In this document: positions 1-64,000 of the stretch, piece after piece | How positions within the stretch are numbered: position 1 is the first letter of the stretch | Layout: each line of letters opens with the position of its first letter | Source: Leeia aquatica | GTDB lineage: Bacteria; Pseudomonadota; Gammaproteobacteria; Burkholderiales; Leeiaceae | Length of the DNA stretch: 64,000 nt | Direction: 5' to 3' | Assembly: GCF_012641365.1 (NCBI RefSeq) | Contig: NZ_JABAIM010000001.1 | Coordinates: forward strand, 62,001 to 126,000 | Notes under the pieces: generated by a model | Told to the model about the DNA's origin: nothing | The model's database searches: none | Seen by the model: the letters and a program-made list of their open reading frames with translations, nothing else | Position numbers and translations under genes: made by a program

Positions 1-2
1 AC

Positions 3-872
3 ACCTCGCCGCTGGCCGGTACCGAAGGCAAGTTTGTGACCAGCCGCCAGATTCGTGATCGTCTGACCAAAGAGCTGCTGACCAATGTGGCGCTGCGGGT
101 GGAAGATACCGGTGATGCGGATGTGTTCCGTGTGTCTGGCCGTGGCGAACTGCACCTGACCATTCTGCTGGAAAACATGCGCCGTGAAGGCTTTGAAATG
201 GCCGTAGCCAAGCCGCGCGTGGTGTACAAGGATGTCAACGGCGAGAAGTGTGAGCCGTACGAGAACCTGACCATCGACCTGGAAGACGAATGCCAGGGCG
301 CAGTGATGGAAGAAATTGGCCGCCGCCGTGGTGAGCTGACCAATATGGAATCGGATGGTCAAGGCCGCACCCGTCTGGAATATCACATTCCGGCGCGTGG
401 CCTGATCGGCTTCCAGTCTGACTTCATGACCATGACCCGTGGTACCGGTCTGATGAGCCATGTGTTTGATGACTATGCACCGGTCAAGGCCGATCTGCCG
501 GGCCGTCACAATGGCGTGCTGATCTCGCAGGAGCAAGGTGAAGCTGTAGCCTACGCCCTGTGGAACCTGGAAGACCGTGGCCGCATGTTTGTCAGCCCGG
601 GCGACAAGCTGTACGAAGGCATGATCATCGGCATCCATAGCCGTGACAATGACCTGGTGGTGAACCCGATCAAGGGCAAGAAGCTGACCAACGTGCGGGC
701 CTCCGGTACCGACGAAGCGGTGCGCCTGACCCCGCCGATCAAGCTGACGCTGGAATCGGCGGTGGAGTTCATTGACGATGATGAACTGGTGGAAATCACA
801 CCGAAGACCATCCGTATCCGCAAGCGCCACCTGTCGGAGAACGACCGAAAGCGTGCACAGCGCGGCCTGTAA
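3..872 (+). CDS. typA: Ribosome-associated GTPase TypA/BipA, C-terminal part (5' truncated)
   Basis: The frame is open from base 3, so the gene enters from outside the window and only the last ~289 residues are present. The fragment begins at the TSPLAG..GKFVTSRQI segment typical of TypA, followed by an EF-G-like domain III/V region (GRGELHLTILLENMRREGFEM; GFQSDFMTMTRGTG) and the TypA-specific C-terminal domain with VNPIKGKKLTN and the TPPIKLTLE..VEFIDDDELVE motif. TypA/BipA is a translational GTPase that binds the ribosome and helps 50S assembly and stress or cold growth. The GTP-binding domain lies upstream of the window. A strong hairpin follows the stop codon, so this looks like the end of a transcription unit. 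Confidence 0.95.
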   Translation, partial: TSPLAGTEGKFVTSRQIRDRLTKELLTNVALRVEDTGDADVFRVSGRGELHLTILLENMRREGFEMAVAKPRVVYKDVNGEKCEPYENLTIDLEDECQGAVMEEIGRRRGELTNMESDGQGRTRLEYHIPARGLIGFQSDFMTMTRGTGLMSHVFDDYAPVKADLPGRHNGVLISQEQGEAVAYALWNLEDRGRMFVSPGDKLYEGMIIGIHSRDNDLVVNPIKGKKLTNVRASGTDEAVRLTPPIKLTLESAVEFIDDDELVEITPKTIRIRKRHLSENDRKRAQRGL

Positions 873-889
873 GGGCTTGCTGCCCGGCT

Positions 890-921
890 GAAAACAGCGC
901 GCACCGGCGCGCTGTTTTCAT
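890..921 (+). terminator. Intrinsic terminator after typA
   Basis: A perfect 13-bp inverted repeat (GAAAACAGCGCGC at 890-902, complement at 907-919) with a 4-nt loop ACCG. The T-run is built into the 3' arm. It lies 18 nt after the typA stop and 24 nt before marC. Confidence 0.75.
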
Positions 922-944
922 TTGAACGACCGTAGGTGACTTGT

Positions 945-1595
945 ATGTTGCAATATATTCTGCTGTGTCTGACCTCGCTGCTGACCATGATCAACCCGCT
1001 GGCGGTGATGGCGGTCTATAGCGGTATTACGGCAGACCTGGACCGTCGCCACGCCCGGCGCATTGCGCTGCGTGCCTGCCTGATAGCTTCAGCCATCCTG
1101 GTGGCTTTTGCGCTCACTGGCGAGTTGATCTTTGATTTCTTTGCCATCTCGGTGCACAGCCTACGGGTGGTGGGGGGTGTGTTGTTCTTCATCATGGGCT
1201 ATGAGATGGTGCAGGCGCGCCTGGCCAGCATGCCACATGTGCCGCGCAAAGAAGCTGGCCCCTCGCTGGATGGGGCGTCCAAGGATGTGGCGCTGACGCC
1301 AATCGCCATGCCGATGATCAGCGGGCCCGGCACCATTGCGACCGTCATCATCCTGATGCATCAGGGTACTAACCTGACGCAGAAGAGCCTGCTGGTGGCG
1401 ACCGTGCTGTTCAGCTGCCTGCTGACCTTTTTGCTGCTACTGGGCGCGCAGCCGATCATGCGTCGCTTGGGTGAGCAGGGCAACAAGATGCTGACCCGCA
1501 TCATGGGTCTGATCGTCATGGTGATCGCGGTGGAGTTTTTCTTCAGCGGGCTGACGCCGATTGTGCGTGAAATGCTGCAGCTGCCATTGAAATAA
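945..1595 (+). CDS. MarC-family (UPF0056) integral membrane protein
   Basis: A 216-residue protein with about six hydrophobic segments. It has the MarC features of a TxxNPLAxxxxY segment after TM1 (MINPLAVMAVYSGI) and the mid-protein SGPGTIATVI motif (P-M-I-S-G-P-G). The family is inner-membrane and mostly of unknown function; the historical link to multiple antibiotic resistance was withdrawn, so no transport substrate is proposed. The ATG at 945 is chosen because AGGTGAC sits 5 nt upstream; an in-frame GTG at 936 is less likely. A RidA-like gene follows 20 nt later on the same strand and may be co-transcribed. Confidence 0.88.
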   Translation: MLQYILLCLTSLLTMINPLAVMAVYSGITADLDRRHARRIALRACLIASAILVAFALTGELIFDFFAISVHSLRVVGGVLFFIMGYEMVQARLASMPHVPRKEAGPSLDGASKDVALTPIAMPMISGPGTIATVIILMHQGTNLTQKSLLVATVLFSCLLTFLLLLGAQPIMRRLGEQGNKMLTRIMGLIVMVIAVEFFFSGLTPIVREMLQLPLK

Positions 1596-1615
1596 AAAGT
1601 GAACAGGAGCGAGAC

Positions 1616-1966
1616 ATGAGTGAAATTGAGCGAATTGGGGTCACCCCGCGCTGGTCGGACGTGGTCATACATGGCGACACCATTTATCTGGTGGAAGTGG
1701 CTGACCAGACGCTGGAAGGAGACATTACCGCACAGACCCAGGAAGTGCTGGCGTCGATCGAGCGCCGGCTGCAGGCGGTGGGCAGTGGCAAGCATCGCTT
1801 GCTGCAAGTGCTGATCTACTTGCCTGATCTGGCTGACCTGCCCGCCATGAATGCACTGTGGGATGCCTGGTTGCCTGCGGGTGCGGCGCCTTCGCGCGCC
1901 TGTGTGCAGGCTGCCCTGGCGCACCCCTCATTGAAAGTGGAGATGGTGGTCACCGCCGCACGCTGA
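1616..1966 (+). CDS. RidA/YjgF/YER057c-family protein
   Basis: A 116-residue single-domain protein of the usual RidA-superfamily length. Visible family features are the early GDTIYL(V/A) strand, the TxxVLxxIExxL helix and the terminal SRACVQAALAHPSLKVEMVV segment, whose Arg corresponds to the Arg that binds the carboxylate of imine or enamine substrates in RidA. It resembles the Rid subgroups around YoaB/TdcF rather than archetypal RidA, so 2-iminobutanoate deaminase activity is possible but unproven. A GGAGCGAG ribosome site precedes ATG 1616. A terminator follows about 60 nt after the stop. Confidence 0.82.
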   Translation: MSEIERIGVTPRWSDVVIHGDTIYLVEVADQTLEGDITAQTQEVLASIERRLQAVGSGKHRLLQVLIYLPDLADLPAMNALWDAWLPAGAAPSRACVQAALAHPSLKVEMVVTAAR

Positions 1967-2023
1967 GTGAATGGGCGGTGAGCCGGGCTTGGTCATACCA
2001 GACTGCGCGGCTGGCATTCATGC

Positions 2024-2066
2024 AACACCCCTGACCCCACAGCGGGCAGGGGTGTTTTCATTTTTG
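2024..2066 (+). terminator. Intrinsic terminator after the marC-ridA pair
   Basis: Ten-bp inverted repeat AACACCCCTG (2024-2033) / CAGGGGTGTT (2047-2056) followed by TTTCATTTTT. It separates the RidA-like gene from the sugar regulon downstream. Confidence 0.8.
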
Positions 2067-2080
2067 CGTGCCTGGCGACA

Positions 2081-2115
2081 ATGTTTAGCTAAACATGGTA
2101 AACATTGTTATTTAC
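2081..2115. promoter_or_regulatory. Probable LacI-family operator pair
   Basis: A perfect 16-bp palindrome ATGTTTAGCTAAACAT (2081-2096) lies 100 bp before the LacI-type gene. It is followed at once by an imperfect one, GTAAA-8 nt-TTTAC (2098-2115). AT-rich perfect palindromes of this size with a central AGCT fit operators of LacI/GalR proteins. Because the repressor is the first gene of the unit, this would give autoregulation and control of the isomerase and kinase. The repressor-operator pairing is inferred from position only. Confidence 0.6.
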
Positions 2116-2197
2116 GGTATGACTGACTCACTGGGCACCACGTCCAGTAGCATGTCAATCAGTCAGCTGGAACAACAAGACAGCGAGGCAGGCCTGG

Positions 2198-3175
2198 ATG
2201 AGTAATTTGCGCGAGATTGCCGCTCTGGCTGGGGTGTCGGTGGCGACGGCATCCCGAGCCCTCAAAGGGCAGGCGGGTCTGGCGGAGGCGACGCGCGCGC
2301 GAATTGTGCAACTCGCCGCAGAGCTGGGCTATGACGTGGCACGCTTGCGAAAATCGGCAGTACGTCGGGTATGTTTCCTGCTGCATCGTCAGCATAGTAC
2401 CCTGGTGGCCAATCCCTTCTTTTCGGCGGTGCTGCAAGGGGTCGAGACCGCCTGCCAGGATGCAGGGGTGGTGTTGACTTTTCTGTCCATCGGCCCGACA
2501 GACCCGCTCACGGAACTGCTGGCCTTGCACCAGCCCGATGCCTTGCTGTGTGCGGGTTACTTCGAGCCTGAGGTCTTGCAAAGGCTGTCACAGCGCGACT
2601 TGCCAATGCTATTGCTGGATGCCTGGCAGCAAGGCGTGGCCTCCGTGAACCCAGACCATCGGCAAGGGGGCTGGCTGGCCACCCGGCATTTGTTGCAGCA
2701 GGGGCGCAAAGTGGCATTTTTGTCAGGCTCTCTGGCGCATTACAGTATTCGTGAACGTGCCATGGGGTATCGGCAGGCGCTGTTTGATGCCGGCATGCTG
2801 GCCAATCCGGCATGGGAGCCGGTACTACCAGCAGGGGTGACCGTTGAGGATGCCGTGTGGCAGGTCAGCCACCAGCTACTGGACCAGCCGCAGCCGCCAG
2901 ACGCCATTTTTGCGTATAACGATGCTGCCGCCTTGCTGTTGCTGCAGGTTGCCCGGCAGCGTGGCCTGCGCGTGCCGCAGGACTTGGCTATCGTGGGTTT
3001 TGATGACATTGCAGCCGCCAGCCTGGCACACCCGGCGCTGAGTACCGTGCGGGTGGACAAGTTGCGGCTGGGGCAGCGTGCGGTAGCGTTGCTGTTGCAA
3101 GATGAAGGCATGCAGCAGGAAGTACACCCGGTCACGTTGGTGGTGCGCGCCAGTTCCAGTGAGGCTGGGCAATGA
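2198..3175 (+). CDS. LacI/GalR-family transcriptional regulator
   Basis: A 325-residue repressor of standard LacI length. The N-terminal helix-turn-helix (NLREIAALAGVSVATASRAL, residues 3-22) and hinge are followed by a periplasmic-binding-protein-like effector domain containing the usual AIFAYNDAAAL and LAIVGFDDIAAASLAHPALSTV segments. It heads a three-gene unit with an AGE-family isomerase (27 nt downstream) and a PfkB kinase, so the effector is probably the sugar they handle, mannose or fructose or a derivative. The AT-rich palindromes at 2081-2115 are the likely operators. No sugar transporter gene is adjacent. Confidence 0.9.
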   Translation: MSNLREIAALAGVSVATASRALKGQAGLAEATRARIVQLAAELGYDVARLRKSAVRRVCFLLHRQHSTLVANPFFSAVLQGVETACQDAGVVLTFLSIGPTDPLTELLALHQPDALLCAGYFEPEVLQRLSQRDLPMLLLDAWQQGVASVNPDHRQGGWLATRHLLQQGRKVAFLSGSLAHYSIRERAMGYRQALFDAGMLANPAWEPVLPAGVTVEDAVWQVSHQLLDQPQPPDAIFAYNDAAALLLLQVARQRGLRVPQDLAIVGFDDIAAASLAHPALSTVRVDKLRLGQRAVALLLQDEGMQQEVHPVTLVVRASSSEAGQ

Positions 3176-3202
3176 TGAACCGATTTCAGCAGGAGTGAGT
3201 GA

Positions 3203-4420
3203 ATGGTCTTTCCGGATTTCCACCAGCGTAGCATTTTGTTACAGCATATAAAGCACACGCTGTCCTTCTATCACCCGCGTGCCATTGACCCGAACGGGGG
3301 GTTCTACCACTTCCTCAAGGATGATGGTGCTGTCTACGATACGACGACCCGTCATCTGGTCAGCAGCACCCGCATGATTTTCAATTATGCGATGGCGACG
3401 CGCCAGTTTGGCGAAGCCTGGCGGCCGGGCCTGCAACATGGCTTGCGCTTCTTGCGTGAGGTACATCGCAATGCCGACACCGGAGGTTATGCCTGGCAAT
3501 TGCACTGGCAGCAGGGTGAGAAAACGGTGATGGATGGAACCAACCACTGCTATGGGCTGGCCTTTGTGCTGCTGGCTTATGCGCACGCAGTGATGGCGGG
3601 CGAAAGCCAGGCGCGGCCCTGGTTGGAGGAAACGTATGCGCTGATGGAGCAGCGCTTCTGGGAACCTGCACATGGCTTGTACGCCGATGAAGCGAGTGCG
3701 GACTGGTCCGAGCTTTACCCCTACCGTGGGCAGAACGCCAATATGCACGCCTGCGAAGCCATGTTGGCGGCGTTTGAGGCCACGGGAGAGGTGCGCTATC
3801 TGCACCGCGCCGAGACGCTGGCACATAACATCGTCAATCGTCAGGCTGCTCTCGCCAATGGTCTGGTGTGGGAGCACTATCATGCCGACTGGTCTGTGGA
3901 TTGGGACTATAACCGGGACGACAAGACCAATATCTTCCGCCCTTGGGGCTATCAGCCGGGCCACCTGACCGAGTGGGCCAAACTGCTGCTGATCATGGAG
4001 CGCCATGCCGCCCAGTTGCAGCGGGAAAGTGACTGGCTGTTACCGCGTGCGCGGACTTTGTTTGATACGGCGATGCAAAAGGCCTGGGATGCTGAGCATG
4101 GAGGCCTTTATTACGGCTTTGGTCCGGAAGACGAGATTTGCGACAGTGACAAATACTTCTGGGTGCAGGCGGAAAGCCTGGCGACAGCCGCCCTGCTGGC
4201 GGCCCGCACGGGTGAGGCGTGTTACTGGGCGGATTACCAGCGCTTGTGGCAGTACAGCTGGCAGCACTTTGTTGACCATCAGCATGGGGCCTGGTATCGC
4301 ATCCTGACTGCGGATAACCGGTCTTACTCGGATGAGAAGAGCCCGGCGGGCAAGGTGGATTATCACACCATGGGCGCATGCTACGAAGTCTTGAATGTAC
4401 TGCCGGAGCAAGACGCATGA
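3203..4420 (+). CDS. AGE-family sugar isomerase/epimerase, probable D-mannose isomerase
   Basis: A 405-residue cytoplasmic protein of the N-acylglucosamine 2-epimerase (AGE) superfamily, an (alpha/alpha)6 barrel. Motifs typical of the mannose isomerase branch are RHLVSSTRMIFNYA near residues 53-66, the central YRGQNANMHACEAMLA with the catalytic-region His, DKTNIFRPWGYQPGHLTEWAKL, and the C-terminal KVDYHTMGACYEVL with a second conserved His. It sits between a LacI-type regulator and a fructokinase-like gene whose ATG overlaps its stop, which favours mannose to fructose conversion over GlcNAc or cellobiose epimerisation. The ribosome site AGGAG at about 3190 supports ATG 3203. Substrate assignment remains inference. 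Confidence 0.82.
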   Translation: MVFPDFHQRSILLQHIKHTLSFYHPRAIDPNGGFYHFLKDDGAVYDTTTRHLVSSTRMIFNYAMATRQFGEAWRPGLQHGLRFLREVHRNADTGGYAWQLHWQQGEKTVMDGTNHCYGLAFVLLAYAHAVMAGESQARPWLEETYALMEQRFWEPAHGLYADEASADWSELYPYRGQNANMHACEAMLAAFEATGEVRYLHRAETLAHNIVNRQAALANGLVWEHYHADWSVDWDYNRDDKTNIFRPWGYQPGHLTEWAKLLLIMERHAAQLQRESDWLLPRARTLFDTAMQKAWDAEHGGLYYGFGPEDEICDSDKYFWVQAESLATAALLAARTGEACYWADYQRLWQYSWQHFVDHQHGAWYRILTADNRSYSDEKSPAGKVDYHTMGACYEVLNVLPEQDA

Positions 4421-5340
4421 GCCCCTTGCCACGCTTTGTGTCGGCAGGCGAAGCCTTGACTGACTTGATCCGTACGGGTGAGGACCAATGGCTCAGCAAA
4501 ACCGGCGGCGCACCATGGAATGTGGCGCGTGTCATGTCACGGCTGGATGTTCCCAGCGCGTTTGCAGGCGCGGTCAGTCAGGATGTGTTTGGTGACGCCT
4601 TGTGGGGTGCTTCTGAAGAGGCCGGGCTGGACATGCGCTTCATGCAAAGGGTTGCCCGCTCACCCTTGCTGGCCATGGTGTACGAGACGCATCCGCCCGC
4701 CTACTTTTTCATTGGAGACCAGAGTGCGGACCTTGCATTTGACCCGCAACAGCTGCCGGCGGGCTGGCTGAGCGCGGTCGCATGGGGACACTTTGGCGGG
4801 ATCAGTCTGGCGCGGGAGCCGCTGGCGACGACCCTGTTGAATCTGGCCAGATCCATCAAGCAGGCCGGCGGGCGCATCAGTTATGACCCCAACTTCCGCC
4901 AGCTGATGGATGCGCGTTATGACCCCATGCTGCAGCAGATGTGCCGGTTGGCAGATGTCATCAAGGTGTCGGATGAAGATCTGCAAGGCTTGTTCCGGCA
5001 TGATGATGCTGCGGCAGCGCTGCAGACCATCCGGCAATGGAACCCCAATGCTGCCATCCTGTACACCCGTGGCGCAGCCGGGGCTGAGCTGCTGATACAC
5101 GACGAACACTGGCGGTGTGCACCACCGGCGATCACGGTGGTCGATACGGTGGGGGCGGGGGATGCCAGTATGGGCGGTTTGTTGTACAGCCTGATGCAAC
5201 AGCCTGCCATGGGCTGGGCTGAGCATTTGGCGTGTGCGGTTGCTGCTGGTGCTGCGGCGTGCCTGGTAGCCGGTGCGGGCGCACCGACTGTGGCTCAGCT
5301 GACCGAGCTCCGCAAGCGTGTGCAGGTTGATCCAGCCTGA
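4417..5340 (+). CDS. PfkB-family carbohydrate kinase, probable fructokinase
   Basis: A 307-residue ribokinase/PfkB kinase. Visible are the N-terminal FVSAGEALTDLI strand, the GG(A)PWNVA sugar-binding glycine pair (KTGGAPWNVARVMSRL), SYDPNFR in the middle, and the C-terminal DTVGAGDAS signature with catalytic Asp249. The usual GAGDAF is GAGDAS here. ATG 4417 overlaps the isomerase stop (ATGA), giving translational coupling; an in-frame start at 4378 would run far into the isomerase and is rejected. With the upstream AGE enzyme the pair would convert mannose to fructose and then to fructose-6-phosphate. Confidence 0.85.
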   Translation: MSPLPRFVSAGEALTDLIRTGEDQWLSKTGGAPWNVARVMSRLDVPSAFAGAVSQDVFGDALWGASEEAGLDMRFMQRVARSPLLAMVYETHPPAYFFIGDQSADLAFDPQQLPAGWLSAVAWGHFGGISLAREPLATTLLNLARSIKQAGGRISYDPNFRQLMDARYDPMLQQMCRLADVIKVSDEDLQGLFRHDDAAAALQTIRQWNPNAAILYTRGAAGAELLIHDEHWRCAPPAITVVDTVGAGDASMGGLLYSLMQQPAMGWAEHLACAVAAGAAACLVAGAGAPTVAQLTELRKRVQVDPA

Positions 5341-5356
5341 TCGTGTCTATACTTCC

Positions 5357-5384
5357 GGGTCAGCCATGGCGGCATGGTTGACCC
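5357..5384 (+). terminator. Hairpin after the sugar operon (possible terminator)
   Basis: GGGTCAGCCATG (5357-5368) pairs with CATGGTTGACCC (5373-5384) through 12 bp with one G-T pair and a 4-nt loop. It lies 17 nt after the kinase stop. Only a weak pyrimidine stretch follows, so termination may be inefficient or Rho-assisted. Confidence 0.5.
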
Positions 5385-5465
5385 GCTTCTCCTCCTTATT
5401 TAACCGCCTGGGCGAGCGGACAGGGCCGTCCTTGCTGATTTTCTGGCACATTCAACGTAGTGCCA

Positions 5466-5471
5466 TATAAT
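5466..5471 (+). promoter_or_regulatory. Possible -10 element for the TRAP-sensor operon
   Basis: A consensus TATAAT lies 60 bp before the binding-protein ATG. No convincing -35 box is found at 16-18 bp, so an activator may be needed. Confidence 0.35.
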
Positions 5472-5530
5472 CAGGATAGACTGCGGGTGACTGTCATATG
5501 AATGTCACCCGGCCACGGGGGAGAACGTGA

Positions 5531-6577
5531 ATGCGCTGCCTGTTTGTTGTGCTTCTGTTTTTGGGATGTTCCCGGCTCGTGCAGGCGGAAGAACCTGCTT
5601 TGCCACGTACCCACCTCAAGGTGGTCGGCTCCTGGGATTTTCTCAGCCAGTTCCGTAACTATGAAGAGCCGTTCTGGAGCAAGAGTGTTCCGGAAAAATC
5701 GGCTGGACAGGTGACCGCGGAAATCACGGCCTTCAACAAGCTGGGGCTGAAAGGCACCGAAATCATCCGCCTGATGAAGCTGGGTGCGGTCGACTTTGGC
5801 ACCATGGTGCTGGCCTATGGCACAGACAGCGATGTGGAAGGTGAGGGGGCTGATCTGGCGGGCTTGAGCCCGGATGTCACAACAGCACGCGCGGTGGTCA
5901 AGGTGTATACACCCGTGCTGGATCAGTTTTTCCAGAAAGCCCATGGTATCAAGGTGCTGGGTGTGTGGCCTTACCCGGCCCAGATTCTCTTTTGCAAATC
6001 ACGGCTGAGCAGTATTGCGGACCTCAAGGGAAGAAAAGTCCGGGTGGGGACGCGCCCGGTTGGGGAGCTGGTCGAAGCCCTGGGGGGCGTGTCGGTCAAT
6101 ATCCCGTTTGGCGAAGCCTATGCGGCGATTCGCGATGGCGCGATTGACTGCGCGGTAACTGGGGCTTTGCCCGGCAATGCAGCCAAGCTGCCGGAAATCA
6201 CCCAGTATCTTTATGTGTTGCCCATGGGCTGGAGCATGGCCATGCAGGGGGTTAACCAGCAAACCTGGGACCGGCTGGACCCGGCGGTACAGCGCTATCT
6301 GATGGCGGGCCTGGACGAGATGAATAGTGCCATCTGGTCAGTAGCGGCCAGTGAAACGGAGGAAGGGATCAACTGTAATACCGGCCATGATCCCTGCACC
6401 CGCGGAATTCGCGGCAAGATGACCTTGATTCCGGTCTCAGAGAGTGATCGTAAATTGCTGCGCAAGGTACTGTCCGAGGTGGTGATCCGGCGCTGGGCGC
6501 AACGCTGCAGCAATGAGTGTGTGGACAACTGGAACCGCACTGTTGGCAAACTGGTCGGTTTGACTGCACGCCGTTGA
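5531..6577 (+). CDS. TRAP-type (DctP-like) periplasmic solute-binding protein, likely a co-sensor
   Basis: A 348-residue protein with a signal peptide (cleavage likely near VQA-EE, about residue 20). The body resembles DctP/TAXI-like TRAP solute receptors: the region [23 protein letters not shown] contains the conserved Arg that binds a substrate carboxylate, followed by [21 protein letters not shown]. No DctQ or DctM permease is nearby. Its TGA overlaps the ATG of a TorS-like hybrid kinase, so it probably presents its ligand to that kinase, as TorT does for TorS. The C-terminal 70 residues contain four Cys ([15 protein letters not shown]), which suggests two disulfides and is unusual for DctP proteins. 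The ligand, presumably an organic acid, is unknown. Confidence 0.8.
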
Positions 6578-9500
6578 TGCAGAACACCAGCACGATCAAC
6601 CCCGAAGAGGCCATGCCTGCGGGCAAGCCCGTCAGCATTGCGGCCCGGCTTCGTCTCGCTTTTGCCGTTGTCAGTGCCCTGACGCTGGTGGCGTCTGCTG
6701 CTGCCATTTGGGCATTCAGCAAGGTGGAGGACACGGCCCGCACGGTTTCCAGACACAGCTTTCCCGCGACACAGCTGGCAGCGCGTTTGCAACTGGGTAG
6801 CCAGGATTTGGCTACCAATCTTGCGGCATTGGCGGGCGCTCCCACGCAGCAAGACAAGGAAGAGGTCAGTCGGCGGGTACGTGCGCAGCTCGATGGCTTG
6901 CCGGAGCAGATTGCTGCGTTGGCGGGTAACAATACCGGCATGACCGCTGAGCTGGTTGGTCAGCTGAATGGCTTGCGCAGCAATGCGAGCGAAACCGAAC
7001 GGCGGGTCGGAGAGCGCTTGCAGCTGGAGGCGCGCAAGAATGAGTTACTGACCATGGCGGGAAACAGTCAGCGCAAGCTACTGTCTGTGGTGGCACCGGT
7101 GTATACCGCCGCCAACGCGGACCTGCTGGCAGCAACCCGGAAAGTGTCCAGTGCGAGTGGCGCTTCCATTCATGGTCTGATTGATGGGGAGTTCAGCCAG
7201 GTTCAGTCGCTGTTGCAAATGCGTGCCGAAGCCTATCGGCTGGTCGCGCTGGCGGGCGGTCGGCTGCCGCCCGCACAGCTGAAGGAGCAGGCCTTCCTGA
7301 TCAGTGATGCCATCCTGCGTCAGTTGCCACGAGCAGATTTGTCAGTACAGCAGGAAGGGCGTGCCCTGCTGGAGACGGTCAACAAGGCATGGTCACAGGG
7401 CGAGGAAAGTCGGCTGACCATGGTGGTGGCGGCGGTGGCGCGCTTTGATCAGCTGGTTGAACCGCAGGTCAGGGCCAGTACCTTGCAGCTGGTATCACGT
7501 AGTGACCAGATTACCCTGGAAGCCACCAATGCTGTGGTGGTGCTGGTGTCGGAACAGGTCAACTCACTGGGCGCCGTGCAACGTTTTCAGGGCGACAGCA
7601 ACTTGCTGCTTAGCCTGCTGGCGCAGGCTGCCAATGCGCCGAATGAGTCTCAGTTGTCGGTGATCCGGGCGACCTTTGCCAAAACCCTGTCGCAGGCGCG
7701 GCACGATCTGGCCGATATTAAAACCGAAACCAGCTTGCAGGCACTTCGACAAGGGGTGGAGGAAATCCGCCGCCTTTCAGAAGGGCCGGATGGCATGTTC
7801 ATGGTGCGGCAACGGCAGTTGCAGGTGGCGCTGGCGGTACAGGCCATCATTGGTGACAACTGGCGGCGAACCAACCAGCTGGTCATGCGGGTCCGGCAGG
7901 TGACGGAGCAAGTGGGCAATGATCTGGACGGTGAGCTGGGTATTCTCACTCAGCGGCTGCACTACAGTACCTGGCTGCTGATTGCCCTGGCAGTCACCGG
8001 TCTGCTGATTTCAACCGTTCTGGGTGGCTTCTATGTTGGGCGCCGCATCGCAGGCCGCCTTTCACGCCTGTCCCGCAGCATGCTGAACCTGGCGCGCGGG
8101 CAGATGGATGTGGAGGTGTCGGATGCCGGTAATGACGAAATTTCCCGAATGGCCTCTTCATTGGGAGTGTTCCGCAGCGCCATGCTGTCTTTACGTGAGC
8201 AGACGACGGCACTGCGACTGAGTGAAGAACGCCAGCGCGCCATCCTGGCAGCCTCGCCCTTTCCCTTGTTTATTGCACGCCTGCAAGATGGGCAGTTGCT
8301 GTATTACAACCATCGTTTTGGGGACCTCAACGGACTGGGAGACCCGGAAGATACGGCCACCCGTGAAATCGATTTCCTGTTTGTCCAGCCGGGTGTGCGA
8401 ACGGCGTTGATGCAGCAACTGAGCGAGATTGGCTCGGTAATTGATCAGGAAGTACAGATCCGAAGCCTGTTTCGCGGGGATTGCTGGGCCCTGTTGTCTG
8501 CCATCGTCATCCACTACAACGATGAGCCCGCCATGTTCGCCGCGCTGCAGGACATTACCGAACGCAAGCGCGCTGAAACCGTCATGCGCGAGGCCAAGGA
8601 GGCATCCGAAGCGGCAGCACGGACCAAAAGTGAATTTCTGGCCAATATGAGCCATGAGATCCGGACACCCCTGACCGCCATTCTGGGGTATACGCAGCTG
8701 GCGCTGGGTGCTGCCCCCACCGGGCAGCAGAATGGCTATCTTGGCAAGGTACAGGGTGCAGCCCAGACGCTGCTGGGCATCATCAATGATGTACTGGATT
8801 TCTCCAAGATCGAGGCGGGCAAGCTGGAGCTGGAGTCTGTTGCGTTTGACCTGCGCACCCTGCTCGACAATCTGGCAGGCATTGCTGCGATCCAGGCCGA
8901 TGGCAAGGGGCTGGAACTGATCTTTGTGGTTGACCCGGATGTCCCCCTGCTGTTGCAGGGGGACCCACTGCGGATCGGGCAGATCTTGCTGAACCTGACC
9001 AGCAATGCCCTCAAGTTTACCGAGCAGGGCGAGGTGGTAATTTCCGTACGGCAATTGCAACGGCAGGAGCAGTCGGTCACTTTGAATTTCTCGGTACAGG
9101 ACACCGGGATTGGCATGACCGCTGAGCAGCAAGCCCGGCTGTTCCAGTCGTTCAGTCAGGCCGACTCCTCTACGACCCGTCGCTATGGTGGTACTGGGCT
9201 GGGGCTCGCCATCAGCAAGCAGCTGGTGCACTTGATGGGGGGCGAGATCAGTGTCCAGAGCGAGCCGGGGCAGGGCTCCAATTTCTCATTCCAGTTACCA
9301 CTGCAGTATGAAGGTGAAACGAGGCCCATGACCCTCCCGGCATTGGCAGGTTGTGCCTGCGTGCTGGCTATCCACAATGTGAAGACACGGCAGCTGCTGC
9401 AAGGGTTGCTGGAGGAGCAGGGGGCTACGGTGCAATTCATCGCGCAGATGGCTGAAGCCGAGACGCTGCTTGCAACAGGATGCCAGCTCCTTCTGCTGGA

Positions 9501-10812
9501 GCTGCATGATGAGGCCGACCTTCGCTTTGCGGCGCAATATGGACATCTGCTGAAGGGGGATGGCAAGCCGGGGGTCGTGATGATCAGCTCTGTTCTGCAG
9601 CGTGAGCGCTGGAGCGCCCGGATGAAGGCACTGGGCTTTCAGCACCTGATCACCAAGCCGCTGGAGAGAAGTCGCCTGCTGCAAGCGGTGGAACAGGCGC
9701 TGACCGGGCATAGCTCATTGACCCTGCCCGATATGACAGGGAGCGGCTATGGCTTGCGCCGGGAACTGGTTGGCGCGCGCATCCTGCTGGTGGAGGATAC
9801 TGAATTGCTGCGCGAGCTTGGCGTCACTGCGTTGAGCAGCATGGGGGTTGTGGTCACCACCGCCAGCAATGGGCGGGAAGCCGTTGAGATCATTCAGCAA
9901 ACCCAAGGGGCATTCGATCTGGTGCTGATGGACGTACAGATGCCGGAAATGGATGGTATAGAAGCCACACAGCGGATTCGGCAACACCTGGATGCGGAAC
10001 AGCTGCCCATTGTGGCGATGACCGCGCACGCCATGGAAAGTGAGCGTCAGCGTTGCCTGGATGCCGGCATGAATGATCATCTGGCCAAGCCGATTGATCC
10101 GGACCGTCTGAGTGATGCCCTGTCCCGCTGGGTGAAACCCGAACGGCTGGGGCCGCCTGGGCAGCCCGTATCGCCCATGCCACCCCATCCGGTTGCGACC
10201 CCGCCGAGCTTGCCCAGCATGCCGGGGTTTGATCTGGACGATGCCTTGCGTCGACTGGGCGGGCGTGAGGCCACATTCCGGCGCATGGTATTCCGTCTGC
10301 GGGATGGCTATGCGGATACGTGCGAGCGCCTTAAGGTGCTGATCGCGCGAGGAGCGGATGAGGAGGCTATCCGTCTGGCGCATACCTTGCGGGGGGTTGC
10401 TGCAACACTGGGCGCCAAGCAGGTGGCCGCGGTCGCTGAAAAACTGGAGCGAGGCCTGCAGCAAGGTATGGTGACGTCGGGCTCGCCAGACTTGCTGGCC
10501 TTGTCCGATGCCCTCCGCGAAGTGGTGCACAGCATTGGCTTGCTGGAACAACAGGTGCTGGCGTCAGAGGTCAAGGAAACTGAGACCGCACTGGAGCCTG
10601 AAGCCGGTGCCCTGGATGAGCTGGGCATGCTGCTGGATATCCGTAGCCTGCGCGCCCGCAAGCAGTTTGAGTCTGGTCGCGCCTATCTGAACTCAGTCGA
10701 TGCGAAAGCGACACAAGAGCTGGAAAAAGCCATGTCCCGACTGGATTTTGCGCAGGCAAAACACACATTGGACGAAATTTGTGCAAAACTGAGCGCCAAT
10801 TCTCCCTCCTGA
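6577..10812 (+). CDS. TorS-like unorthodox hybrid sensor histidine kinase (PAS, HisKA, HATPase, two receivers, HPt)
   Basis: A 1411-residue inner-membrane kinase. TM1 is about residues 20-45, a long helical periplasmic sensor about 46-465, TM2 about 467-490, then HAMP, a PAS domain (about 550-670, ending DITERKRAE) and HisKA with phospho-acceptor His693 in [17 protein letters not shown]. The ATPase domain has [21 protein letters not shown] and [12 protein letters not shown]. Receiver 1 (about 925-1045) is degenerate: Glu975 stands where the phospho-Asp should be. Receiver 2 is intact (Asp1119 in [13 protein letters not shown]), and an HPt domain carries His1269 ([13 protein letters not shown]). 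About 100 further C-terminal residues are unassigned. The start at 6577 forms a TGATG overlap with the binding-protein gene. The probable route is His693, Asp1119, His1269, then the receiver-GGDEF partner encoded next. Confidence 0.9.
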
Positions 10813-10863
10813 GCCTGGGCTATTCTGAATCCTTATAACAACCGTGTGCGACAGGACGTGCTG

Positions 10864-11763
10864 ATGCACCAGCCCACCATCCTCGTGGTCGACGATGACC
10901 CGACCAATATTGAGGCGCTGTCCAGCGCGCTGCTGGAGCATTACGAGGTCCGCTTTGCCATGTCTGGCACTGAAGCCATTGCCATGGCGAGAATGATGCC
11001 TCGTCCGGACCTGGTGCTGCTGGATGTGATGCTGCCGGACATCGACGGCTATGAGGTGTGCCGCTTGTTGAAGACGGACCGCTTGACGGCCAGTGTGCCC
11101 ATCATTTTTGTCACGGCACTGTCAGACCCGGTACAAGAAGAGCGGGGGCTGGCTTCTGGCGCGGTGGACTATATCACTAAACCCTTTAGTCCGGCCATTG
11201 TACGTGCCCGCATTCGTAACCATATCGAAATGCGACGTGCTTATGAACTCTTGCAGCGTCTGGCTGTAACGGACCCATTAACCGGCTTGGCCAATCGCCG
11301 GCACTTTGATGAGGCCCTGCTGCAGGAAGTTTCCCGTCACCGTCGTCATGGTATGCCGCTGTCGCTGGTGCTGATGGACATCGACGAATTCAAGCATTAC
11401 AACGATCTATACGGCCATCCGGCGGGGGATGATTGCTTACGGCTGGTGGCCTTGACCCTGGCCACGGCCTTGCGGCGCCCTGCGGATCTGGTCGCGCGTG
11501 TGGGTGGGGAGGAGTTCGCCTGCCTGTTGCCAGAGACGGATGGCAAAGGTGCAGCCATTCTGGCAGAGCGCATTCGCAAGCTGATCATTGATCTGGCGAT
11601 CCCGCATCAACAGTCCAATGTGGCCATTCATGTCACGGCGAGCTTTGGCGTCTCCATGCTGGACCACCAGCATCAGGAGGCTGAGCAGAGCCTGTATCAA
11701 CAAGCGGATGTGAAGCTGTACCAGGCCAAGGCTCAAGGGCGTAACCGCGTGATTGGCCCCTGA
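10864..11763 (+). CDS. Receiver-GGDEF response regulator, diguanylate cyclase
   Basis: A 299-residue cytoplasmic protein. An N-terminal receiver (Asp10-12, phospho-acceptor Asp54 in LVLLDVMLPDIDG, Lys in YITKPFSP) is joined to a GGDEF domain with an active GGEEF signature at residues 214-218. An RxxD inhibitory site (Arg205-Asp208) lies exactly five residues upstream, so product inhibition by c-di-GMP is expected. It follows the hybrid kinase by 51 nt and is the obvious output of the relay: ligand sensing would set c-di-GMP synthesis. ATG 10864 is preferred over the GTG at 10846 because the protein then starts directly at the receiver strand and AGGA precedes it. Confidence 0.92.
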   Translation: MHQPTILVVDDDPTNIEALSSALLEHYEVRFAMSGTEAIAMARMMPRPDLVLLDVMLPDIDGYEVCRLLKTDRLTASVPIIFVTALSDPVQEERGLASGAVDYITKPFSPAIVRARIRNHIEMRRAYELLQRLAVTDPLTGLANRRHFDEALLQEVSRHRRHGMPLSLVLMDIDEFKHYNDLYGHPAGDDCLRLVALTLATALRRPADLVARVGGEEFACLLPETDGKGAAILAERIRKLIIDLAIPHQQSNVAIHVTASFGVSMLDHQHQEAEQSLYQQADVKLYQAKAQGRNRVIGP

Positions 11764-11782
11764 CGGGTGCGCGGCGGCAAAA

Positions 11783-11812
11783 CAAAAGGCAAGGCATGAG
11801 TCTTGCCTTTTG
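11783..11812. terminator. Bidirectional intrinsic terminator
   Basis: Perfect 11-bp inverted repeat CAAAAGGCAAG (11783-11793) / CTTGCCTTTTG (11802-11812) between the convergent GGDEF gene and the flavoprotein gene. It has A-rich 5' and T-rich 3' flanks, so it can serve both strands. Confidence 0.85.
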
Positions 11813-11829
11813 TGCTTTGGGACAAACAA

Positions 11830-13005
11830 TCAGCGAATAATGCCTTTACGCTTGATGCTGAACTCACTGATGTCGTAGGTGCTCTTGCCGGTGGTGGCCA
11901 GCTGCACCAGGATACGGCCAAATACCGGCGTGTATTTGAAGGCACGGCCAGATTCGCCAGTCAGCACAGCCACATTCTCGAAGCCGGGCAGGGTATCCAG
12001 CACCACCTGTGCATCCGGGCTCATGGTATACAGGCAGCAGATGGCATCGTGCGGGGTGGGCTCCACCCCTTTGAAACGATGCATCATGAAGCTGGACATC
12101 TGATCCAGAATGCGCGGGTCAGGCTGGTAGGTGCACTGCGACGGATCCTGGTACTGGTTGTTGGTAAAGTCTGCGCTGACCTTGATCTTGTGCGAGCCAT
12201 CCAGCAGCGGGAAGCCATAGAACAACTGCTGCTGATTGTTTTTGGTTGGCCCAAACTCGTACCACATTGGCCACTTCAGATGCGGGTCCACCTTGTAGTA
12301 AGCCACGGTCATTTGCCAGATGGTCAAGTTCAGCTGCATGCCGAATTGACTGAGCACAGGATTCGACCAGGCGCCGGGAGCCAGCACCAGATGCTTGGCT
12401 TCGAAGATGCCTTTGGGGGTGTCGATCAGGTAAGGCCCTTTGCCGGATTTGCAGGGGCGGATGGTGGCCTTGCAATGTGTCAGCAGATGGGCACCATGTT
12501 CCCGCGCCAGCCGGGCGAAGGTATGCAGCGAGTGCTTGACCAGAATGGTTGCGCCACTCGGTTGCGACAGGCCAAAGTAGTCTTTCGGAATGTCCTTGAA
12601 GACATCATAAGCCCGCGGCAACTGTTCAGCCGAATAACGGGTATAGGGAATCCCCATCTGGCTCATCACCTGGGCGCACTCTTCCAGATTGCCCTCCACT
12701 GAGGAGGCAGGCAAGCCATAGAACAACAGACCCTTGCGGTCCAGCAGGCGGTCGCCGGTGTAGTGCTCAATTTCCTGCCATTGGCCCAGTGAGGCTTCCG
12801 CCAGCTGGGCCATGTCCTCTTCCGAGTACATGACGCGGAACATGCGGGAGTCGCCATCCGAGCTGGCTTTGTCATTGCCAAAGTCATACTGTTCGAACAG
12901 AACGGTTTTCAGGCCGGCTGCGGCCCCATAGTAAGCGGCAGACAGACCAATGGTGCCGCCGCCGAGGACGGCCAGATCAACGTGCTGGATCACATCAGAA
13001 GACAT
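11830..13005 (-). CDS. FAD-dependent amine oxidoreductase of the monomeric sarcosine / N-methyltryptophan oxidase family
   Basis: A 391-residue DAO/MSOX-type flavoprotein. The N-terminal Rossmann motif (LAVLGGGTIGLSAAYYGA, about residues 11-28) is followed by SDGDSRMFR, which holds the conserved Arg near the flavin. The C-terminal ICCLYTMSPDAQVVLD contains Cys324, the residue that covalently binds FAD in MSOX. HKIKV carries the Lys that activates O2 in this family. It oxidises the C-N bond of a secondary amine or amino acid, making H2O2. The start overlaps the end of the flavin amine oxidase gene by 11 bp, so the two are coupled. The true substrate (sarcosine, N-methyl amino acid, pipecolate or other) cannot be read from sequence. 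Confidence 0.83.
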   Translation of the reverse strand: MSSDVIQHVDLAVLGGGTIGLSAAYYGAAAGLKTVLFEQYDFGNDKASSDGDSRMFRVMYSEEDMAQLAEASLGQWQEIEHYTGDRLLDRKGLLFYGLPASSVEGNLEECAQVMSQMGIPYTRYSAEQLPRAYDVFKDIPKDYFGLSQPSGATILVKHSLHTFARLAREHGAHLLTHCKATIRPCKSGKGPYLIDTPKGIFEAKHLVLAPGAWSNPVLSQFGMQLNLTIWQMTVAYYKVDPHLKWPMWYEFGPTKNNQQQLFYGFPLLDGSHKIKVSADFTNNQYQDPSQCTYQPDPRILDQMSSFMMHRFKGVEPTPHDAICCLYTMSPDAQVVLDTLPGFENVAVLTGESGRAFKYTPVFGRILVQLATTGKSTYDISEFSIKRKGIIR

Positions 13006-14758
13006 AGCTGTTCGCCTTGTGGTGGTAGGTCGGGTTGGTTTCGGTCTGGCCGGGCTTGACTGGCTTTGGGGTCAGCAGCGGGTAGCTGGCCGGGATACCT
13101 TGCAGGCGCGGCATCTGGAAAAACTCCTCCAGGATGGATTCGGCGGTACACACGGCCCCTTCCACCCAGCCTTGGGCGTTGGAGTAGGCTTCACCGCAGA
13201 TGTAGACGTGACGGTCAGACATCGGATGGCGCACTTCCTTCATCACTTCCCACGCCTTGTAGTGGGCCGCCCAGGCATGGAAGCCTGCACCATAGGGGGC
13301 TTGTGACCAATCCTGATAGTAAGCTCCGATCAGTTTGGACGGGGTGGGGGTTTTGCCGTCGGTGGTCAGATCCTTCAGCAGCATGCCTTCGGCCATGCGC
13401 TTCATTTCCTCGGGGGCCGGGGCGCCACCATCGGCACCGATCTGCTCCCACTCCGGCGGAATGTCATAGGGCCGGTTACGCTCAAGCACTTTCCAGAAGC
13501 TGTCCGCCTGCATATCCGAGTACGAAGCCAGCAGCAGGGTGCGGGTATCGGTCGGTTTGCCGCCGCGCTCGTTTTCGCTGCCAAAGTCATACGTCATGCG
13601 CAGGGGCAGATCGGTAATGGTCGGCCCGGCGTGAAATTCCTTGCCCCACCAGCGCGATTCGTAGGCGAGGAACAGTTTGTAAGCCGGCTGCTTGAGTACG
13701 GACTGGATGTTGTACTGTACCTTCCGGTCCTGGAAGAAACTGCAATCCTGATCAATCAGCTCCAGGCTATGACGCGGCATGGCGAGGAACAGCACCTTGG
13801 CCTTGAACTTGCCCTTCACTTTCGGATCGCGGGTGACCGCAACAGTACCCTCCGTCCACTCACCGTGCTTCTCAAAATGTGTCAGTCGCAGGTTGCGATA
13901 TACCGGCACATTCAGTTTGCGCAGTTCCTTGTACATGGCAACCGGCAACTGATGAAAGCCTGTCTTGATGCGTTTGAAGTCAGTCGGCTGCGAGAAGTCC
14001 GTCAACATGTAAGGCATGGCTTCTGCTGCGTTCCAGTTGATGGTGTTGGAGTTGTAGCCGCCACCATCCCACACGAAGTCATAGCCCTCATTGCTGAGGG
14101 TCTGATACAACATGTTCCAGAAGCCCATGTCGTACAGCGCAATGTCGCGATAGACCGAATCGGAATAACGGAAGTTTTCCTTGACCCATTGCCAGTTGGC
14201 ATCAGTCCAGCTGTTCGAGTAGTCGCACACCTTCTTGATGGCGAAGTTGAACAGCTGGTTCGGAGTCTGCCGTTGTTCGTCCTTGGGCAACTGGTAAGGC
14301 ACTTTATAGCCCGGCACATGCGGGTCTTTTGGCGCGACCTTGTCTTCGCTGAACCGCTCGCCACGCAGGTAAAACTGGCTGTTGTCGGTCATCGGGAAGA
14401 CATCAACATCCTTGCGCAGGCCAAAGTCATCGATCAGCTGGTTGACGATCAGATGGCTGTCAGTAAAGCGCATGCCGCCCAGCTCAGCAGGGACATTCTC
14501 CATGTCGGCAATGATGCGGCTGTCCAGCCGACCCCCGACCCGGTCGCTCCACTCCAGGATGCCGATGCGTAGCTGCCCGGTACCATTTTCCTTGACCAGC
14601 TTGCTGAGCACCGGGCTGCGTTGCCACTCTTTCTTCATGCGCCAGGCAGTATACAGGCCGGACATCCCCGCACCGACCACCATGACATCGAACTCATCAC
14701 TTTGACCCAGCTTCAGGTCTTCTTCAATCTGCAGACTGCTGATCTTGCGTACGGACAT
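12995..14758 (-). CDS. Flavin monoamine / L-amino-acid oxidase family protein
   Basis: A 587-residue GR2-type flavoprotein. Features are the dinucleotide motif VMVVGAGMSGLYTAWRM, the GG(R)L stretch RVGGRLDSRI, the substrate-side AELGGMRF, and the C-terminal FAD motif CGEAYSNAQGWVEGAVCTAESI. Length and motifs fit bacterial L-amino-acid oxidases and the tryptophan or lysine 2-monooxygenase group. Adjacency to an Arg/Lys/Orn decarboxylase hints at a basic amino acid or its amine as substrate, which is inference. The ATG at 14758 is chosen over 14776 because AAGGATATC lies at proper spacing before it. No signal peptide is seen with this start. A terminator separates it from the decarboxylase, so the two oxidases form their own unit. 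Confidence 0.82.
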   Translation of the reverse strand: MSVRKISSLQIEEDLKLGQSDEFDVMVVGAGMSGLYTAWRMKKEWQRSPVLSKLVKENGTGQLRIGILEWSDRVGGRLDSRIIADMENVPAELGGMRFTDSHLIVNQLIDDFGLRKDVDVFPMTDNSQFYLRGERFSEDKVAPKDPHVPGYKVPYQLPKDEQRQTPNQLFNFAIKKVCDYSNSWTDANWQWVKENFRYSDSVYRDIALYDMGFWNMLYQTLSNEGYDFVWDGGGYNSNTINWNAAEAMPYMLTDFSQPTDFKRIKTGFHQLPVAMYKELRKLNVPVYRNLRLTHFEKHGEWTEGTVAVTRDPKVKGKFKAKVLFLAMPRHSLELIDQDCSFFQDRKVQYNIQSVLKQPAYKLFLAYESRWWGKEFHAGPTITDLPLRMTYDFGSENERGGKPTDTRTLLLASYSDMQADSFWKVLERNRPYDIPPEWEQIGADGGAPAPEEMKRMAEGMLLKDLTTDGKTPTPSKLIGAYYQDWSQAPYGAGFHAWAAHYKAWEVMKEVRHPMSDRHVYICGEAYSNAQGWVEGAVCTAESILEEFFQMPRLQGIPASYPLLTPKPVKPGQTETNPTYHHKANSYVF

Positions 14759-14921
14759 GCTGATATCCTTTTGCATGGGTGACAGTGTGTACAGCGACAG
14801 AATGGCGGGCTGGCCCGCACAGGCATTTGATTATGGATGACGATATTGACGGTTTCAAGAAAGCATAGGCTTTCCTGACCCCCAGCAAAAGTACCCGGAA
14901 CTGGTCGAAAGTCGTAGGCAA

Positions 14922-14949
14922 GAAAAAGGCTGCCCAGAACTGGGCAGCC
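14922..14949 (-). terminator. Intrinsic terminator after the decarboxylase gene
   Basis: Perfect 10-bp stem GGCTGCCCAG (14928-14937) / CTGGGCAGCC (14940-14949) with a two-base gap. On the minus strand it is followed by TTTTTCTT. It lies 22 nt beyond the decarboxylase stop and upstream of the oxidase pair. Confidence 0.88.
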
Positions 14950-14971
14950 GGTTCATTTTCGTGATTGCGGT

Positions 14972-17236
14972 TTAGCTGTTTTGTACACAATCCACAAAAT
15001 AATGTTTACGACCCGCATTTTCCTCCACCACCAGACCGTGGATATCGGCCTCAAAACCAGGGAAGCGCTCGTTGAAGTCGCGGGCAAACTGCAGGTACTG
15101 CACGATGGTACGGTTGAAGCGCTCACCCGGAATCAGCAGCGGGATACCGGGTGGGTAGGGGGTGAGCAGCACGGCGGTGATGCGGTTTTCCAGTTCATCA
15201 ATGGCCACCCGTTCGATCTCGCGGTGGGCCATCTTGGAGTAGGCCTTGGAAGGCTTGAGCGCAGGCTCCATATTGGACAGGTACATCTCGGTGGTCAGCC
15301 GGGCCACATCATTGTCCCGGTAGATGCCGTGAATCTGTTCACAGAGGTCACGCAAGCCCACCCGCTCGTACTGCGGGCGAGCCGCCACAAACTCCGGCAT
15401 CACCCGCCACAGTGGCTGGTTGCGGTCGTAATCGTCCTTGAACTGCTGCAGCTCGGTCACCAGCGTGTTCCAGCGGCCCTTGGTAATGCCGATGGTGAAC
15501 ATGATGAAGAAAGAGTACAGCCCGGTTTTCTCGACAATCACCCCATGCTCGGCCAGATACTTGGTCACAATGGCCGCCGGGATGCCTTGCTCGGCAAACT
15601 CACCATCCACGTTCAGGCCGGGGGTGATGATGGTGGCCTTGATCGGGTCGAGCAGGTTGAAGCCTTCTTCCAGATCGCCAAAGCCATGCCAACGGTCACC
15701 AGAGCGCAACAGCCAGTCTTCCCGCTCGGCCGGCCCATCCTCGCTCAGATGATCCGGGCCCCACACCTGGAACCACCAGTCCTCTCCCAGCTCGGCATCC
15801 ACCTTGCGCATGGCGCGGCGGAAATCCAGCGCTTCCGTCAGCGATTCCTCGACCAGCGCGGTGCCGCCCGGGGCCTCCATCATGGCTGCGGCAATATCGC
15901 AAGACGCGATGATGGCGTATTGCGGGCTGGTGGAGGTGTGCATCAGATACGCTTCATTGAAGCGATGGCGATCCAGCTGTCGTTCTTCTGAATCCTGTAC
16001 CAGGATCTGCGAGGCTTGCGACAATCCGGCCAGCATCTTGTGCGTACTCTGGGTGGCATACACCAGCGTTTTCTGGCTGCGCGGGCGGTCCCGGCCAATG
16101 GCGTGCATCTCGCGATAGAAATCGTGGAAGGTGGCGTGCGGCAACCAAGCCTCATCGAAGTGCAGGGTGTCGATGAAGTCCCCCAGTGTTTCCTTGATCT
16201 TCTCGACGTTGTACAGCACGCCGTCGTAGGTCGACTGGGTCAGGGTCAGGATGCGCGGCTTCTTGTCCGGATTTTTTGCTAGCGCCTCGCGGGCAAACGG
16301 ATTGGCTTCGATCTTCTGGCGAATGCTGTCCGGGTGGAATTCGGACAGCGGAATCGGCCCGATGATGCCGTAATGGTTGCGGGTCGGTGTCAGGAACACC
16401 GGAATGGCACCGCACATGATGATGGAGTGCAGGATGGACTTATGGCAATTGCGGTCCACCACTACAATATCCCCCGGTGCAACCGTGGCATGCCACACCA
16501 TCTTGTTGGAGGTGGAGGTGCCATTGGTGACGAAGAACAGATGGTCTGCATTGAAAATCCGCGCTGCATTTCGCTCGGACGCGGCCACCGGGCCGGTATG
16601 ATCCAGCAACTGGCCCAGCTCGTCCACCGAGTTGCAGACATCGGTGCGCAGCATGTTCTCACCAAAGAACTGATGGAACATCTGCCCGATCGGGCTCTTC
16701 AGAAAAGCCACGCCACCGGAGTGACCAGGGCAGTGCCACGAGTACGAGCCATCCTGTGCGTAATGGGTCAGCGCACGGAAGAAGGGCGGCATCAAGCCAT
16801 CCAGATACTTGCGTGCTTCCCGGATGATGTAGCGCGCCACAAACTCCGGCGTGTCCTCGAACATGTGGATGAAGCCATGCAATTCACGCAGGATGTCATT
16901 CGGGATGTGGCGTGAGGTGCGGGTTTCGCCATACAGGAAGATCGGGATGTCGGCATTGCGAAAGCGGATTTCTTCCACAAACTTGCGCAGCGCCACCACG
17001 GCTTCGGCTTCTGCACCGGTTTCAGCCGCCATTTCCTCGTCGTCGATCGACAGGATGAAGGCCGAAGCCCGGCTCTGCTGCTGGGCAAAGCTGGAGAGGT
17101 CGCCGTAGCTGGTGGCGCCCAGAACTTCCATGCCTTCTTCTTCCAGCGCCTGCGCCAGCGCCCGAATGCCGATACCGCTGGTGTTTTCCGAGCGGAAGTC
17201 TTCGTCGATAATCACAACAGGAAAACGGAATTTCAT
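14972..17236 (-). CDS. PLP-dependent Orn/Lys/Arg decarboxylase (fold type I, with N-terminal wing domain)
   Basis: A 754-residue enzyme of the inducible acid-stress decarboxylase family (AdiA/CadA/SpeF-like). It has the N-terminal receiver-like wing domain (FPVVIIDEDFR...), the large PLP domain with HFDEAWLPHATF (PLP-ring Asp), STHKMLAGLSQAS with the Schiff-base Lys at about residue 400, and the C-terminal domain PYPPGIPLLIPGERF. It decarboxylates a basic amino acid in the cytoplasm, consuming a proton; Arg versus Lys versus Orn is not certain. ATG 17236 is preceded by GAAGGT; an upstream in-frame extension to 17326 lacks support. No agmatine, cadaverine or putrescine antiporter is beside it. 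Confidence 0.87.
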   Translation of the reverse strand: MKFRFPVVIIDEDFRSENTSGIGIRALAQALEEEGMEVLGATSYGDLSSFAQQQSRASAFILSIDDEEMAAETGAEAEAVVALRKFVEEIRFRNADIPIFLYGETRTSRHIPNDILRELHGFIHMFEDTPEFVARYIIREARKYLDGLMPPFFRALTHYAQDGSYSWHCPGHSGGVAFLKSPIGQMFHQFFGENMLRTDVCNSVDELGQLLDHTGPVAASERNAARIFNADHLFFVTNGTSTSNKMVWHATVAPGDIVVVDRNCHKSILHSIIMCGAIPVFLTPTRNHYGIIGPIPLSEFHPDSIRQKIEANPFAREALAKNPDKKPRILTLTQSTYDGVLYNVEKIKETLGDFIDTLHFDEAWLPHATFHDFYREMHAIGRDRPRSQKTLVYATQSTHKMLAGLSQASQILVQDSEERQLDRHRFNEAYLMHTSTSPQYAIIASCDIAAAMMEAPGGTALVEESLTEALDFRRAMRKVDAELGEDWWFQVWGPDHLSEDGPAEREDWLLRSGDRWHGFGDLEEGFNLLDPIKATIITPGLNVDGEFAEQGIPAAIVTKYLAEHGVIVEKTGLYSFFIMFTIGITKGRWNTLVTELQQFKDDYDRNQPLWRVMPEFVAARPQYERVGLRDLCEQIHGIYRDNDVARLTTEMYLSNMEPALKPSKAYSKMAHREIERVAIDELENRITAVLLTPYPPGIPLLIPGERFNRTIVQYLQFARDFNERFPGFEADIHGLVVEENAGRKHYFVDCVQNS

Positions 17237-17452
17237 GCCAGCTACCTTCACGCAGTAGGTTTTACAGGGGCTTTGGCGCGCTGCAACACGCAGGCCAGAT
17301 TGGCGCGGATTGTGGCATAGAACCATCCCTTATGCGTGCAGAAATTGCGACTGCAGCAATACCCTGTTGCGGATGGCGCAATGGACGCCTGTGGGTCCTT
17401 GAGGATACTCCTCAGCTACCTGTCATCCGTCGATGATGCAAGGGGGCGATCG

Positions 17453-18727
17453 TTAATCCAGCAGCAAGGCCCGAGTGACGGTGACCCGCTGTGCCAGTGG
17501 CAAGGTGTCATACCAGTCGTACAAATCCAGCAATGCCTGGCAGTAGGGGCGGTTGTCGGCGCCGGGTTCGGTTCGGCGGCCAGCCTTGAGCAGCCGCAGA
17601 TTCACCTTGCCGGCTGCTTCAGCCGCCTCGTTGGTCTGTTCCAGCAGGATTTGTGCACGCAGACCGGTCAGCACCGGTTCCGGACGAAGATGCTGCAAGG
17701 TATTCACCAGCCAGCGCACGTCTTCGGTGTCGTCACCGGAGTATTGTTTGTTGGGGGCAGGCACACCAAAAATCGGGCAGTAACCCTCCAGCAGGCTCAT
17801 TTGTGCTCTGGCTACGACCTTGGTGCGTGCTGCGCGCGCCAGAATGGCCTCATCACTGGCATACGGCAGAATGCGTTGCGTGCCTTGATAGATGAATTCC
17901 TGAATGGCGCGCCAGACCGGGACGAGGGTATCGTTTTCCGCAGCCGCCTTCTGAATCAGGGGCAGGTGTGTCTCATACAGTTGGGGTAAGGCCTTGCGCA
18001 GCAAGCGGATCTCGTCATCCTGCTCCAGTAGATCATTGACCTCGTCAGGCTCCAGCACTGGTAGGGAAGCCAGCCCGGCGGGTGGGCGGGATACCACGTC
18101 GGTAACGTAATCACTGCGGGTCAGCTGCCGCACTGTTGGCAACCACATGGCGTCAAACGGGGTGGCAAACTGGCCGTCCAGCAGCACATCGGGAATACCG
18201 GCCGCTTTCAGCTGCTCACGGACTTGTTGATCGTCCTCTGCGTCGGTCTTGCCACTGCTGTTCAGGTGGTGGTGAAACCCGAATTCGGCTTTGGGTGCCA
18301 TATAGCGCTCTTTGCCTGCGGCAAAGATGATGGTACAGGCGCTGGCGCAGCTGCTGGGAACCCAGATGTCGACCTGGCGGGCTTTGAGCAGCTGATTGAT
18401 GCGGATGGCTTCACCGAGCAAGCCGCCCGGGCTCTGCAGTCGTACCACCCGCAGCTGGGGGGCATTGGCCAGAACATTGGCCACCTTGTCGGCCGCGCCT
18501 GTGCTGATGCTGCCCGACAAGCGCAATACTTTGCCATCGGCACTCAGTTTGACCTGCAGCGGACGCTCACGCAGTTGCAGGCGTTTGAAGCGCGGCGCGG
18601 TTTCTGTATCGCCATCCTCCAGCCCCTCAAGCGGGTTGTCGTGGACCGTTTGCGGAGGTGGGGCGGCATGAGCGGTTGACAGCAGCCACAGACAGGAGAA
18701 GAGTGTCAAACGCAGGAGCAGGCTCAT
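17453..18727 (-). CDS. Periplasmic ClpP-like (clan SK) protein of unknown role
   Basis: A 424-residue protein with a signal peptide (LTLFSCLWLLSTAHA, cleavage about residue 21). Residues ~60-170 match the ClpP/crotonase-like fold of secreted COG3904-type proteins: SPGGLLGEAIRINQLL, then PSSCASACTIIFAAGKERYM, where the Ser of CASAC is the expected nucleophile, followed by AEFGFHHH. The remaining ~250 residues are alpha-helical and unassigned. Peptidase activity is plausible but unproven. The start lies 16 nt after the ispD stop on the same strand, so it may be the last gene of the methyltransferase-rnhA-dnaQ-ispD unit. Confidence 0.65.
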   Translation of the reverse strand: MSLLLRLTLFSCLWLLSTAHAAPPPQTVHDNPLEGLEDGDTETAPRFKRLQLRERPLQVKLSADGKVLRLSGSISTGAADKVANVLANAPQLRVVRLQSPGGLLGEAIRINQLLKARQVDIWVPSSCASACTIIFAAGKERYMAPKAEFGFHHHLNSSGKTDAEDDQQVREQLKAAGIPDVLLDGQFATPFDAMWLPTVRQLTRSDYVTDVVSRPPAGLASLPVLEPDEVNDLLEQDDEIRLLRKALPQLYETHLPLIQKAAAENDTLVPVWRAIQEFIYQGTQRILPYASDEAILARAARTKVVARAQMSLLEGYCPIFGVPAPNKQYSGDDTEDVRWLVNTLQHLRPEPVLTGLRAQILLEQTNEAAEAAGKVNLRLLKAGRRTEPGADNRPYCQALLDLYDWYDTLPLAQRVTVTRALLLD

Positions 18728-18742
18728 GGCGGTGTGGTCGTC

Positions 18743-19447
18743 CTACGAACTGTGCTGTGGGTCGGCGGCGGGTAACAGCAGGGCCGCCAGCGCGAGGTCT
18801 TCCGGGTAGGTGATTTTCAGGTTGTTGCGACTGCCGGTGATCAAACGTGGTGAGTCGCCTTGCCGTTCCATGGCGGATGCTTCATCCGTGATGGTGTCCA
18901 GCACACCTTGGTGTGCAGCCAGCAGCGGCCGCAGGCGGAACATCTGCGGGGTTTGGGCTAACCACAGGTCTTGCCGTGGTACGGTTTGTGCGACGTGGCC
19001 GTCCAGCGTGGCCCGCTTCACGGTTTCGGGCACTGGCACGGCCAGCAGGCCGCCCACGGCATCAGCGTGCAACTGGTCGATCAGGTGGGTCAGGTCGCTG
19101 CGGGAGAGACAGGGGCGGGCGGCATCGTGTACCAGTATCCATGGGTCGTCCGGCGTGTTGCTGGCGATGTTGGCCAAGCCATTGCGCACGGTTTCTGCCC
19201 GACTGGCACCACCACAGTACAAGACCTGCAAGCGGGGCAGGTCAGACCAGTCGAAGCGCGCAAACCAAGGGTCACCCTCGGTCAGCACCAGCACAATGTG
19301 CGAGATGCGGGGCTCTGTGTGCAAAACCTTGAGGCTGTGCCACAGCACCGGCTTGCCGTGCAGCAGCAGGTATTGCTTGGGGCAGTCGGCCCGCATGCGG
19401 CTGCCGCTGCCGGCGGCAGGGACCAGCGCAACGAAGCGGGGCGTCAT
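18743..19447 (-). CDS. ispD: 2-C-methyl-D-erythritol 4-phosphate cytidylyltransferase
   Basis: A 234-residue enzyme of the MEP isoprenoid pathway: it joins MEP and CTP to give CDP-methylerythritol. The nucleotide-binding N-terminus VPAAGSGSRMRADCPKQYL carries the conserved Arg and Lys. ILVHDAARPCLS and the VPVPETVKR loop (Lys/Arg near the substrate) are present, with the C-terminal ITGSRNNLKITYPEDLALA. Its ATG overlaps the dnaQ stop by 4 bp. ispF, which commonly follows ispD, is not here; the next gene is a ClpP-like protein. Confidence 0.96.
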   Translation of the reverse strand: MTPRFVALVPAAGSGSRMRADCPKQYLLLHGKPVLWHSLKVLHTEPRISHIVLVLTEGDPWFARFDWSDLPRLQVLYCGGASRAETVRNGLANIASNTPDDPWILVHDAARPCLSRSDLTHLIDQLHADAVGGLLAVPVPETVKRATLDGHVAQTVPRQDLWLAQTPQMFRLRPLLAAHQGVLDTITDEASAMERQGDSPRLITGSRNNLKITYPEDLALAALLLPAADPQHSS

Positions 19448-20163
19448 GCAGCGCTATCCGCCTGCAGGGTTTGCCACAGGCTCGGGGCCTTGTTGGCTTT
19501 TTCCAGTCCAGCCAGATACTCCGCATGTACAGCCTGCTCCTCAGCACTCAGGCTACGGATGCGCGGGCGGATAGCGGGTGCGTCGCTGGCGACGGTATTG
19601 TGCGAATGAGCCGCGGGCGAAGGCTCGATGTCCATCATCAGGCTTTCCTGCCCGCGCGTCATCTCCAGATAGACTTCGGCCAGTAGCTCCGCATCCAGCA
19701 AGGCGCCGTGCAAGGTTCGCCCGGAGTTGTCTACGCCGTAGTCACGGCATAGCGCATCCAGGTTATTCCGCTTGCCGGGTCGCAAGTCCTTGGCCAAGGC
19801 CAGTGTATCTAGCACCGACGGGCAATAGCTGCGGATCGAAGGTTTGCCCAGTCGAGCCAGCTCGGCATCCAGAAAGCCGATGTCAAACGGGGCATTGTGG
19901 ATCACCAGCTCCGCGCCCTCTACAAAGGCCAGGAAATCATCCACGATTTCATGAAACTTGGGCTTGTCGGCCAGGAAGGCACTGTCCAGTCCGTGCACGC
20001 GCAGTGCGCCTTCTTCGCTCTCCCGCTCCGGGTTGATATAAAAATGCAGGGTGCGCTGGGTCGGCCTCCGGTTGCTCAACTCCAGACAGGCCAGTTCCAG
20101 AATCCGGTTGCCCTGTTTGTGCTCCAGGCCGGTGGTTTCGGTATCAAGGACGATTTGCCGCAT
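19444..20163 (-). CDS. dnaQ: DNA polymerase III epsilon subunit (3'-5' proofreading exonuclease)
   Basis: A 239-residue DEDDh exonuclease. ExoI is VLDTETTGLE (Asp/Glu metal ligands), ExoII VIHNAPFDIGFLDAEL, and ExoIII carries the His-x4-Asp of the LHGALLDAELLAEVYL segment. The C-terminal ~55 residues form the tail that contacts the alpha subunit. It lies between rnhA (2 nt spacing) and ispD (4-bp overlap), the common proteobacterial order rnhA-dnaQ. Confidence 0.96.
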   Translation of the reverse strand: MRQIVLDTETTGLEHKQGNRILELACLELSNRRPTQRTLHFYINPERESEEGALRVHGLDSAFLADKPKFHEIVDDFLAFVEGAELVIHNAPFDIGFLDAELARLGKPSIRSYCPSVLDTLALAKDLRPGKRNNLDALCRDYGVDNSGRTLHGALLDAELLAEVYLEMTRGQESLMMDIEPSPAAHSHNTVASDAPAIRPRIRSLSAEEQAVHAEYLAGLEKANKAPSLWQTLQADSAA

Positions 20164-20165
20164 GT

Positions 20166-20612
20166 TCAGTTCCGCAGTACGCTTTCCACGCCGGCATTGG
20201 CCAGCTGGTCGGCACGTTCATTCATCGGGTGGCCCGCATGGCCTTTGACCCAGTGCCAGCTGATCTGGTGCGGCACGGTCAGCTGATCCATTTCCTGCCA
20301 CAGATCGGCATTTTTGACCGGTTCTTTCGCTGCAGTTTTCCAGCCGCGCGCCTTCCAGCCTTTCAGCCACTCGCTGATGCCTTTTTGCACGTATTGCGAG
20401 TCGGTATGGACCTGAATGGTGCAGGGGCGCTTCAGCAGACGCAAGGCCTCGATGACCGCCATCATTTCCATGCGGTTGTTGGTGGTGTGGGCTTCGCCGC
20501 CAAAAATTTCCTTGCGGTGCTCGCCGTAGCAGAGGATGGCTCCCCAGCCGCCGGTTCCGGGGTTGCCCTTGCAGGCCCCGTCGGTATAAATCACCACGAC
20601 ATCCTTACTCAT
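20166..20612 (-). CDS. rnhA: Ribonuclease HI
   Basis: A 148-residue RNase HI, close to the usual 155. All four catalytic acidic residues are visible: the Asp of [13 protein letters not shown], the Glu of [13 protein letters not shown], the Asp of HTDSQYV and the Asp of NERADQLA, together with the conserved His of [10 protein letters not shown]. It removes RNA from RNA:DNA hybrids. The ATG at 20612 has AGGAG upstream; this ribosome site lies inside the end of the methyltransferase gene, which overlaps it by 8 bp. Confidence 0.96.
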
Positions 20613-21354
20613 GCTGCTCCTGTTGTACATCCGGGTGGGCCGATACCAGCCTCGGCTTGCGCACCAGCCGACGTGGCTTGATCAGCCCGGTCAGGCGCAT
20701 GCCCAGCACCTGCTTGCTGGCTTGCAGGCAGTACACGGCACCTGCTGCAGGCCACCAGCGGTTGCCTGCGGGCTCCATGAAGCGCCAGCGCTGCTGCCAC
20801 TTCGGTTGCGAAAGGGGCGGAATGTAACACGTCATGGCGCTGGCACGCATCTCGAAGCCAAGCAGGGCCAGCCAGTCCTTGAGCCGGGGCAGGCTGATGA
20901 AATTGCCATTCCAGGGTTCAGGCCGGGCATTGAGCAGGCGCCGCATGCCCCACAGACTGTAGGGATTGAAGCCGGAGATCAGCAGTTTGCCATCGGGAAT
21001 CAGCACCCGCTGCGCCTCGCGGATGACCTGGTGCGGGTCGGCGCAGAAGTCGAGCACATGAGGGAGCAACAGCACATCAATGCTGGCGTTGGCAAAGGGC
21101 AGGGCGGCGGTATCGGCTGCAATATGCACGCACTCGCCACGTCCCAGCAGTAGCCGCTGCCGCACCCGGCAATTGGCCATCAGGTTGACCTGGGGCAGCC
21201 CCAGTTGCACTGCCGTCCAGCCGTATTGCTCATCCAGCGTGCGTCCGAACCAGTCGGCCTCCCGGTTCAACAGGTATTGGCCGAGCGGTTGTGCGAACCA
21301 GTCCGCCAGCCTCTGCATTGACGCCGAGGAGTTTTGCCCCGACCATGTGCTCAT
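20605..21354 (-). CDS. Class I SAM-dependent methyltransferase (rnhA-linked family)
   Basis: About 249 residues. The fold is recognisable but the canonical GxGxG is weak. Visible are [28 protein letters not shown] (motifs II-IV), then [24 protein letters not shown], a segment typical of the methyltransferase found next to gloB and rnhA in many proteobacteria. The substrate is unknown. The ATG at 21354 overlaps the divergent gloB ATG (21353); a start at 21378 would make the two genes overlap head to head by 26 bp. Confidence 0.85.
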
Positions 21355-22117
21355 GCTGACCCTCGTTTCCTTACCCATCCTTACCGATAATTATATCTGG
21401 CTTTTGCACGACGGATCATCTGCCATTGCCGTTGATCCGGGTGAAGCCGAGCCCTTGCTGCATTACTTGCAGTTGCACGGGCTGCGGCTGCAGGCCGTGC
21501 TGTGCACGCACCACCATTATGACCATGTGGACGGCATCCCGGCCTTGCGGCATGCGCAGCCCGACCTGACCGTTTACGGCCCTGCGACGCCCCGGTTTTC
21601 CACCTGGGTGACGCATCCCGTGGTGGAGGGCTCACGGTTGCCGTTACTGGGGCAGACCTTCCAGGTGCTGGAAACACCGGCGCATACGCTGGATCATGTG
21701 GTGTACTACGCGGCCCCCTGGCTGTTTGCGGGCGACGTGCTGTTTGCCTGCGGCTGTGGTCGGCTGTTTGAAGGCACGCCTGTGCAATTGCAGCAGTCTT
21801 TGCAGCGGCTGGCAGCCTTGCCCGCAGAGACCCTGCTGTGCTGTACCCATGAGTATACGCTCAGCAATCAGCGTTTTGCATTGGCGGTGGAGCCGGAGAG
21901 TCTGGCGCTGCAGCAACGCCACGCGCGCGATGCTCAGCGAAGGGCTGCGGGTTTGAGCACCTTGCCGTCGACGCTGGCGGAAGAAGGACTGACCAATCCT
22001 TTTCTGCGTTGTGAACAGGCGTCCGTACAGCGGGCGGTCAGCCAGCAGGCTGGTGCAGTGTTAACCGACGCTTTGGCCGTGCTGGCGGCGCTGCGTCGCT
22101 GGAAGGATGTTTTCTGA
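21353..22117 (+). CDS. gloB: Hydroxyacylglutathione hydrolase (glyoxalase II)
   Basis: A 254-residue metallo-beta-lactamase-fold enzyme that hydrolyses S-lactoylglutathione to lactate and glutathione. It has the metal motif THHHYDHVDG, the later AHTLDHVVYY and FAGDVLFACGCGRLFEGTP (bridging Asp), and CCTHEYTLSNQRFAL with the third His, plus a C-terminal substrate domain starting near residue 170. The start [16 protein letters not shown] is the family norm. It is divergent from the methyltransferase-rnhA-dnaQ unit. Confidence 0.95.
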   Translation: MLTLVSLPILTDNYIWLLHDGSSAIAVDPGEAEPLLHYLQLHGLRLQAVLCTHHHYDHVDGIPALRHAQPDLTVYGPATPRFSTWVTHPVVEGSRLPLLGQTFQVLETPAHTLDHVVYYAAPWLFAGDVLFACGCGRLFEGTPVQLQQSLQRLAALPAETLLCCTHEYTLSNQRFALAVEPESLALQQRHARDAQRRAAGLSTLPSTLAEEGLTNPFLRCEQASVQRAVSQQAGAVLTDALAVLAALRRWKDVF

Positions 22118-22127
22118 GGCAGGGGGC

Positions 22128-22156
22128 TTGACCCGAGGATTGCCATAGATTATAAA
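22128..22156 (+). promoter_or_regulatory. Sigma70-like promoter of the riboswitch-controlled gene
   Basis: TTGACC (22128-22133) and TATAAA (22151-22156) are separated by exactly 17 bp and begin 11 nt after the gloB stop. Transcription would start near 22163, five bases before the first aptamer. Confidence 0.75.
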
Positions 22157-22167
22157 TGGCATCACAT

Positions 22168-22225
22168 AGCGCCGATTTGATCTGTGTAGCTTGCAAGGCG
22201 CTCTATAAATATTGCTAAAGCGCAT
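22168..22225 (+). promoter_or_regulatory. SAM-II-type riboswitch aptamer (first of two)
   Basis: P1 is AGCGCC (22168-22173) with GGCGCT (22197-22202), six perfect pairs. The P1 loop begins GATTTG and ends GCTTGCAA. After P1 comes TAAAT and then GCTAAAGC (22214-22221). These are the conserved SAM-II (metA motif, Rfam RF00521) nucleotides. The pseudoknot can form from GC 22193-22194 with GC 22214-22215 and GC 22189-22190 with GC 22220-22221. The same 3' strand is shared with an antiterminator: AGCGCAT (22219-22225) is fully complementary to ATGCGCT (22237-22243). SAM binding should therefore free the terminator and switch transcription off. Confidence 0.88.
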
Positions 22226-22228
22226 GCC

Positions 22229-22261
22229 AAACCCGTATGCGCTAAGCGCTACGGGTTTTTT
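22229..22261 (+). terminator. Riboswitch-controlled intrinsic terminator
   Basis: AAACCCGTA (22229-22237) pairs with TACGGGTTT (22250-22258), with an inner GCGC-TAA-GCGC stem (22239-22249) and a T-run to 22261. The competing antiterminator (22219-22225 with 22237-22243) would trap the 5' arm in its loop, so the two structures exclude each other. Confidence 0.88.
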
Positions 22262-22297
22262 GCATTTCAGGATTCAGGGTTCAGGTAAGTTTTACCT

Positions 22298-22368
22298 CAC
22301 GCCGATTTATCAGCTAATTGCGAGGCGTGCCTGACCGGTGTTTACCGGGAAATTTCGCTAAATCGCTG
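22298..22368 (+). promoter_or_regulatory. Second SAM-II-like riboswitch aptamer with a hairpin insert
   Basis: P1 is CACGCC (22298-22303) with GGCGTG (22324-22329), six perfect pairs. The loop again starts GATTT and ends TTGCGA, matching the first aptamer, and GCTAAA recurs at 22357-22362. Pseudoknot pairs: GC 22320-22321 with GC 22357-22358, and CAGC 22311-22314 with GCTG 22365-22368. Unlike the first copy, a perfect 5-bp hairpin CCGGT-GTTT-ACCGG (22335-22348) is inserted between P1 and the pseudoknot strand. Class could be SAM-II or the related SAM-V; the hairpin makes it a variant. Confidence 0.75.
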
Positions 22369-22403
22369 GCCGGAATCAGCGCTCCGTGCCAGGCACAACG
22401 GAG
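22366..22403 (+). promoter_or_regulatory. Translational expression platform of the second riboswitch
   Basis: Two exclusive hairpins are visible. Anti-sequester: CTGGCCGGA (22366-22374) pairs with TCCG-T-GCCAG (22383-22392), 9 bp with one bulge, leaving the ribosome site GGAG (22400-22403) free. Sequester: CTCCGT (22382-22387) pairs with ACGGAG (22398-22403), hiding it. The first hairpin uses bases 22366-22368, which the aptamer needs for its pseudoknot, so ligand binding should favour the sequestered, OFF state. Confidence 0.72.
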
Positions 22404-22410
22404 TTCGGCC

Positions 22411-22734
22411 ATGTCCAAGTATGTCAATGATCTTCCCGCAGAAGTGGTCCTCGGTGCACCTTACACCCCGGAGGCGCGTCCCGCTCGGGTGGTGTACCGG
22501 GTGTTGTTGGTTGGGCAGGATCAACTGGGCCTGATCAAGGCGGGTGAGCAATACTTGCCGCAACAGGTGGCCAGTCTGGAAGTCCGCTTTGAGTCAGCCT
22601 CGCAGCCGGCCTTACAGGCGCATGCCAGCCGGAGCTTTGATTGCGCCGTTTGGCAGTGTCGCGGCGCGCTGGACGAGGCGGTGCTGCATGAGGTGTGCCG
22701 CATTGCGCCCGCCGGGATGCTGCTGGCCGCTTGA
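22411..22734 (+). CDS. Uncharacterised 107-residue protein under tandem SAM-II riboswitch control
   Basis: I do not recognise this family. ATG 22411 is preceded by GGAG at 7-nt spacing. The protein is small, soluble-looking and has no signal peptide or membrane segment. It opens with MSKYVNDLPAEVVLG, then has a hydrophobic strand RVVYRVLLVG, a helix-like QDQLGLIKAGEQYL, a second strand ASLEVRFES, an alanine-rich helix, and ends DEAVLHEVCRIAPAGMLLAA. Three Cys are present but no metal motif. The strand/helix order loosely recalls a receiver-type fold, but acidic-pocket residues are absent. The upstream RNA implies expression when S-adenosylmethionine is low. It is the only gene in the unit: the convergent TraB gene ends 5 nt beyond its stop. 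Confidence 0.7.
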   Translation: MSKYVNDLPAEVVLGAPYTPEARPARVVYRVLLVGQDQLGLIKAGEQYLPQQVASLEVRFESASQPALQAHASRSFDCAVWQCRGALDEAVLHEVCRIAPAGMLLAA

Positions 22735-22739
22735 GTGGG

Positions 22740-23651
22740 TTACTGATTATCCTGCTGTATCGGTTTGAAGCCACGCTGGCGCAGCAGGGCCAGCAGATTG
22801 TTCGGTCCAGCGTAATGCAGGGCCCCCACGGCGACAAAAGCGGGTTGCTTGCCTTTGAGCATCTGTACCAGTTTGTCAGCCATCTTGCGGTTGCGGCCTG
22901 AGAGCATGATGGCGGCAAACTCTTTGGTCTGTTGCGGCGTCATGCCGGGTGAGTCCTGCAAGAGCATGTCATTCATCTGCTCGGGCTCCCCCTGCCTCCA
23001 GCTCCGCACCGCTAGCTGCATCAGCTCGCGCTGTTTGGCGATCAGCTTGGGGTCCAGCTGGCTGAACAGCCAGCTGATTTGCGTGTCTTCACGCAATTGT
23101 CCCATGGCCTCCAGTTGCTGCCGGGTGGTCTCCAGTCCGATGATGGTCTTGCCTTGCTGACGTGCTTCACGGTCCAGGTAGGCATCAACGCTGTACTGCT
23201 CAGACCAGCCATCCTTGAGCAGGCTCTGCATGCTGAGGGTCATGGCCAGGAACCATGGGCGGGACTGCTGGAACGCATCTGCCGACATGCCATACTGGCT
23301 GGGCAGTGCCTGCTTGAGTTGCTGCCAGCGTTGCGGCCCCAGGTGTGCGCTGAGACTGTCCCCCTTGGGGTAGAGCGTCAGCCCGTAGAGGGCCGTCATC
23401 TCATGCGGTACCCGATCCATATCCAGCTCGAATACTGCCACGGGTGACTGGCGAAACGCGCGCATGACGCTGGGCGGCAACGGGAACATGTCTGCCTTGC
23501 CAAGGTGAACCGTGCCATACAGCCACAGTGTGGTGGTGGGGCTGTCTACACGCCACAGATAGGCCTTGCCTGCCCATGCTGGCACACTCAGAGCGAGCAG
23601 CAGGAGCAGGCAGTGGAGATGGCGCAGGGCGCGCAGCGGCATGCTGATCAT
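22740..23651 (-). CDS. TraB/GumN-family secreted protein
   Basis: A 303-residue protein with a signal peptide ([14 protein letters not shown], cleavage about residue 27). TraB/GumN motifs are present: [16 protein letters not shown] near the N-terminus, the central [14 protein letters not shown], and the C-terminal [24 protein letters not shown]. The fold resembles Tiki metalloproteases with paired GxxH and E motifs, so a metal-dependent periplasmic peptidase role is plausible but not shown. ATG 23651 overlaps the dapB stop (ATGA), indicating coupling; an alternative ATG lies at 23642. Confidence 0.85.
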
Positions 23652-24451
23652 GCGCCGGACAGCACGTCCTGCATGTCATACAGGCCGTTGGTTTTACTGG
23701 CCAGATAGTGGGCCGCACGCAGTGCGCCTTGAGCAAACGTGGCGCGGCTGCTGGCCTTGTGGCTGATTTCGATGCGCTCGCCAATGCCGGCAAACACCAC
23801 GGTATGATCGCCGACCACATCACCGCCGCGCAGGGTGGCAAAACCGATGGTGCGCGGGTTGCGCTCACCGGTTACACCCTCGCGCCCATAGATGGCATCC
23901 TGCTGCAGGTCACGCCCCAGCGTTTCCGCAATCACTTCACCCAGTCGCAGCGCGGTACCCGAGGGGGCATCCACCTTGTGGCGATGGTGCATTTCCACAA
24001 TCTCAATGTCGTAACCGTCCTTGAGCGCCAGCGCGGCCTGTTGCAGCAGCTTCAGCATCACGTTGACGCCCACGCTCATATTGGGAGCCATCATGATCGA
24101 CACATCGTCGGCGGCCTGACGGATCAGCTGCTTTTGCTCGGTGCTGAAACCCGTGGTCCCTATCACCAGCTTCACGCCCAGCTCACGACACAGGGCCAGA
24201 TGCTGCAGCGTGGCTTCGGGGCGGGTGAAGTCGATCAGTACATCGCAACCTTGCAGCGCCTGGGCTGGATCATCCTGGATCAATACCCCGTTGGGCGCGC
24301 CGATCAACAGCCCGGCATCCTGACCTATGAATGCATTGCCGGCACGATCCAGTGCTGCATGTAATTGCGCAGTAGCATCATGATGAACAGCAGACAACAA
24401 CTCCCGACCCATGCGCCCGCTGGCGCCGGCCACAGCAATCTTCAGGGACAT
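23648..24451 (-). CDS. dapB: 4-hydroxy-tetrahydrodipicolinate reductase
   Basis: A 267-residue reductase of the diaminopimelate/lysine pathway, using NAD(P)H. The Rossmann motif [12 protein letters not shown] is at the N-terminus. Next come [22 protein letters not shown] and ApNMSVGVN, then the catalytic [16 protein letters not shown] containing the His-His and Lys. It follows bamE by 13 nt. Fully intact. Confidence 0.97.
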
Positions 24452-24464
24452 GACAGGCTCCGGA

Positions 24465-24896
24465 TCAGGACTTGGGGGCGGAAGCGGCTTGCTCGGCAGC
24501 GATCGGGGCGGAGGCAGCCTTCTCCCCGTTCAGCGGCTCATAGGGACGCAGGGCCGGCATGACCGTACCTTCGAACTTGACCAGCTTGTCACCATCGAAC
24601 CAGACCGAGAAACGCTTGTCTTCCACCGTTTCCCCACGCTGGGTCAGCTGATAGACATAATCCCAGCGGTCAGCATGGAAGGCGTCCTGTACCAGCGGTG
24701 TCCCCAGCAGGAAGCGGACCTGCGAGCGGGTCATGCCGAGTTTGAGCTTGTCGACCGCATCCTGGGTGACATAGTTGCCTTGCGGGATATCCAGCTTGTA
24801 AGGCTTGAGGGCGGACAGCGAGCAGGCGGCCAGCAGCGTGGCCATCAAGGCCGGTACGAGCAGGCGTCGAACAGGGCGGATCGCAGTATGGGACAT
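24465..24896 (-). CDS. bamE: Outer-membrane assembly lipoprotein BamE (SmpA/OmlA)
   Basis: A 143-residue lipoprotein. The signal sequence ends in the lipobox LLAAC at about residue 25. The mature part has the BamE core: [42 protein letters not shown] and RWDYVYQL. It is part of the BAM complex that inserts beta-barrel proteins. The Ala/Ser/Pro-rich tail is longer than in E. coli. It is divergent from fur across 102 bp, the order fur-bamE-dapB being common in betaproteobacteria. Confidence 0.95.
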
Positions 24897-24998
24897 GCTG
24901 TTCCTTCAGCGTGACAGGGATCGGGCAACCGTGCTCTCGTAGGCAAAGTCGCCAAAAGCCTTTATGATAACTCAAACCCTCCGTGTTGAGCGCAGACA

Positions 24999-25430
24999 AT
25001 GAGCAAAGCCAGTGACCTGAAAGGAGTGGGCCTCAAAGCAACCGGCCCGCGCCTGCGTATCCTCGAACTGTTCGAGACCAGTGAAGTCCGCCACCTGTCG
25101 GCAGAAGACGTTTATCGTCAATTGATCGGCGAGGGCGAGGATGTAGGCCTGGCCACCGTCTACCGGGTACTGACCCAGTTTGAACAAGCCGGCATTTTGG
25201 AACGGCACTACTTCGAAGGCGGCAAGGCCGTATTCGAGTTGCGCCCAGAAGGGCATCACGATCATCTGGTCTGCATCCAGTGCGGCAAGGTCGAAGAGTT
25301 CTTTGACCCTGAGATCGAGCGCCGGCAAAACAAGGTGGCCAAGGAGCGCGGCTTCTCCATCCAGACACACTCCCTGTATCTGTACGGTCAGTGTGCCGAC
25401 TGCCAGAACACCCCCAAGAAACGTCTTTGA
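24999..25430 (+). CDS. fur: Ferric uptake regulator Fur
   Basis: A 143-residue Fur. It has the winged helix (RLRILELFE.. [11 protein letters not shown].. [17 protein letters not shown]), the metal-binding [16 protein letters not shown] with CxxC, and a C-terminal CADC second Cys pair. It represses iron uptake genes when Fe2+ is plentiful. I see no clear 19-bp Fur box in the short bamE-fur spacer. aat follows after 21 nt. Confidence 0.97.
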
Positions 25431-25451
25431 TCAACGCGCCTGCGCCAGCCC

Positions 25452-26186
25452 ATGCTGAAGCTGACGTGGCTTGACGATTCCCTGCAGTTCCCCGATCCGG
25501 CCACCGCTTTGCAGGTGCCGGATGGACTGCTGGCCGCAGGCGGTGATCTGTCCCGCCAGCGCCTGCTGGCGGCCTACCGTTCCGGTATTTTCCCTTGGTA
25601 TGGGCCGGGCGAGCCTATTCTGTGGTGGAGCCCGTCACGCCGCATGGTGCTGCTGCCGGACGGGCTGCATGTCTCGCGGTCGCTACGCAAGACCCTGCGC
25701 AAAGGGCGATTCACCATCCGTTATGACCATGACTTTGCCGGTGTGGTGCGGGCCTGTGCCGCCCCGCGTGCGGGCCAGCAGGGCACCTGGATCGTGCCGG
25801 AAATGCAGGCAGCGTATCAGACCTTGCATGAAGAAGGCTGGGCGCATTCGGTTGAATGCTGGCAGGGGGACCAGCTAGTTGGCGGGGTGTACGGTGTGCA
25901 GCTGGGCCGCATGTTCTTTGGCGAATCCATGTTTTCGCGGCAAACCGATGCATCCAAGGTCGCCCTGGTTTACCTGTGCGCCAGGCTGCAGCAAGTCGGG
26001 GTACAACTGGTGGATTGCCAGATGGAAACCCCACACCTGTACAGCATGGGTGCGCAACCCATGCAGCGCGAAGCATTTCTGCTACGCTTGAAGCACGAGG
26101 TCGAGCAAACGGCAGAGAATGACAGGTGGCTGCTACCCCCACCGGACATCCCTGCCGACTGGCCCGGCAAGGGAGAGTGCGGATGA
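25452..26186 (+). CDS. aat: Leucyl/phenylalanyl-tRNA-protein transferase
   Basis: A 244-residue L/F-transferase. Hallmarks include the N-terminal FPDPATALQVPDGLLAAGGDLS, YRSGIFPWYGPGEPILWWSPSRRMV, the central TWIVPEMQAAYQTLHEEGWAHSVE, GGVYGVQLGRMFFGESMFS and DCQMETPHLYSMGAQP. It adds Leu or Phe to N-terminal Arg/Lys, making N-degrons for ClpS-ClpAP. It is translationally coupled (ATGA) to bpt, so both bacterial branches of the N-degron pathway are encoded together. Confidence 0.97.
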   Translation: MLKLTWLDDSLQFPDPATALQVPDGLLAAGGDLSRQRLLAAYRSGIFPWYGPGEPILWWSPSRRMVLLPDGLHVSRSLRKTLRKGRFTIRYDHDFAGVVRACAAPRAGQQGTWIVPEMQAAYQTLHEEGWAHSVECWQGDQLVGGVYGVQLGRMFFGESMFSRQTDASKVALVYLCARLQQVGVQLVDCQMETPHLYSMGAQPMQREAFLLRLKHEVEQTAENDRWLLPPPDIPADWPGKGECG

Positions 26187-26944
26187 GCGGGCACGATAGC
26201 AGCAACCGGCAGTTTATCCAGTTTTATACCACAGCCAGTTATCCCTGCAGTTATCTGGCTGAGGAGCGCTCTCGCTCGCAAGTTGCGGTCTCTGGCGAGC
26301 GTATGTCTGCCCAAGCGTTTAGCCAGCTGGTCCGGTTGGGCTTTCGTCGCAGCGGACTGTTTGTCTACCGGCCACACTGCGATTTCTGCCGCGCCTGCAT
26401 CCCGGTGCGCTTGCCAGTAGCCAGCTTTACCCCCAGCCGGACCCAGCAGAAAATCTGGCGCCGGCAAGGTGATCTGCAAGCTGAACTGTTGCCGATGCGT
26501 GAGAGTGCGGAGCATTACTTCCTGTATCAACGCTACCAGAAGTCCCGCCATCCCGGTGGGGGTATGGATGAAGATGGCTATGAGCAGTACCGGGGCTTCC
26601 TGCTGCGCAGTCCGGTCGATACCTGTCTGGTGGAGTTTCGGCGCGATGGCGTGCTGAAAATGGTCAGCGTGGTGGACCGGCTGGATGACGGCTGGTCGGC
26701 GGTATACACCTTCTTCGAGCCCGACGAGCCACAGGCCAGCTATGGCGTCTACAACGTGCTGTGGCAGGCGCACCAGGTCCGGGCGTTGGGTCTGGAGTAT
26801 CTTTACTTGGGCTACTGGATTCAGCAGTGCCGCAAGATGAAGTACAAGGCAGACTACCGGCCACTGGAAGCACTGCAAGATGGGGTGTGGTTGCCACTGG
26901 ACCCGATGGCACCGGTTGGTGATACCCGCGCCTTGGGGCGATAA
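26183..26944 (+). CDS. bpt: Aspartate/glutamate leucyltransferase Bpt
   Basis: A 253-residue R-transferase-fold protein. It carries the Cys-containing N-terminus (YPCSYL), then QLVRLGFRRSGLFVYRPHCDFCRACIPVRLPV with a Cys cluster, and the SYGVYNVLWQAHQVRALGLEYLYLGYWIQQCRKMKYKADYRP block that defines ATE/Bpt proteins. It transfers Leu from Leu-tRNA to N-terminal Asp/Glu. The ATG overlaps the aat stop; the longer frame from 26126 is internal to aat and rejected. Confidence 0.95.
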   Translation: MSGHDSSNRQFIQFYTTASYPCSYLAEERSRSQVAVSGERMSAQAFSQLVRLGFRRSGLFVYRPHCDFCRACIPVRLPVASFTPSRTQQKIWRRQGDLQAELLPMRESAEHYFLYQRYQKSRHPGGGMDEDGYEQYRGFLLRSPVDTCLVEFRRDGVLKMVSVVDRLDDGWSAVYTFFEPDEPQASYGVYNVLWQAHQVRALGLEYLYLGYWIQQCRKMKYKADYRPLEALQDGVWLPLDPMAPVGDTRALGR

Positions 26945-26950
26945 AACGCT

Positions 26951-26956
26951 TATAAT
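26951..26956 (+). promoter_or_regulatory. Probable -10 element of the pyrD unit
   Basis: A consensus TATAAT lies 30 bp before the pyrD ATG and just after the bpt stop. No good -35 hexamer at 17 bp is visible. Confidence 0.45.
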
Positions 26957-26985
26957 GCGGCGTTTAGCTGTTTGCTGCCGAGGTC

Positions 26986-28017
26986 ATGGTGTATTCCCTG
27001 TTGCGTCCGCTGCTGTTCTCCCTGCCTGCCGAAACCGCCCACCAGTGTAGCCTGGGCATGCTGGATGCGCTGGAGTCCATGGGCTTTGGCAAAGTGCTGG
27101 CAGGGCATCCTCCCGCCAATCCGGTCAAGGTAATGGGTATCGACTTCCCCAATCCGGTGGGACTAGCGGCGGGGCTGGACAAAAATGGAGACCACATAGA
27201 CGGCCTTGCGGCGCTGGGCTTTGGCTTTCTGGAAATCGGTACGGTCACGCCTCGTCCGCAGGCGGGGAACCCCAAGCCGCGCCTGTTCCGTTTGCCCCGG
27301 GCACAGGGCATCATCAATCGCATGGGCTTCAATAACGAAGGTGTGGATGCGCTGCTGCAGAATGTGCAGCAGAGCCATTTCCGCGGGGTGCTGGGCATCA
27401 ATATCGGCAAGAACGCGGATACACCGATTGAAAAAGCCACTGACGATTACCTGATTGGCCTGACCAAGGTGTATCCCCACGCCAGCTATGTCACGGTGAA
27501 CATTTCGTCGCCGAACACCAAAAACCTCCGACAATTGCAGCAGGGCGATGAATTTTCGGCGCTGCTGGCGGCGCTGAAGAAAGCGCAGCTGCAGCTGGCG
27601 GATCGCCATGGCCGCTACGTTCCGATTGCGGTGAAGATTGCACCGGATCTGGAAATGCCCCAGCTGGTGGATATGGCAGAGTTGCTGGTCAAGCATCAGA
27701 TGGATGGGGTCATTGCCACCAACACCACCTTGTCTCGCATTGGCGTGGAGCATTTGCGACATGCGGGTGAAACAGGGGGCTTGTCGGGGGCACCGGTTCG
27801 TCGCAAGTCCACACAGGTGCTGCGCGAAATGGTCAAGCTGCTGGATGGGGCGATGCCGGTCATCGGTGTGGGCGGTATTTTCTCGGGCGACGATGTGCGT
27901 GAGAAGCTGGATGCCGGCGCCAGTCTGGTGCAGCTCTATAGTGGCTTGATCTACCGGGGGCCCGGGCTGGTGAAGGAAGCGGTCGAGGCTACCTTGAGTC
28001 CTCGCCGCCGGGGTTGA
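26986..28017 (+). CDS. pyrD: Dihydroorotate dehydrogenase (quinone), class 2
   Basis: A 343-residue membrane-associated flavoprotein that oxidises dihydroorotate with ubiquinone in pyrimidine synthesis. The N-terminal amphipathic helices ([16 protein letters not shown]) identify class 2. FMN and active-site segments are [51 protein letters not shown] (catalytic Ser), and [34 protein letters not shown]. Fifteen nt downstream begins the Rnf-like module, which may be co-transcribed. Confidence 0.97.
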
Positions 28018-28032
28018 TCCGGAGCCGTCTGT

Positions 28033-28599
28033 ATGTCTGTCTACCTGTGGCTGTGGTTACTGGCCGCCTGGGCCAATGTGTGGTGGTGGGAGCGGCATGC
28101 GCAGCATGAGCCGGCATCACATCTGCCAGAGGCAAGGGGCCTGCATGCGCTGGGCATGGCCGGTTTGCTGGCGATGGCCAACCTCACCGGCTGGCTATTG
28201 CGGCGTACCTCGCTGCCGCTGTCTGCCTGGCTGTGGTCCGGGCTCTTGTTGCTACTGGTACTGCTGATCGCTGGCCTGGGCTGGCGCATGCTTCGGCGTC
28301 ACCATCCTGCCCAGTATGCCGCGCTACGGCAGGACATGCCTTTCAAGCTGGCTTGCCTGCTATGGCTGGTGGTACCGCTGCTGATTGCCCCGCTAGGTAC
28401 ACTGTGGTGTACGGTGTTGCTGATTGGGGCGCTGGCGGGAGTCTGCTTCAACATGATGGTGCCGGTACTGCTACAGCTTCATCTGCGTTTGCCCACGGCA
28501 GAATTGCCTGCTGAAGTGCAAGGCTGGCCCATTCGGCTGCTGACGGTGTGGCTCAGCGGTCTGGCTTTGTCCGGCGTACTGCACGGGGTGCTGGCATGA
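28033..28599 (+). CDS. Degenerate RnfA/RnfE (NqrE)-like membrane protein
   Basis: A 188-residue protein of five or six hydrophobic helices. By eye the second half lines up with RnfA/Rsx[22 protein letters not shown] for TM2, [21 protein letters not shown] for the [21 protein letters not shown] region, then a GFSAAVGF-like segment, and [24 protein letters not shown] for the VPxPFRGxxIxLITAGLMSLAFMG signature. The N-terminal LGLCPFMG motif with the first cluster Cys is absent, while a Cys is kept at the second site (KLACLL). So the intramembrane [2Fe-2S] site of RnfA/E would be incomplete. The ATG of rnfB overlaps its stop. Confidence 0.6.
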
Positions 28600-29612
28600 T
28601 GGCGCAACTGTGGCTGGCGCTGCTGCCCCCCTTGCTGCTGCTCGCCCTGTTGCTGGTGTTGGTGATATGGGTCCGCCGTCTGCCCGCGGCGCCTTTGCCC
28701 TTGCTGGAGCAAATTGACGCGGTGCTGCCGCAGACGCAGTGTGGTCAATGCGGCTATCCCGGATGCCGCCCCTACGCGACAGCCCTGGTGGCCGGAGAGG
28801 CTGACATCAACCAGTGTCCTCCCGGTGGTCAGGAAGGGGTAGTTCAGATTGCTCGCTTGATGCAGGTTCCCGTCAAACCGCTGGACAGCAGCCGTGGCGA
28901 AACCAAGCCATTCCGGCTGGCGGTGATTGATGAGGCCAACTGTATTGGCTGTACCTTGTGCATCCAGGCCTGCCCGGTCGATGCCATCGTCGGTGCTGCG
29001 AAGCAGATGCATACTGTCCTGGCAGATGCCTGTACCGGGTGTGAGCTGTGCATCCCGCCATGTCCGACGGCCTGTATCGACATGGTGGCCCCGGCTGAAT
29101 TGCAGGCAGAAGCCGCTGTGCCACCGCCAGTAGTGGAGTTGGAACATCCTGAAGCGTCGCAACCGTGCATCCGTTGCGGTGCGTGCATTGAGGTTTGTCC
29201 TGCCGAACTGCAGCCCCAGGCACTATACTGGTTTACATCAAGGCAGCAAGAGGCGCTGGCCGAGCAGCATGGCCTCTTGAGCTGTACCGAGTGTGGTGAC
29301 TGCAATCGTGCCTGTCCGAGCCAGCTGCCTTTGGTACAGCAGTTTCGTGATACCCGTGCTCGACTCCAGCAACATCATGAGGCGCGGCAACGTGCGGATG
29401 CGGCACGGGAGCAGCATGCCTGGCATGTGGTGCGGCTGGCGCGTGACAAGCAGGAGCGGGCCGACCGTTTGGCGGCCAAGGCACCTGTGGTGCAGGAGGC
29501 AGAGGTGGAGCAGGTCAGTGATGAGGTCAAGGCACGTCAGGCGGCCATCGCTGCGGCCATGACACGGGCTCGCCAGCAGCTGGCCGCCCGGGATAATGGG
29601 GAGTCAACATGA
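28596..29612 (+). CDS. rnfB: RnfB fused to the C-terminal ferredoxin and tail region of RnfC
   Basis: A 338-residue protein. A TM anchor (residues ~5-26) is followed by the RnfB [4Fe-4S] motif Cys49/52/57/74 ([11 protein letters not shown]). A two-cluster ferredoxin domain follows ([12 protein letters not shown] from Cys116; [12 protein letters not shown]). Unlike standard RnfB it continues with [18 protein letters not shown] (from Cys191) and [22 protein letters not shown] (from Cys230), which match the ferredoxin section of RnfC. A charged coiled-coil tail ends [16 protein letters not shown], also an RnfC trait. About five [4Fe-4S] clusters are predicted. The RnfC NADH/FMN domain is missing. 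ATG 28596 (or 28599) overlaps the upstream stop. Confidence 0.85.
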
Positions 29613-30109
29613 GTGAACCCAATCAGCTTGCTGCGGTGGTGCGGCAAGTGTTTCATGCCGTGCCGGAGCGAGGGGAGGGGCCGACGATGCGTGAGGCCGA
29701 TGTCATCCGGCAGCATGGTGAGGATAGCCCGCGACGGGAGTCTGCCAAGGCACTGGATAATGATCGGCGCTGGTGGCAGATTTCGGATGCGTCCTTCGAG
29801 CGCTACCCCGGGATTTTCCCCTGGCTGGATGATCAGGGCTTCCGCTACTACTTGCCGGCTTACCTGACCTGGACCCTGAAGTATCCGGACCGGGCGCAGA
29901 ATAGCGCCGTTACCCGCGCCTTGGTACAGGCGCTGCTGTTGCCGGTGCAGTGGGACAAGGTTGATGCCTGCAAGAAGCGCTTTGCCCTGTTTGACCTCAA
30001 GCAGGCGCACTGCATTGCCGACTGGCTGGACTGGCGCATTGCCGAGGGCGGACCTGAAGCTGAAGAAGCGCAGCTGGCGCTGGAGCGTTACTGGCAGGGG
30101 CGTCGCTAG
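29609..30109 (+). CDS. Uncharacterised protein (possibly DUF6714 family)
   Basis: A 166-residue soluble protein with no Cys cluster or membrane segment. The central part [38 protein letters not shown] is reminiscent of DUF6714 proteins, whose function is unknown; this assignment is from memory. Its ATG overlaps the rnfB stop (ATGA) and the RnfD-like gene starts 4 nt after its own stop, so it is embedded in the Rnf-like operon. No catalytic motif is apparent. Confidence 0.7.
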
Positions 30110-30113
30110 GCCG

Positions 30114-30929
30114 ATGATGAAATCTCCGCATTTCACCGGAGCCGCGAGCCGGGCACAGTGGATGTGCATGGCGTTGCTGCCTGCATTGTTGGTGCGTTGC
30201 ATACAGGGTGGTACAGTCCCGTTTCGAGCCGCCGTGCTGGCATGGGTAGCAGCGATGGCGGTCGATGCGCTGTGCCAGTTTTTGCGCCAGCAGGAGATCA
30301 AGCCAGGTCGTGATGCTGTCCTGACGGCCTGGATTGTCACCCTGAGCCTGCCGGTGGATAGCCCGGTCTGGCTGGCTGCTGCGGCGACGGTGCTGGCGGT
30401 GGGTATCGGACTTCACGCCTTTGGTGGCGGCGCCTTGGTGCTCTTCCATCCTGCTATGGTCGGCATCGCCTTGCTCTCGCTATGGCTACCGGGCTTACAG
30501 CAGTTTACCGTGCCGGTGTACGCCAATACGTGGAGCATGCTGTGGCCTGCCTTGGCCTTGACGGCGAGCGGCGTGGCTTTATGCTGGGCGCGCCTGATCC
30601 GCTGGCAATTGCCTGCGGCTTTCCTGCTTGCCGTGAGTGTGGTGCTGATCGGGGGCGGTTACACCCTGTCGTCGCTGCTATCAGTGTTGGTGCCGGTTGG
30701 ATTGCTGGCGGCATTTTTCATTGTGGCAGAGCCACAAACCAGCCCGATTTTGCCGCGCCCCGGCATGCTGTTTGGATTGCTGACCGGCGCACTGTATGGC
30801 TGGGCCGTGTTGCACTGTCAGCCCCGGCTGGCCGAAGTGGTGTTGCTGGGTAATCTGCTGGTGCCCTGGCTGGACCGCTGGGCGTTGACTGAGTACAGCC
30901 GCCGCCGCGAGCAGCGGCGGCTGTCCTGA
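30114..30929 (+). CDS. RnfD-like membrane protein lacking the FMN-binding loop
   Basis: A 271-residue protein of eight or more hydrophobic segments. RnfD landmarks are SPHFTGAASRAQWMCMALLPALL at the start, RDAVLTAWIVTLSLPVDSPVWLAAAATVLAVGIGLHAFGG, FHPAMVGIALL, CWARLIRWQLPAAFLLAV, AAFFIVAEPQTSPILPRPGMLFGLLTGALYGW and LLGNLLVPWLDRW. Between the fourth block and the RLIRWQ block, canonical RnfD has ~70 residues with the SGATPL Thr that carries covalent FMN; here that stretch is missing, accounting for the short length against ~350. RnfG and RnfE are not encoded in the window. Confidence 0.75.
   Translation: MMKSPHFTGAASRAQWMCMALLPALLVRCIQGGTVPFRAAVLAWVAAMAVDALCQFLRQQEIKPGRDAVLTAWIVTLSLPVDSPVWLAAAATVLAVGIGLHAFGGGALVLFHPAMVGIALLSLWLPGLQQFTVPVYANTWSMLWPALALTASGVALCWARLIRWQLPAAFLLAVSVVLIGGGYTLSSLLSVLVPVGLLAAFFIVAEPQTSPILPRPGMLFGLLTGALYGWAVLHCQPRLAEVVLLGNLLVPWLDRWALTEYSRRREQRRLS
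30895..30924. terminator. Strong hairpin at the convergent end of the Rnf-like operon
   Basis: Perfect 11-bp inverted repeat ACAGCCGCCGC (30895-30905) / GCGGCGGCTGT (30914-30924) inside the last codons of the RnfD-like gene. There is no T-run, so its role as terminator is uncertain. Confidence 0.4.
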
Positions 30930-30935
30930 TTCCGC

Positions 30936-31364
30936 TTAGCTGCAGCGCCCCACCACGGCAGCGGTGGCAATCAGCTCATCCAGCAGCTTCATGGCACTGC
31001 TGCCGCTCATGCTGAACGGGTCCAGCTCGGCGCGTGGTGCATATTTCAGCAGCAGGGAGGGGTTGACCCGCTCCAGATTGACTTGTCCCATGCTCCAGTT
31101 GAAGAAATGGCGCTCGGTGGTTTCCACATACTGCAGCAAGGTCACCTGGCTGTGTCGGGAATCGGCTGCAATGCGGTGATACAGGCTGGACACATCATCG
31201 CGGCTGCCTTCCAGCAGCTGCATGAAGACCCGGTCGGTATGGCACAACACGCCGGTAATGCCATGGCTGGCATTGCTTTTCCGGGCGGTGGTCATCAGTG
31301 ATTCCAGCAGCTCCCCGGTAATGGGTTGCTGCGCTCGGCTGGCATACAGCAGGCGGACAAGCAT
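30936..31364 (-). CDS. Short BLUF-domain blue-light photoreceptor
   Basis: A 142-residue protein: one BLUF domain of about 95 residues plus a short helical tail, with no output domain. Key photocycle residues are present at the right spacing: Tyr7, Asn31, Gln49 and the Trp90/Met92 pair (FFNWSMGQ). These correspond to AppA Tyr21, Asn45, Gln63, Trp104 and Met106. It should bind FAD and signal by protein contact. It lies 8 nt after folE on the same strand, so the pair is probably one unit. Its partner is unknown. Confidence 0.9.
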   Translation of the reverse strand: MLVRLLYASRAQQPITGELLESLMTTARKSNASHGITGVLCHTDRVFMQLLEGSRDDVSSLYHRIAADSRHSQVTLLQYVETTERHFFNWSMGQVNLERVNPSLLLKYAPRAELDPFSMSGSSAMKLLDELIATAAVVGRCS

Positions 31365-31372
31365 GGTGTGCC

Positions 31373-32089
31373 TCAGCTACGGTTCATCAGGGACAGGAAT
31401 TCACGGCGCAGGTTGGCATCTTTCAGGAACGAGCCGCGCATCACGCTATTGGTCATCTTGGAGGTATCGTCCTTGACGCCGCGCCAGTGCATGCAAAAGT
31501 GATCGGCCTCCATCACGATGGCCAGCCCATCCGGGTTCATCTTGTTCTGCAGCAGGTCAGCGACCTGGGTGATGGCTTCTTCCTGAATTTGTGGGCGCGA
31601 CATCACCCATTCCGCCAGACGGGCATATTTGGACAGGCCGATCAGATTGGAATGCTGGTTGGGCATCACCCCGATCCACAGTTTGCCGATGATCGGGCAC
31701 AAGTGATGTGAGCAGGCGCTGCGGACCTTGATCGGGCCGACGATCATCAGCTCGTTCAGATGCTCGGCATTGGGGAATTCCGTCACCGGGGGTTCCGCCA
31801 CGTAACGGCCACGGAACACCTCCTGCAGGTACATCTTGGCTACCCGGCGTGCGGTTTCCTGAGTATTGTGGTCGCTACGGGTGTCAATAACCAGGCTCTC
31901 CAGCACATCTTTCAGACGGGATTCCACTTCCTGCTGCAGTTGTTGCAGTTCACCTGGCTCAATAAAGCTGGCGATATTGTCATTGGCATGAAAGCGCTGG
32001 CCAGCGGCCAGAATGCGTTCACGGATACGGGTGGAAACCGGCTCGTCCAAGGGCGTTTCCGCATCGGCAAGACGGGTATGTGCATTCAT
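31373..32089 (-). CDS. folE: GTP cyclohydrolase I
   Basis: A 238-residue type IA enzyme converting GTP to dihydroneopterin triphosphate. It has the Zn and catalytic motif RSACSHHLCPIIGKLWIG, then GLSKYARLAEW, QVADLLQNKM and HFCMHWRGVKD with the second zinc-binding Cys. The N-terminal ~40 residues are longer than the catalytic core requires. The ATG at 32089 is preferred over the upstream GTG frame. It is followed by the BLUF gene, an unusual partner. Confidence 0.94.
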   Translation of the reverse strand: MNAHTRLADAETPLDEPVSTRIRERILAAGQRFHANDNIASFIEPGELQQLQQEVESRLKDVLESLVIDTRSDHNTQETARRVAKMYLQEVFRGRYVAEPPVTEFPNAEHLNELMIVGPIKVRSACSHHLCPIIGKLWIGVMPNQHSNLIGLSKYARLAEWVMSRPQIQEEAITQVADLLQNKMNPDGLAIVMEADHFCMHWRGVKDDTSKMTNSVMRGSFLKDANLRREFLSLMNRS

Positions 32090-32130
32090 TGCATATTCTT
32101 TCTTCGGGTGCGTGGCGCGTGCCATGCAAA

Positions 32131-32160
32131 GCGAAACCCCGGCGCCACAAGGGGCCGGGG
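32131..32160 (-). terminator. Possible terminator after the cysI-DUF934 unit
   Basis: CCCCGGC (32137-32143) / GCCGGGG (32154-32160), a 7-bp GC stem. On the minus strand it is followed by TTTCGCTTTG. It lies in the 145-bp gap between the DUF934 gene and folE. Confidence 0.5.
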
Positions 32161-32234
32161 TGGTTTTCAGAACGGAATGCTGTGATGCTGTAACAGTTGA
32201 CCGTTTTTGTCAACTATTCAGCGGGGAAGGGCGA

Positions 32235-32726
32235 TCAGGCGCGGCGGCGGAACAGGGGAACGGGCTGATCCAGTGCACTCTGATAGTGTTCGCTGAAGTC
32301 GGCCAGCCCCGCCAAAGCCTTGGCAGGGTCTTCACCCTCACGCAGCTGGAAGCTGTCAAAACCACAGCGACTCAGGTATTGCAGTTGATCGCGCAGAATA
32401 TCCCCGGTCGCACGCAGCTCACCTTGATAATGGTGGCGCTCACGCAGGAGTCGCGCCAAGGAGTACCCCCGCCCATCGGTGAATGCCGGGAAATGGATGG
32501 CAATCAGGCTGAAGTGGGGCAGGTCGGCCGCAAACTCGTCGGGCTCGGCATCCCCATCGACCAGCAAGCCAACCGGGTGCGCGTACGCCAGCCAGTGCTC
32601 ACGCTGGCTCAGCCAGACCGACAGCGGCACCAGCACCGGGCCATCGTAACCGGTGGCCGTTTCATCTGCGGCTGCGAGCTGCCAGTGATCCTCAACCAGC
32701 TGACCTTGTTTAATGAGCTTTGGCAT
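32235..32726 (-). CDS. DUF934 protein linked to sulfite reductase
   Basis: A 163-residue soluble protein. The DUF934 core is recognisable: VPLSVWLSQREHW near residue 35, IAIHFPAFTDGRGYSLARLLRERHHYQGELRATGDILRDQLQYLSRCGFDSFQLREGEDP. The family is found next to cysI in beta- and gammaproteobacteria and is thought to serve assimilatory sulfite reduction, perhaps as an electron-transfer or maturation partner; direct evidence is scant. It overlaps the cysI end by 17 bp. The true start is 32726, not the far upstream in-frame codon. Confidence 0.88.
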   Translation of the reverse strand: MPKLIKQGQLVEDHWQLAAADETATGYDGPVLVPLSVWLSQREHWLAYAHPVGLLVDGDAEPDEFAADLPHFSLIAIHFPAFTDGRGYSLARLLRERHHYQGELRATGDILRDQLQYLSRCGFDSFQLREGEDPAKALAGLADFSEHYQSALDQPVPLFRRRA

Positions 32727-34383
32727 AAACGCGCTCCTTGAAGGGGTCGATACCCACACGTTTGACGGTATCAATGAAGCGCTCCTCATCCTGGCGTTGA
32801 TCCAGATAGACACCCACGATCTTCTCGATGACGCCTGCGACCTCATCCTGGGCAAACGAAGGGCCGATGACCTTGCCAATGGCGGCCGGCGTACCATGCT
32901 TGTCGTAGCCCTGGTGGCCGCCCAGCGAGATCTGGTACCACTCGCTGCCGTTTTTGTCGACACCCAGAATGCCGATGTGGCCGACATGGTGATGTCCACA
33001 GGAGTTCATGCAACCGGAGATGTTGAGGTCCAGCTCGCCGACATCAAACAGATAATCGAGGTCTTCAAAGCGTTCGGCAATGGCTTCAGCAATCGGGATG
33101 GATTTGGCATTGGCCAGCGCGCAGAAATCACCACCCGGACAGGCAATCATATTGGTCAGCATGCCGATGTTGGGCGTCGCCAGGTTCAGCGCTCGCGCAC
33201 GTTGCCACAGGGCGTACAGGGCATGCTGGGGCACATCGGCCAAAATCAGGTTCTGCTCGTGGGATACCCGCAGTTCGCCAAAGCTGTAATCGTCCGCCAG
33301 GTCTGCGGCGGCTTCCATCTGTGCATCGGTCACGTCGCCCGGTGCGGTACCCAGGCGCTTGAGTGACAGGGTGACCGCAGCGTACCCCGCCTGCTTGTGC
33401 CCATGCACATTGCGTGAAGCCCAGCGGGCAAAGGCCGGGTCGGATTGCAGATGCTGCTGGTAGTCCGCATCGTCACTGGCAAAGGCCTGGTAGGCCGGTG
33501 GCTGGAAGTGCGCGGCAACACGGTCAAATTCGGCCTGGGTGAGCGTGGATGGGCCATCCTTGGTGTACTGCCACTCGTCCTCCACCATCTGCGCAAACAC
33601 CTCAGGGCCCAGTGCTTTGACCAGGATCTTGATACGGGCCTTGTATTTGTTGTCACGACGGCCATAGCGGTTATAGACACGCAGGATGGCATCGCAATAG
33701 GACAGCAGATGCTGCCACGGCAGGAAGGGCTTGATGATGCTGCCAATGATCGGAGTGCGGCCCAGACCACCACCGACAATCACCTGTGCGCCAATCTCAC
33801 CTTGCTCGTTGTGGATCAGATTGATACCGATATCGTGCACAAACACCGCAGCGCGGTCATGCGTGGCACCGTTCAGCGCCATCTTGAACTTGCGTGGCAG
33901 GTAGGCGAACTCGGGATGGAAGGTAAACCACTGTCGCATGATTTCCGCGTAGGGGCGTGGGTCAATCACCTCATCCTGGGCGACCCCGGCGAAATGATCG
34001 GAGGTGAAATTGCGTACGCAGTTGCCAGAGGTCTGGATGGCGTGCATCTGCACGGTGGCCAGCTCCGCCAGAATGTCCGGCACTTTGGCCAGCTCCGGCC
34101 AGTTGAACTGGATGTTCTGCCGGGTGGAGAAGTGCGCATAGCCACGATCGTAGCGCCGTGCAATATCCGCCAGCTTGCGCAGCTGCTGGCTACGCAAGTG
34201 ACCGTAGGGGATGGCAACCCGCAGCATGGGGGCGTGCCGCTGCACGTAGAGCCCGTTTTGCAGGCGCAACGGGCGGAAGTCGTCTTCACTCAGCTCACCC
34301 GCCAGAAAGCGACGGGTTTGATCGCGGAACTGGGTGACGCGTTCGTCGATGATCCGCTGGTCGATCTCATCATAGATATACAT
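32710..34383 (-). CDS. cysI: Siroheme nitrite/sulfite reductase hemoprotein (CysI-type)
   Basis: A 557-residue two-repeat siroheme/[4Fe-4S] reductase. Substrate and siroheme contacts appear in RGYAHFSTRQNIQFNW and QTSGNCVRNFTSDHFAG. Cluster cysteines are in MIACPGGDFCALANAKS and LDLNISGCMNSCGHHHVGHIG. With a DUF934 gene downstream it is most likely the assimilatory sulfite reductase (sulfite to sulfide, six electrons) rather than a nitrite reductase. No CysJ flavoprotein is adjacent. The ATG 34383 (MYIYDEIDQRI) is the family start. Confidence 0.92.
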   Translation of the reverse strand: MYIYDEIDQRIIDERVTQFRDQTRRFLAGELSEDDFRPLRLQNGLYVQRHAPMLRVAIPYGHLRSQQLRKLADIARRYDRGYAHFSTRQNIQFNWPELAKVPDILAELATVQMHAIQTSGNCVRNFTSDHFAGVAQDEVIDPRPYAEIMRQWFTFHPEFAYLPRKFKMALNGATHDRAAVFVHDIGINLIHNEQGEIGAQVIVGGGLGRTPIIGSIIKPFLPWQHLLSYCDAILRVYNRYGRRDNKYKARIKILVKALGPEVFAQMVEDEWQYTKDGPSTLTQAEFDRVAAHFQPPAYQAFASDDADYQQHLQSDPAFARWASRNVHGHKQAGYAAVTLSLKRLGTAPGDVTDAQMEAAADLADDYSFGELRVSHEQNLILADVPQHALYALWQRARALNLATPNIGMLTNMIACPGGDFCALANAKSIPIAEAIAERFEDLDYLFDVGELDLNISGCMNSCGHHHVGHIGILGVDKNGSEWYQISLGGHQGYDKHGTPAAIGKVIGPSFAQDEVAGVIEKIVGVYLDQRQDEERFIDTVKRVGIDPFKERVYAKAH

Positions 34384-34453
34384 GCAGCAAAGCCTTGTCC
34401 GGCAGGGGATGGGGGGACTATAACAAAGCTGGTTATGCAAAAAAAGAATGAAT

Positions 34454-34479
34454 AACCATATGTTAAGAACCATATGGTT
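34454..34479. promoter_or_regulatory. Repeated CATATG element upstream of cysI
   Basis: AACCATATG occurs twice, 14 bp apart, at 34454-34462 and 34468-34476. The second copy extends to a perfect palindrome AACCATATGGTT (34468-34479). It lies 70-96 bp before the cysI ATG in an AT-rich stretch, a position fitting a LysR-type activator such as CysB. No factor can be assigned from sequence alone. Confidence 0.45.
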
Positions 34480-34501
34480 TTATAGCGACTTGACCGAGGT
34501 C

Positions 34502-34536
34502 AAAAAAAACCGCCCACGCGAAGGTGGGCGGTTTTT
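34502..34536. terminator. Intrinsic terminator after acnA
   Basis: ACCGCCCAC (34509-34517) / GTGGGCGGT (34524-34532), with an A-run on the left and T-run on the right. It lies 14 nt past the acnA stop on the minus strand and could work in both directions. Confidence 0.88.
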
Positions 34537-34550
34537 CTACGCAATGCGCA

Positions 34551-37259
34551 TCAGGCCTTGGCCATCAGCTCACGCAGCACGTAGGGCAGGATGCCGCCAT
34601 GCTTGTAGTAATCGACCTCGATCGGGGTGTCGATCCGGCACAGCAGCTGTACCTGCTGCTGGCTACCATCCTTGCGGGTGATCACCAGGGTCAGGTCTTG
34701 CTGCGGCTTCAGGTCGCCCGTGATACCGACGATATCGTATTGGTCGTCTGCCGACAGATTCAGCTTTTCAATGCTGTCATCGCCCTTGAACTGCAGCGGC
34801 AGCACGCCCATGCCCACCAGGTTGGAGCGGTGAATGCGCTCGAAGGAGCGGGCGACCACCGCCTTGATCCCCAGCAGCTGGGTACCCTTGGCTGCCCAGT
34901 CACGGCTGGAACCGGTGCCGTACTCTTCACCGGCGAACACCACGGTCGGGGTGCCGCGCTCGATGTAGGTCATGGCGGCGTCGTAGACGGTGGTTTGTGC
35001 GCCATCCAGCAGCGTGTAGCCGCCTTCAATGCGTGAGCCGTCTTCCTTGGCCGGCAGCATCAGGTTCTTCACCCGCACGTTGGCGAAGGTGCCACGCACC
35101 ATCACATCGTGGTTGCCGCGACGGGAACCGTAGCTGTTGAAGTCCGGCTTCTGCACGCCCTTGCCCAGCAGGTACTTGCCTGCCGGGGTGGTGTCCTTGA
35201 AGGAACCGGCCGGGGAGATATGGTCGGTGGTGACCGAATCACCCAGGATCAGCAGCGGGCGTGCACCCTTGATGTCAGCCACCGAGCCCGGCTGCATGCC
35301 AAAGTCGTCGAAGAACGGCGGGCGGGCAATGTAACTGGATTCCGGCCAGCTGTAGACCTGACCGGTCGGTGCCGGGATGGCGTTCCACAGGTCGTGGTCC
35401 TTGGTGAAGTCACCGTACAGCTTGCGGAAGGTATCCGGGTCCATGGCGTACTTCATCACGGCGGCGATCTCGTCGCTGCTCGGCCAGATGTCACGCAGGA
35501 ACACCGGCTTGCCATCGCTGCCCGTGCCCAGTGCTTCTTCTTCCAGGTTCAGGTTCACCTTGCCAGCGATGGCAAAGGCCACCACCAGCGGCGGCGAGGC
35601 CAGGAAGTTGGCGCGGATGTTCGGGTGAATGCGGGCTTCGAAGTTACGGTTGCCGGACAGCACGGCGGCGGCGACCACATCATTCTGCACGATGGCTTCG
35701 TTCAGTTCGGCGGTCAGATCACCGGCATTACCAATACAGGTGGTGCAACCAAAGGCGGCGACGTTGAAGCCCAGTTTGTCCAGGTAGGGCTGCAGGCCGG
35801 ACTTGCTCAGGTACTCGGCCACCACGCGGGAACCTGGCCCGAGCGAGGTCTTGATGTGCGGCTTGACGGTCAGACCCTTTTCCACCGCCTTCTTGGCGAG
35901 GATACCGGCACCCAGCAGTACGCCCGGGTTGGAGGTGTTGGTACACGAGGTGATGGCGGCGATCAGCACGTCACCATTACCCAGGTCCACACCGGCCTGT
36001 TTGGTCGGGTAGCGAACGGCCAGATCGTCCTGCTTCTTGTTGAAGCCATTCTCAGCCACCGGCTTGGAGAACAGGGTGTTGAAGCTGTCCTTCATCTTCG
36101 GCAGTTCGATACGGTCCTGCGGGCGCTTCGGGCCAGCCAGGCTCGGCACGATGGTGTTCAGATCCAGCACCAGCGCCTTGGAGTACTCGATGTCGCCCGC
36201 CTTGGGCATGCCGTACAGGCCTTGTGCCTTGAAGTAGGATGCAAATGCATCCACTTCGGCATCGGTGCGGCCGGTGCCACGCATATATTCCACGGTCACG
36301 TCGTCCACCGGGAAGAAGCCCATGGTGGCGCCGTATTCCGGTGCCATGTTGGCGATGGTGGCACGGTCGGTCAGGCTCAGGTTGGCCGCACCTTCTCCGA
36401 AGAATTCCACAAACTTGCCTACTACCTTTTCGCGGCGCAGCAGTTCGGTCACGGTCAGCACCAGATCGGTGGCGGTGATACCTTCGCGCAGCTTGCCCTT
36501 CAGCTCTACGCCGACCACGTCCGGGGTCAGGAAGTACACCGGCTGGCCCAGCATGCCGGCTTCGGCTTCAATACCACCCACGCCCCAGCCCACTACGCCG
36601 ACACCGTTGATCATGGTGGTGTGGCTGTCAGTGCCGACCAGGGTATCCGGGAAGAACACGCCATCACGCTGCTGTACGCCGCGGAACAGGTATTCGAGGT
36701 TTACCTGGTGCACAATACCGATACCCGGCGGCACCACGCCGAAGGTATCAAATGCCTGCATGCCCCACTTCATGAATTGGTAACGCTCGCCGTTACGCTG
36801 GAATTCCAGCTCCATGTTCTGGCGCAGGGCGTTTTGTGAACCAAAGTGGTCGATCTGTACCGAGTGGTCCACCACCAGATCTACCGGCACCAGCGGTTCG
36901 ATCACTTTCGGGTTTTTGCCCATCTTGTCGGCGACGTTGCGCATGGCGGCCAGATCGGCCAGCAGCGGCACGCCGGTGAAGTCCTGCAACACCACACGAG
37001 CCACTACGAACGGGATTTCGTCCACGCGGGCGGCGTTGGCACCCCAGTTGGCCAGCTGCTTGATGTGCTCTTCCGAAACCTTTTTGCCGTCGAAGTTGCG
37101 CAGCACCGATTCCAGCACAATGCGGATGGACACGGGCAGGCGTGAAACCGGGCCGACACCGGCCTTTTCCAGTTGCGGCAGGGAGTAATACTTGGCGGAG
37201 GTACCCGAAGCGGTCTTCAGCTCCTGCAGGGTATCGTACAGATTGTGATGATTGCTCAT
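34551..37259 (-). CDS. acnA: Aconitate hydratase A
   Basis: A 902-residue AcnA/IRP-type aconitase interconverting citrate and isocitrate in the TCA cycle. Cluster Cys are in [18 protein letters not shown] and [34 protein letters not shown] and the swivel-domain [21 protein letters not shown] with active-site Ser are intact. Full length for the family. It is transcribed away from the DUF2798-SIMPL pair across a 268-bp spacer. Confidence 0.97.
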
Positions 37260-37486
37260 GGTTTGTCAGTCCTAGGCAAGGTCAAGGGCAGGGCGGACCC
37301 ACAGGCCCCCCGTGGCAGTCGCGATGCGACCCACTCGGTGAATTCGAGATGCTGAATTATAGCTGATGATGCTCCCCCCTGTTACGTAACAGACCGCGTT
37401 TTTTCCGCTGGATTCTGCTGTGCAACATCTGTGATATCAGCGCCCTGACTGCTGTTTTGCTGCGCTGCAGTTCACTGTGGTTGCGC

Positions 37487-37506
37487 TATAGTGTTAGAGT
37501 GCTAAC
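37487..37506 (+). promoter_or_regulatory. Candidate promoter/operator of the DUF2798-SIMPL unit
   Basis: A -10-like TATAGT (37487-37492) abuts the palindrome GTTAG-AGTG-CTAAC (37493-37506), 22 bp before the ATG. GAGTGCTAA matches one half of the HrcA CIRCE element, but the second half is not at the required spacing, so this is only an unassigned palindrome. Confidence 0.35.
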
Positions 37507-37527
37507 AATTTGACTTTGGTGACTGTT

Positions 37528-37758
37528 ATGAACATTTCGAGAAAATACGAGTCTGTTGTGTTTGCGTTCATGATGGCGGCGCTGATGGCCGGTATCATGT
37601 CCGCAGTGCTGACCTGGGTGAACACCGGCATGGACAGCGGTTTTCTGGTTCGCTGGTTGCGTGCGTATGGGCTGGCGTTTGTACTGGCCTTTCCGCTGGT
37701 ACTGTTTCTGGCACCCCGGGTGAGACGTCTGACCCAAAAAATGATCGAGGACAAATAA
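37528..37758 (+). CDS. DUF2798-type small membrane protein
   Basis: A 76-residue inner-membrane protein with two helices (FAFMMAALMAGIMSAVLTWV; AYGLAFVLAFPLVLFLAP) and a basic C-terminal end RVRRLTQKMIEDK. The layout and the FPLVLFLAPxVRRLT segment match DUF2798 proteins, function unknown. It is followed after 2 nt by the SIMPL gene. Confidence 0.8.
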   Translation: MNISRKYESVVFAFMMAALMAGIMSAVLTWVNTGMDSGFLVRWLRAYGLAFVLAFPLVLFLAPRVRRLTQKMIEDK

Positions 37759-37760
37759 GC

Positions 37761-38468
37761 ATGATGCGCTTCAAACAAAAGGCAGTGGCAGTGGTTGGTC
37801 TGGCGATGGGGAGCCTGCTGGCAGCTCAGTCTGCTGTAGCAGATTCTTTGAATTACAATGTGTTGGAGTTGCAATCTCAAGTACAACGCGAAGTCAGCAA
37901 CGACACCTTGTCAGCATCTGTCTTCGTTGAGCTGACCCAGAATGACCCGCAGCGGCTGGCGGCCGAGGTGAGCAAGCGTATGGAAGAGGCAACCCGCCTG
38001 GCCAAAGGCTACCCTTCGGTACGCGTGAAAACGCTGGGTCAGCAAACCTACCCGGTTTACAACAACCAGAACAAGCTGCAGGGCTGGCGTACGCGGGCCG
38101 ACCTGAGCCTGGAGTCCGAAGATTTTGCTGCTGCCACCCAGCTGATCGGTAAACTGCAGGGCGTGGTGCAACTGGGCGGCATCCAGTTCGCGGTTTCGCC
38201 CAAAGTACGGGAGAAGGTGGAGGCGGAGTTGATGGTGGATGCGGTCAAGCAGTTCCGCCAGCGTGCTGACATTCTGGCCGGTGCGGTAGCCCCTGGCAAA
38301 CCGGTACGAATCGTTCACCTTGCCGTCAATAGCGGTGGTGGCGAGCCGCCGCGTATGTATGCGATGGAAGCCAAGGCAGCGGCACCTGCCGGTGATGCTG
38401 CACCGGTTGTGACGCCCGGTACCAGTCAAGTTTCGGTATCGATCAACGGTACGGTGCAGGTCGAATAA
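37761..38468 (+). CDS. SIMPL-domain (DUF541) periplasmic protein
   Basis: A 235-residue secreted protein: signal peptide to about residue 28 (LLAAQSAVADS), then a SIMPL/COG3471 domain (EVSNDTLSASVFVE, VKTLGQQTYPVYNNQNKLQGWRTRADLSLES, DAVKQFRQRADILAGAVAPG, ending VSVSINGTVQVE). SIMPL proteins are often linked with oxidative or envelope stress (YggE is an example), but the molecular role is unclear. It is probably co-expressed with the small membrane protein before it. Confidence 0.85.
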   Translation: MMRFKQKAVAVVGLAMGSLLAAQSAVADSLNYNVLELQSQVQREVSNDTLSASVFVELTQNDPQRLAAEVSKRMEEATRLAKGYPSVRVKTLGQQTYPVYNNQNKLQGWRTRADLSLESEDFAAATQLIGKLQGVVQLGGIQFAVSPKVREKVEAELMVDAVKQFRQRADILAGAVAPGKPVRIVHLAVNSGGGEPPRMYAMEAKAAAPAGDAAPVVTPGTSQVSVSINGTVQVE

Positions 38469-38490
38469 AGCACTGAAACCAGCGTAAAAA

Positions 38491-38519
38491 AAACCGCCAG
38501 TTTGCGCTGGCGGTTTTTT
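38491..38519. terminator. Bidirectional terminator between the SIMPL and H-NS genes
   Basis: AAACCGCCAG (38491-38500) / CTGGCGGTTT (38507-38516) with flanking A- and T-runs, serving the convergent SIMPL and hns genes. Confidence 0.88.
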
Positions 38520-38534
38520 GTGACATCCGCGGTA

Positions 38535-38852
38535 TTATTTAACCAGCAGATCGGCTTCCGATTTGCCGGCATTGATGGCAGCGACAAACCAGCCCGGCTT
38601 GCGGCCTTTGCCAGACCAGGTATCAGCCGGGTTGGCAGGGTTGGCGTATTTGGCTGCGCCCGGTTCCTTTTTGGCGGCTTTCTTGCCCAGCATGCCGAGG
38701 ATTTCTTCTGCCGTCACGCCCAATTGCTCGGCACGCGTCTGCACAATCTTGGCCAATGCGACCGCTTCCTGGTTCTTGCGGCTACGGATTTCCTTCTCAA
38801 CATCCTGGCGCAATTGCAGCAATTGATCAAAAGTGAAATCTTGCAGGTTCAT
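38535..38852 (-). CDS. H-NS family nucleoid-associated protein
   Basis: A 105-residue H-NS-like silencer in the short betaproteobacterial form. An N-terminal helical oligomerisation part (residues 1-55, LRQDVEKEIRSRKNQEAVALAKIVQTRAEQL) is joined by a Lys/Ala linker to the C-terminal DNA-binding motif YANPANPADTWSGKGRKPGWF. It binds AT-rich DNA in the minor groove. AAGGAT precedes the ATG. Confidence 0.94.
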   Translation of the reverse strand: MNLQDFTFDQLLQLRQDVEKEIRSRKNQEAVALAKIVQTRAEQLGVTAEEILGMLGKKAAKKEPGAAKYANPANPADTWSGKGRKPGWFVAAINAGKSEADLLVK

Positions 38853-38959
38853 GGAAGCATCCTTTTAAGGTCATGTTGACAAAAAATGAGGTAAGTCAAA
38901 ATTCCGCGCTATTCTAGAAGAGTAGCATGGTATTTGTAAAACAGATTTCAAGGTATTGC

Positions 38960-39730
38960 ATGAGCACTGCGCTGGTTCACCCATTACGGCATTTGCGTGT
39001 CTTGTCACTCAATATGCATAAGGGCTTAAGCCCGCTGAACCGGAAACTGATCATTCATGAATTATCACTCGCCTTACAGCAGGAAAAACCGGATCTGGTC
39101 TTTTTGCAGGAAGTACAGGGCTTTCATCAGCACAGGGCCAGGCGGTTTGAGCATTGGCCAAGTGCAGGGCAAGCGGACTTTATTGCGGAAAGCATGGCCT
39201 TTCGGGCGGTATATGGTGGCAATGCCTATTACACACATGGGCATCATGGAAATGCCATCCTCAGTCATTTACCGATTACCGCATGGCGCAACACGGATAT
39301 CTCGCATAACCGGCTGGAACAGCGGGGAATCTTGCATGCCGAACTGGAGGGGGCATCTGAGACCTGTGGATTACATGCGTTGTGCGTTCATCTGAATTTA
39401 CTGGCCGGAGGACGCCGTTGGCAATTACGGCGCCTGCGTGAGGAAATTGAACGCCATGTCCCGCCGGAGGCACCCTTGGTTGTCGCAGGGGATTTCAATG
39501 ATTGGCGTAACGACGCTCGCCAGATTCTGGTTGAAGAGTTTGGTTTGCAGGAGGTGTTTGAAACCCTGCATGGCAAGCCAGCGCGCAGCTTCCCGGCACG
39601 CTTGCCCTTGATGACGCTGGACCGGATCTATGTACGCAATCTGAGTGTGACGGCGGCCCGAATCGGACAAGGCCATCCCTGGAAACAGCTGTCTGATCAT
39701 GCCCCGCTGATGGCTGAACTGTCGTACTGA
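38960..39730 (+). CDS. Endonuclease/exonuclease/phosphatase (EEP) superfamily protein
   Basis: A 256-residue EEP-fold hydrolase. Motifs are LRVLSLNMHKGLSP (metal Asn), DLVFLQEVQG (metal Glu), HHGNAILSHLPI, HLNLLAGGRRWQ, VVAGDFNDWRN (Asp and Asn) and LSDHAPLMAEL (Asp-His). Mg2+-dependent cleavage of a phosphodiester is expected; the target (nucleic acid or phospholipid) is unknown. It looks cytoplasmic. ATG 38960 has AAGGT upstream. The 5' third and its promoter are more AT-rich than neighbouring genes. Confidence 0.88.
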   Translation: MSTALVHPLRHLRVLSLNMHKGLSPLNRKLIIHELSLALQQEKPDLVFLQEVQGFHQHRARRFEHWPSAGQADFIAESMAFRAVYGGNAYYTHGHHGNAILSHLPITAWRNTDISHNRLEQRGILHAELEGASETCGLHALCVHLNLLAGGRRWQLRRLREEIERHVPPEAPLVVAGDFNDWRNDARQILVEEFGLQEVFETLHGKPARSFPARLPLMTLDRIYVRNLSVTAARIGQGHPWKQLSDHAPLMAELSY

Positions 39731-39783
39731 CCGCCCCAGACCAAGATGCGGCTGTGACTGCAGGGTTCAGCCCCGCCACCTAT

Positions 39784-40470
39784 TCAGTGGGTCATGGGGC
39801 TGGCTTCGCGGGCTTGCAGGGCATCACGGCTGTGCAGTGTGACCTTGCGGCCCCGCACGGTGATGATGCCCGCATCAGAGAACTGATGCAGCAGGCGAGA
39901 CAGCGTTTCAGGCGTCAGGCCCAGCTTGGAGGCGACCACATTCTTGTTGACCGGCAGGGTCAGCAGGCCCGACTCACAGGGCAGGTTGAGCAGGTAATGA
40001 ATCAGGCGCTGCGAGGCACTGTGCAGGCTGACCATCTCGATATCCTGCATCAGCGTGTGCAGCCGGGCGGCCATGCCGGTCAACAAGGAGCGGGCAAATG
40101 CGGGCTGGCGGTCGATGACAGCCAGCACATCCTGCTTGCTGACCCAGAGCAGCAAACAATCCTCCAGCGCCTGGGCCTGCACCATGTAGGGCTGTTCGAT
40201 GAACATCATGGCTTCACCAAACGCCTGGCCACTACCAAAGAATTCAATGACCTTTTCCTGACCATTGGCGGCAGGGATGGACAGTTTGACGCGGCCCACT
40301 GCCACCACATACAGGCCGCTGGCGGGATCGCCGCGGTGAAAAACAAAGGCGTGACGCGGCACCCGGACCTGCTGGCTGCGCTCAGCCAACCGTGCCAGGC
40401 TTTTTTCGTCCAGCTGGGCAAACAAGTTCAGATGTCCCAGCAGGGAAGGTACGTCCAGTTTGGGCACCAT
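39784..40470 (-). CDS. Crp/Fnr-family regulator, DNR/NnrR-like
   Basis: A 228-residue regulator: a cyclic-nucleotide-like sensory domain (HRGDPASGLYVVAVGRVKLSI... GSGQAFGEAMMF), a long dimer helix, and a helix-turn-helix NKNVVASKLGLTPETLSRLLHQFSDAGII whose ExxSR recognition pattern fits TTGAN-type sites. The N-terminus lacks the Cys cluster of FNR/ANR, so it is more like the heme/NO-sensing DNR group. It lies downstream of the class III RNR genes and the nitrate island, and the FNR/DNR-like boxes seen here are likely targets. A strong AGGAGG precedes ATG 40470. Confidence 0.85.
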   Translation of the reverse strand: MVPKLDVPSLLGHLNLFAQLDEKSLARLAERSQQVRVPRHAFVFHRGDPASGLYVVAVGRVKLSIPAANGQEKVIEFFGSGQAFGEAMMFIEQPYMVQAQALEDCLLLWVSKQDVLAVIDRQPAFARSLLTGMAARLHTLMQDIEMVSLHSASQRLIHYLLNLPCESGLLTLPVNKNVVASKLGLTPETLSRLLHQFSDAGIITVRGRKVTLHSRDALQAREASPMTH

Positions 40471-40534
40471 GTGTCCATTCCTCCTGCAATGTGTGTGCAG
40501 GATAGCGTTCGCGTTCTTGCCTGAACATTCGCCG

Positions 40535-40572
40535 CAAGAGCTAGTTCTTGTGGTTTGCTTGTCGGTAGTCAA
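40535..40572. promoter_or_regulatory. DNR-gene upstream elements: 16-bp palindrome and FNR/DNR-like box
   Basis: CAAGAGCTAGTTCTTG (40535-40550) is a near-perfect palindrome. TTGTCGGTAGTCAA (40559-40572) differs from the DNR-type TTGAC-N4-GTCAA at one base. Both lie 65-102 bp before the regulator ATG, partly inside the 3' end of nrdG. Autoregulation is possible. Confidence 0.4.
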
Positions 40573-41287
40573 AGCGCGGGAATAGTGTGGTCAGTTGTCG
40601 CTGAGCAGCGGCTGACAGTGGCGGACCCAGTTCTTGCCCGGAAGGACTCCGTAATGGCTGTACCGCGTAGTGAAGTACTCCTCTGGCGGACAGTGTGCTG
40701 GCCAGGTTCAGTAGTTCAGGCTCGGGCAACAGGGAGGCTTGCCAGCTGGTACGGCACTCAAAGGTCACCTTTGAGGCCAGCAGCAAGTCCAGGCTACGCC
40801 AGACTGGCGTCGCACTGTGCACCCGTCCGGTCAGGCTATCGTAATCCTGCGGGTGGGTTTTGATATCCAGCCCCACCCAGTCCAGCATGGGCAGCACACT
40901 GGCGAGTCGCTGCGGGTACATCCCGGCTGTGTGCAATGCGGTAGCAAACCCCAGCTGCCGGGCCTGGGAGAGCATGGCGGGGAGTTGCGGCTCACTGAGC
41001 GGCTCCCCGCCTGAGAACACAATCCCATCCAGCAAACCCTGCCGACTGATCAGCCAGCGCTGCACGTCTGGCCAGTGGTACTGCCGATAGCGGGCTTGCA
41101 GGTGGGGATTATGGCAGTAGCCGCAGCGCCAAGGGCAGCCGCCGATGAAGAGGACTGCCACCAGTCGCCCCGGCCAGTCCACGCTGGAAAAGGGGGTGAT
41201 CCCGGCCAGCGCGGGCTGCCCTGCCGCCGGGCTGGCCGGCTGCAGGTGCAGGCGCACAGGCTGGGCTTCAGCGGCTGACGGGCTCAT
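40541..41287 (-). CDS. nrdG: Anaerobic ribonucleotide reductase activating enzyme (radical SAM)
   Basis: A 248-residue radical-SAM activase. The cluster motif is GCPWRCGYCHN (CxxxCxxC), preceded by ITPFSSVDWPGRLVAVLF and followed by IVFSGGEPLSEPQL, the SAM-binding GGE, and GLDIKTH. It uses SAM to make the glycyl radical on its reductase. The ATG 41287 lies inside the small upstream gene by 20 bp; a GTG at 41314 is the alternative. It belongs to the C-terminally extended NrdG group found with two-part NrdD. Confidence 0.9.
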   Translation of the reverse strand: MSPSAAEAQPVRLHLQPASPAAGQPALAGITPFSSVDWPGRLVAVLFIGGCPWRCGYCHNPHLQARYRQYHWPDVQRWLISRQGLLDGIVFSGGEPLSEPQLPAMLSQARQLGFATALHTAGMYPQRLASVLPMLDWVGLDIKTHPQDYDSLTGRVHSATPVWRSLDLLLASKVTFECRTSWQASLLPEPELLNLASTLSARGVLHYAVQPLRSPSGQELGPPLSAAAQRQLTTLFPRFDYRQANHKN

Positions 41288-41438
41288 GGAAGAAGCGGCG
41301 TTGGTTGAACTCACCCTGTTTGCCGGTATTGAAAGAGCTGACCGGGCGGTGGTAGCCCATCACACGGGTCCAGATTTCGCAGCGGGTGCGCTGGGCATCA
41401 TCCAGCTTGGGCTGGGTGCTTGGGGTGGCAACAGTCAT
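41268..41438 (-). CDS. Separate glycyl-radical domain of class III ribonucleotide reductase
   Basis: A 56-residue gene too short for routine ORF lists. It is preceded by a strong AGGAG at 9 nt. The sequence from residue 18 (RTRCEIWTRVMGYHRPV, then SSFNTGKQGEFNQRRFF) matches the C-terminal glycyl-radical segment of NrdD, where Gly28 of VMGY is the expected radical residue. The large NrdD gene upstream ends at its zinc-binding Cys cluster and lacks this segment. So the active reductase is probably NrdD plus this peptide, activated by NrdG, analogous to YfiD completing pyruvate formate-lyase. It lies 19 nt after nrdD and overlaps nrdG. Confidence 0.85.
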   Translation of the reverse strand: MTVATPSTQPKLDDAQRTRCEIWTRVMGYHRPVSSFNTGKQGEFNQRRFFHEPVSR

Positions 41439-41457
41439 GCTGAAAACTCCTTTGAGG

Positions 41458-43473
41458 TCAGACAAGGGGAACAGTGGGGGCATCGCCGCAACAACCCGCT
41501 TGGGTAGCCAGCAGTGCGTCGTCACACTTCGGGCAGAACTCGTGCCGACCGGACAGGTAGCCATGGGTCGGGCAGATCGAGAAGGTCGGCGTGACCGTGA
41601 TATAGGGCAGGCGGAAGCGGGACAGCGCGCGCCGTACCAGCTGCTTGCATGCCTCTGCGCTGGATACCGCTTCATTCATGTACAGGTGCAGTACGGTGCC
41701 GCCGGTATAGCGGGATTGCAGTGCCTCTTGCAACGCCAGCGCCTCGAACGGATCGTCGGTATAGCCCACCGGCAGCTGGCTGGAGTTGGTGTAGTAGGGC
41801 TGCTCAGGGGTGCCCGCCTGCAGGATATCCGGCCAGCGTTTGCGGTCTTCCTTGGCAAAGCGGTAGGTAGTGCCTTCAGCGGGGGTGGCCTCCAGATTGT
41901 AGAGATGGCCGGTCTGCTCCTGATACTGGGCGATGCGCGTCCGGATATGGTCGAGCAGGCGCAAGGCCAGGGCGTGGCCCTCATCCTGTGTCAGGTCAAA
42001 CTGGTCGTGACTGAAGTTACGAACCATTTCATTGATGCCGTTCATGCCCAGCGTGGAGAAGTGATTGCGCAGGGTGCCCAGATAACGTTTGGTATACGGA
42101 TACAGTCCCTGATCCATATAGCGCTGTACCTGTTTGCGGCGAATCTCGAGCACGGTAGCGCCGATGTCCAGCAGCTGATCCAGCCGTGCCAGTAGTCCCG
42201 CCTCATCACCGGCGAACAGGTAACCCAGGCGGGCACAATTGACCGTCACTACCCCGACCGAGCCCGTTTGTTCGGCGGAGCCAAACAAGCCATTGCCGCG
42301 TTTGAGCAATTCCCGCAGGTCCAGCTGCAGGCGGCAGCACATGGAGCGCACCATATGCGGTTCCAGGTCCGAATTAAGGAAGTTCTGAAAGTAGGGCAGA
42401 CCGTAGCGGGCAGTCATGTCAAACAGGCGCTGGGTATTCGGGTGGTCCCAGTCAAAATCCGGGGTGATGTTGTAGGTGGGAATCGGAAAGGTAAACGCCC
42501 GGCCTTTGGCATCGCCTGCCATCATCACGTCAATGTAGGCCTGATTGATCATGTCCATCTCGGCTTGCAGGTCGCCGTAGCAGAAGGACATTTCCTGGCC
42601 GCCCACATAGGGCACCTGCTCGCGCAGGTCTGCCGGGCAGGTCCAGTCGAAGGTCAGGTTGGTGAACGGGGTCTGCGTCCCCCAGCGGCTGGGCACATTC
42701 AGGTTGTAGATCAGCTCCTGCATGGCCTGACGGACGGCGGTGTAGTCCATGCGGTCAATCCGCACGAAGGGGGCCATATAGGTATCAAACGAACTGAAGG
42801 CTTGCGCACCCGCCCATTCGTTTTGCAAAGTACCAAGAAAATTGACGATCTGGCCGATGGCAGCAGACATATGCTTGGGCGGGGTGGCCTCCACCTTGCC
42901 GGGTACCCCGTTGAAGCCCTCGGTCAGCAGTTGCCGCAGCGACCAGCCTGCGCAATAGCCGCTCAGCATGTCCAGATCATGAATGTGCAGGTCACCCTCG
43001 CGGTGGGCTTGCCCGGCTTCCGGTGGGAAGACGTGGTTCAGCCAGTAATTGGCGGTGACCTTACCGGCCACATTGAGGATCAATCCACCCAGACTGTAGC
43101 CCTGATTGGCATTGGCATTGACCCGCCAGTCGCGCTGGTCGAGATACTCGACCATGCTGCTTTCCACATCCACCAGCGAGCGTGCCTGCAGCCGCAAGCG
43201 GGCATGTTGTTCACGGTAGACGATGTAAGCGCGAGCGGTCGGCCAGTAACCGGCGGCAACCAGTACATCTTCGACCTGGTTCTGAATGGTTTCGATGCCG
43301 GGGCAGGGCATCTCTTCCAGTGCAGCCAGAACTTGTGCCGTCAGCCGCAAGGCCTCCGGCATGGCGAATTCACCGGTGGCTTGCCCGGCTGCAGCCAGTG
43401 CCGCTTCAATTTTGTTCCGGTCAAACGCGACGACCCGGCCATCCCGTTTTACAACATGCTGGGCTTGCATCAT
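41458..43473 (-). CDS. nrdD: Anaerobic ribonucleoside-triphosphate reductase large subunit, without its glycyl-radical tail
   Basis: A 671-residue class III RNR. An N-terminal ATP-cone (VVKRDGRVVAFDRNKIEAAL) is followed by the barrel with DLHIHDLDMLSGYCAGWSL, NEWAGAQAFSSFDTYMAPF, and SVGVVTVNCARLGYLF, whose Cys is in the active-site region. The C-terminus is the zinc site CPTHGYLSGRHEFCPKCDDALLATQAGCC. The usual RVxGYxxP glycyl motif is absent and instead encoded by the next small gene. It reduces NTPs without oxygen. A single NrdR box and an FNR/DNR box are upstream. Confidence 0.93.
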   Translation of the reverse strand: MMQAQHVVKRDGRVVAFDRNKIEAALAAAGQATGEFAMPEALRLTAQVLAALEEMPCPGIETIQNQVEDVLVAAGYWPTARAYIVYREQHARLRLQARSLVDVESSMVEYLDQRDWRVNANANQGYSLGGLILNVAGKVTANYWLNHVFPPEAGQAHREGDLHIHDLDMLSGYCAGWSLRQLLTEGFNGVPGKVEATPPKHMSAAIGQIVNFLGTLQNEWAGAQAFSSFDTYMAPFVRIDRMDYTAVRQAMQELIYNLNVPSRWGTQTPFTNLTFDWTCPADLREQVPYVGGQEMSFCYGDLQAEMDMINQAYIDVMMAGDAKGRAFTFPIPTYNITPDFDWDHPNTQRLFDMTARYGLPYFQNFLNSDLEPHMVRSMCCRLQLDLRELLKRGNGLFGSAEQTGSVGVVTVNCARLGYLFAGDEAGLLARLDQLLDIGATVLEIRRKQVQRYMDQGLYPYTKRYLGTLRNHFSTLGMNGINEMVRNFSHDQFDLTQDEGHALALRLLDHIRTRIAQYQEQTGHLYNLEATPAEGTTYRFAKEDRKRWPDILQAGTPEQPYYTNSSQLPVGYTDDPFEALALQEALQSRYTGGTVLHLYMNEAVSSAEACKQLVRRALSRFRLPYITVTPTFSICPTHGYLSGRHEFCPKCDDALLATQAGCCGDAPTVPLV

Positions 43474-43506
43474 TCACTCCATCCAGTCAATCTGGGTACA
43501 GATTAT

Positions 43507-43520
43507 CACTAGATGTAGTG
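43507..43520. promoter_or_regulatory. NrdR box upstream of nrdD
   Basis: CACTAGATGTAGTG, perfect 5-bp arms around GATG, matches the NrdR consensus acaCWATATATWGtgt apart from the centre. It lies 34-47 bp before the nrdD ATG, between the FNR-like box and the gene. A second box at the usual 31-32-bp spacing was not found. Confidence 0.65.
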
Positions 43521-43556
43521 TTTATGTCGGGGTGTAGCTACTAGGCTTGCAATTGC

Positions 43557-43570
43557 TTGATGGGGGTCAA
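43557..43570. promoter_or_regulatory. FNR/DNR box upstream of nrdD
   Basis: TTGATGGGGGTCAA fits TTGAY-N4-RTCAA exactly. It lies 84-97 bp before the nrdD ATG in the nnrS-nrdD spacer. This suits activation under low oxygen or NO. Confidence 0.65.
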
Positions 43571-43581
43571 GCCAGCCGGGT

Positions 43582-44781
43582 TCAGCCGGGTTTTCCGTCG
43601 CGCCGTACCTGCCAGTAGATGGGCAAGACACGGGCAGCCCACAGCAGCATCAACAGTAACCAGGCCGCCGAGACTGCGTTCAGCCAGGCGGGCGTGAGGC
43701 CTAGCAAGGCCACCAGCACCCGCAGTGCTGCAACACCATGCAGACCCAGATAGATAGCCCAGTAACCGCGGTCCGCCTGCAGGGGCTGGCCGCTGTGCCC
43801 CAAGCTGACGCGAGTCACAAAGCCCACCAGCATGGTGACGCAAAAGCCCAGCCCGAGCGCGTGGGCGGGTGCCGAGCCCACGGCAACCCCCAGGGTACCC
43901 AGTACCTGCAGCAGGACCGCGGGTGCCAGCCAGGCAAAAGACAGGTGCAACATGGCCAGCAGGCGGTTTTGCAGGCTGAGGATGATCCCCCAGCGCCAGC
44001 TGGTATAGACCAGACTGGCTGCCAGCAACAGGCCAGCAGTAGCTTCCAGCCAGGCCCATTGCAGGCCACTGCCCAGGGCCATCAGCCCGCAAGCGGTCAA
44101 CCAGCCATCCAGCAGTTGCGGTGGGCGCCAGGCCAGCTTTTGCGGGAACACCGCCTGGGTGAAGAAGGGCAGCATGCGGTGGGACACCACCAGAAATACG
44201 GGTAATAGAAAAGCCCACAAGGCCAGCGAGCGGCCCAGTAGCCACCAGCGGCCATCGCCAAGGCCGACCCATGTGATTGCGACCAGCAGGGTCAGCGGTG
44301 CCATGCAAAAAGCCAGCAGCAGGCGTTGGGCGTGGCGACGGTCTGCCACGCTGCTGGCCCGGATGCAGCGCCACCAGCGCCAGCACGCCCACAACCAGCA
44401 TCCGGCCATCAGCAATAAACCGGGCAGGGGCGCAAGCCCACCCCAGGCAAAGCCGAGCAGGCTGAGGGCAATACCAGCCAGGTAGGCTGCCGCAAGCGGT
44501 GTCATCCCGGTGACGGCATCGACATTCAACCAACGTGGCCCGGCGGTGAAAATGAAGCCAAACATGAACAGCGGGAAGACGCCGAGCGGCATCATCAGCC
44601 CATGCACCATCACGGCAGGCCAATGCCCGGGTTGGGGCCACAGCAGCATGGCCCACCACCACAGCGCCAGACTGACCGCCGCCAGCACCCCCGCTGCAAA
44701 GCAGGGGCGATGCGGCGCCAGTTGAAAGCGTTGCCAGGCGGCTTGTAGCGGGGAGGGGGGCGTAGGATTGTCAACCAGCAT
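43582..44781 (-). CDS. nnrS: NnrS-family membrane protein (NO stress)
   Basis: A 399-residue protein with about 12 membrane helices. NnrS features visible are MVHGLMMPLGVFPLFMFGFIFTAGPRWLN, HRMLPFFTQAVF, LLHLSFAWLAPAVL and LGLGFCVTMLVGFVTRVSLGHSG, with several conserved His and Met-rich stretches. NnrS is a heme- and copper-containing protein that eases nitric-oxide stress in denitrifiers and pathogens. The MLVDNPTPPS start at 44781 is chosen; the frame continues upstream without support. It lies between the DGC-protein gene and nrdD. Confidence 0.92.
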   Translation of the reverse strand: MLVDNPTPPSPLQAAWQRFQLAPHRPCFAAGVLAAVSLALWWWAMLLWPQPGHWPAVMVHGLMMPLGVFPLFMFGFIFTAGPRWLNVDAVTGMTPLAAAYLAGIALSLLGFAWGGLAPLPGLLLMAGCWLWACWRWWRCIRASSVADRRHAQRLLLAFCMAPLTLLVAITWVGLGDGRWWLLGRSLALWAFLLPVFLVVSHRMLPFFTQAVFPQKLAWRPPQLLDGWLTACGLMALGSGLQWAWLEATAGLLLAASLVYTSWRWGIILSLQNRLLAMLHLSFAWLAPAVLLQVLGTLGVAVGSAPAHALGLGFCVTMLVGFVTRVSLGHSGQPLQADRGYWAIYLGLHGVAALRVLVALLGLTPAWLNAVSAAWLLLMLLWAARVLPIYWQVRRDGKPG

Positions 44782-44839
44782 GGTGAAACTCCAAAGCCGC
44801 AGCGCGGCAGGGGCACCGGGCTGCTCAAAAAAGGGATTC

Positions 44840-45223
44840 TCAGCGGCGGTGAGCAGGCAGTTGTTGCAGTGCGGACTGGACCGCGAGCCGCGCCTGCTCA
44901 CGCTCATCGTCCAGGCAGTCCGCATGATAGCGCTTTTTGGCACCCAGCTGGTTCAACACCAGATGCTGATCCGGCGCAACGCCCGCATTGTGGAGACAGG
45001 CACGAACGCAAGCCAGCGCACAGCCATCCAGCGCCAAGATTGGGCGACCGCTGCGCGCCAGCTTGAGCAGCACCGGTACGCCGCCGCCGACCCCGCTGAT
45101 GCAGGACATCTCGGCCTGGCCTTGCCGGTCCAGCTCCACCGCGCAATCATTGGCCAGTTGCGCCACGCTGGAACAACCCGAGCAGGCGTAGACCAAGGGC
45201 AGGCTGGGATCGGACAAGGCCAT
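44840..45223 (-). CDS. DGC-domain (DUF1823-like) putative zinc-binding protein
   Basis: A 127-residue soluble protein of the DGC family (Pfam PF08859). It carries the signature Cys pairs YACSGCSSVAQLAND, EMSCISGVGGG and ALDGCALACVRACL with the D-G-C triplet itself. Eight Cys are conserved-looking, so metal or cluster binding is expected; the function is unknown. It follows ubiT by 3 nt and precedes nnrS, in a cluster for anaerobic growth. The family label rests on the DGC motif; the DUF number is from memory. Confidence 0.8.
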   Translation of the reverse strand: MALSDPSLPLVYACSGCSSVAQLANDCAVELDRQGQAEMSCISGVGGGVPVLLKLARSGRPILALDGCALACVRACLHNAGVAPDQHLVLNQLGAKKRYHADCLDDEREQARLAVQSALQQLPAHRR

Positions 45224-45226
45224 GCT

Positions 45227-45649
45227 TTACACCCCGTTTGCTTGTAGCCAGGCAGGACGTTCCAGCGCATCCAGCCAGTTTTTGACGATCAGTCCCAGCT
45301 CGGTATCGCCACTGATCTGCAGGCGACGCTGGAAAAACAGGGTGTCGGCATCCATTTCGCCGCGCAGCAGGCAAAAGAAATCAGCCAGCGTGGCTTGCAG
45401 CTGCAAGTCGGTATTGGGCTCATCGCACCACTGGAAACGCCCTTGCCGGCAGGCAAAGCGGACCTGGATGCCCCAGTCGCTGACCGTGAGGGCAAAGCAG
45501 TGACCATCCAGTTCGGCTGGCGGTGTGAGGCCAGCCAGTCGTCGTGCGGCCTCCAGGCCGAACAGGGCATGCCAGGACCAAAAGTGGACCGGTAGCCGCT
45601 GGTGCCATTGCTTCAGCCAAGCGGGTGGGGTCGGGAAAGTGAGGTTCAT
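45227..45649 (-). CDS. ubiT: O2-independent ubiquinone synthesis accessory factor UbiT (SCP2 domain)
   Basis: A 140-residue SCP2-fold lipid-binding protein (YhbT). It has HFWSWHALFGLEAARRLAG, a central beta-sheet (CFALTVSDWGIQVRFAC) and the ADFFCLLRGEMDADTLFFQRRLQISGDTELGLIVKNWLDAL segment typical of SCP2/UbiJ-like proteins. It binds isoprenoid quinone intermediates and acts with UbiU-UbiV. ATG 45649 overlaps the ubiV stop (ATGA); an upstream in-frame start at 45664 is less likely. Confidence 0.9.
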   Translation of the reverse strand: MNLTFPTPPAWLKQWHQRLPVHFWSWHALFGLEAARRLAGLTPPAELDGHCFALTVSDWGIQVRFACRQGRFQWCDEPNTDLQLQATLADFFCLLRGEMDADTLFFQRRLQISGDTELGLIVKNWLDALERPAWLQANGV

Positions 45650-46527
45650 GCGGTTTCTACCCAATCCATGCCGGGACGATCAAACCAGTAGCCATTGCAA
45701 CGCCCTACTCCGACGGGTAGGGGTACATCGGGGTGACGCTCCGTGCTCAGTGCCGCAATGGCAGCCAGCGTCCCCTGCGACATGGGGTTGACCCGCAGGA
45801 CATGCACTCCCAAAGCGTATACATCCCGGGCTTGTGCCAGTAAATCCAGGCAATGGGCGGACTGGGTCTGGATACCATTCAGGGTAAGGAATTCACCCTG
45901 CTCGCGGGTTTGCAGCGGCAGACCATCCGGATGCTCGATGCAGCGGAATTCGCAGTGATCCTTTTGTAAACGGAAATGGCGTGCGGTAAAGCAGCGGGCG
46001 GAGAAGGCGAGTGCCAGACGCCCCCATACCTGCAACTCGCATTGCAGGCCAGCGGGGATTTCTGCCAGCAGACGCTGCAGCTCGCTGCCACTCATTTCCA
46101 GTGGCACCACAAAGCGGCTGGCTCCCAGCGCTACCAGCCAGGACAGCGTGCCGCCGTGATAAGCATTGAGATGAGGGCCCGCAATGAAAGACTGGCCTTG
46201 CAGCACCCGCACCGCCCCCAGATCATTGGCCTCGACCTGGAATTGCGCCGCCAGTGCTTTTTCGACCAGCTTGTGCATGGCGCGCCGGTCCGACTCGCTG
46301 TCGATCAAGGTCTGGGTGGACAGCACCACGGTTTTGCCTGCATCACGCAGGGTATGAGCCAGCGCCAGCCAGTCGTCCAGCCGCATCTGGTGGCGGCGGC
46401 CACACACCACTTCCCCCAGATACACCACCTGTGCGGCAGATTCGGCGATGTCGGCATAGAAGCGCAGCAGGTCTTCGCGTTGCCAGTAGTAGCTTACCGG
46501 CGCCACGCTGATCAGAGAAGTGTTCAT
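45646..46527 (-). CDS. ubiV: O2-independent ubiquinone hydroxylation protein UbiV (U32 family)
   Basis: A 293-residue U32-family protein (YhbV). It includes VVYLGEVVCGRRHQMRLDDW with the first Cys ligand, and SARCFTARHFRLQKDHCEFRC with the other three, the four-Cys pattern that binds one [4Fe-4S] cluster. The end NGYWFDRPGMDW is also typical. With UbiU it forms the hydroxylase complex that makes ubiquinone when oxygen is absent. The start at 46527 gives an ATGA overlap with ubiU; 46533 is the alternative. Confidence 0.93.
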   Translation of the reverse strand: MNTSLISVAPVSYYWQREDLLRFYADIAESAAQVVYLGEVVCGRRHQMRLDDWLALAHTLRDAGKTVVLSTQTLIDSESDRRAMHKLVEKALAAQFQVEANDLGAVRVLQGQSFIAGPHLNAYHGGTLSWLVALGASRFVVPLEMSGSELQRLLAEIPAGLQCELQVWGRLALAFSARCFTARHFRLQKDHCEFRCIEHPDGLPLQTREQGEFLTLNGIQTQSAHCLDLLAQARDVYALGVHVLRVNPMSQGTLAAIAALSTERHPDVPLPVGVGRCNGYWFDRPGMDWVETA

Positions 46528-47519
46528 TTCCATGGTCGGTCAAATGCCCCCTGCGTGGTTTGCGCGCCTTCCGCGTGGCGAGCCAGTGCAGCCTGCCAGT
46601 CCGGACGCACCGAGAAGCGTGCAGGGTCGCGCTCGGCAGCATCCAGCGCCGCGCGCAGGGTGGATACAACCTGAGCGACATAGGCAGGGCTGCGCTGTCG
46701 TCCTTCAATCTTCAGCGCGGACACCCCCATCGCCAGCAGACGCGGCAGCAGACTGATGGCATTCAGGCTGGTGGGTTCTTCCAGCGCATGATCCAGCTCG
46801 TCCTCCACCAGGAACCGCCCTTTGCACAGGGTGGGGTAACCTGCCGGTTCACCGGGCGCGTAGCGGTCGATCAGCACGCCATTGAGGCGGGCGTCCAGCT
46901 GCCCCGCCTGCTCGACCCAGCGCACCGCATGGGCGGGCGAGCAGACCCCCTGGTTATTGGGCGAGTCACCCGTGGCAAAGCTGGACAGGATGCAGCGGCC
47001 TTCCGCCATCACGCACAGGCTGCCAAAGCCGAATACTTCGATCTCAACCCGGGTTTGCCGGGTCAAGCGCTCCACCTCGGCCAGCGTCAGCACCCGTGGC
47101 AGTACCACGCGCTGAATGCCGAATTGCTCGAACATCAGCTCGATGCTGTCCAGATGGGTGGCCGAGCCCTGCACAGACAGATGCAGACGCAGGTCTGGAT
47201 AGCGTTCGCGTGCATAACCCAGTAAACCGGGGTCTGCCAGAATCACCGCATCGGCCTTGAGGGCGTGAGCGTGGTCGATGGCCTGCTGCCAGAGCGCGGT
47301 TTGCCCTGGCTGCGGGTAGGTGTTGATGGCAAACATCACCTTGCGCCCCATGCGGTGCGCCAGGGTGACACCTGCTTCAATGTCGGCCTCGGTGAAATTG
47401 AGCCCGGCGAAGTTGCGGGCATTGGTGGCGTTCTTCAGGCCGAGGTAGACGGCATTGGCGCCCGCCTGCAGCGCAGACTTGAGTGCGGCGAGGTTACCGG
47501 CTGGAGCCACCAGCTCCAT
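46524..47519 (-). CDS. ubiU: O2-independent ubiquinone hydroxylation protein UbiU (U32 family)
   Basis: A 331-residue U32-family protein (YhbU) strongly like the E. coli one: MELVAPAGNLAALKSALQAGANAVYLGL at the start, FAGLNFTEADIE, HLSVQGSATH, then the cluster Cys in FGSLCVMAEGRCILSS, GVCSPAHAVRW and PTLCKGRFLVEDE, and the end GAQTTQGAFDRPWK. It partners UbiV. The start MELVAPAGN at 47519 matches relatives; 47540 is possible. The gene starts the ubiUVT unit, with an FNR-like box upstream. Confidence 0.94.
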   Translation of the reverse strand: MELVAPAGNLAALKSALQAGANAVYLGLKNATNARNFAGLNFTEADIEAGVTLAHRMGRKVMFAINTYPQPGQTALWQQAIDHAHALKADAVILADPGLLGYARERYPDLRLHLSVQGSATHLDSIELMFEQFGIQRVVLPRVLTLAEVERLTRQTRVEIEVFGFGSLCVMAEGRCILSSFATGDSPNNQGVCSPAHAVRWVEQAGQLDARLNGVLIDRYAPGEPAGYPTLCKGRFLVEDELDHALEEPTSLNAISLLPRLLAMGVSALKIEGRQRSPAYVAQVVSTLRAALDAAERDPARFSVRPDWQAALARHAEGAQTTQGAFDRPWK

Positions 47520-47575
47520 TGTGCGTCGAACAGGTTCCATGCGGCCCAGTCTAGCCGCGCCGGGCCACCTTGGCC

Positions 47576-47589
47576 TTGTTTGAGGTCAA
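47576..47589. promoter_or_regulatory. FNR/DNR-like box upstream of ubiUVT
   Basis: TTGTTTGAGGTCAA differs from TTGAT-N4-GTCAA by one base in the left half. It lies 57-70 bp before the ubiU ATG (47519) in the narL-ubiU spacer. O2-independent ubiquinone genes are needed without oxygen, so control by the DNR/FNR-type regulator is plausible. Confidence 0.45.
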
Positions 47590-47614
47590 GGCCATGCTTG
47601 CGCGCCTGCTAATG

Positions 47615-48304
47615 TCAGGCGTCTACCTCACCCTCCTGATTCAGCCCATGCTCAACGGCATACACCGCCACTTGAACCCGGCTGCTCAGGTTGAGTTTTT
47701 TCAGGATGTTCTGCACGTGAATCTTGACCGTACTCTCCGCCACATCCAACCTTCGGGCAATCTCCTTGTTGCTTTCCCCTCGAGCCAGACACTGCACAAT
47801 TTCCCGCTCGCGGCTGGTCAGCTTGTCGCGTGGCGGGCTGGCCAGTGGGGTGGCCGCTTGTGGGCTTTGTGCGCGAAACTGTGCCACCAGTTTGGCAGTC
47901 ATGCTGTCGGCAATCACGGCTTCGCCACGGGCGGCCCGGCGTATGCCACTGGTTAGCGCCGCGACATCAATATTCTTGATCAGGTAGCCGCGCGCACCAT
48001 CGCGCAAGGCCTGGCCCAGTTCATCGGCTTCTTCAGATACCGTGAGGATCACCACGGCGCATTGCGGGAGGTCCTGCACCAGAATCTGCAGGGTTTCCAG
48101 CCCGGAGAGACCCGGCATGTTCAGGTCCAGCAAAATCACATCGGGCAGGAATTCCTTGGCGCGCTTGATGCCTTCCAGGCCGTCAGCCGCTTCGCCAACC
48201 ACCTGAAGATCGGCTTCACGCTGCAACAGCTGCCGGACGCCGGAGCGAAACAGACTATGGTCGTCAATCAGCAACACACGGATGGGGGCAGTATCCAATA
48301 CCAT
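47615..48304 (-). CDS. narL: Nitrate/nitrite response regulator NarL-type
   Basis: A 229-residue NarL/FixJ regulator. The receiver has Asp14-15, phospho-Asp60 (ILLDLNMPGLSG) and Lys in YLIKN. The LuxR-type helix-turn-helix reads LTSREREIVQCLARGESNKEIARRLDVAESTVKIHVQNILKKL. It is paired with the narX gene whose stop lies 5 nt upstream of its ATG (AAAGGA abuts the start). It should control nitrate-respiration genes. Confidence 0.93.
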   Translation of the reverse strand: MVLDTAPIRVLLIDDHSLFRSGVRQLLQREADLQVVGEAADGLEGIKRAKEFLPDVILLDLNMPGLSGLETLQILVQDLPQCAVVILTVSEEADELGQALRDGARGYLIKNIDVAALTSGIRRAARGEAVIADSMTAKLVAQFRAQSPQAATPLASPPRDKLTSREREIVQCLARGESNKEIARRLDVAESTVKIHVQNILKKLNLSSRVQVAVYAVEHGLNQEGEVDA

Positions 48305-48309
48305 TCCTT

Positions 48310-50286
48310 TCAGGCAGCCTGTCTTTCCTGCCACGGCAGGATCAGGCGTAGCGTGACCCCCGCGCCGGGGGCCGCTTCCAGTTTGAGTTCAGCGTGCAGG
48401 CGGCTGGCCCGCTCCCGCATGATGTGCAGGCCGACATGGCGTTCCGCACGGGCGGCTACCTCTTCCGGCTGATAGCCACGCCCATTGTCACGAATCACCA
48501 TTTCAAAGTCGCGACCATTGCGGATGGTGACCTCGACATGGCTGGCCTGAGCATGTTTTCGCACATTCGACAGCGCTTCTTGCAGAATGAACAGCACTTG
48601 CAGTTGCTGCTCAGGTGGCAGAGGGGCGCCCTCGTCATCGTTGACATCCAGCGCGACGGTCACGCCTGATTGCCGTCTGAAGCGGGCCACGGTATCCACC
48701 ACGGCAGCCTGCAATTCACCCTGCTCCAGCTTGCTGCGGAAATTCAGCAGCAACTCCCGCACATCCTGATAGCTTTCATCGACCCCCATGCGCAACAGCG
48801 GCACAATCTCCTGCAGCTCTTCCGCTCGGCCATCCTTCAGTGCCGATTCCAGCATCTGTACCTGCAGATTGAGGTAGTTCAGACCTTGCGCCAGGCTGTC
48901 GTGCAGGCCCTGGGCGACCAGATTGCGTTCTTCGGCTACCGCCAGTTGTCGGGCTTTGGCGCTGAGGCGCCGATTGTCCAGCGCCACACCGAGATGACGT
49001 CCCAATGTTTCCAGCAGTTGGGCGTCTGCGGCAAGGACTTCGCGTTGCTCACGGAAATGCAGTGAGAAGGTACCCAGCACTTCTTCACCGCTCATGACCC
49101 GAAATACCGCCAGGCTTAGAAAGCCATCGCGTGCGCAGTGAAATAACTCAGGCTTGGGCAATTGGCGGAAGTCGCGAATCACCACCACGGGTTTTTGGGT
49201 GGCTTCGCCACAGAAACAGGCGTCCCGCTGCATACAGTGCTCTGAATCCTCCAGTGATTCGGACAAGCCTTCCGAGACCACCAGATGAAGGTTGTCTGCT
49301 TGTGGGTCGATGACGCGAATGCTGCCCCCCTCCGCTGAGAACTGACTCATGACCCGGCGCAGGAAACCGTGGCACATCTCTTCAATATCGCTAGGTTGAT
49401 TGAGAAAAGCGGCCATGTCATACAAGGCGCCCAGTTCACGGTTCTGGTTCGCCAGCTGGGCAGTTTTCTGCGCGACCCGGCTTTCCAGATCCTGATACAG
49501 GCCTTCCAGCTCGTCAGCCATCTGGTTGAAACCATCCGCCAGCACGCCGAATTCGTCACGGGTTTCTACGGGAAGTCTTACCGCGAATTCACGGGTGGCC
49601 ATCCGGCGCAGCCCGTCCTGCAAACGCAAAACCGGAGAGATGATCCACAGATAGAGCAGGTAGATCATGGCCAGGGTACCGATGCTGGCAATCACCAGCA
49701 AGATGGCTTGGGACAGGCGTAGCAAGTTGGTTTTACTGGCATTGTCCACTTCAATCATGCGAACCAGCAGATCAGCCTCTTGCACGAATTCCGGTAAAAC
49801 TTTCAGGTAGGTATCTGCAGGCTCACCCGCCAGGGCGTGTAGTGCTGCCTGGTGCAAATCCTGCCAATGTTGATGAACGCGTTGCATCTGCAGGCGAATG
49901 CGTGCATCGGCGGGCAAGAACAGGGGGCGGGCCGGATTGCCTTGTTGCAGTCGTAGCAGGGTTGCTGCCTGCAGGGCCAGCTCTTGCCGGGTCAGCTGAT
50001 CATGCTCGGGATTACGCTGCAGTAACTCCACGGCGACCCGATTGGCACGCATGCGCAGACTCCCCGTGTCGTTGATGGCGGCACCGGCACCTTCAAGCTG
50101 CCACGACAACCACAGGGTCCAGCACACCATGCCCAGCACCACCAGCAAGGCCACGATGGAGCTGACGATGATGCGGGTCGAGAGTCTTTGTCGCAAGGAG
50201 GGCAGGGTTACGGAAAAAGGCATGGTGGGCAAGGCATCATCCGGTGGGTCGGTTAAAGGGATGCTGACATTGACATTATGCATCAT
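48310..50286 (-). CDS. narX: Nitrate/nitrite sensor histidine kinase NarX-type
   Basis: A 658-residue kinase: TM1 about 38-60, a periplasmic helical domain whose P-box (INDTGSLRMRANRVA, about 71-85) is the nitrate-binding signature, TM2 about 200-225, HAMP, then a GAF-like region with a Cys-rich part (CMQRDACFCGEA). The HisKA_3 H-box is RNLVAQGLHDSLAQGLNYL and the ATPase motifs are QEALSNVRKHA and DNGRGY. It uses a P-box like NarX and NarQ. ATG 50286 has GGAGG at 7 nt. Confidence 0.93.
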   Translation of the reverse strand: MMHNVNVSIPLTDPPDDALPTMPFSVTLPSLRQRLSTRIIVSSIVALLVVLGMVCWTLWLSWQLEGAGAAINDTGSLRMRANRVAVELLQRNPEHDQLTRQELALQAATLLRLQQGNPARPLFLPADARIRLQMQRVHQHWQDLHQAALHALAGEPADTYLKVLPEFVQEADLLVRMIEVDNASKTNLLRLSQAILLVIASIGTLAMIYLLYLWIISPVLRLQDGLRRMATREFAVRLPVETRDEFGVLADGFNQMADELEGLYQDLESRVAQKTAQLANQNRELGALYDMAAFLNQPSDIEEMCHGFLRRVMSQFSAEGGSIRVIDPQADNLHLVVSEGLSESLEDSEHCMQRDACFCGEATQKPVVVIRDFRQLPKPELFHCARDGFLSLAVFRVMSGEEVLGTFSLHFREQREVLAADAQLLETLGRHLGVALDNRRLSAKARQLAVAEERNLVAQGLHDSLAQGLNYLNLQVQMLESALKDGRAEELQEIVPLLRMGVDESYQDVRELLLNFRSKLEQGELQAAVVDTVARFRRQSGVTVALDVNDDEGAPLPPEQQLQVLFILQEALSNVRKHAQASHVEVTIRNGRDFEMVIRDNGRGYQPEEVAARAERHVGLHIMRERASRLHAELKLEAAPGAGVTLRLILPWQERQAA

Positions 50287-50302
50287 GCGATGACCTCCGG
50301 TG

Positions 50303-50962
50303 TCAGGCATCGTCGGGGACCAGCGGGCAGACCAGCGGCAGAAAGGCATCGGCACGCGGGGAATAGGCCAGCAAGGCACCGGAATCCAGATCAAAGTACC
50401 AGCCATGCAGGGTCAGGCTACCCGCATTTACCCGTTGCGCGACCCAGGGAAAGGTCATCAGGTTTTTCAGGGAGACCAGAATGGCGGCCAGCTCGCAAGC
50501 GCGCCGCTGTGCGGCAGGTTCTGCGTCGGGCATCAGCTGGAAAACCTGCTGCCGGGCAGAATCCGCAATGTGCACCCAGCGACCGATGAAGTCGGTTTCG
50601 CCCTCTGTGGGAAAGCGCTGTTCGACCAGGGCGCGGATCCCGCCGCACTGGGCGTGACCTAGAATGATGATGCGGCTGACCTGCAACTGATCCACGGCAA
50701 ACTGGATGGCGGAGGATACCCCCTGATGGCTCATGCCGTGCGTACAGGGTGGGACCAGATTGGCCACATTGCGTACCGTAAAGATGTCCCCCGGATCGCA
50801 GCCGAGCAGCAGGGCAGGGTCCACCCGCGAGTCACAGCAGCCGATCAGCAGCGTAGTCGGGTGTTGCCCCTGCTTCAGCTCGTCGTACACCGAGGGTTGT
50901 TGGTCAAAGTACTGTTGCTGGAAGCGTTGGAACCCACTGATGAAGCGTTCCAGATCGTGCAT
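50303..50962 (-). CDS. Beta-class carbonic anhydrase
   Basis: A 219-residue enzyme, with zinc ligands in CCDSRVDP and GHAQCGG (Cys, Asp-Arg dyad, His, Cys) and the core NVANLVPP. It interconverts CO2 and bicarbonate. It lies between moaA and narX, within 2-16 nt of each, so it appears part of the nitrate-respiration transcript, perhaps to keep CO2/HCO3- or pH balance; that role is inference. Confidence 0.95.
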   Translation of the reverse strand: MHDLERFISGFQRFQQQYFDQQPSVYDELKQGQHPTTLLIGCCDSRVDPALLLGCDPGDIFTVRNVANLVPPCTHGMSHQGVSSAIQFAVDQLQVSRIIILGHAQCGGIRALVEQRFPTEGETDFIGRWVHIADSARQQVFQLMPDAEPAAQRRACELAAILVSLKNLMTFPWVAQRVNAGSLTLHGWYFDLDSGALLAYSPRADAFLPLVCPLVPDDA

Positions 50963-50964
50963 GG

Positions 50965-51987
50965 TCAGCCTCCCGTCTGTGACATGAAGCGGATGATCTT
51001 GCCGGGCTGCTGCTGGAAATCATGCCGTTCTGGTTTGCGGGCGATGGCCGCGCGGATACGGGCCACCAGCTCGTCATCACTGGCCCCCTCACGTAGCCAG
51101 CGGCCGAGCGGCACTTGATCCTCCTGCCCCAGGCAGAGGTACAGGGTACCATCCACCCCCAGGCGAACCCGGTTGCAACGCTCGCAAAAATGCTGGGACA
51201 TCGGGGTGATCACCCCGAAGCAGGCGCGGTTGTCGCCGGTCGTCCAGTAGCGGGCCGGGCCGCTGTCCTGAGCATCCAGCAGGGGCATCAGGCCATGCTG
51301 CCGCGCCAGCTCGGCCCCCAGGCGGCTCAGGTTCAGCGTGGTCGTGGCACGCCCGGTGTCACCCATCGGCATCGGCTCAATCAAGCGCAACACAAAACCC
51401 TGCGCCAAGGCAAAGGTGAGCAGGTGCTCGACTTCGTGCTGATTGACCTCGGGCTGGACCACCATATTGAGCTTGATCGGCGTGAGCCCGACCGCTTTGG
51501 CCGCCATGAGGCCATCCAGCACCGAGGCCAGGCAGTCTCGACCGGTGATGCGGGCAAAACAGGCAGGGTCGAGGCTATCCAGGCTGATGTTCAGGCGGCG
51601 TACCCCCGCCTGCTTGAGGGCGGCGGCATGCTGCGCCAGTTGGGTGCCATTGCTGGAGAGCGACAAGTCACGCAAGCCGGGCAGGGCAGACAACCGCCCG
51701 GTCAGATCGGCCAGCCCGCGCCGTAGCAGTGGCTCACCCCCCGTCAACCGTACCTTGCTGATCCCCAGCTCGACAAACAGGCCCACCAGCCGGGCCATTT
51801 CATCATGACGCAACCAGTTGGCGGGCTCCTCGAATCCTTTAAAGCCTTTGGGCAAGCAGTAGGTGCAACGCAGGTCACAGCGATCAGTGACAGACACCCG
51901 CAGGTAAGTGATCTGCCGCCCAAACGGGTCGATCAGGCCGGGTGCTGCCGGGGTAGCAGACTGCGCGGTGGCTGGCACATCGTGCAT
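50965..51987 (-). CDS. moaA: GTP 3',8-cyclase MoaA (molybdenum cofactor)
   Basis: A 340-residue radical-SAM enzyme for the first step of molybdopterin synthesis. The N-terminal cluster motif is CDLRCTYCLP, followed by LTGGEPLLRRGL. The C-terminal cluster motif is FCERCNRVRLGVDGTLYLC, and the protein ends in the double Gly needed for activity. It supplies cofactor for NarG, and its place in the nar cluster fits. The nearby coding DNA upstream holds a CTAG palindrome (see findings). Confidence 0.95.
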   Translation of the reverse strand: MHDVPATAQSATPAAPGLIDPFGRQITYLRVSVTDRCDLRCTYCLPKGFKGFEEPANWLRHDEMARLVGLFVELGISKVRLTGGEPLLRRGLADLTGRLSALPGLRDLSLSSNGTQLAQHAAALKQAGVRRLNISLDSLDPACFARITGRDCLASVLDGLMAAKAVGLTPIKLNMVVQPEVNQHEVEHLLTFALAQGFVLRLIEPMPMGDTGRATTTLNLSRLGAELARQHGLMPLLDAQDSGPARYWTTGDNRACFGVITPMSQHFCERCNRVRLGVDGTLYLCLGQEDQVPLGRWLREGASDDELVARIRAAIARKPERHDFQQQPGKIIRFMSQTGG

Positions 51988-52029
51988 GGCGGTGTTCCGG
52001 GAAAATGAACCATGCTGTCATTGTGCGCG

Positions 52030-53133
52030 TCAGGCGTGGGGCTCACCATTCGCAGGACGGACTAGTCCTTCTGGCTGAGTCAGGGCATATGCCAGCGCAG
52101 CGATCAGGTCAGACTGGGTGACCATGCCTGTGAGCTGCTGTGCATCATCCACCACCGGCAGCTGGTGCAGCCCCCAGTCGGAAAGGAGCGGTACCAGGTC
52201 GGCGAGCGATTGGCTTGCCCGAACTGTTCGGGCGGGGTGGCTCATCAAGCGGGCGACCGGTTCGCTCAAAACGGTCTGAGCCTGTTCTGCCAGTGCGGAA
52301 GGCCAGGATGCAGCATGCAAACCCAGCCGTTTCAGCAGGTCCACCAGCGAAACCACCCCCAGTACCTGCCCGTTGCTGACCACGGGCAGCAGCTTGACCC
52401 GATGCTGCTGCAGCATCCGCCAGGCCATTGCGCCATCCTGCGCCGAATCAAGGCTGATCACATCGCGGGACATGATGTCTGCCACCGTGCGCTGTGCCAG
52501 TGTGTGCTGCAGTTGTTGCTGTTGCAGGCTGGCGGCCAGCTGGACCAGCTGTTGCGGGGCGACATCGAGTAGTTGGTCTTGCTGCGCTAAAGCCTGCTGC
52601 CACTCAGTCAGACTGGCTTGCAGTCGCTGCGAGGGGAGCGGGTCAGCCGTGCGGTGGCCAGCGGGCTCAACAGGCGACACGCGACGCTGCAGGCTGGACA
52701 GGGTCAGTAGCAGCAATAGCCCGGGCAACATGGCGACCAGCAGCGTCGGCATGGTCAAGCTTGGCTGCAGCAGCACCCATATCGCCATGGCCCCGCCGGG
52801 TGGATGCAGGCAGCGCAGGGCAAACATCAGCAGCAGTGCCCCTGCTGTGGCCAGCGGGGCGGACCAGTACAGCGGCAAGCCCGCCTGCAGGACGGCAAAG
52901 GCAAACAAGGCAGAGATACTGCTCCCGGCCAGCAGGGCCCAAGGGCGTGACAGCGGGCTGCCGGGCAGCGCAGCCAGCAAAACAGATGAAGCTCCGAGGG
53001 CAGGTAACAGATGAATACTGGGCCAATGCTGTGCCAGCCATGCTGTTCCGCACAGCGCCAGTGCGACCAGCATGAAGGCACGGCATTGGGCGGCCCAGCC
53101 AGGCATCGGTAAGCCTGAGCGCAGCCCGCGCAT
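52030..53133 (-). CDS. HPP-family membrane protein with two CBS domains
   Basis: A 367-residue protein. The N-terminal HPP domain has four or more membrane helices and the family motif ALRCLHPPGGAMA. The C-terminal half holds two CBS domains (VADIMSRDVISLDSAQDGAMAWRMLQQHRVKLLPVVSN; SHPARTVRASQSLADLVPLLSDWGLHQLPVVDDAQQLTGMVTQSDLI). HPP-domain proteins have been linked with nitrite transport in chloroplasts; with the nar genes here a nitrate/nitrite-related role, with CBS nucleotide sensing, is a reasonable inference. The parvulin gene precedes it by 3 nt. Confidence 0.85.
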   Translation of the reverse strand: MRGLRSGLPMPGWAAQCRAFMLVALALCGTAWLAQHWPSIHLLPALGASSVLLAALPGSPLSRPWALLAGSSISALFAFAVLQAGLPLYWSAPLATAGALLLMFALRCLHPPGGAMAIWVLLQPSLTMPTLLVAMLPGLLLLLTLSSLQRRVSPVEPAGHRTADPLPSQRLQASLTEWQQALAQQDQLLDVAPQQLVQLAASLQQQQLQHTLAQRTVADIMSRDVISLDSAQDGAMAWRMLQQHRVKLLPVVSNGQVLGVVSLVDLLKRLGLHAASWPSALAEQAQTVLSEPVARLMSHPARTVRASQSLADLVPLLSDWGLHQLPVVDDAQQLTGMVTQSDLIAALAYALTQPEGLVRPANGEPHA

Positions 53134-53136
53134 GGC

Positions 53137-53880
53137 TTATTGCACCAACGGGCTGTCAGACATCGTTAGCTCAATACCGCTGATGCGGGCCTTGCCGACC
53201 AGCAAGTGCACATACTGGCGCCAGGCGATATCCTGATTCCAGGCTTGCAGGGTGGCCTTGATCTGCTCGGCAACATGCGCATAGGGCAGCAGATGCCCAT
53301 TGATTCGCCGTGCCAGCCAAACGATATGCAGACCATGACGGCTTTCCAGCAATTGAGGCAACAAGCCGGGGGGCATATTGAAGACTGCCCGTTCGAATTC
53401 AGGTACGCACTCACCCCGTCCTAGCTGTCCCAATTGTCCACCTACAGCGGCGGAAGGACAATTGGAATAACGCTGTGCCAGCTCACCGAAGCGCTCTGGT
53501 GTTTGCTGCAGCTGCTGCAGCACCGCTTCGGCCTGGGCGCGTAGCGCAGGCAGGCTGACGCCCGGCGTGACCTGGAACAGGATATGCGACACTTCGACCC
53601 GCTCCCCGACGGTAAAGCGGGCAGGGTGTTGCTGATAGTGACGTTGGCAGCTATCGTCATCCACCGTGGGCAGGCTCACTTGCGACTGCAGCAGGGCGTC
53701 AATGCTGGCTTCATCATCCGCCTGACGGAGCCCCAGTCGCTCCGCTTCGTCCAGCAGGACATGGCGGATAACCAGCGATTCAGTGGCGGCCCGCGTCGGA
53801 TTGGGGTGTTGCTGATGGTTGACGATCTCCCTCGCCACGTCGTCGTCCGTCAGTTCATGCTGGTTTACACAGATCGGCAT
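53137..53880 (-). CDS. Parvulin-type peptidyl-prolyl isomerase (nar-cluster type)
   Basis: A 247-residue protein with a central rotamase domain: VEVSHILFQVTPG, then FGELAQRYSNCPSAAVGGQLGQLGRGECVPEFERAVFNMPPG and SRHGLHIVWLARR. The N-terminal helical region resembles NifM-type PPIases that help fold Fe-S or Mo enzymes. It has no signal peptide. It sits immediately downstream of the PilJ-type gene and narGHJI, as often in betaproteobacterial nar operons, so NarG/NarH maturation is the probable role. Confidence 0.88.
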   Translation of the reverse strand: MPICVNQHELTDDDVAREIVNHQQHPNPTRAATESLVIRHVLLDEAERLGLRQADDEASIDALLQSQVSLPTVDDDSCQRHYQQHPARFTVGERVEVSHILFQVTPGVSLPALRAQAEAVLQQLQQTPERFGELAQRYSNCPSAAVGGQLGQLGRGECVPEFERAVFNMPPGLLPQLLESRHGLHIVWLARRINGHLLPYAHVAEQIKATLQAWNQDIAWRQYVHLLVGKARISGIELTMSDSPLVQ

Positions 53881-53908
53881 ACTGTTTCACTCCGGTCAGG
53901 ACTGCACC

Positions 53909-54667
53909 TTATTTCAGGGCAGCGTAAAGTTGGGTGCAGTTTTCCATGACTTCCACCAGTCGCTCACTAGTAGTGGCAATGTGCTCGGCATTGCCGGTCT
54001 TGAGGGCGGCATCAAAAAAGAACCACTGCTGTTGAGCCATCTGCAATTGCCGACGGATGGCCTCCGTATTGACCGGCGCGGCTTGCAGGCTTTCCAGCGC
54101 TTGTTGAATCTCCTTGCGTGTCTGCTGCATGGCGCTGTCGCGTGCTGGACTTTGAATGCCCCACTGTCGCAGCAAGGCATTCTTGGCCAAGCGCTGAGAC
54201 AACATGCGAGTCCGACCAGACAGATTGACCCATTTCCCGGTTAACTGGCCACTCAGGTCTTGCAACTGCACGGTCAAGGTCTGCGCATCCCCCAGCAACA
54301 GCTCCACCCGCTCATCCAGTTGCAGCGCAATGGCTGCACTTGGCGTGGCCGCCAGCATGGGTTGTACGCGCTGCCAGTCGGTGGCCATCCGCTCCACTTG
54401 CTTGCTGGCCTCTGGCCAGGCGACGGTCAGCTTGCGCAGCAATTGCAGGGCTTGGTTGAAATCCTTTTCAGCCTCCGTCATTTGCTGGCGGGCCGACTGG
54501 GGAATGACGCCCAACCCCAGCTGGGCATAATTCTTGACCATACGCTGGCTGAGCATACGCTGCCGCCCCGCCAGGTTGATCAGGTCCATGGATACGGTTT
54601 CGGCATACAGAGCCAGACTAAGCACCCACATGCCCAAACCACACAACCATGCCCATTGCTTGCGCAT
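53909..54667 (-). CDS. Secreted solo PilJ-type (double P-box) sensory protein
   Basis: A 252-residue protein with a signal peptide (LGMWVLSLALYAETV, cleavage about residue 22) and then all helical sequence. Two internally similar blocks carry P-box-like motifs: NLAGRQRMLSQRMVKNYAQ and NLSGRTRMLSQRLAKNALL, the PilJ/NarX nitrate-type signature (type IV pili methyl-accepting chemotaxis protein N-terminal domain). No kinase, HAMP or methyl-accepting domain follows, so it is presumably a free periplasmic nitrate/nitrite-binding or co-sensor protein. It lies directly after narI. Confidence 0.82.
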   Translation of the reverse strand: MRKQWAWLCGLGMWVLSLALYAETVSMDLINLAGRQRMLSQRMVKNYAQLGLGVIPQSARQQMTEAEKDFNQALQLLRKLTVAWPEASKQVERMATDWQRVQPMLAATPSAAIALQLDERVELLLGDAQTLTVQLQDLSGQLTGKWVNLSGRTRMLSQRLAKNALLRQWGIQSPARDSAMQQTRKEIQQALESLQAAPVNTEAIRRQLQMAQQQWFFFDAALKTGNAEHIATTSERLVEVMENCTQLYAALK

Positions 54668-54690
54668 ACCAGGTTTTCTCCTTTAATTGA

Positions 54691-55374
54691 TCAGCGGGGC
54701 CGTACCAGTTGCCATGCGCGCCCCAGATAGGTCACGGAGGCGAAACCGCTCCACACGTGCACCAGCCGGGTAAACGGGAACAGCACGAACAAGCTCATGC
54801 CCATGAACAGGTGAGCCTTGAACAGCCACGGTGCGCCACTGACAAAGAAAGCAGCATCGCCCTTGAAGGTGACAATGTGCTGAGCCCAGGTCATCAGCAG
54901 CACCATCATGTGGCCATCCATATGCCCGGCGGATTCCACAATGGTGGCCAGACCCAGACAGAGGGTGACCAGGATCCACACCAGCAGCAGCTTGTCACCG
55001 GTGCGGGTGATGGCGGCCAGGCGCGGGTCGCTCATGCGGCGGTGAATCAGGATCAGCAGACCGACCAGCCCCAGGCTGCCGAACAGGCCGCCAGCAGTCA
55101 TGGCTACACCTTGCTTGAAGCTGTGGCTGATGCCGAGTGCGTCCCACACCGCCACCGGGGTCAGCAGGCCGACCAAGTGACCAAAGAACAGACCAATGAT
55201 GCCCAGATGGAACAGTATGTTGCCCAGGCGCAATTGCCCGCGGTGCAGCAGCTGAGAGCTGTCACTCTTCCAGGTGTATTGTTCGCGCTCAAAGCGGATG
55301 AGGCTGCCCAGCAGGAAGATGGTCAGCGCGATGTACGGGTAGATGCCGTACAGAAAGGCATTCAGATAAGACAT
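54691..55374 (-). CDS. narI: Respiratory nitrate reductase gamma subunit (cytochrome b)
   Basis: A 227-residue membrane protein with five helices that holds two b hemes and takes electrons from quinol. Conserved His-bearing helices include LFHLGIIGLFFGHLVGLLTP, ITRTGDKLLLVWILVTLCLGL, HIVTFKGDAAFFVSGAPWLFKAHLFMGMSLFVLFPFTRLVHVWSG. It starts 15 nt after narJ. Confidence 0.97.
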   Translation of the reverse strand: MSYLNAFLYGIYPYIALTIFLLGSLIRFEREQYTWKSDSSQLLHRGQLRLGNILFHLGIIGLFFGHLVGLLTPVAVWDALGISHSFKQGVAMTAGGLFGSLGLVGLLILIHRRMSDPRLAAITRTGDKLLLVWILVTLCLGLATIVESAGHMDGHMMVLLMTWAQHIVTFKGDAAFFVSGAPWLFKAHLFMGMSLFVLFPFTRLVHVWSGFASVTYLGRAWQLVRPR

Positions 55375-55389
55375 GATCTATCCCCTTAA

Positions 55390-56034
55390 TCAGTGCGCAG
55401 CCGCGCGCGGGTGAAATTGCACGGTATGCGTGCCACCGATGGCCGGTTTGAGCAAGGGCTCGACGCCATCGGCGCCCGGACCGAAACGCTCCAGGGCTTC
55501 ATCCATGTCGCGCACCGGTGGCTCGGCTTGTGGCAAGGGCACCACCGCAGTCAGGCTACGCAGCACGCTAAAAATGCTGGCGTACGGGCTGAGATTGCGC
55601 GCCAGCCGGTCACCGATGGCGGCCAGAACGTGAATGGCGTCGCCCAGCAAGGCTTCGGCCTCATCTGCGGGCAGCAGGCTGAGGAATTCCAGAAACAGCG
55701 GCACATGATCTGGCAGCTCGCCACCTGCCGGTTCCACGCCATGCCGCTGGTACTCCTGCAGCAGGTCGACCATGGCCTGGCCGCGGTCCCGACTTTCGCC
55801 ATGCACATGCTCGAACAGGTGCAGGGCGTGTGCCGGGTTGCGGTCAAAGGTGGCGACATAGTTTTCCTGCAGTTCCACCAGTGAGTGCTGTCGCATGAAG
55901 TCCAGCAGCGGCGTCAGCTGCTGATGGGCATTCGGGATGTCCTGCAAAGCCACGGCAAACTCGTCCTGAGCGGCCAGTAAATCGGCTTCCGGGTAGCTGA
56001 GCAGCGCCGAGAGCAGGCGGTATAGTGTGGACAT
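55390..56034 (-). CDS. narJ: Nitrate reductase molybdenum-cofactor assembly chaperone NarJ
   Basis: A 214-residue TorD/NarJ-family chaperone: MSTLYRLLSALLSYPEADLL, YVATFDRNPAHALHLFEHVHGESRDRGQAMVDLL, LPDHVPLFLEFLSLL. It binds NarG and aids insertion of the Mo cofactor and membrane docking. ATG 56034 is preceded by AAAGGAG; the longer frame from 56187 overlaps narH and is rejected. Confidence 0.96.
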   Translation of the reverse strand: MSTLYRLLSALLSYPEADLLAAQDEFAVALQDIPNAHQQLTPLLDFMRQHSLVELQENYVATFDRNPAHALHLFEHVHGESRDRGQAMVDLLQEYQRHGVEPAGGELPDHVPLFLEFLSLLPADEAEALLGDAIHVLAAIGDRLARNLSPYASIFSVLRSLTAVVPLPQAEPPVRDMDEALERFGPGADGVEPLLKPAIGGTHTVQFHPRAAAH

Positions 56035-56054
56035 GGTGTGCTCCTTTCCGCCGC

Positions 56055-57620
56055 TCATTGCTCGGCCGCCGCTTTTTTGCGTGACTTCGGCATGTCGACA
56101 AAGATCACGCTGCCTTTGGACTTCTTGCCGAACAGCGAACCTTCCGAGGTGCCACCACTGCAACCGTTGCCAAAGGTGAAGCCGCAACTGCCCTTGTCAT
56201 TAAAGCTGTCTTCCACCAGTTCCTTATGGCTGCTGGGGATGACAAAGCGGTCTTCATAGTTGGCAATCGCCATGATCTGGTACATGTCCTCCACCATGGC
56301 GGGATTCAGCCCGGTGTGTTGCAGCAGGCTGTCATCGCCCTTGCCATGCACCACTTGCGAGCGTTTGTAGGCACGCATGGCGATCATCCGCTCCAGCGCC
56401 TCCACCACCGGTTGCTCCTTGCCTGCGGTGAGCAGGTTGGCGAGGTAGCGCACCGGGATGCGCAGCGATTTCACGTCTGGAATGATGCTGTCGCCCAGCG
56501 TGGTGTGCGGCATCTGGCCAGATTCAAACGCAGACTGGATCGGCGAGAGGGGCGGGATGTACCACACCATCGGCAGCGTGCGGTATTCCGGGTGCAGCGG
56601 GAAGGCGACCTTCCACTCCATCGCCATCTTGTAGACCGGCGAGTTGCGGGCGGCTTCCAGCCAGCTTTCCGGAATACCCTGTTCGCGGGCGGCGTCGATC
56701 ACCGCTTGCGAGTTCGGGTCAAGGAAGCACTTGAGCTGAGCTTCGTACAAGTCCTGCTCGTTGGCAGTTGCAGCCGCTTGCTCGATCAGGTCGGCGTCGT
56801 ACAGCAGGACACCCAGATAGCGGATGCGCCCGACACAGGTTTCCGAACAGACGGTAGGCTGGCCCGCTTCCAGTCGCGGGAAGCAGAAGGTACATTTTTC
56901 GGCCTTGCCGCTTTGCCAGTTGTAATAGATCTTCTTGTACGGGCAACCGGAGATGCACATGCGCCAGCCACGGCACTTGTCCTGGTCCACCAGCACAATG
57001 CCGTCGTCCTCGCGCTTGTAGATGGAGCCGGACGGGCAGGAGGCGACACAGGCCGGATTCAGGCAGTGCTCGCACAGGCGCGGCAGGTACATCATGAAGG
57101 TGTTTTCGAAGGTCGAATACATCTCCTTCTGCACCCCTTCAAACAGGGCATCACGACTGCGCGAGCTGAATTCGCCGCCGAGATCGTCTTCCCAGTTCGG
57201 GCCCCATTCGATCTTTTCCATCTTCTTGCCGGTGATCACCGACACCGGGCGTGCGGTGGGCGGCGTCTGGCTGAGCGGGGCCTTCTGCAGGTGCTCGTAG
57301 TCGTAGGTGAAGGGCTCGTAGTAGTCGTCAATGGCTGGCAGATTCGGATTGGCAAACAGATTGGCCAGAATCTTCAGCTTGCCGCCCTGACGCGGCTCCA
57401 GCTTGCCACTGGCGTTACGTTGCCAGCCACCTTGCCATTTCTGCTGGTTTTCCCACTCCTTCGGGTAGCCGATGCCGGGCTTGGTTTCCACATTGTTGAA
57501 CCAGGCATACTCCACGCCGTCGCGGCTGGTCCACACGTTCTTGCAGGTGACCGAGCAGGTATGGCAGCCGATGCATTTGTCGAGGTTCAGCACCATGCCG
57601 ACCTGTGCACGAATTTTCAT
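56055..57620 (-). CDS. narH: Respiratory nitrate reductase beta subunit
   Basis: A 521-residue ferredoxin-like subunit carrying three [4Fe-4S] and one [3Fe-4S] cluster. Cys motifs are CIGCHTCSVTC (residues ~16-26), CEHCLNPACVASCP, CRGWRMCISGCPYKK (the Trp variant marks the [3Fe-4S]) and CTFCFPRLEAGQPTVCSETC. It moves electrons from NarI to NarG. A Gly/Ser-rich and Lys-rich C-terminal extension (CGFTFGNGCSGG..) is present. ATG 57620 is 2 nt after the narG stop. Confidence 0.98.
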   Translation of the reverse strand: MKIRAQVGMVLNLDKCIGCHTCSVTCKNVWTSRDGVEYAWFNNVETKPGIGYPKEWENQQKWQGGWQRNASGKLEPRQGGKLKILANLFANPNLPAIDDYYEPFTYDYEHLQKAPLSQTPPTARPVSVITGKKMEKIEWGPNWEDDLGGEFSSRSRDALFEGVQKEMYSTFENTFMMYLPRLCEHCLNPACVASCPSGSIYKREDDGIVLVDQDKCRGWRMCISGCPYKKIYYNWQSGKAEKCTFCFPRLEAGQPTVCSETCVGRIRYLGVLLYDADLIEQAAATANEQDLYEAQLKCFLDPNSQAVIDAAREQGIPESWLEAARNSPVYKMAMEWKVAFPLHPEYRTLPMVWYIPPLSPIQSAFESGQMPHTTLGDSIIPDVKSLRIPVRYLANLLTAGKEQPVVEALERMIAMRAYKRSQVVHGKGDDSLLQHTGLNPAMVEDMYQIMAIANYEDRFVIPSSHKELVEDSFNDKGSCGFTFGNGCSGGTSEGSLFGKKSKGSVIFVDMPKSRKKAAAEQ

Positions 57621-57622
57621 GT

Positions 57623-60600
57623 TCAGACTCCTTCTTCTTCCGTGCGCGGGCCTTCCAGCCACGCTACCTGCTTCATCTTGCGCAGTACCACGAATTCATC
57701 GCGGTTGCTGCCCACTGTGCCGTAGTAGTTGAACCCGTATGCCTGCTGGGCATAGCCACCGATCATGTGGGTGGGCTTCAGCACGGTGCGCGTCACCGAG
57801 TTGTGAATACCCCCGCGCTTGCCGCTGGTTTCCGCCCCCGGTACGTTCACGATCTTTTCCTGGGCGTGATACATCAGGCACATGCCCACTGGCACCCGCT
57901 GTGACACCACCACCCGCGCGGTCAAGGTGCCGTTGCTGTTGAATACTTCTACCCAGTCGTTGTCCTGGATACCGGCCTGCTGTGCTTCCTGCTCCGAGAT
58001 CCACACGTGCGGGCCTCCGCGTGACAGCGTGAGCATGCGCAGGTTGTCGGAGTAGGTACTGTGAATGCCCCATTTCTGGTGCGGGGTAATCCAGTTCAGC
58101 ACCAGCTCATGGTTGCCGTTTGGCTTGCGCCCCAGCATCGGCTGCACCGTCTTGGTGTCGATGGCCGGTTTGTACACACAGAAGCCTTCACCAAAATCCA
58201 GCATCCAGCGGTGGTCCTGATAGAACTGCTGCCGGCCGGTCAGCGTGCGCCAGGGAATCAGCTCGTGCACATTGGTATAACCCGCGTTGTAGCTGACCTC
58301 TTCGCTTTCCAGCCCGGACCAGGTGGGGGCCGAGATGATCTTGCGCGGCTGCGCCTGTACATCACGGAAGCGGATCTTGTCGTGCTCGCGGCCTACTGCC
58401 AGGTGGCTGTGATCGCGGCCCGTCACCTTTGAGAGCGCCTGCCAGGCTTTCACCGCCACATGGCCGTTGGTTTCTGGCGCAAAGGTCAGGATCATTTCGG
58501 CGGCGTCGATGGCGGTTTCCAGCCGTGGACGACCCTGGCTGATGCCCGGCTCGCTGACCGTACGGGTAAGGCCTGCCAGCTCATGCACTTCATGCTCGGT
58601 GTTCCAGTTGATGCCCTTGCCGCCATTGCCCAGCTTGTCCAGCAGCGGCCCAACTGAGGTGAATTTCTTGTAGATGTCGTTGTAGTTACGCTCGACCACC
58701 GTCATGGTCGGTGCGGTTTTGCCAGGAATCAGGTCACATTCACCATGTTTCCAGTCCTTCGGCTCCAGCGGCTGGCCCAGTTCGCCCGGGGTGTCGTGCA
58801 TCAGCGGGGTCAAGACCAGATCTTTGCGGGTGCCGAGGTAGGGTCCGCCAATGTCGGTAAACTTCTTCGCCAGCAGCTTGTAGATTTCCCAGTCGGTCTT
58901 GCTTTCCCACAGCGGCTGCACCGCCTCACTCAAGGGGTGGATGAAGGGGTGCATGTCCGAGGTGTTGAGGTCGTCCTTTTCGTACCAAGTGGCGGTTGGC
59001 AGTACGATGTCGCCATACAGGCAGGTGGTGCTCATGCGGAAGTCCAGCACCGTCAGCAGGTCCAGCTTGCCTTCGGCCGCTTGCTCGCGGAAGGTGACCT
59101 CGCCGGGGCGGATGGCATCACGCTCGTCGTCAAACAGCGCGTTCTGGGTACCCAGCAGGTACTTGAGGAAATACTCATGGCCCTTGCCGGAGCTGCCAAG
59201 GATGTTTGAGCGCCAGACAAACATATTGCGCGGGAAGTTGGCCGGGTTATCCGGGTCCTCACAGCTCATGTGCAGCTCGCCTTGCTTGAGCTGCTCAACG
59301 GCGTAGGCAATCGGGTCCTTACCAGCTGCTTCTGCCGCTGCCGTGAGGTCCAGCGGGTTGGTTTGCAGCTGCGGGGCGGATGGCAGCCAGCCCAGGCGCT
59401 CCGACTTGGCGTTGAGGTCGATCAGGCTCAGGTGGCCATAGCGGGCACGGTCGGCTGCCGGTCCGAGAATTTCATCCAGATGCAGTTTTTCATGCCGCCA
59501 CTGGCTGGTGTGGGCATAGAAGAAGCTGGTGCCGTTCATCTGGCGCGGCGGACGTTGCCAGTCCAGCGCAAAGGCCAGCGGTGCCCAGCCGAACTGCGGA
59601 CGCAGCTTTTCCTGACCCACATAGTGCGCCCAGCCGCCACCACTCTGACCGACGCAACCGCACATCATCAGCAGGTTGATGATGCCGCGATAGGTCATGT
59701 CCATGTGGTACCAGTGGTTCAGCGCCGCGCCGACAATCACCATGCTCTTGCCACGGGTGTCATGGGCATTCTGGGCGAACTCGCGCGCCACCTGGATCAC
59801 CAGCTCACGCTTCACACCAGTATGTTGCTCCTGCCAGGCCGGGGTGTAGGGCACATCGGCATCATAGCTGCTGGCCACATTGTCACCACCCAGACCACGG
59901 TCGACACCATAGTTGGCCATTTGCAGGTCATACACGGTGGCTACACGTACGGCGCGGCCATCGGCCAGAGTCAGCCGCTTCACTGGCACTTGCCGTTCCA
60001 GCAGGCTGTCTTCATCGCGGCCAAAGCAGGCGAAGCCGACGCCTGCTACTTCGTCGCACTGGCCCAGCAGACTCAGCACGGGATTGACCGGGCGACCGCT
60101 GCCGCCGTCCTTCATTTCCAAGTTCCAGCGTCCGGTCTTGCCGGTTTCTGCCTTGTCCTCACCCCAGCGGAAACCGACCGTGCCGTTGGGTACCACCAGT
60201 TCGCCACTGTCGGCGTCGATCAGCAGGGTTTTCCAGTCCGGGTTATTGGCTTCACCATGATTACCGGCCAGCTGCGAGGCACGCAGGAAATGGTCCGGTA
60301 CCAGGCTGCCGTTGTGCTCGCGCAGTTGCACCAGCATCGGCATGTCGGTGTATTGCTTGACGTAGTCGCGGAAGTAGTCTGACTTGCCAGCGTGGTGGAA
60401 CTCGGTCATCACCACATGACCCATGGCCAGTGCCAGTGCGGCATCGGTGCCTTGCTTCGGTGCCAGCCAGATGTCGCCGAACTTGGCCATTTCGCCAAAG
60501 TCGCTCGATACGGCCACCGTCTTGGTGCCTTTGTAGCGGACTTCGGTGTAGAAGTGGGCATCCGGTGTGCGGGTCATCGGCACATTGGAGCCCCATACCA

Positions 60601-61348
60601 TCAGGTAGGTGGAGTTGTACCAGTCGGCGGATTCTGGCACATCGGTCTGTTCGCCCCAGATTTGCGGGCTGGCCGGTGGCAGGTCGCAATACCAGTCATA
60701 GAAGCTGAGACAGGCACCGCCCAGCAGGCTGAGGTAACGGGCTCCGGCGGCGTAGGACACCATCGACATGGCCGGAATCGGCGAGAAGCCGATGATGCGG
60801 TCCGGGCCGTATTTCTGGATGGTTAAGGCATTGGCGGCGGCGATGATCTCGGTTGCGGTATCCCAGTCTGCCCGCACGAAACCACCTTGACCGCGCACGC
60901 TCTTGTAGCGCCGCGCCTTTTCCGGGTCCTGGCTGATGGATTCCCAGGCGGCAATCGGGTCCATGGTCTGGCGGGCTTCGCGCCACATCTCCATCAGGCG
61001 GCCACGGATCATCGGGTACTTCACTCGCTGTGCCGAATACACATACCAGCTGTACGAGGCGCCGCGTGGACAGCCTCGTGGCTCGTGATTGGGCAGGTCA
61101 GGGCGGGTACGCGGGTAATCGGTCTGCTGGGTTTCCCAGGTGATCAGGCCGTTCTTGACGTAGATTTTCCAGCTGCAGGAACCGGTACAGTTGACGCCGT
61201 GGGTCGAGCGCACCGTTTTGTCGTGCTGCCAGCGGCTACGGTAGGCGTTTTCCCATTGGCGGTCTTCATCGACCACCGCCCCGTGTCCATCGGCAAAGGT
61301 CGATTTGACCCGTGTCATGAACTTCAAACGGTCCAGAAAGTGGCTCAT
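57623..61348 (-). CDS. narG: Respiratory nitrate reductase alpha subunit (Mo-bisMGD)
   Basis: A 1241-residue catalytic subunit, the normal length. The N-terminal FS0 cluster region HGVNCTGSCSWKIYVKNGLITWE follows. NHEPRGCPRGASYSWYVYSAQR and LLGGACLSFYDWYCDLPPASPQIWGEQTDVPESADWYNSTYLMVWGSNV contain the Asp that coordinates Mo. The C-terminus has FEBATED-like MGD contacts GGIHNSVTRTVLKPTHMIGGYAQQAYGFNYYG. It reduces nitrate to nitrite in the cytoplasm using quinol electrons. ATG 61348 has GGAGAAGC upstream; the extension to 61423 lacks support. Confidence 0.98.
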   Translation of the reverse strand: MSHFLDRLKFMTRVKSTFADGHGAVVDEDRQWENAYRSRWQHDKTVRSTHGVNCTGSCSWKIYVKNGLITWETQQTDYPRTRPDLPNHEPRGCPRGASYSWYVYSAQRVKYPMIRGRLMEMWREARQTMDPIAAWESISQDPEKARRYKSVRGQGGFVRADWDTATEIIAAANALTIQKYGPDRIIGFSPIPAMSMVSYAAGARYLSLLGGACLSFYDWYCDLPPASPQIWGEQTDVPESADWYNSTYLMVWGSNVPMTRTPDAHFYTEVRYKGTKTVAVSSDFGEMAKFGDIWLAPKQGTDAALALAMGHVVMTEFHHAGKSDYFRDYVKQYTDMPMLVQLREHNGSLVPDHFLRASQLAGNHGEANNPDWKTLLIDADSGELVVPNGTVGFRWGEDKAETGKTGRWNLEMKDGGSGRPVNPVLSLLGQCDEVAGVGFACFGRDEDSLLERQVPVKRLTLADGRAVRVATVYDLQMANYGVDRGLGGDNVASSYDADVPYTPAWQEQHTGVKRELVIQVAREFAQNAHDTRGKSMVIVGAALNHWYHMDMTYRGIINLLMMCGCVGQSGGGWAHYVGQEKLRPQFGWAPLAFALDWQRPPRQMNGTSFFYAHTSQWRHEKLHLDEILGPAADRARYGHLSLIDLNAKSERLGWLPSAPQLQTNPLDLTAAAEAAGKDPIAYAVEQLKQGELHMSCEDPDNPANFPRNMFVWRSNILGSSGKGHEYFLKYLLGTQNALFDDERDAIRPGEVTFREQAAEGKLDLLTVLDFRMSTTCLYGDIVLPTATWYEKDDLNTSDMHPFIHPLSEAVQPLWESKTDWEIYKLLAKKFTDIGGPYLGTRKDLVLTPLMHDTPGELGQPLEPKDWKHGECDLIPGKTAPTMTVVERNYNDIYKKFTSVGPLLDKLGNGGKGINWNTEHEVHELAGLTRTVSEPGISQGRPRLETAIDAAEMILTFAPETNGHVAVKAWQALSKVTGRDHSHLAVGREHDKIRFRDVQAQPRKIISAPTWSGLESEEVSYNAGYTNVHELIPWRTLTGRQQFYQDHRWMLDFGEGFCVYKPAIDTKTVQPMLGRKPNGNHELVLNWITPHQKWGIHSTYSDNLRMLTLSRGGPHVWISEQEAQQAGIQDNDWVEVFNSNGTLTARVVVSQRVPVGMCLMYHAQEKIVNVPGAETSGKRGGIHNSVTRTVLKPTHMIGGYAQQAYGFNYYGTVGSNRDEFVVLRKMKQVAWLEGPRTEEEGV

Positions 61349-61451
61349 CGTGCTTCTCCAGTGTGGGTCCGGCGCAGCCGGGGTGATGCTGTCAGTGTCG
61401 CTGTTGAGGTGCGTGCTGACCATTCATCGGTTGGCGGGGAGGTGGGCTGCA

Positions 61452-61514
61452 CAAGGACTAGTTCTTCCGGGTAGTACCCCGGAAAGCGCACACCCGGCTA
61501 GTAGCCGGGTGTGC
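61452..61514. promoter_or_regulatory. narK2-narG spacer: CTAG palindrome and two hairpins
   Basis: Three structures follow one another. CAAGGACTAGTTCTTC (61452-61467) is a near palindrome like the one at 40535-40550. TTCCGGGTA..ACCCCGGAA (61465-61484) forms a hairpin with a bulge. GCACACCCGGCTA (61488-61500) and TAGCCGGGTGTGC (61502-61514) form a perfect 13-bp inverted repeat with a one-base centre. On the minus strand the last lies 9 nt after narK2 and has no T-run. It may stabilise or attenuate the narK2 transcript and leave a promoter for narG. Confidence 0.55.
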
Positions 61515-61523
61515 AGGTATTGA

Positions 61524-62909
61524 TCAGCAGGGCATCTCGGCGCCCTTGCGCGCATAGAACCACCAAGTAAGCACCATGCAGCTCACATAGAAGGCAATGA
61601 AGCAGTACAGGGCAGCGTCTACCGAGTTGGTCAGCTCCAGCGAGGTGCCAAAACTCTTCGGGATAAAGAAGCCACCATACGCACCGATGGCACCGGAGAA
61701 GCCGAGCACCGCAGCCGCCTCCTTGCCGCCTTCGGCCAGCGCCTGCTTCTCGGCCTGTTCCCCCTTGCCGGCAGCGGCGCGCTGCCGCTCGGTCAGGAAG
61801 ATCACCGGGATCATGCGGAAGGTGGAGCCGTTACCAATGCCGGTGAGGGCGAACAGTACGATGAACATGCTGAGGAAGCCGTAGAAGTCGCCCCCCACGC
61901 CGCCATGCGGCAGGTAGTGCATGACGCCGAAGACGGCCAGTGTCATGCCGATGAAGGTGAACAGGGTAACGATGGCGCCGCCGATTTTGTCCGACAGCCA
62001 ACCACCCAGCGGACGCAACAAGGCACCTACCAGTGGGCCAAGGAAGGCATAGGTGGTGGGGTTGATGCCGGGGAACTGTGACTTGGTCAGCATGGCGAGC
62101 CCGGCCGAGAAGCCGATGAAAGAGCCAAAGGTGCCGATGTACAGCCAGCACATCAACCAGTTGTGCTTGCGCTTGAAGATCACGGCTTGGTCGGCAAAAG
62201 AGGCGCGGGCATCGGCGATGTCATTCATGCCAAACCAGGCTGCCAGCGTGGCCAGAATGATGAACGGTACCCAGATGAAGCCGGCATTTTGCAGCCAGAT
62301 GTGCTTTTCAACGCCGTCCTTGATGAATGTGTGACCCTCGCCACCCACGCTGCCCAGCATGGCCGAGGCAATCACCATTGGCACCACAAACTGCACCAGG
62401 CTCACGCCCAGATTGCCGATCCCGGCATTCAGCCCGGTGGCCAAACCTTTCTTGGCCTTGGGGAAAAAGAAGCTGATATTGGACATGCTGGAGCTGAAGT
62501 TACCACCGCCCAGACCGCACAGCAGGGCCAGCAGCAGCAGGGTAGGGTAGCTGGTGGAGGGGTCGCGCAGCGCAAAGCCCATGCCAAGTGCGGGAATCAG
62601 CAAGCTGGCGGTTGAAATGGCCGTCCACTTGCGGCCACCGAAGATGGGTACCAGAAAGCTGTAGAAAATGCGCAAAGTAGCGCCAGACAGCGCGGGCAAG
62701 GCCGTCAGCCAGAACATCTGGTTCTTGGACAGCTGGAACCCGGCTTTATCCAGATTGACCACCACCACACTCCACAGCATCCAGATGCTGAAAGCCAGCA
62801 TCAGCGCGGGAATGGAGATCCACAGGTTACGGTTGGCGATGCGGGAACCGTTTTCTGACCAGAAGGCCGGATTTTCCGGTTCCCAGCGTTTCAGTACATG
62901 GCTGGACAT
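61524..62909 (-). CDS. narK: NNP-family nitrate/nitrite transporter NarK2
   Basis: A 461-residue, 12-helix major facilitator transporter. The nitrate-signature motifs are FFFPKAKKGLATGLNAGIGNLGVSLVQF and GIGNGSTFRMIPVIFL (G-rich NS motifs 1 and 2). It is probably the nitrate/nitrite exchanger of the pair, as in other tandem narK1-narK2 arrangements. It follows narK1 and precedes narG. An additional ~15-residue Lys/Ala/Gly-rich cytoplasmic loop (AAAGKGEQAEKQALAEGGKE) follows TM10. Confidence 0.93.
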   Translation of the reverse strand: MSSHVLKRWEPENPAFWSENGSRIANRNLWISIPALMLAFSIWMLWSVVVVNLDKAGFQLSKNQMFWLTALPALSGATLRIFYSFLVPIFGGRKWTAISTASLLIPALGMGFALRDPSTSYPTLLLLALLCGLGGGNFSSSMSNISFFFPKAKKGLATGLNAGIGNLGVSLVQFVVPMVIASAMLGSVGGEGHTFIKDGVEKHIWLQNAGFIWVPFIILATLAAWFGMNDIADARASFADQAVIFKRKHNWLMCWLYIGTFGSFIGFSAGLAMLTKSQFPGINPTTYAFLGPLVGALLRPLGGWLSDKIGGAIVTLFTFIGMTLAVFGVMHYLPHGGVGGDFYGFLSMFIVLFALTGIGNGSTFRMIPVIFLTERQRAAAGKGEQAEKQALAEGGKEAAAVLGFSGAIGAYGGFFIPKSFGTSLELTNSVDAALYCFIAFYVSCMVLTWWFYARKGAEMPC

Positions 62910-62963
62910 GATGCATTACTCCCAGGGATGGGCGCCGCAGCGCCCGGATTCTGTAAAAGCAGC

Positions 62964-64000
62964 TCAGGCGGCCTTGCTGGCCAGGGCTTTCTGACCTTCG
63001 GCCACACTCTCGGCACGGAAGCTGAAGTGCATCCAGATCAGGGACACACACACAGTGCCGTACAGCAACATGAAGCAGCTGGTGCGTACGCCGGTCAGGT
63101 CCAGTGCCATGCCGAACAGGATTGGCAGCAGGAAACCACCGAGGCCGCCTGCCAGGCCGACGATGCCGGACACCGCGCCGATGTTGTCGGAGAAGTCATC
63201 CGCAATGAACTTGAACACCGAGGCTTTACCGATGGCAGTGGCGATGCCGACCACAAACAGCAGCAGCGTGAACAGGGTGGGGCTCAGGCCGATGTGGAAG
63301 GTCTGCGGGCCGTTGACCGTGGTGATGGTGAAATTGGTTTGCGGGTAGCTGAGCAGGAAGAAAGCCACCCAGCACACCCACATCACCCACCAGGTGGTCT
63401 TGTAAGCACCCTGGCGGTCGGAAATCCAGCCGCCGATGGCGCGCAACACCCCGCCCGGCAACGAGAAGCAGGCGGCGAGCAGGGCAGCCAGCTTCATGTC
63501 AAAACCGTATTCGCCGATGTAGTACTTGGTCATCCACAGTGCCAGCGCGACATAGCCGCCGAATACCACCGAGTAATACTGGCAATAGCGCCACACACGC
63601 GGGTCTTTCAACATGCGCAGCTGTTCCATGAAGCCGACGGTAGAGGGCACGTTGTGTGCCGGATTGGTGGCTGAAAATACCCAGAACAGGATGGCGGTTA
63701 CCAGCATGGCGACGGCGTAGACCTTGGGTACAATCACCCAGCTGCCTGCTGCAGCAATCAGCGCCGGGGCGACGAACTTGGTGAGCGCCGAACCCGAGTT
63801 GCCTGCGCCAAACACGCCCATGGCAAACCCTTTGCGGTTGGCTGGGAACCAGCGGGCCACATACGGCGTGCCGACCGAGAAGGAACCACCCGCCAGCCCG
63901 ACAAACAGCGCCAGCACCAGGAAATGCCAGTACTCGGTGGCATAGCTCATCAACCAGATGGGGATCACGGTAGAGAGCATCAGGATGAAGAACACGATTC
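62964..64000 (-). CDS. narK: NNP-family nitrate/nitrite transporter NarK1, N-terminus cut off by the window edge
   Basis: The frame is open to the last base, so about 345 C-terminal residues are present and the start lies beyond 64000. Family motifs: LFVGLAGGSFSVGTPYVARWFPANRKGFAMGVFGAGNSGSAL (nitrate signature 1) and GIATAIGKASVFKFIADDF (signature 2). It is probably the proton-coupled nitrate importer of the pair. The promoter of the whole nar cluster is expected upstream of the window. Confidence 0.93.
   Translation of the reverse strand, partial: IVFFILMLSTVIPIWLMSYATEYWHFLVLALFVGLAGGSFSVGTPYVARWFPANRKGFAMGVFGAGNSGSALTKFVAPALIAAAGSWVIVPKVYAVAMLVTAILFWVFSATNPAHNVPSTVGFMEQLRMLKDPRVWRYCQYYSVVFGGYVALALWMTKYYIGEYGFDMKLAALLAACFSLPGGVLRAIGGWISDRQGAYKTTWWVMWVCWVAFFLLSYPQTNFTITTVNGPQTFHIGLSPTLFTLLLFVVGIATAIGKASVFKFIADDFSDNIGAVSGIVGLAGGLGGFLLPILFGMALDLTGVRTSCFMLLYGTVCVSLIWMHFSFRAESVAEGQKALASKAA

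Follow-up and report, generated by a model that had tools for sequence, protein, structure and literature searches.

The leader of a small gene of Leeia aquatica carries two SAM-II-type elements in tandem, which in our judgement probably form a two-stage SAM-off switch: a type 1 element that would act through a terminator, followed by a type 2 element, before a gene related to metW. The window, the whole stretch of 64,000 nucleotides that was analysed, holds this leader between gloB (HAGH_C) and a convergent TraB/GumN gene, and the leader ends at an ORF for a 107-aa protein. An earlier note on this DNA had described tandem aptamers with a terminator after the first and SD sequestration after the second, and every feature that it named in both elements and their platforms was located where it had placed them (Table 1). 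A consensus scan for promoters and terminators returned none of either; the possible promoter of Table 1 was missed because the scan rule needs a T as the last -10 base.

Table 1. Features of the tandem leader and its gene, in positions of the window.
Feature	Positions	Strand	Basis and remarks
Possible sigma-70 promoter	22128..22156	+	By eye; TTGACC 22128-22133, 17 nt, TATAAA 22151-22156; a few bases 5' of P1
Element 1, SAM-II aptamer, type 1	22168..22226	+	RF00521 and model R2
Element 1, P1 (6 bp)	22168-22173/22197-22202	+	
Element 1, core bases	22174-22178; 22191-22194; 22214-22219	+	GATTT; TTGC; GCTAAA
Element 1, P2	22183-22187/22222-22226	+	By eye; weak, 2 Watson-Crick and 3 G-U pairs
Antiterminator	22219-22227/22235-22243	+	9 bp; overlaps the P2 3' strand and the terminator 5' arm
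Intrinsic terminator	22229..22261	+	Hairpin 22229-22258, then U tract
Element 2, SAM-II subtype, type 2	22298..22369	+	Model R2; P2 covariation in relatives
Element 2, P1 (6 bp)	22298-22303/22324-22329	+	
Element 2, core bases	22304-22308; 22318-22321; 22357-22362	+	GATTT; TTGC; GCTAAA
Element 2, P2	22310-22314/22365-22369	+	
Element 2, L3 hairpin insert	22335-22348	+	
Competing hairpin (proposed ON)	22366-22374/22383-22392	+	One bulge; takes the P2 3' strand, hides the anti-SD
Anti-SD:SD helix (proposed OFF)	22382-22387/22398-22403	+	By eye and folding
Gene for 107-aa MetW-related half protein	22411..22734	+	Stop included (ORF 22411-22731); homologues and hhalign

The core pattern GATTT-TTGC-GCTAAA at set spacings matched twice in the 64 kb, both times in the leader, against a mean of 0.02 and a maximum of 1 in 100 shuffles of the window, and a scan for P1 with GATTT, TTGC and GCTAA returned exactly two elements. 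Rfam at gathering thresholds gave no match in the window. In a sensitive Rfam scan, element 1 matched SAM_alpha (RF00521) with 26.8 bits (E 3.5e-4; cut-off 36 bits) and SAM-II long loops (RF01726) with 22.7 bits; for element 2 the same scan gave nothing relevant, these two families included. With the SAM_V model (RF01826) nothing in 22080-22460 matched at E-values up to 10, while the model scored its positive control, the Pelagibacter SAM-II/SAM-V tandem (locus L108), at 74.5 bits. We also used a covariance model, R2, made of 24 type 2 elements with the Leeia genus left out. It matched both elements: element 2 with 49.1 bits (E 3.6e-11 in 78 kb, 1.6e-9 genome-wide) and element 1 with 32.8 bits (E 6.1e-7). 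The tandem of SAM-II-type aptamers thus held up. Their assignment to the SAM-II class stood as regards core, P1 and P2, which both elements possess, but neither exceeds an Rfam cut-off; of the two scans that had been proposed as a check, RF00521 found element 1 below its cut-off and neither model found element 2. The betaproteobacterial setting was borne out as well: a genome of the same order carries the element sequence of Chitinimonas taiwanensis.

The folding models give good support to transcription attenuation by element 1. The terminator hairpin folds at -18.2 kcal/mol (z -4.52) and none of 200 shuffles was as good, which agrees with the claim of an intrinsic terminator after the first element, one of the marks of a bi-mechanism tandem. 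The antiterminator is present and exclusive by folding, as had been proposed, but is longer than was noted: nascent RNA that contains it is predicted at -16.6 kcal/mol, against -4.3 when 22222-22226 are held unpaired. Element 1 through P1 (22168-22208) folded no better than shuffles (z 0.09). On the minus strand, opposite element 1 and the terminator, 22140-22261 matches RF02424 (Bp2_287, a Burkholderia sRNA) with 24.2 bits for a cut-off of 70. A figure legend of the source paper of RF02424 lists metZ and metX among the flanking genes, and this family probably represents a SAM-II leader of metX/metZ deposited in the wrong orientation.

The two elements belong to recognizably different types. 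Type 1 elements have GATTTG and a short L3, usually together with CAGCTTGC, and at the loci inspected a terminator often follows them; type 2 elements have GATTTA, usually ACTTGC, and lie directly 5' of the start codon. In the tandems scanned the order was type 1, then type 2. GATTT, TTGC and GCTAAA, present in both window elements, are invariant in 27 type 2 elements. L3 is at least 18 nt long in 20 of these 27. Of these long L3 regions, 19 form 4 bp or more and 13 do this better than shuffles at p<=0.05, as does the L3 hairpin of element 2 itself (p 0.03). By our own mapping of the eight ligand-contact bases of SAM-II given in PMC11508383, seven fall on invariant type 2 positions; the eighth, the A before UUGC, is a C in most type 2 elements and also in the RF00521 consensus. 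Type 2 elements in 20 related loci matched no Rfam family at cut-off. Judged by sequence, element 2 represents a distinct SAM-II subtype that appears to be new.

Covariation was measured in two sets of relatives. The first comprised the 27 type 2 elements, gathered with a pattern that fixes the inner four P1 pairs for most rows and so makes those pairs uninformative. Over P1 and P2, 81.8% of cells were paired against 75.4% in shuffled sets, double-change cells numbered 31 against 12.2 (0/500 shuffles), and the covariation score was 0.253 against 0.122, slid controls staying at or below 0.110. Two counts on the same 27 elements, two-sided changed pairs (4 against 4.7) and further pair types (11 against 13.9), did not exceed the shuffles. 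Within P1 the second outermost pair covaries, and the outermost is unpaired in 11 of the 27. The second set, drawn from sources other than the pattern scan and aligned to R2, lost 14 of its 80 rows, which could not be parsed. Here P2 of type 1 scored 0.234 against 0.148 shuffled over 43 distinct elements (0/500; 59.3% paired against 53.3%), in a register that is not sharp, a slide of -1 scoring 0.218. P2 of type 2 scored 0.359 against 0.264 over 18 distinct elements (16/500), less strongly than type 1. The covariation that the earlier note had looked to in relatives is thus found in P2 of both types, but the expression-platform helices did not rise above shuffles.

Tandems and single elements are differently distributed. 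The tandem occurs in 3/3 genomes covered of the Leeia genus, each time ahead of a gene of some 110 codons that evolves fast. Its upstream gene varies, being gloB in the genome of the window and an ABC-ATPase-like gene in the two congeners (G001 and G002); the downstream TraB and dapB-like genes look kept by eye when loci L034 and L036 are compared with the window. Leader and gene therefore seem to have stayed together through rearrangement. A second element lies within 350 nt in 14 of the order's 30 best loci. In the order, SAM_alpha matched 93 of 120 genomes at E<=1 and 20 of 120 over the cut-off; since the loose scan also matched 7 of 14 control genomes, none over the cut-off, we regard the weak tail as noise. 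R2, which picks up type 1 elements too, matched 228 of 300 genomes and 112 of 134 genera of the order at E<=0.01, and 10 of 120 genomes in the whole phylum at E<=1e-4.

A pattern scan of genome contigs gave at least 119 stretches. It recovered the Pelagibacter tandem (L108) as a positive control, and so bore out the SAM-II/SAM-V tandems that the earlier note had mentioned. Pseudomonas or Stutzerimonas account for 70 of the 80 named stretches, and the other named carriers among the matches listed are Chitinimonas, Parachitinimonas, Serpens, a Dechloromonas genome, Novimethylophilus, Halotalea and Desulfobulbus. A type 1 element is also present in 5 of the 119 stretches, among the matches listed. 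One match, in Oscillospiraceae, is without the tail and presumably due to chance. In Pseudomonas, Stutzerimonas and Serpens, 58/58 loci taken from the matches listed hold a single element, four of these loci having less than 350 nt of sequence upstream.

The Pseudomonas type 2 elements precede a gene for a homologue, of about 102 aa, of the window protein. Of the 119 loci among the matches listed, 102 downstream proteins passed a length and motif filter. In the 59 genomes of one family (f55, by our inference Pseudomonadaceae), 30 have the small protein and 32 an R2 match; each of the 30 small-protein genes is preceded, on its own strand and 43-61 nt before the profile match, by a strong R2 match. 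R2 has three other matches there, all of them weak (E 2.9e-4 to 8.4e-3). Other families of the order of Leeia have tandems before small proteins that start with MFDC or MYDC (L018, L027, L044, L050, L051, L065 and others), followed in several loci by a MATE-like transporter gene (one checked with Pfam). A search of 200 genomes gave MFDC/MYDC genes with R2 matching directly ahead of them in 18/18 cases; as the profiles were built from RNA-adjacent genes, this 18/18 and the 30/30 above mean that no unlinked relative appeared at the thresholds used. Kinship between the window protein and the M[FY]DC family was sought and none detected (hhalign probability 0.2%).

Other targets look like methionine genes. 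Apart from the L018 tandem, the strong plus-strand SAM_alpha matches inspected lie, by eye, before metX-, metZ-, metK- or metH-like genes. The Leeia genome itself has a second SAM-II element (L033, contig G000:C3, 3321-3389, minus strand) before a metX-like gene, a Pfam alpha/beta hydrolase, which is followed by metW. In other families single type 2 elements precede metK (two checked with Pfam), which points to SAM as the ligand of type 2; type 2 elements stand before metK at L173, L174, L176, L178 and L190. Desulfobulbus has a tandem before metK, and at L119 the type 2 element before metK is preceded by a type 1 element.

The 107-aa product itself is, from its sequence, a half protein related to MetW and not MetW. 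No Pfam or NCBIfam family was assigned to it or to the other members examined; with the curated MetW model TIGR02081 the window protein found no family and two Pseudomonas homologues reached 11.8 of 189.5 bits. Nineteen aligned relatives are 21-29% identical to it. Its congeners match the family profile with probabilities of 96.6% (G001, E 5.8e-10) and 82.8% (G002, E 9.4e-6), the latter homologue having escaped the genome-wide searches. Over 200 genomes of the order, the profile returned the window protein, one congener and eight partial matches, of which the five identified are all MetW. Indeed, hhalign against seven MetW sequences gave a probability of 95.2% (E 2.7e-8) over residues 26-107, which align with about the first 118 MetW columns; against only two MetW sequences it gave 16.5% (E 0.0015), and against an unrelated methyltransferase of the window, a weak control because it is a single sequence, 0.4%. 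Unlike MetW, the window protein is without the C-terminal ~80 residues and without glycine-rich motif I, LDLGCGDG of MetW being replaced by LLVGQDQL, which makes SAM binding by this protein doubtful.

An AlphaFold model (pLDDT 81) is a small fold in which alpha and beta elements alternate. Among PDB structures it comes closest to the methyltransferase-like domain of anamorsin (E 3.3e-3), with no match at E <=0.001, and a second structure aligner gave no Z above 5.6; the model supports a general Rossmann-like arrangement only. A PDB profile search was uninformative, returning designed TIM barrels at E 0.02. No relatives of the protein were confirmed in viral contigs, and co-absence of MetW and the small protein gave no signal, MetW being present in 58/59 genomes. 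The statement that the target is not a known methionine gene is accordingly right in that no annotated methionine family was found, but has to be qualified by its likeness to the N-terminal half of MetW.

If element 2 controls translation at the ribosome site, it would do so through competition between its two platform helices, on which nascent and equilibrium folds point different ways. In nascent RNA that ends before the SD, the minimum free energy fold is the competing hairpin at -14.9 kcal/mol; blocking the P2 3' strand abolishes it (-6.9). In the full-length platform OFF is the more stable fold as long as the P2 strand is free (-21.7 against -16.6 kcal/mol for ON), and it persists at -14.6 kcal/mol with the strand blocked. 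The SD GGAG is paired in the equilibrium folds whether the strand is free or blocked, and the unpaired probabilities of the AUG are 0.77/0.75/0.73 with the strand blocked against 0.07/0.62/0.29 with it free, the opposite of an OFF switch. Because the SD stays paired at equilibrium and the AUG opens upon blocking, OFF switching at element 2 would have to be kinetic, i.e. co-transcriptional. For the window alone, the anti-SD:SD helix scored 6.5 against 4.34 in shuffles (p 0.034). Over 17 leaders the SD-pairing helix was not significant, 53 of 500 shuffled sets reaching its score, and over relatives the ON helix, at 5.17 against 5.05, did not rise above shuffles. Pseudomonas leaders have, by eye, analogous sequences: GCCTC/GAGGC beside the start, and CGCTGG/CCAGCG. 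Of the SD-sequestration OFF switch described in the earlier note, then, the helices and the exclusive nascent folds are there, but the SD is paired in both equilibrium states.

We propose that without SAM the antiterminator of element 1 would form, and that on SAM binding the P2 pseudoknot would take 22222-22226, allowing the terminator to form and transcription to stop. Transcripts that pass the terminator would reach element 2. Without SAM, its P2 3' strand would join the hairpin that covers the anti-SD while the RNA is being made, and ribosomes could start; with SAM, P2 would take this strand and free the anti-SD to pair with the SD, blocking translation. The 107-aa protein would thus be made only at low SAM, alongside the metX-like gene and metW, which have a SAM-II element of their own. 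In this proposal we infer SAM as the ligand of both elements, the OFF direction, the kinetic nature of translational switching and the function of the protein.

Element 2 might instead bind SAM with no switching of its own, its helices setting a constitutively weak translation start or the element merely lowering translation, so that only element 1 switches expression. The SD pairing in both equilibrium states and the non-significant platform comparison over relatives suit this reading, which we think improbable but give real weight. It sits poorly with the mutually exclusive nascent folds of element 2 and with type 2 standing alone in Pseudomonas and its near relatives: being single there and yet kept at all 30 f55 genes, it should act alone in them. 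The equilibrium folds could also be read as a translational ON switch in which P2, formed with SAM, frees the start codon, as a free P2 3' strand pairs near the AUG and a blocked one opens it. Such a switch seems very unlikely, however, given that the SD GGAG is paired in both states, that it would oppose element 1, and that type 2 elements at metK hint at repression by SAM.

The same metK genes, preceded by single type 2 elements, speak against the idea that element 2 senses a related compound, such as SAH or a SAM derivative, and makes the pair a two-input gate. A distinct subtype, with GATTTA and a usually longer L3, as second element of the tandems scanned would fit this idea, but most ligand-contact bases are conserved in our mapping, and we consider it quite unlikely. 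That element 2 is a SAM-V aptamer is suggested by the order and division of labour of L108; it is extremely unlikely, since RF01826, which detects the SAM-V of L108, fails on element 2 up to E 10, and since the layout of element 2 is that of SAM-II, with a 3' helix of 4-5 bp. Chance resemblance, or a feature of the DNA alone, deserves almost no credence: element 1 through P1 is of ordinary stability, but the R2 E-values of both elements, the core count against shuffles, conservation over genera and covariation rule chance resemblance out. The two-stage SAM-off switch is therefore the reading that we retain.

If this reading is correct, it offers the first functional clue to a conserved Pseudomonas protein of ~102 aa, which is probably SAM-controlled and resembles half of MetW. 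As a conjecture that we rate at somewhat less than an even chance, an unannotated and mostly translational SAM-II subtype would be dedicated to the half-MetW gene, alone in Pseudomonadaceae and as second half of a tandem in the Leeia genus. The product, repressed by SAM, would tune MetX as a partner or antagonist of MetW, and the M[FY]DC family, often beside a MATE transporter, would have been recruited to the same tandem. Were this true, the half-MetW protein would be a missing feedback part of methionine synthesis via MetX, the homoserine acyltransferase. The scans also suggest that SAM-II control is far commoner in beta-proteobacteria and in one gammaproteobacterial family than Rfam cut-offs show. 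This may fill gaps in published methionine regulons: in the parts of Leyn et al. 2014 (PMC4239095) available to us, SAM_alpha is placed only in Rhizobiales and Rhodobacterales, and beta-proteobacterial metK and metY are left unexplained.

SAM-II in beta-proteobacteria is already on record in the sections seen of PMC2258182 and PMC2704228, and one translational SAM-II, called rare, in those of PMC6061858. As far as its accessible text goes, PMC4239095 describes a beta-proteobacterial metXZ RNA element, a pseudoknotted leader with a terminator before metXW and metZ, and does not term it SAM-II there. RF00521 and R2 matches here precede such genes by eye, and the metXZ RNA element may well be SAM-II missed by the Rfam cut-off. 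With RF00521 (Corbino et al. 2005, PMC1273637, from the portion consulted) the Leeia elements share stem and pseudoknot, core, and the setting at methionine and SAM genes; they differ in that element 1 falls below the cut-off and element 2 goes undetected, adding the L3 insert and a proposed translational platform. RF01726 (Weinberg et al. 2010, PMC2864571), a SAM-II variant placed in Bacteroidetes and marine samples in the part of that paper at hand, resembles element 1 alone. Literature searches over openly licensed papers, judged by their listings, turned up no account of the type 2 subtype, of Pseudomonas SAM-II or of the two small-protein targets. The type 2 subtype, without an Rfam family at cut-off in the loci scanned, and its link to the gene for the ~102-aa MetW-like protein thus appear to be new.

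Tandems of two SAM-II aptamers with mixed platforms have been published before, so the architecture itself is known. Sherlock et al. 2022 (PMC9481103), in the passages seen, count 44 tandem SAM-II examples, some with a terminator first and the second apparently at the ribosome site, which parallels the two SAM-II aptamers and the proposed mixed platforms of the Leeia leader. Those passages are silent on target genes and subtypes, and the words Pseudomonas, Burkholder-, Chromobacter- and Neisseria do not occur in the main text; in Leeia the second aptamer is of the L3-hairpin subtype and stands at a MetW-like gene. The Pelagibacter tandem, as far as it is covered in the excerpts of PMC9481103, PMC11508383 and PMC2704228, likewise has a transcriptional SAM-II first and a translational aptamer second, the latter being a proposal in Leeia. 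Its second aptamer is SAM-V, whereas that of Leeia is SAM-II-like.
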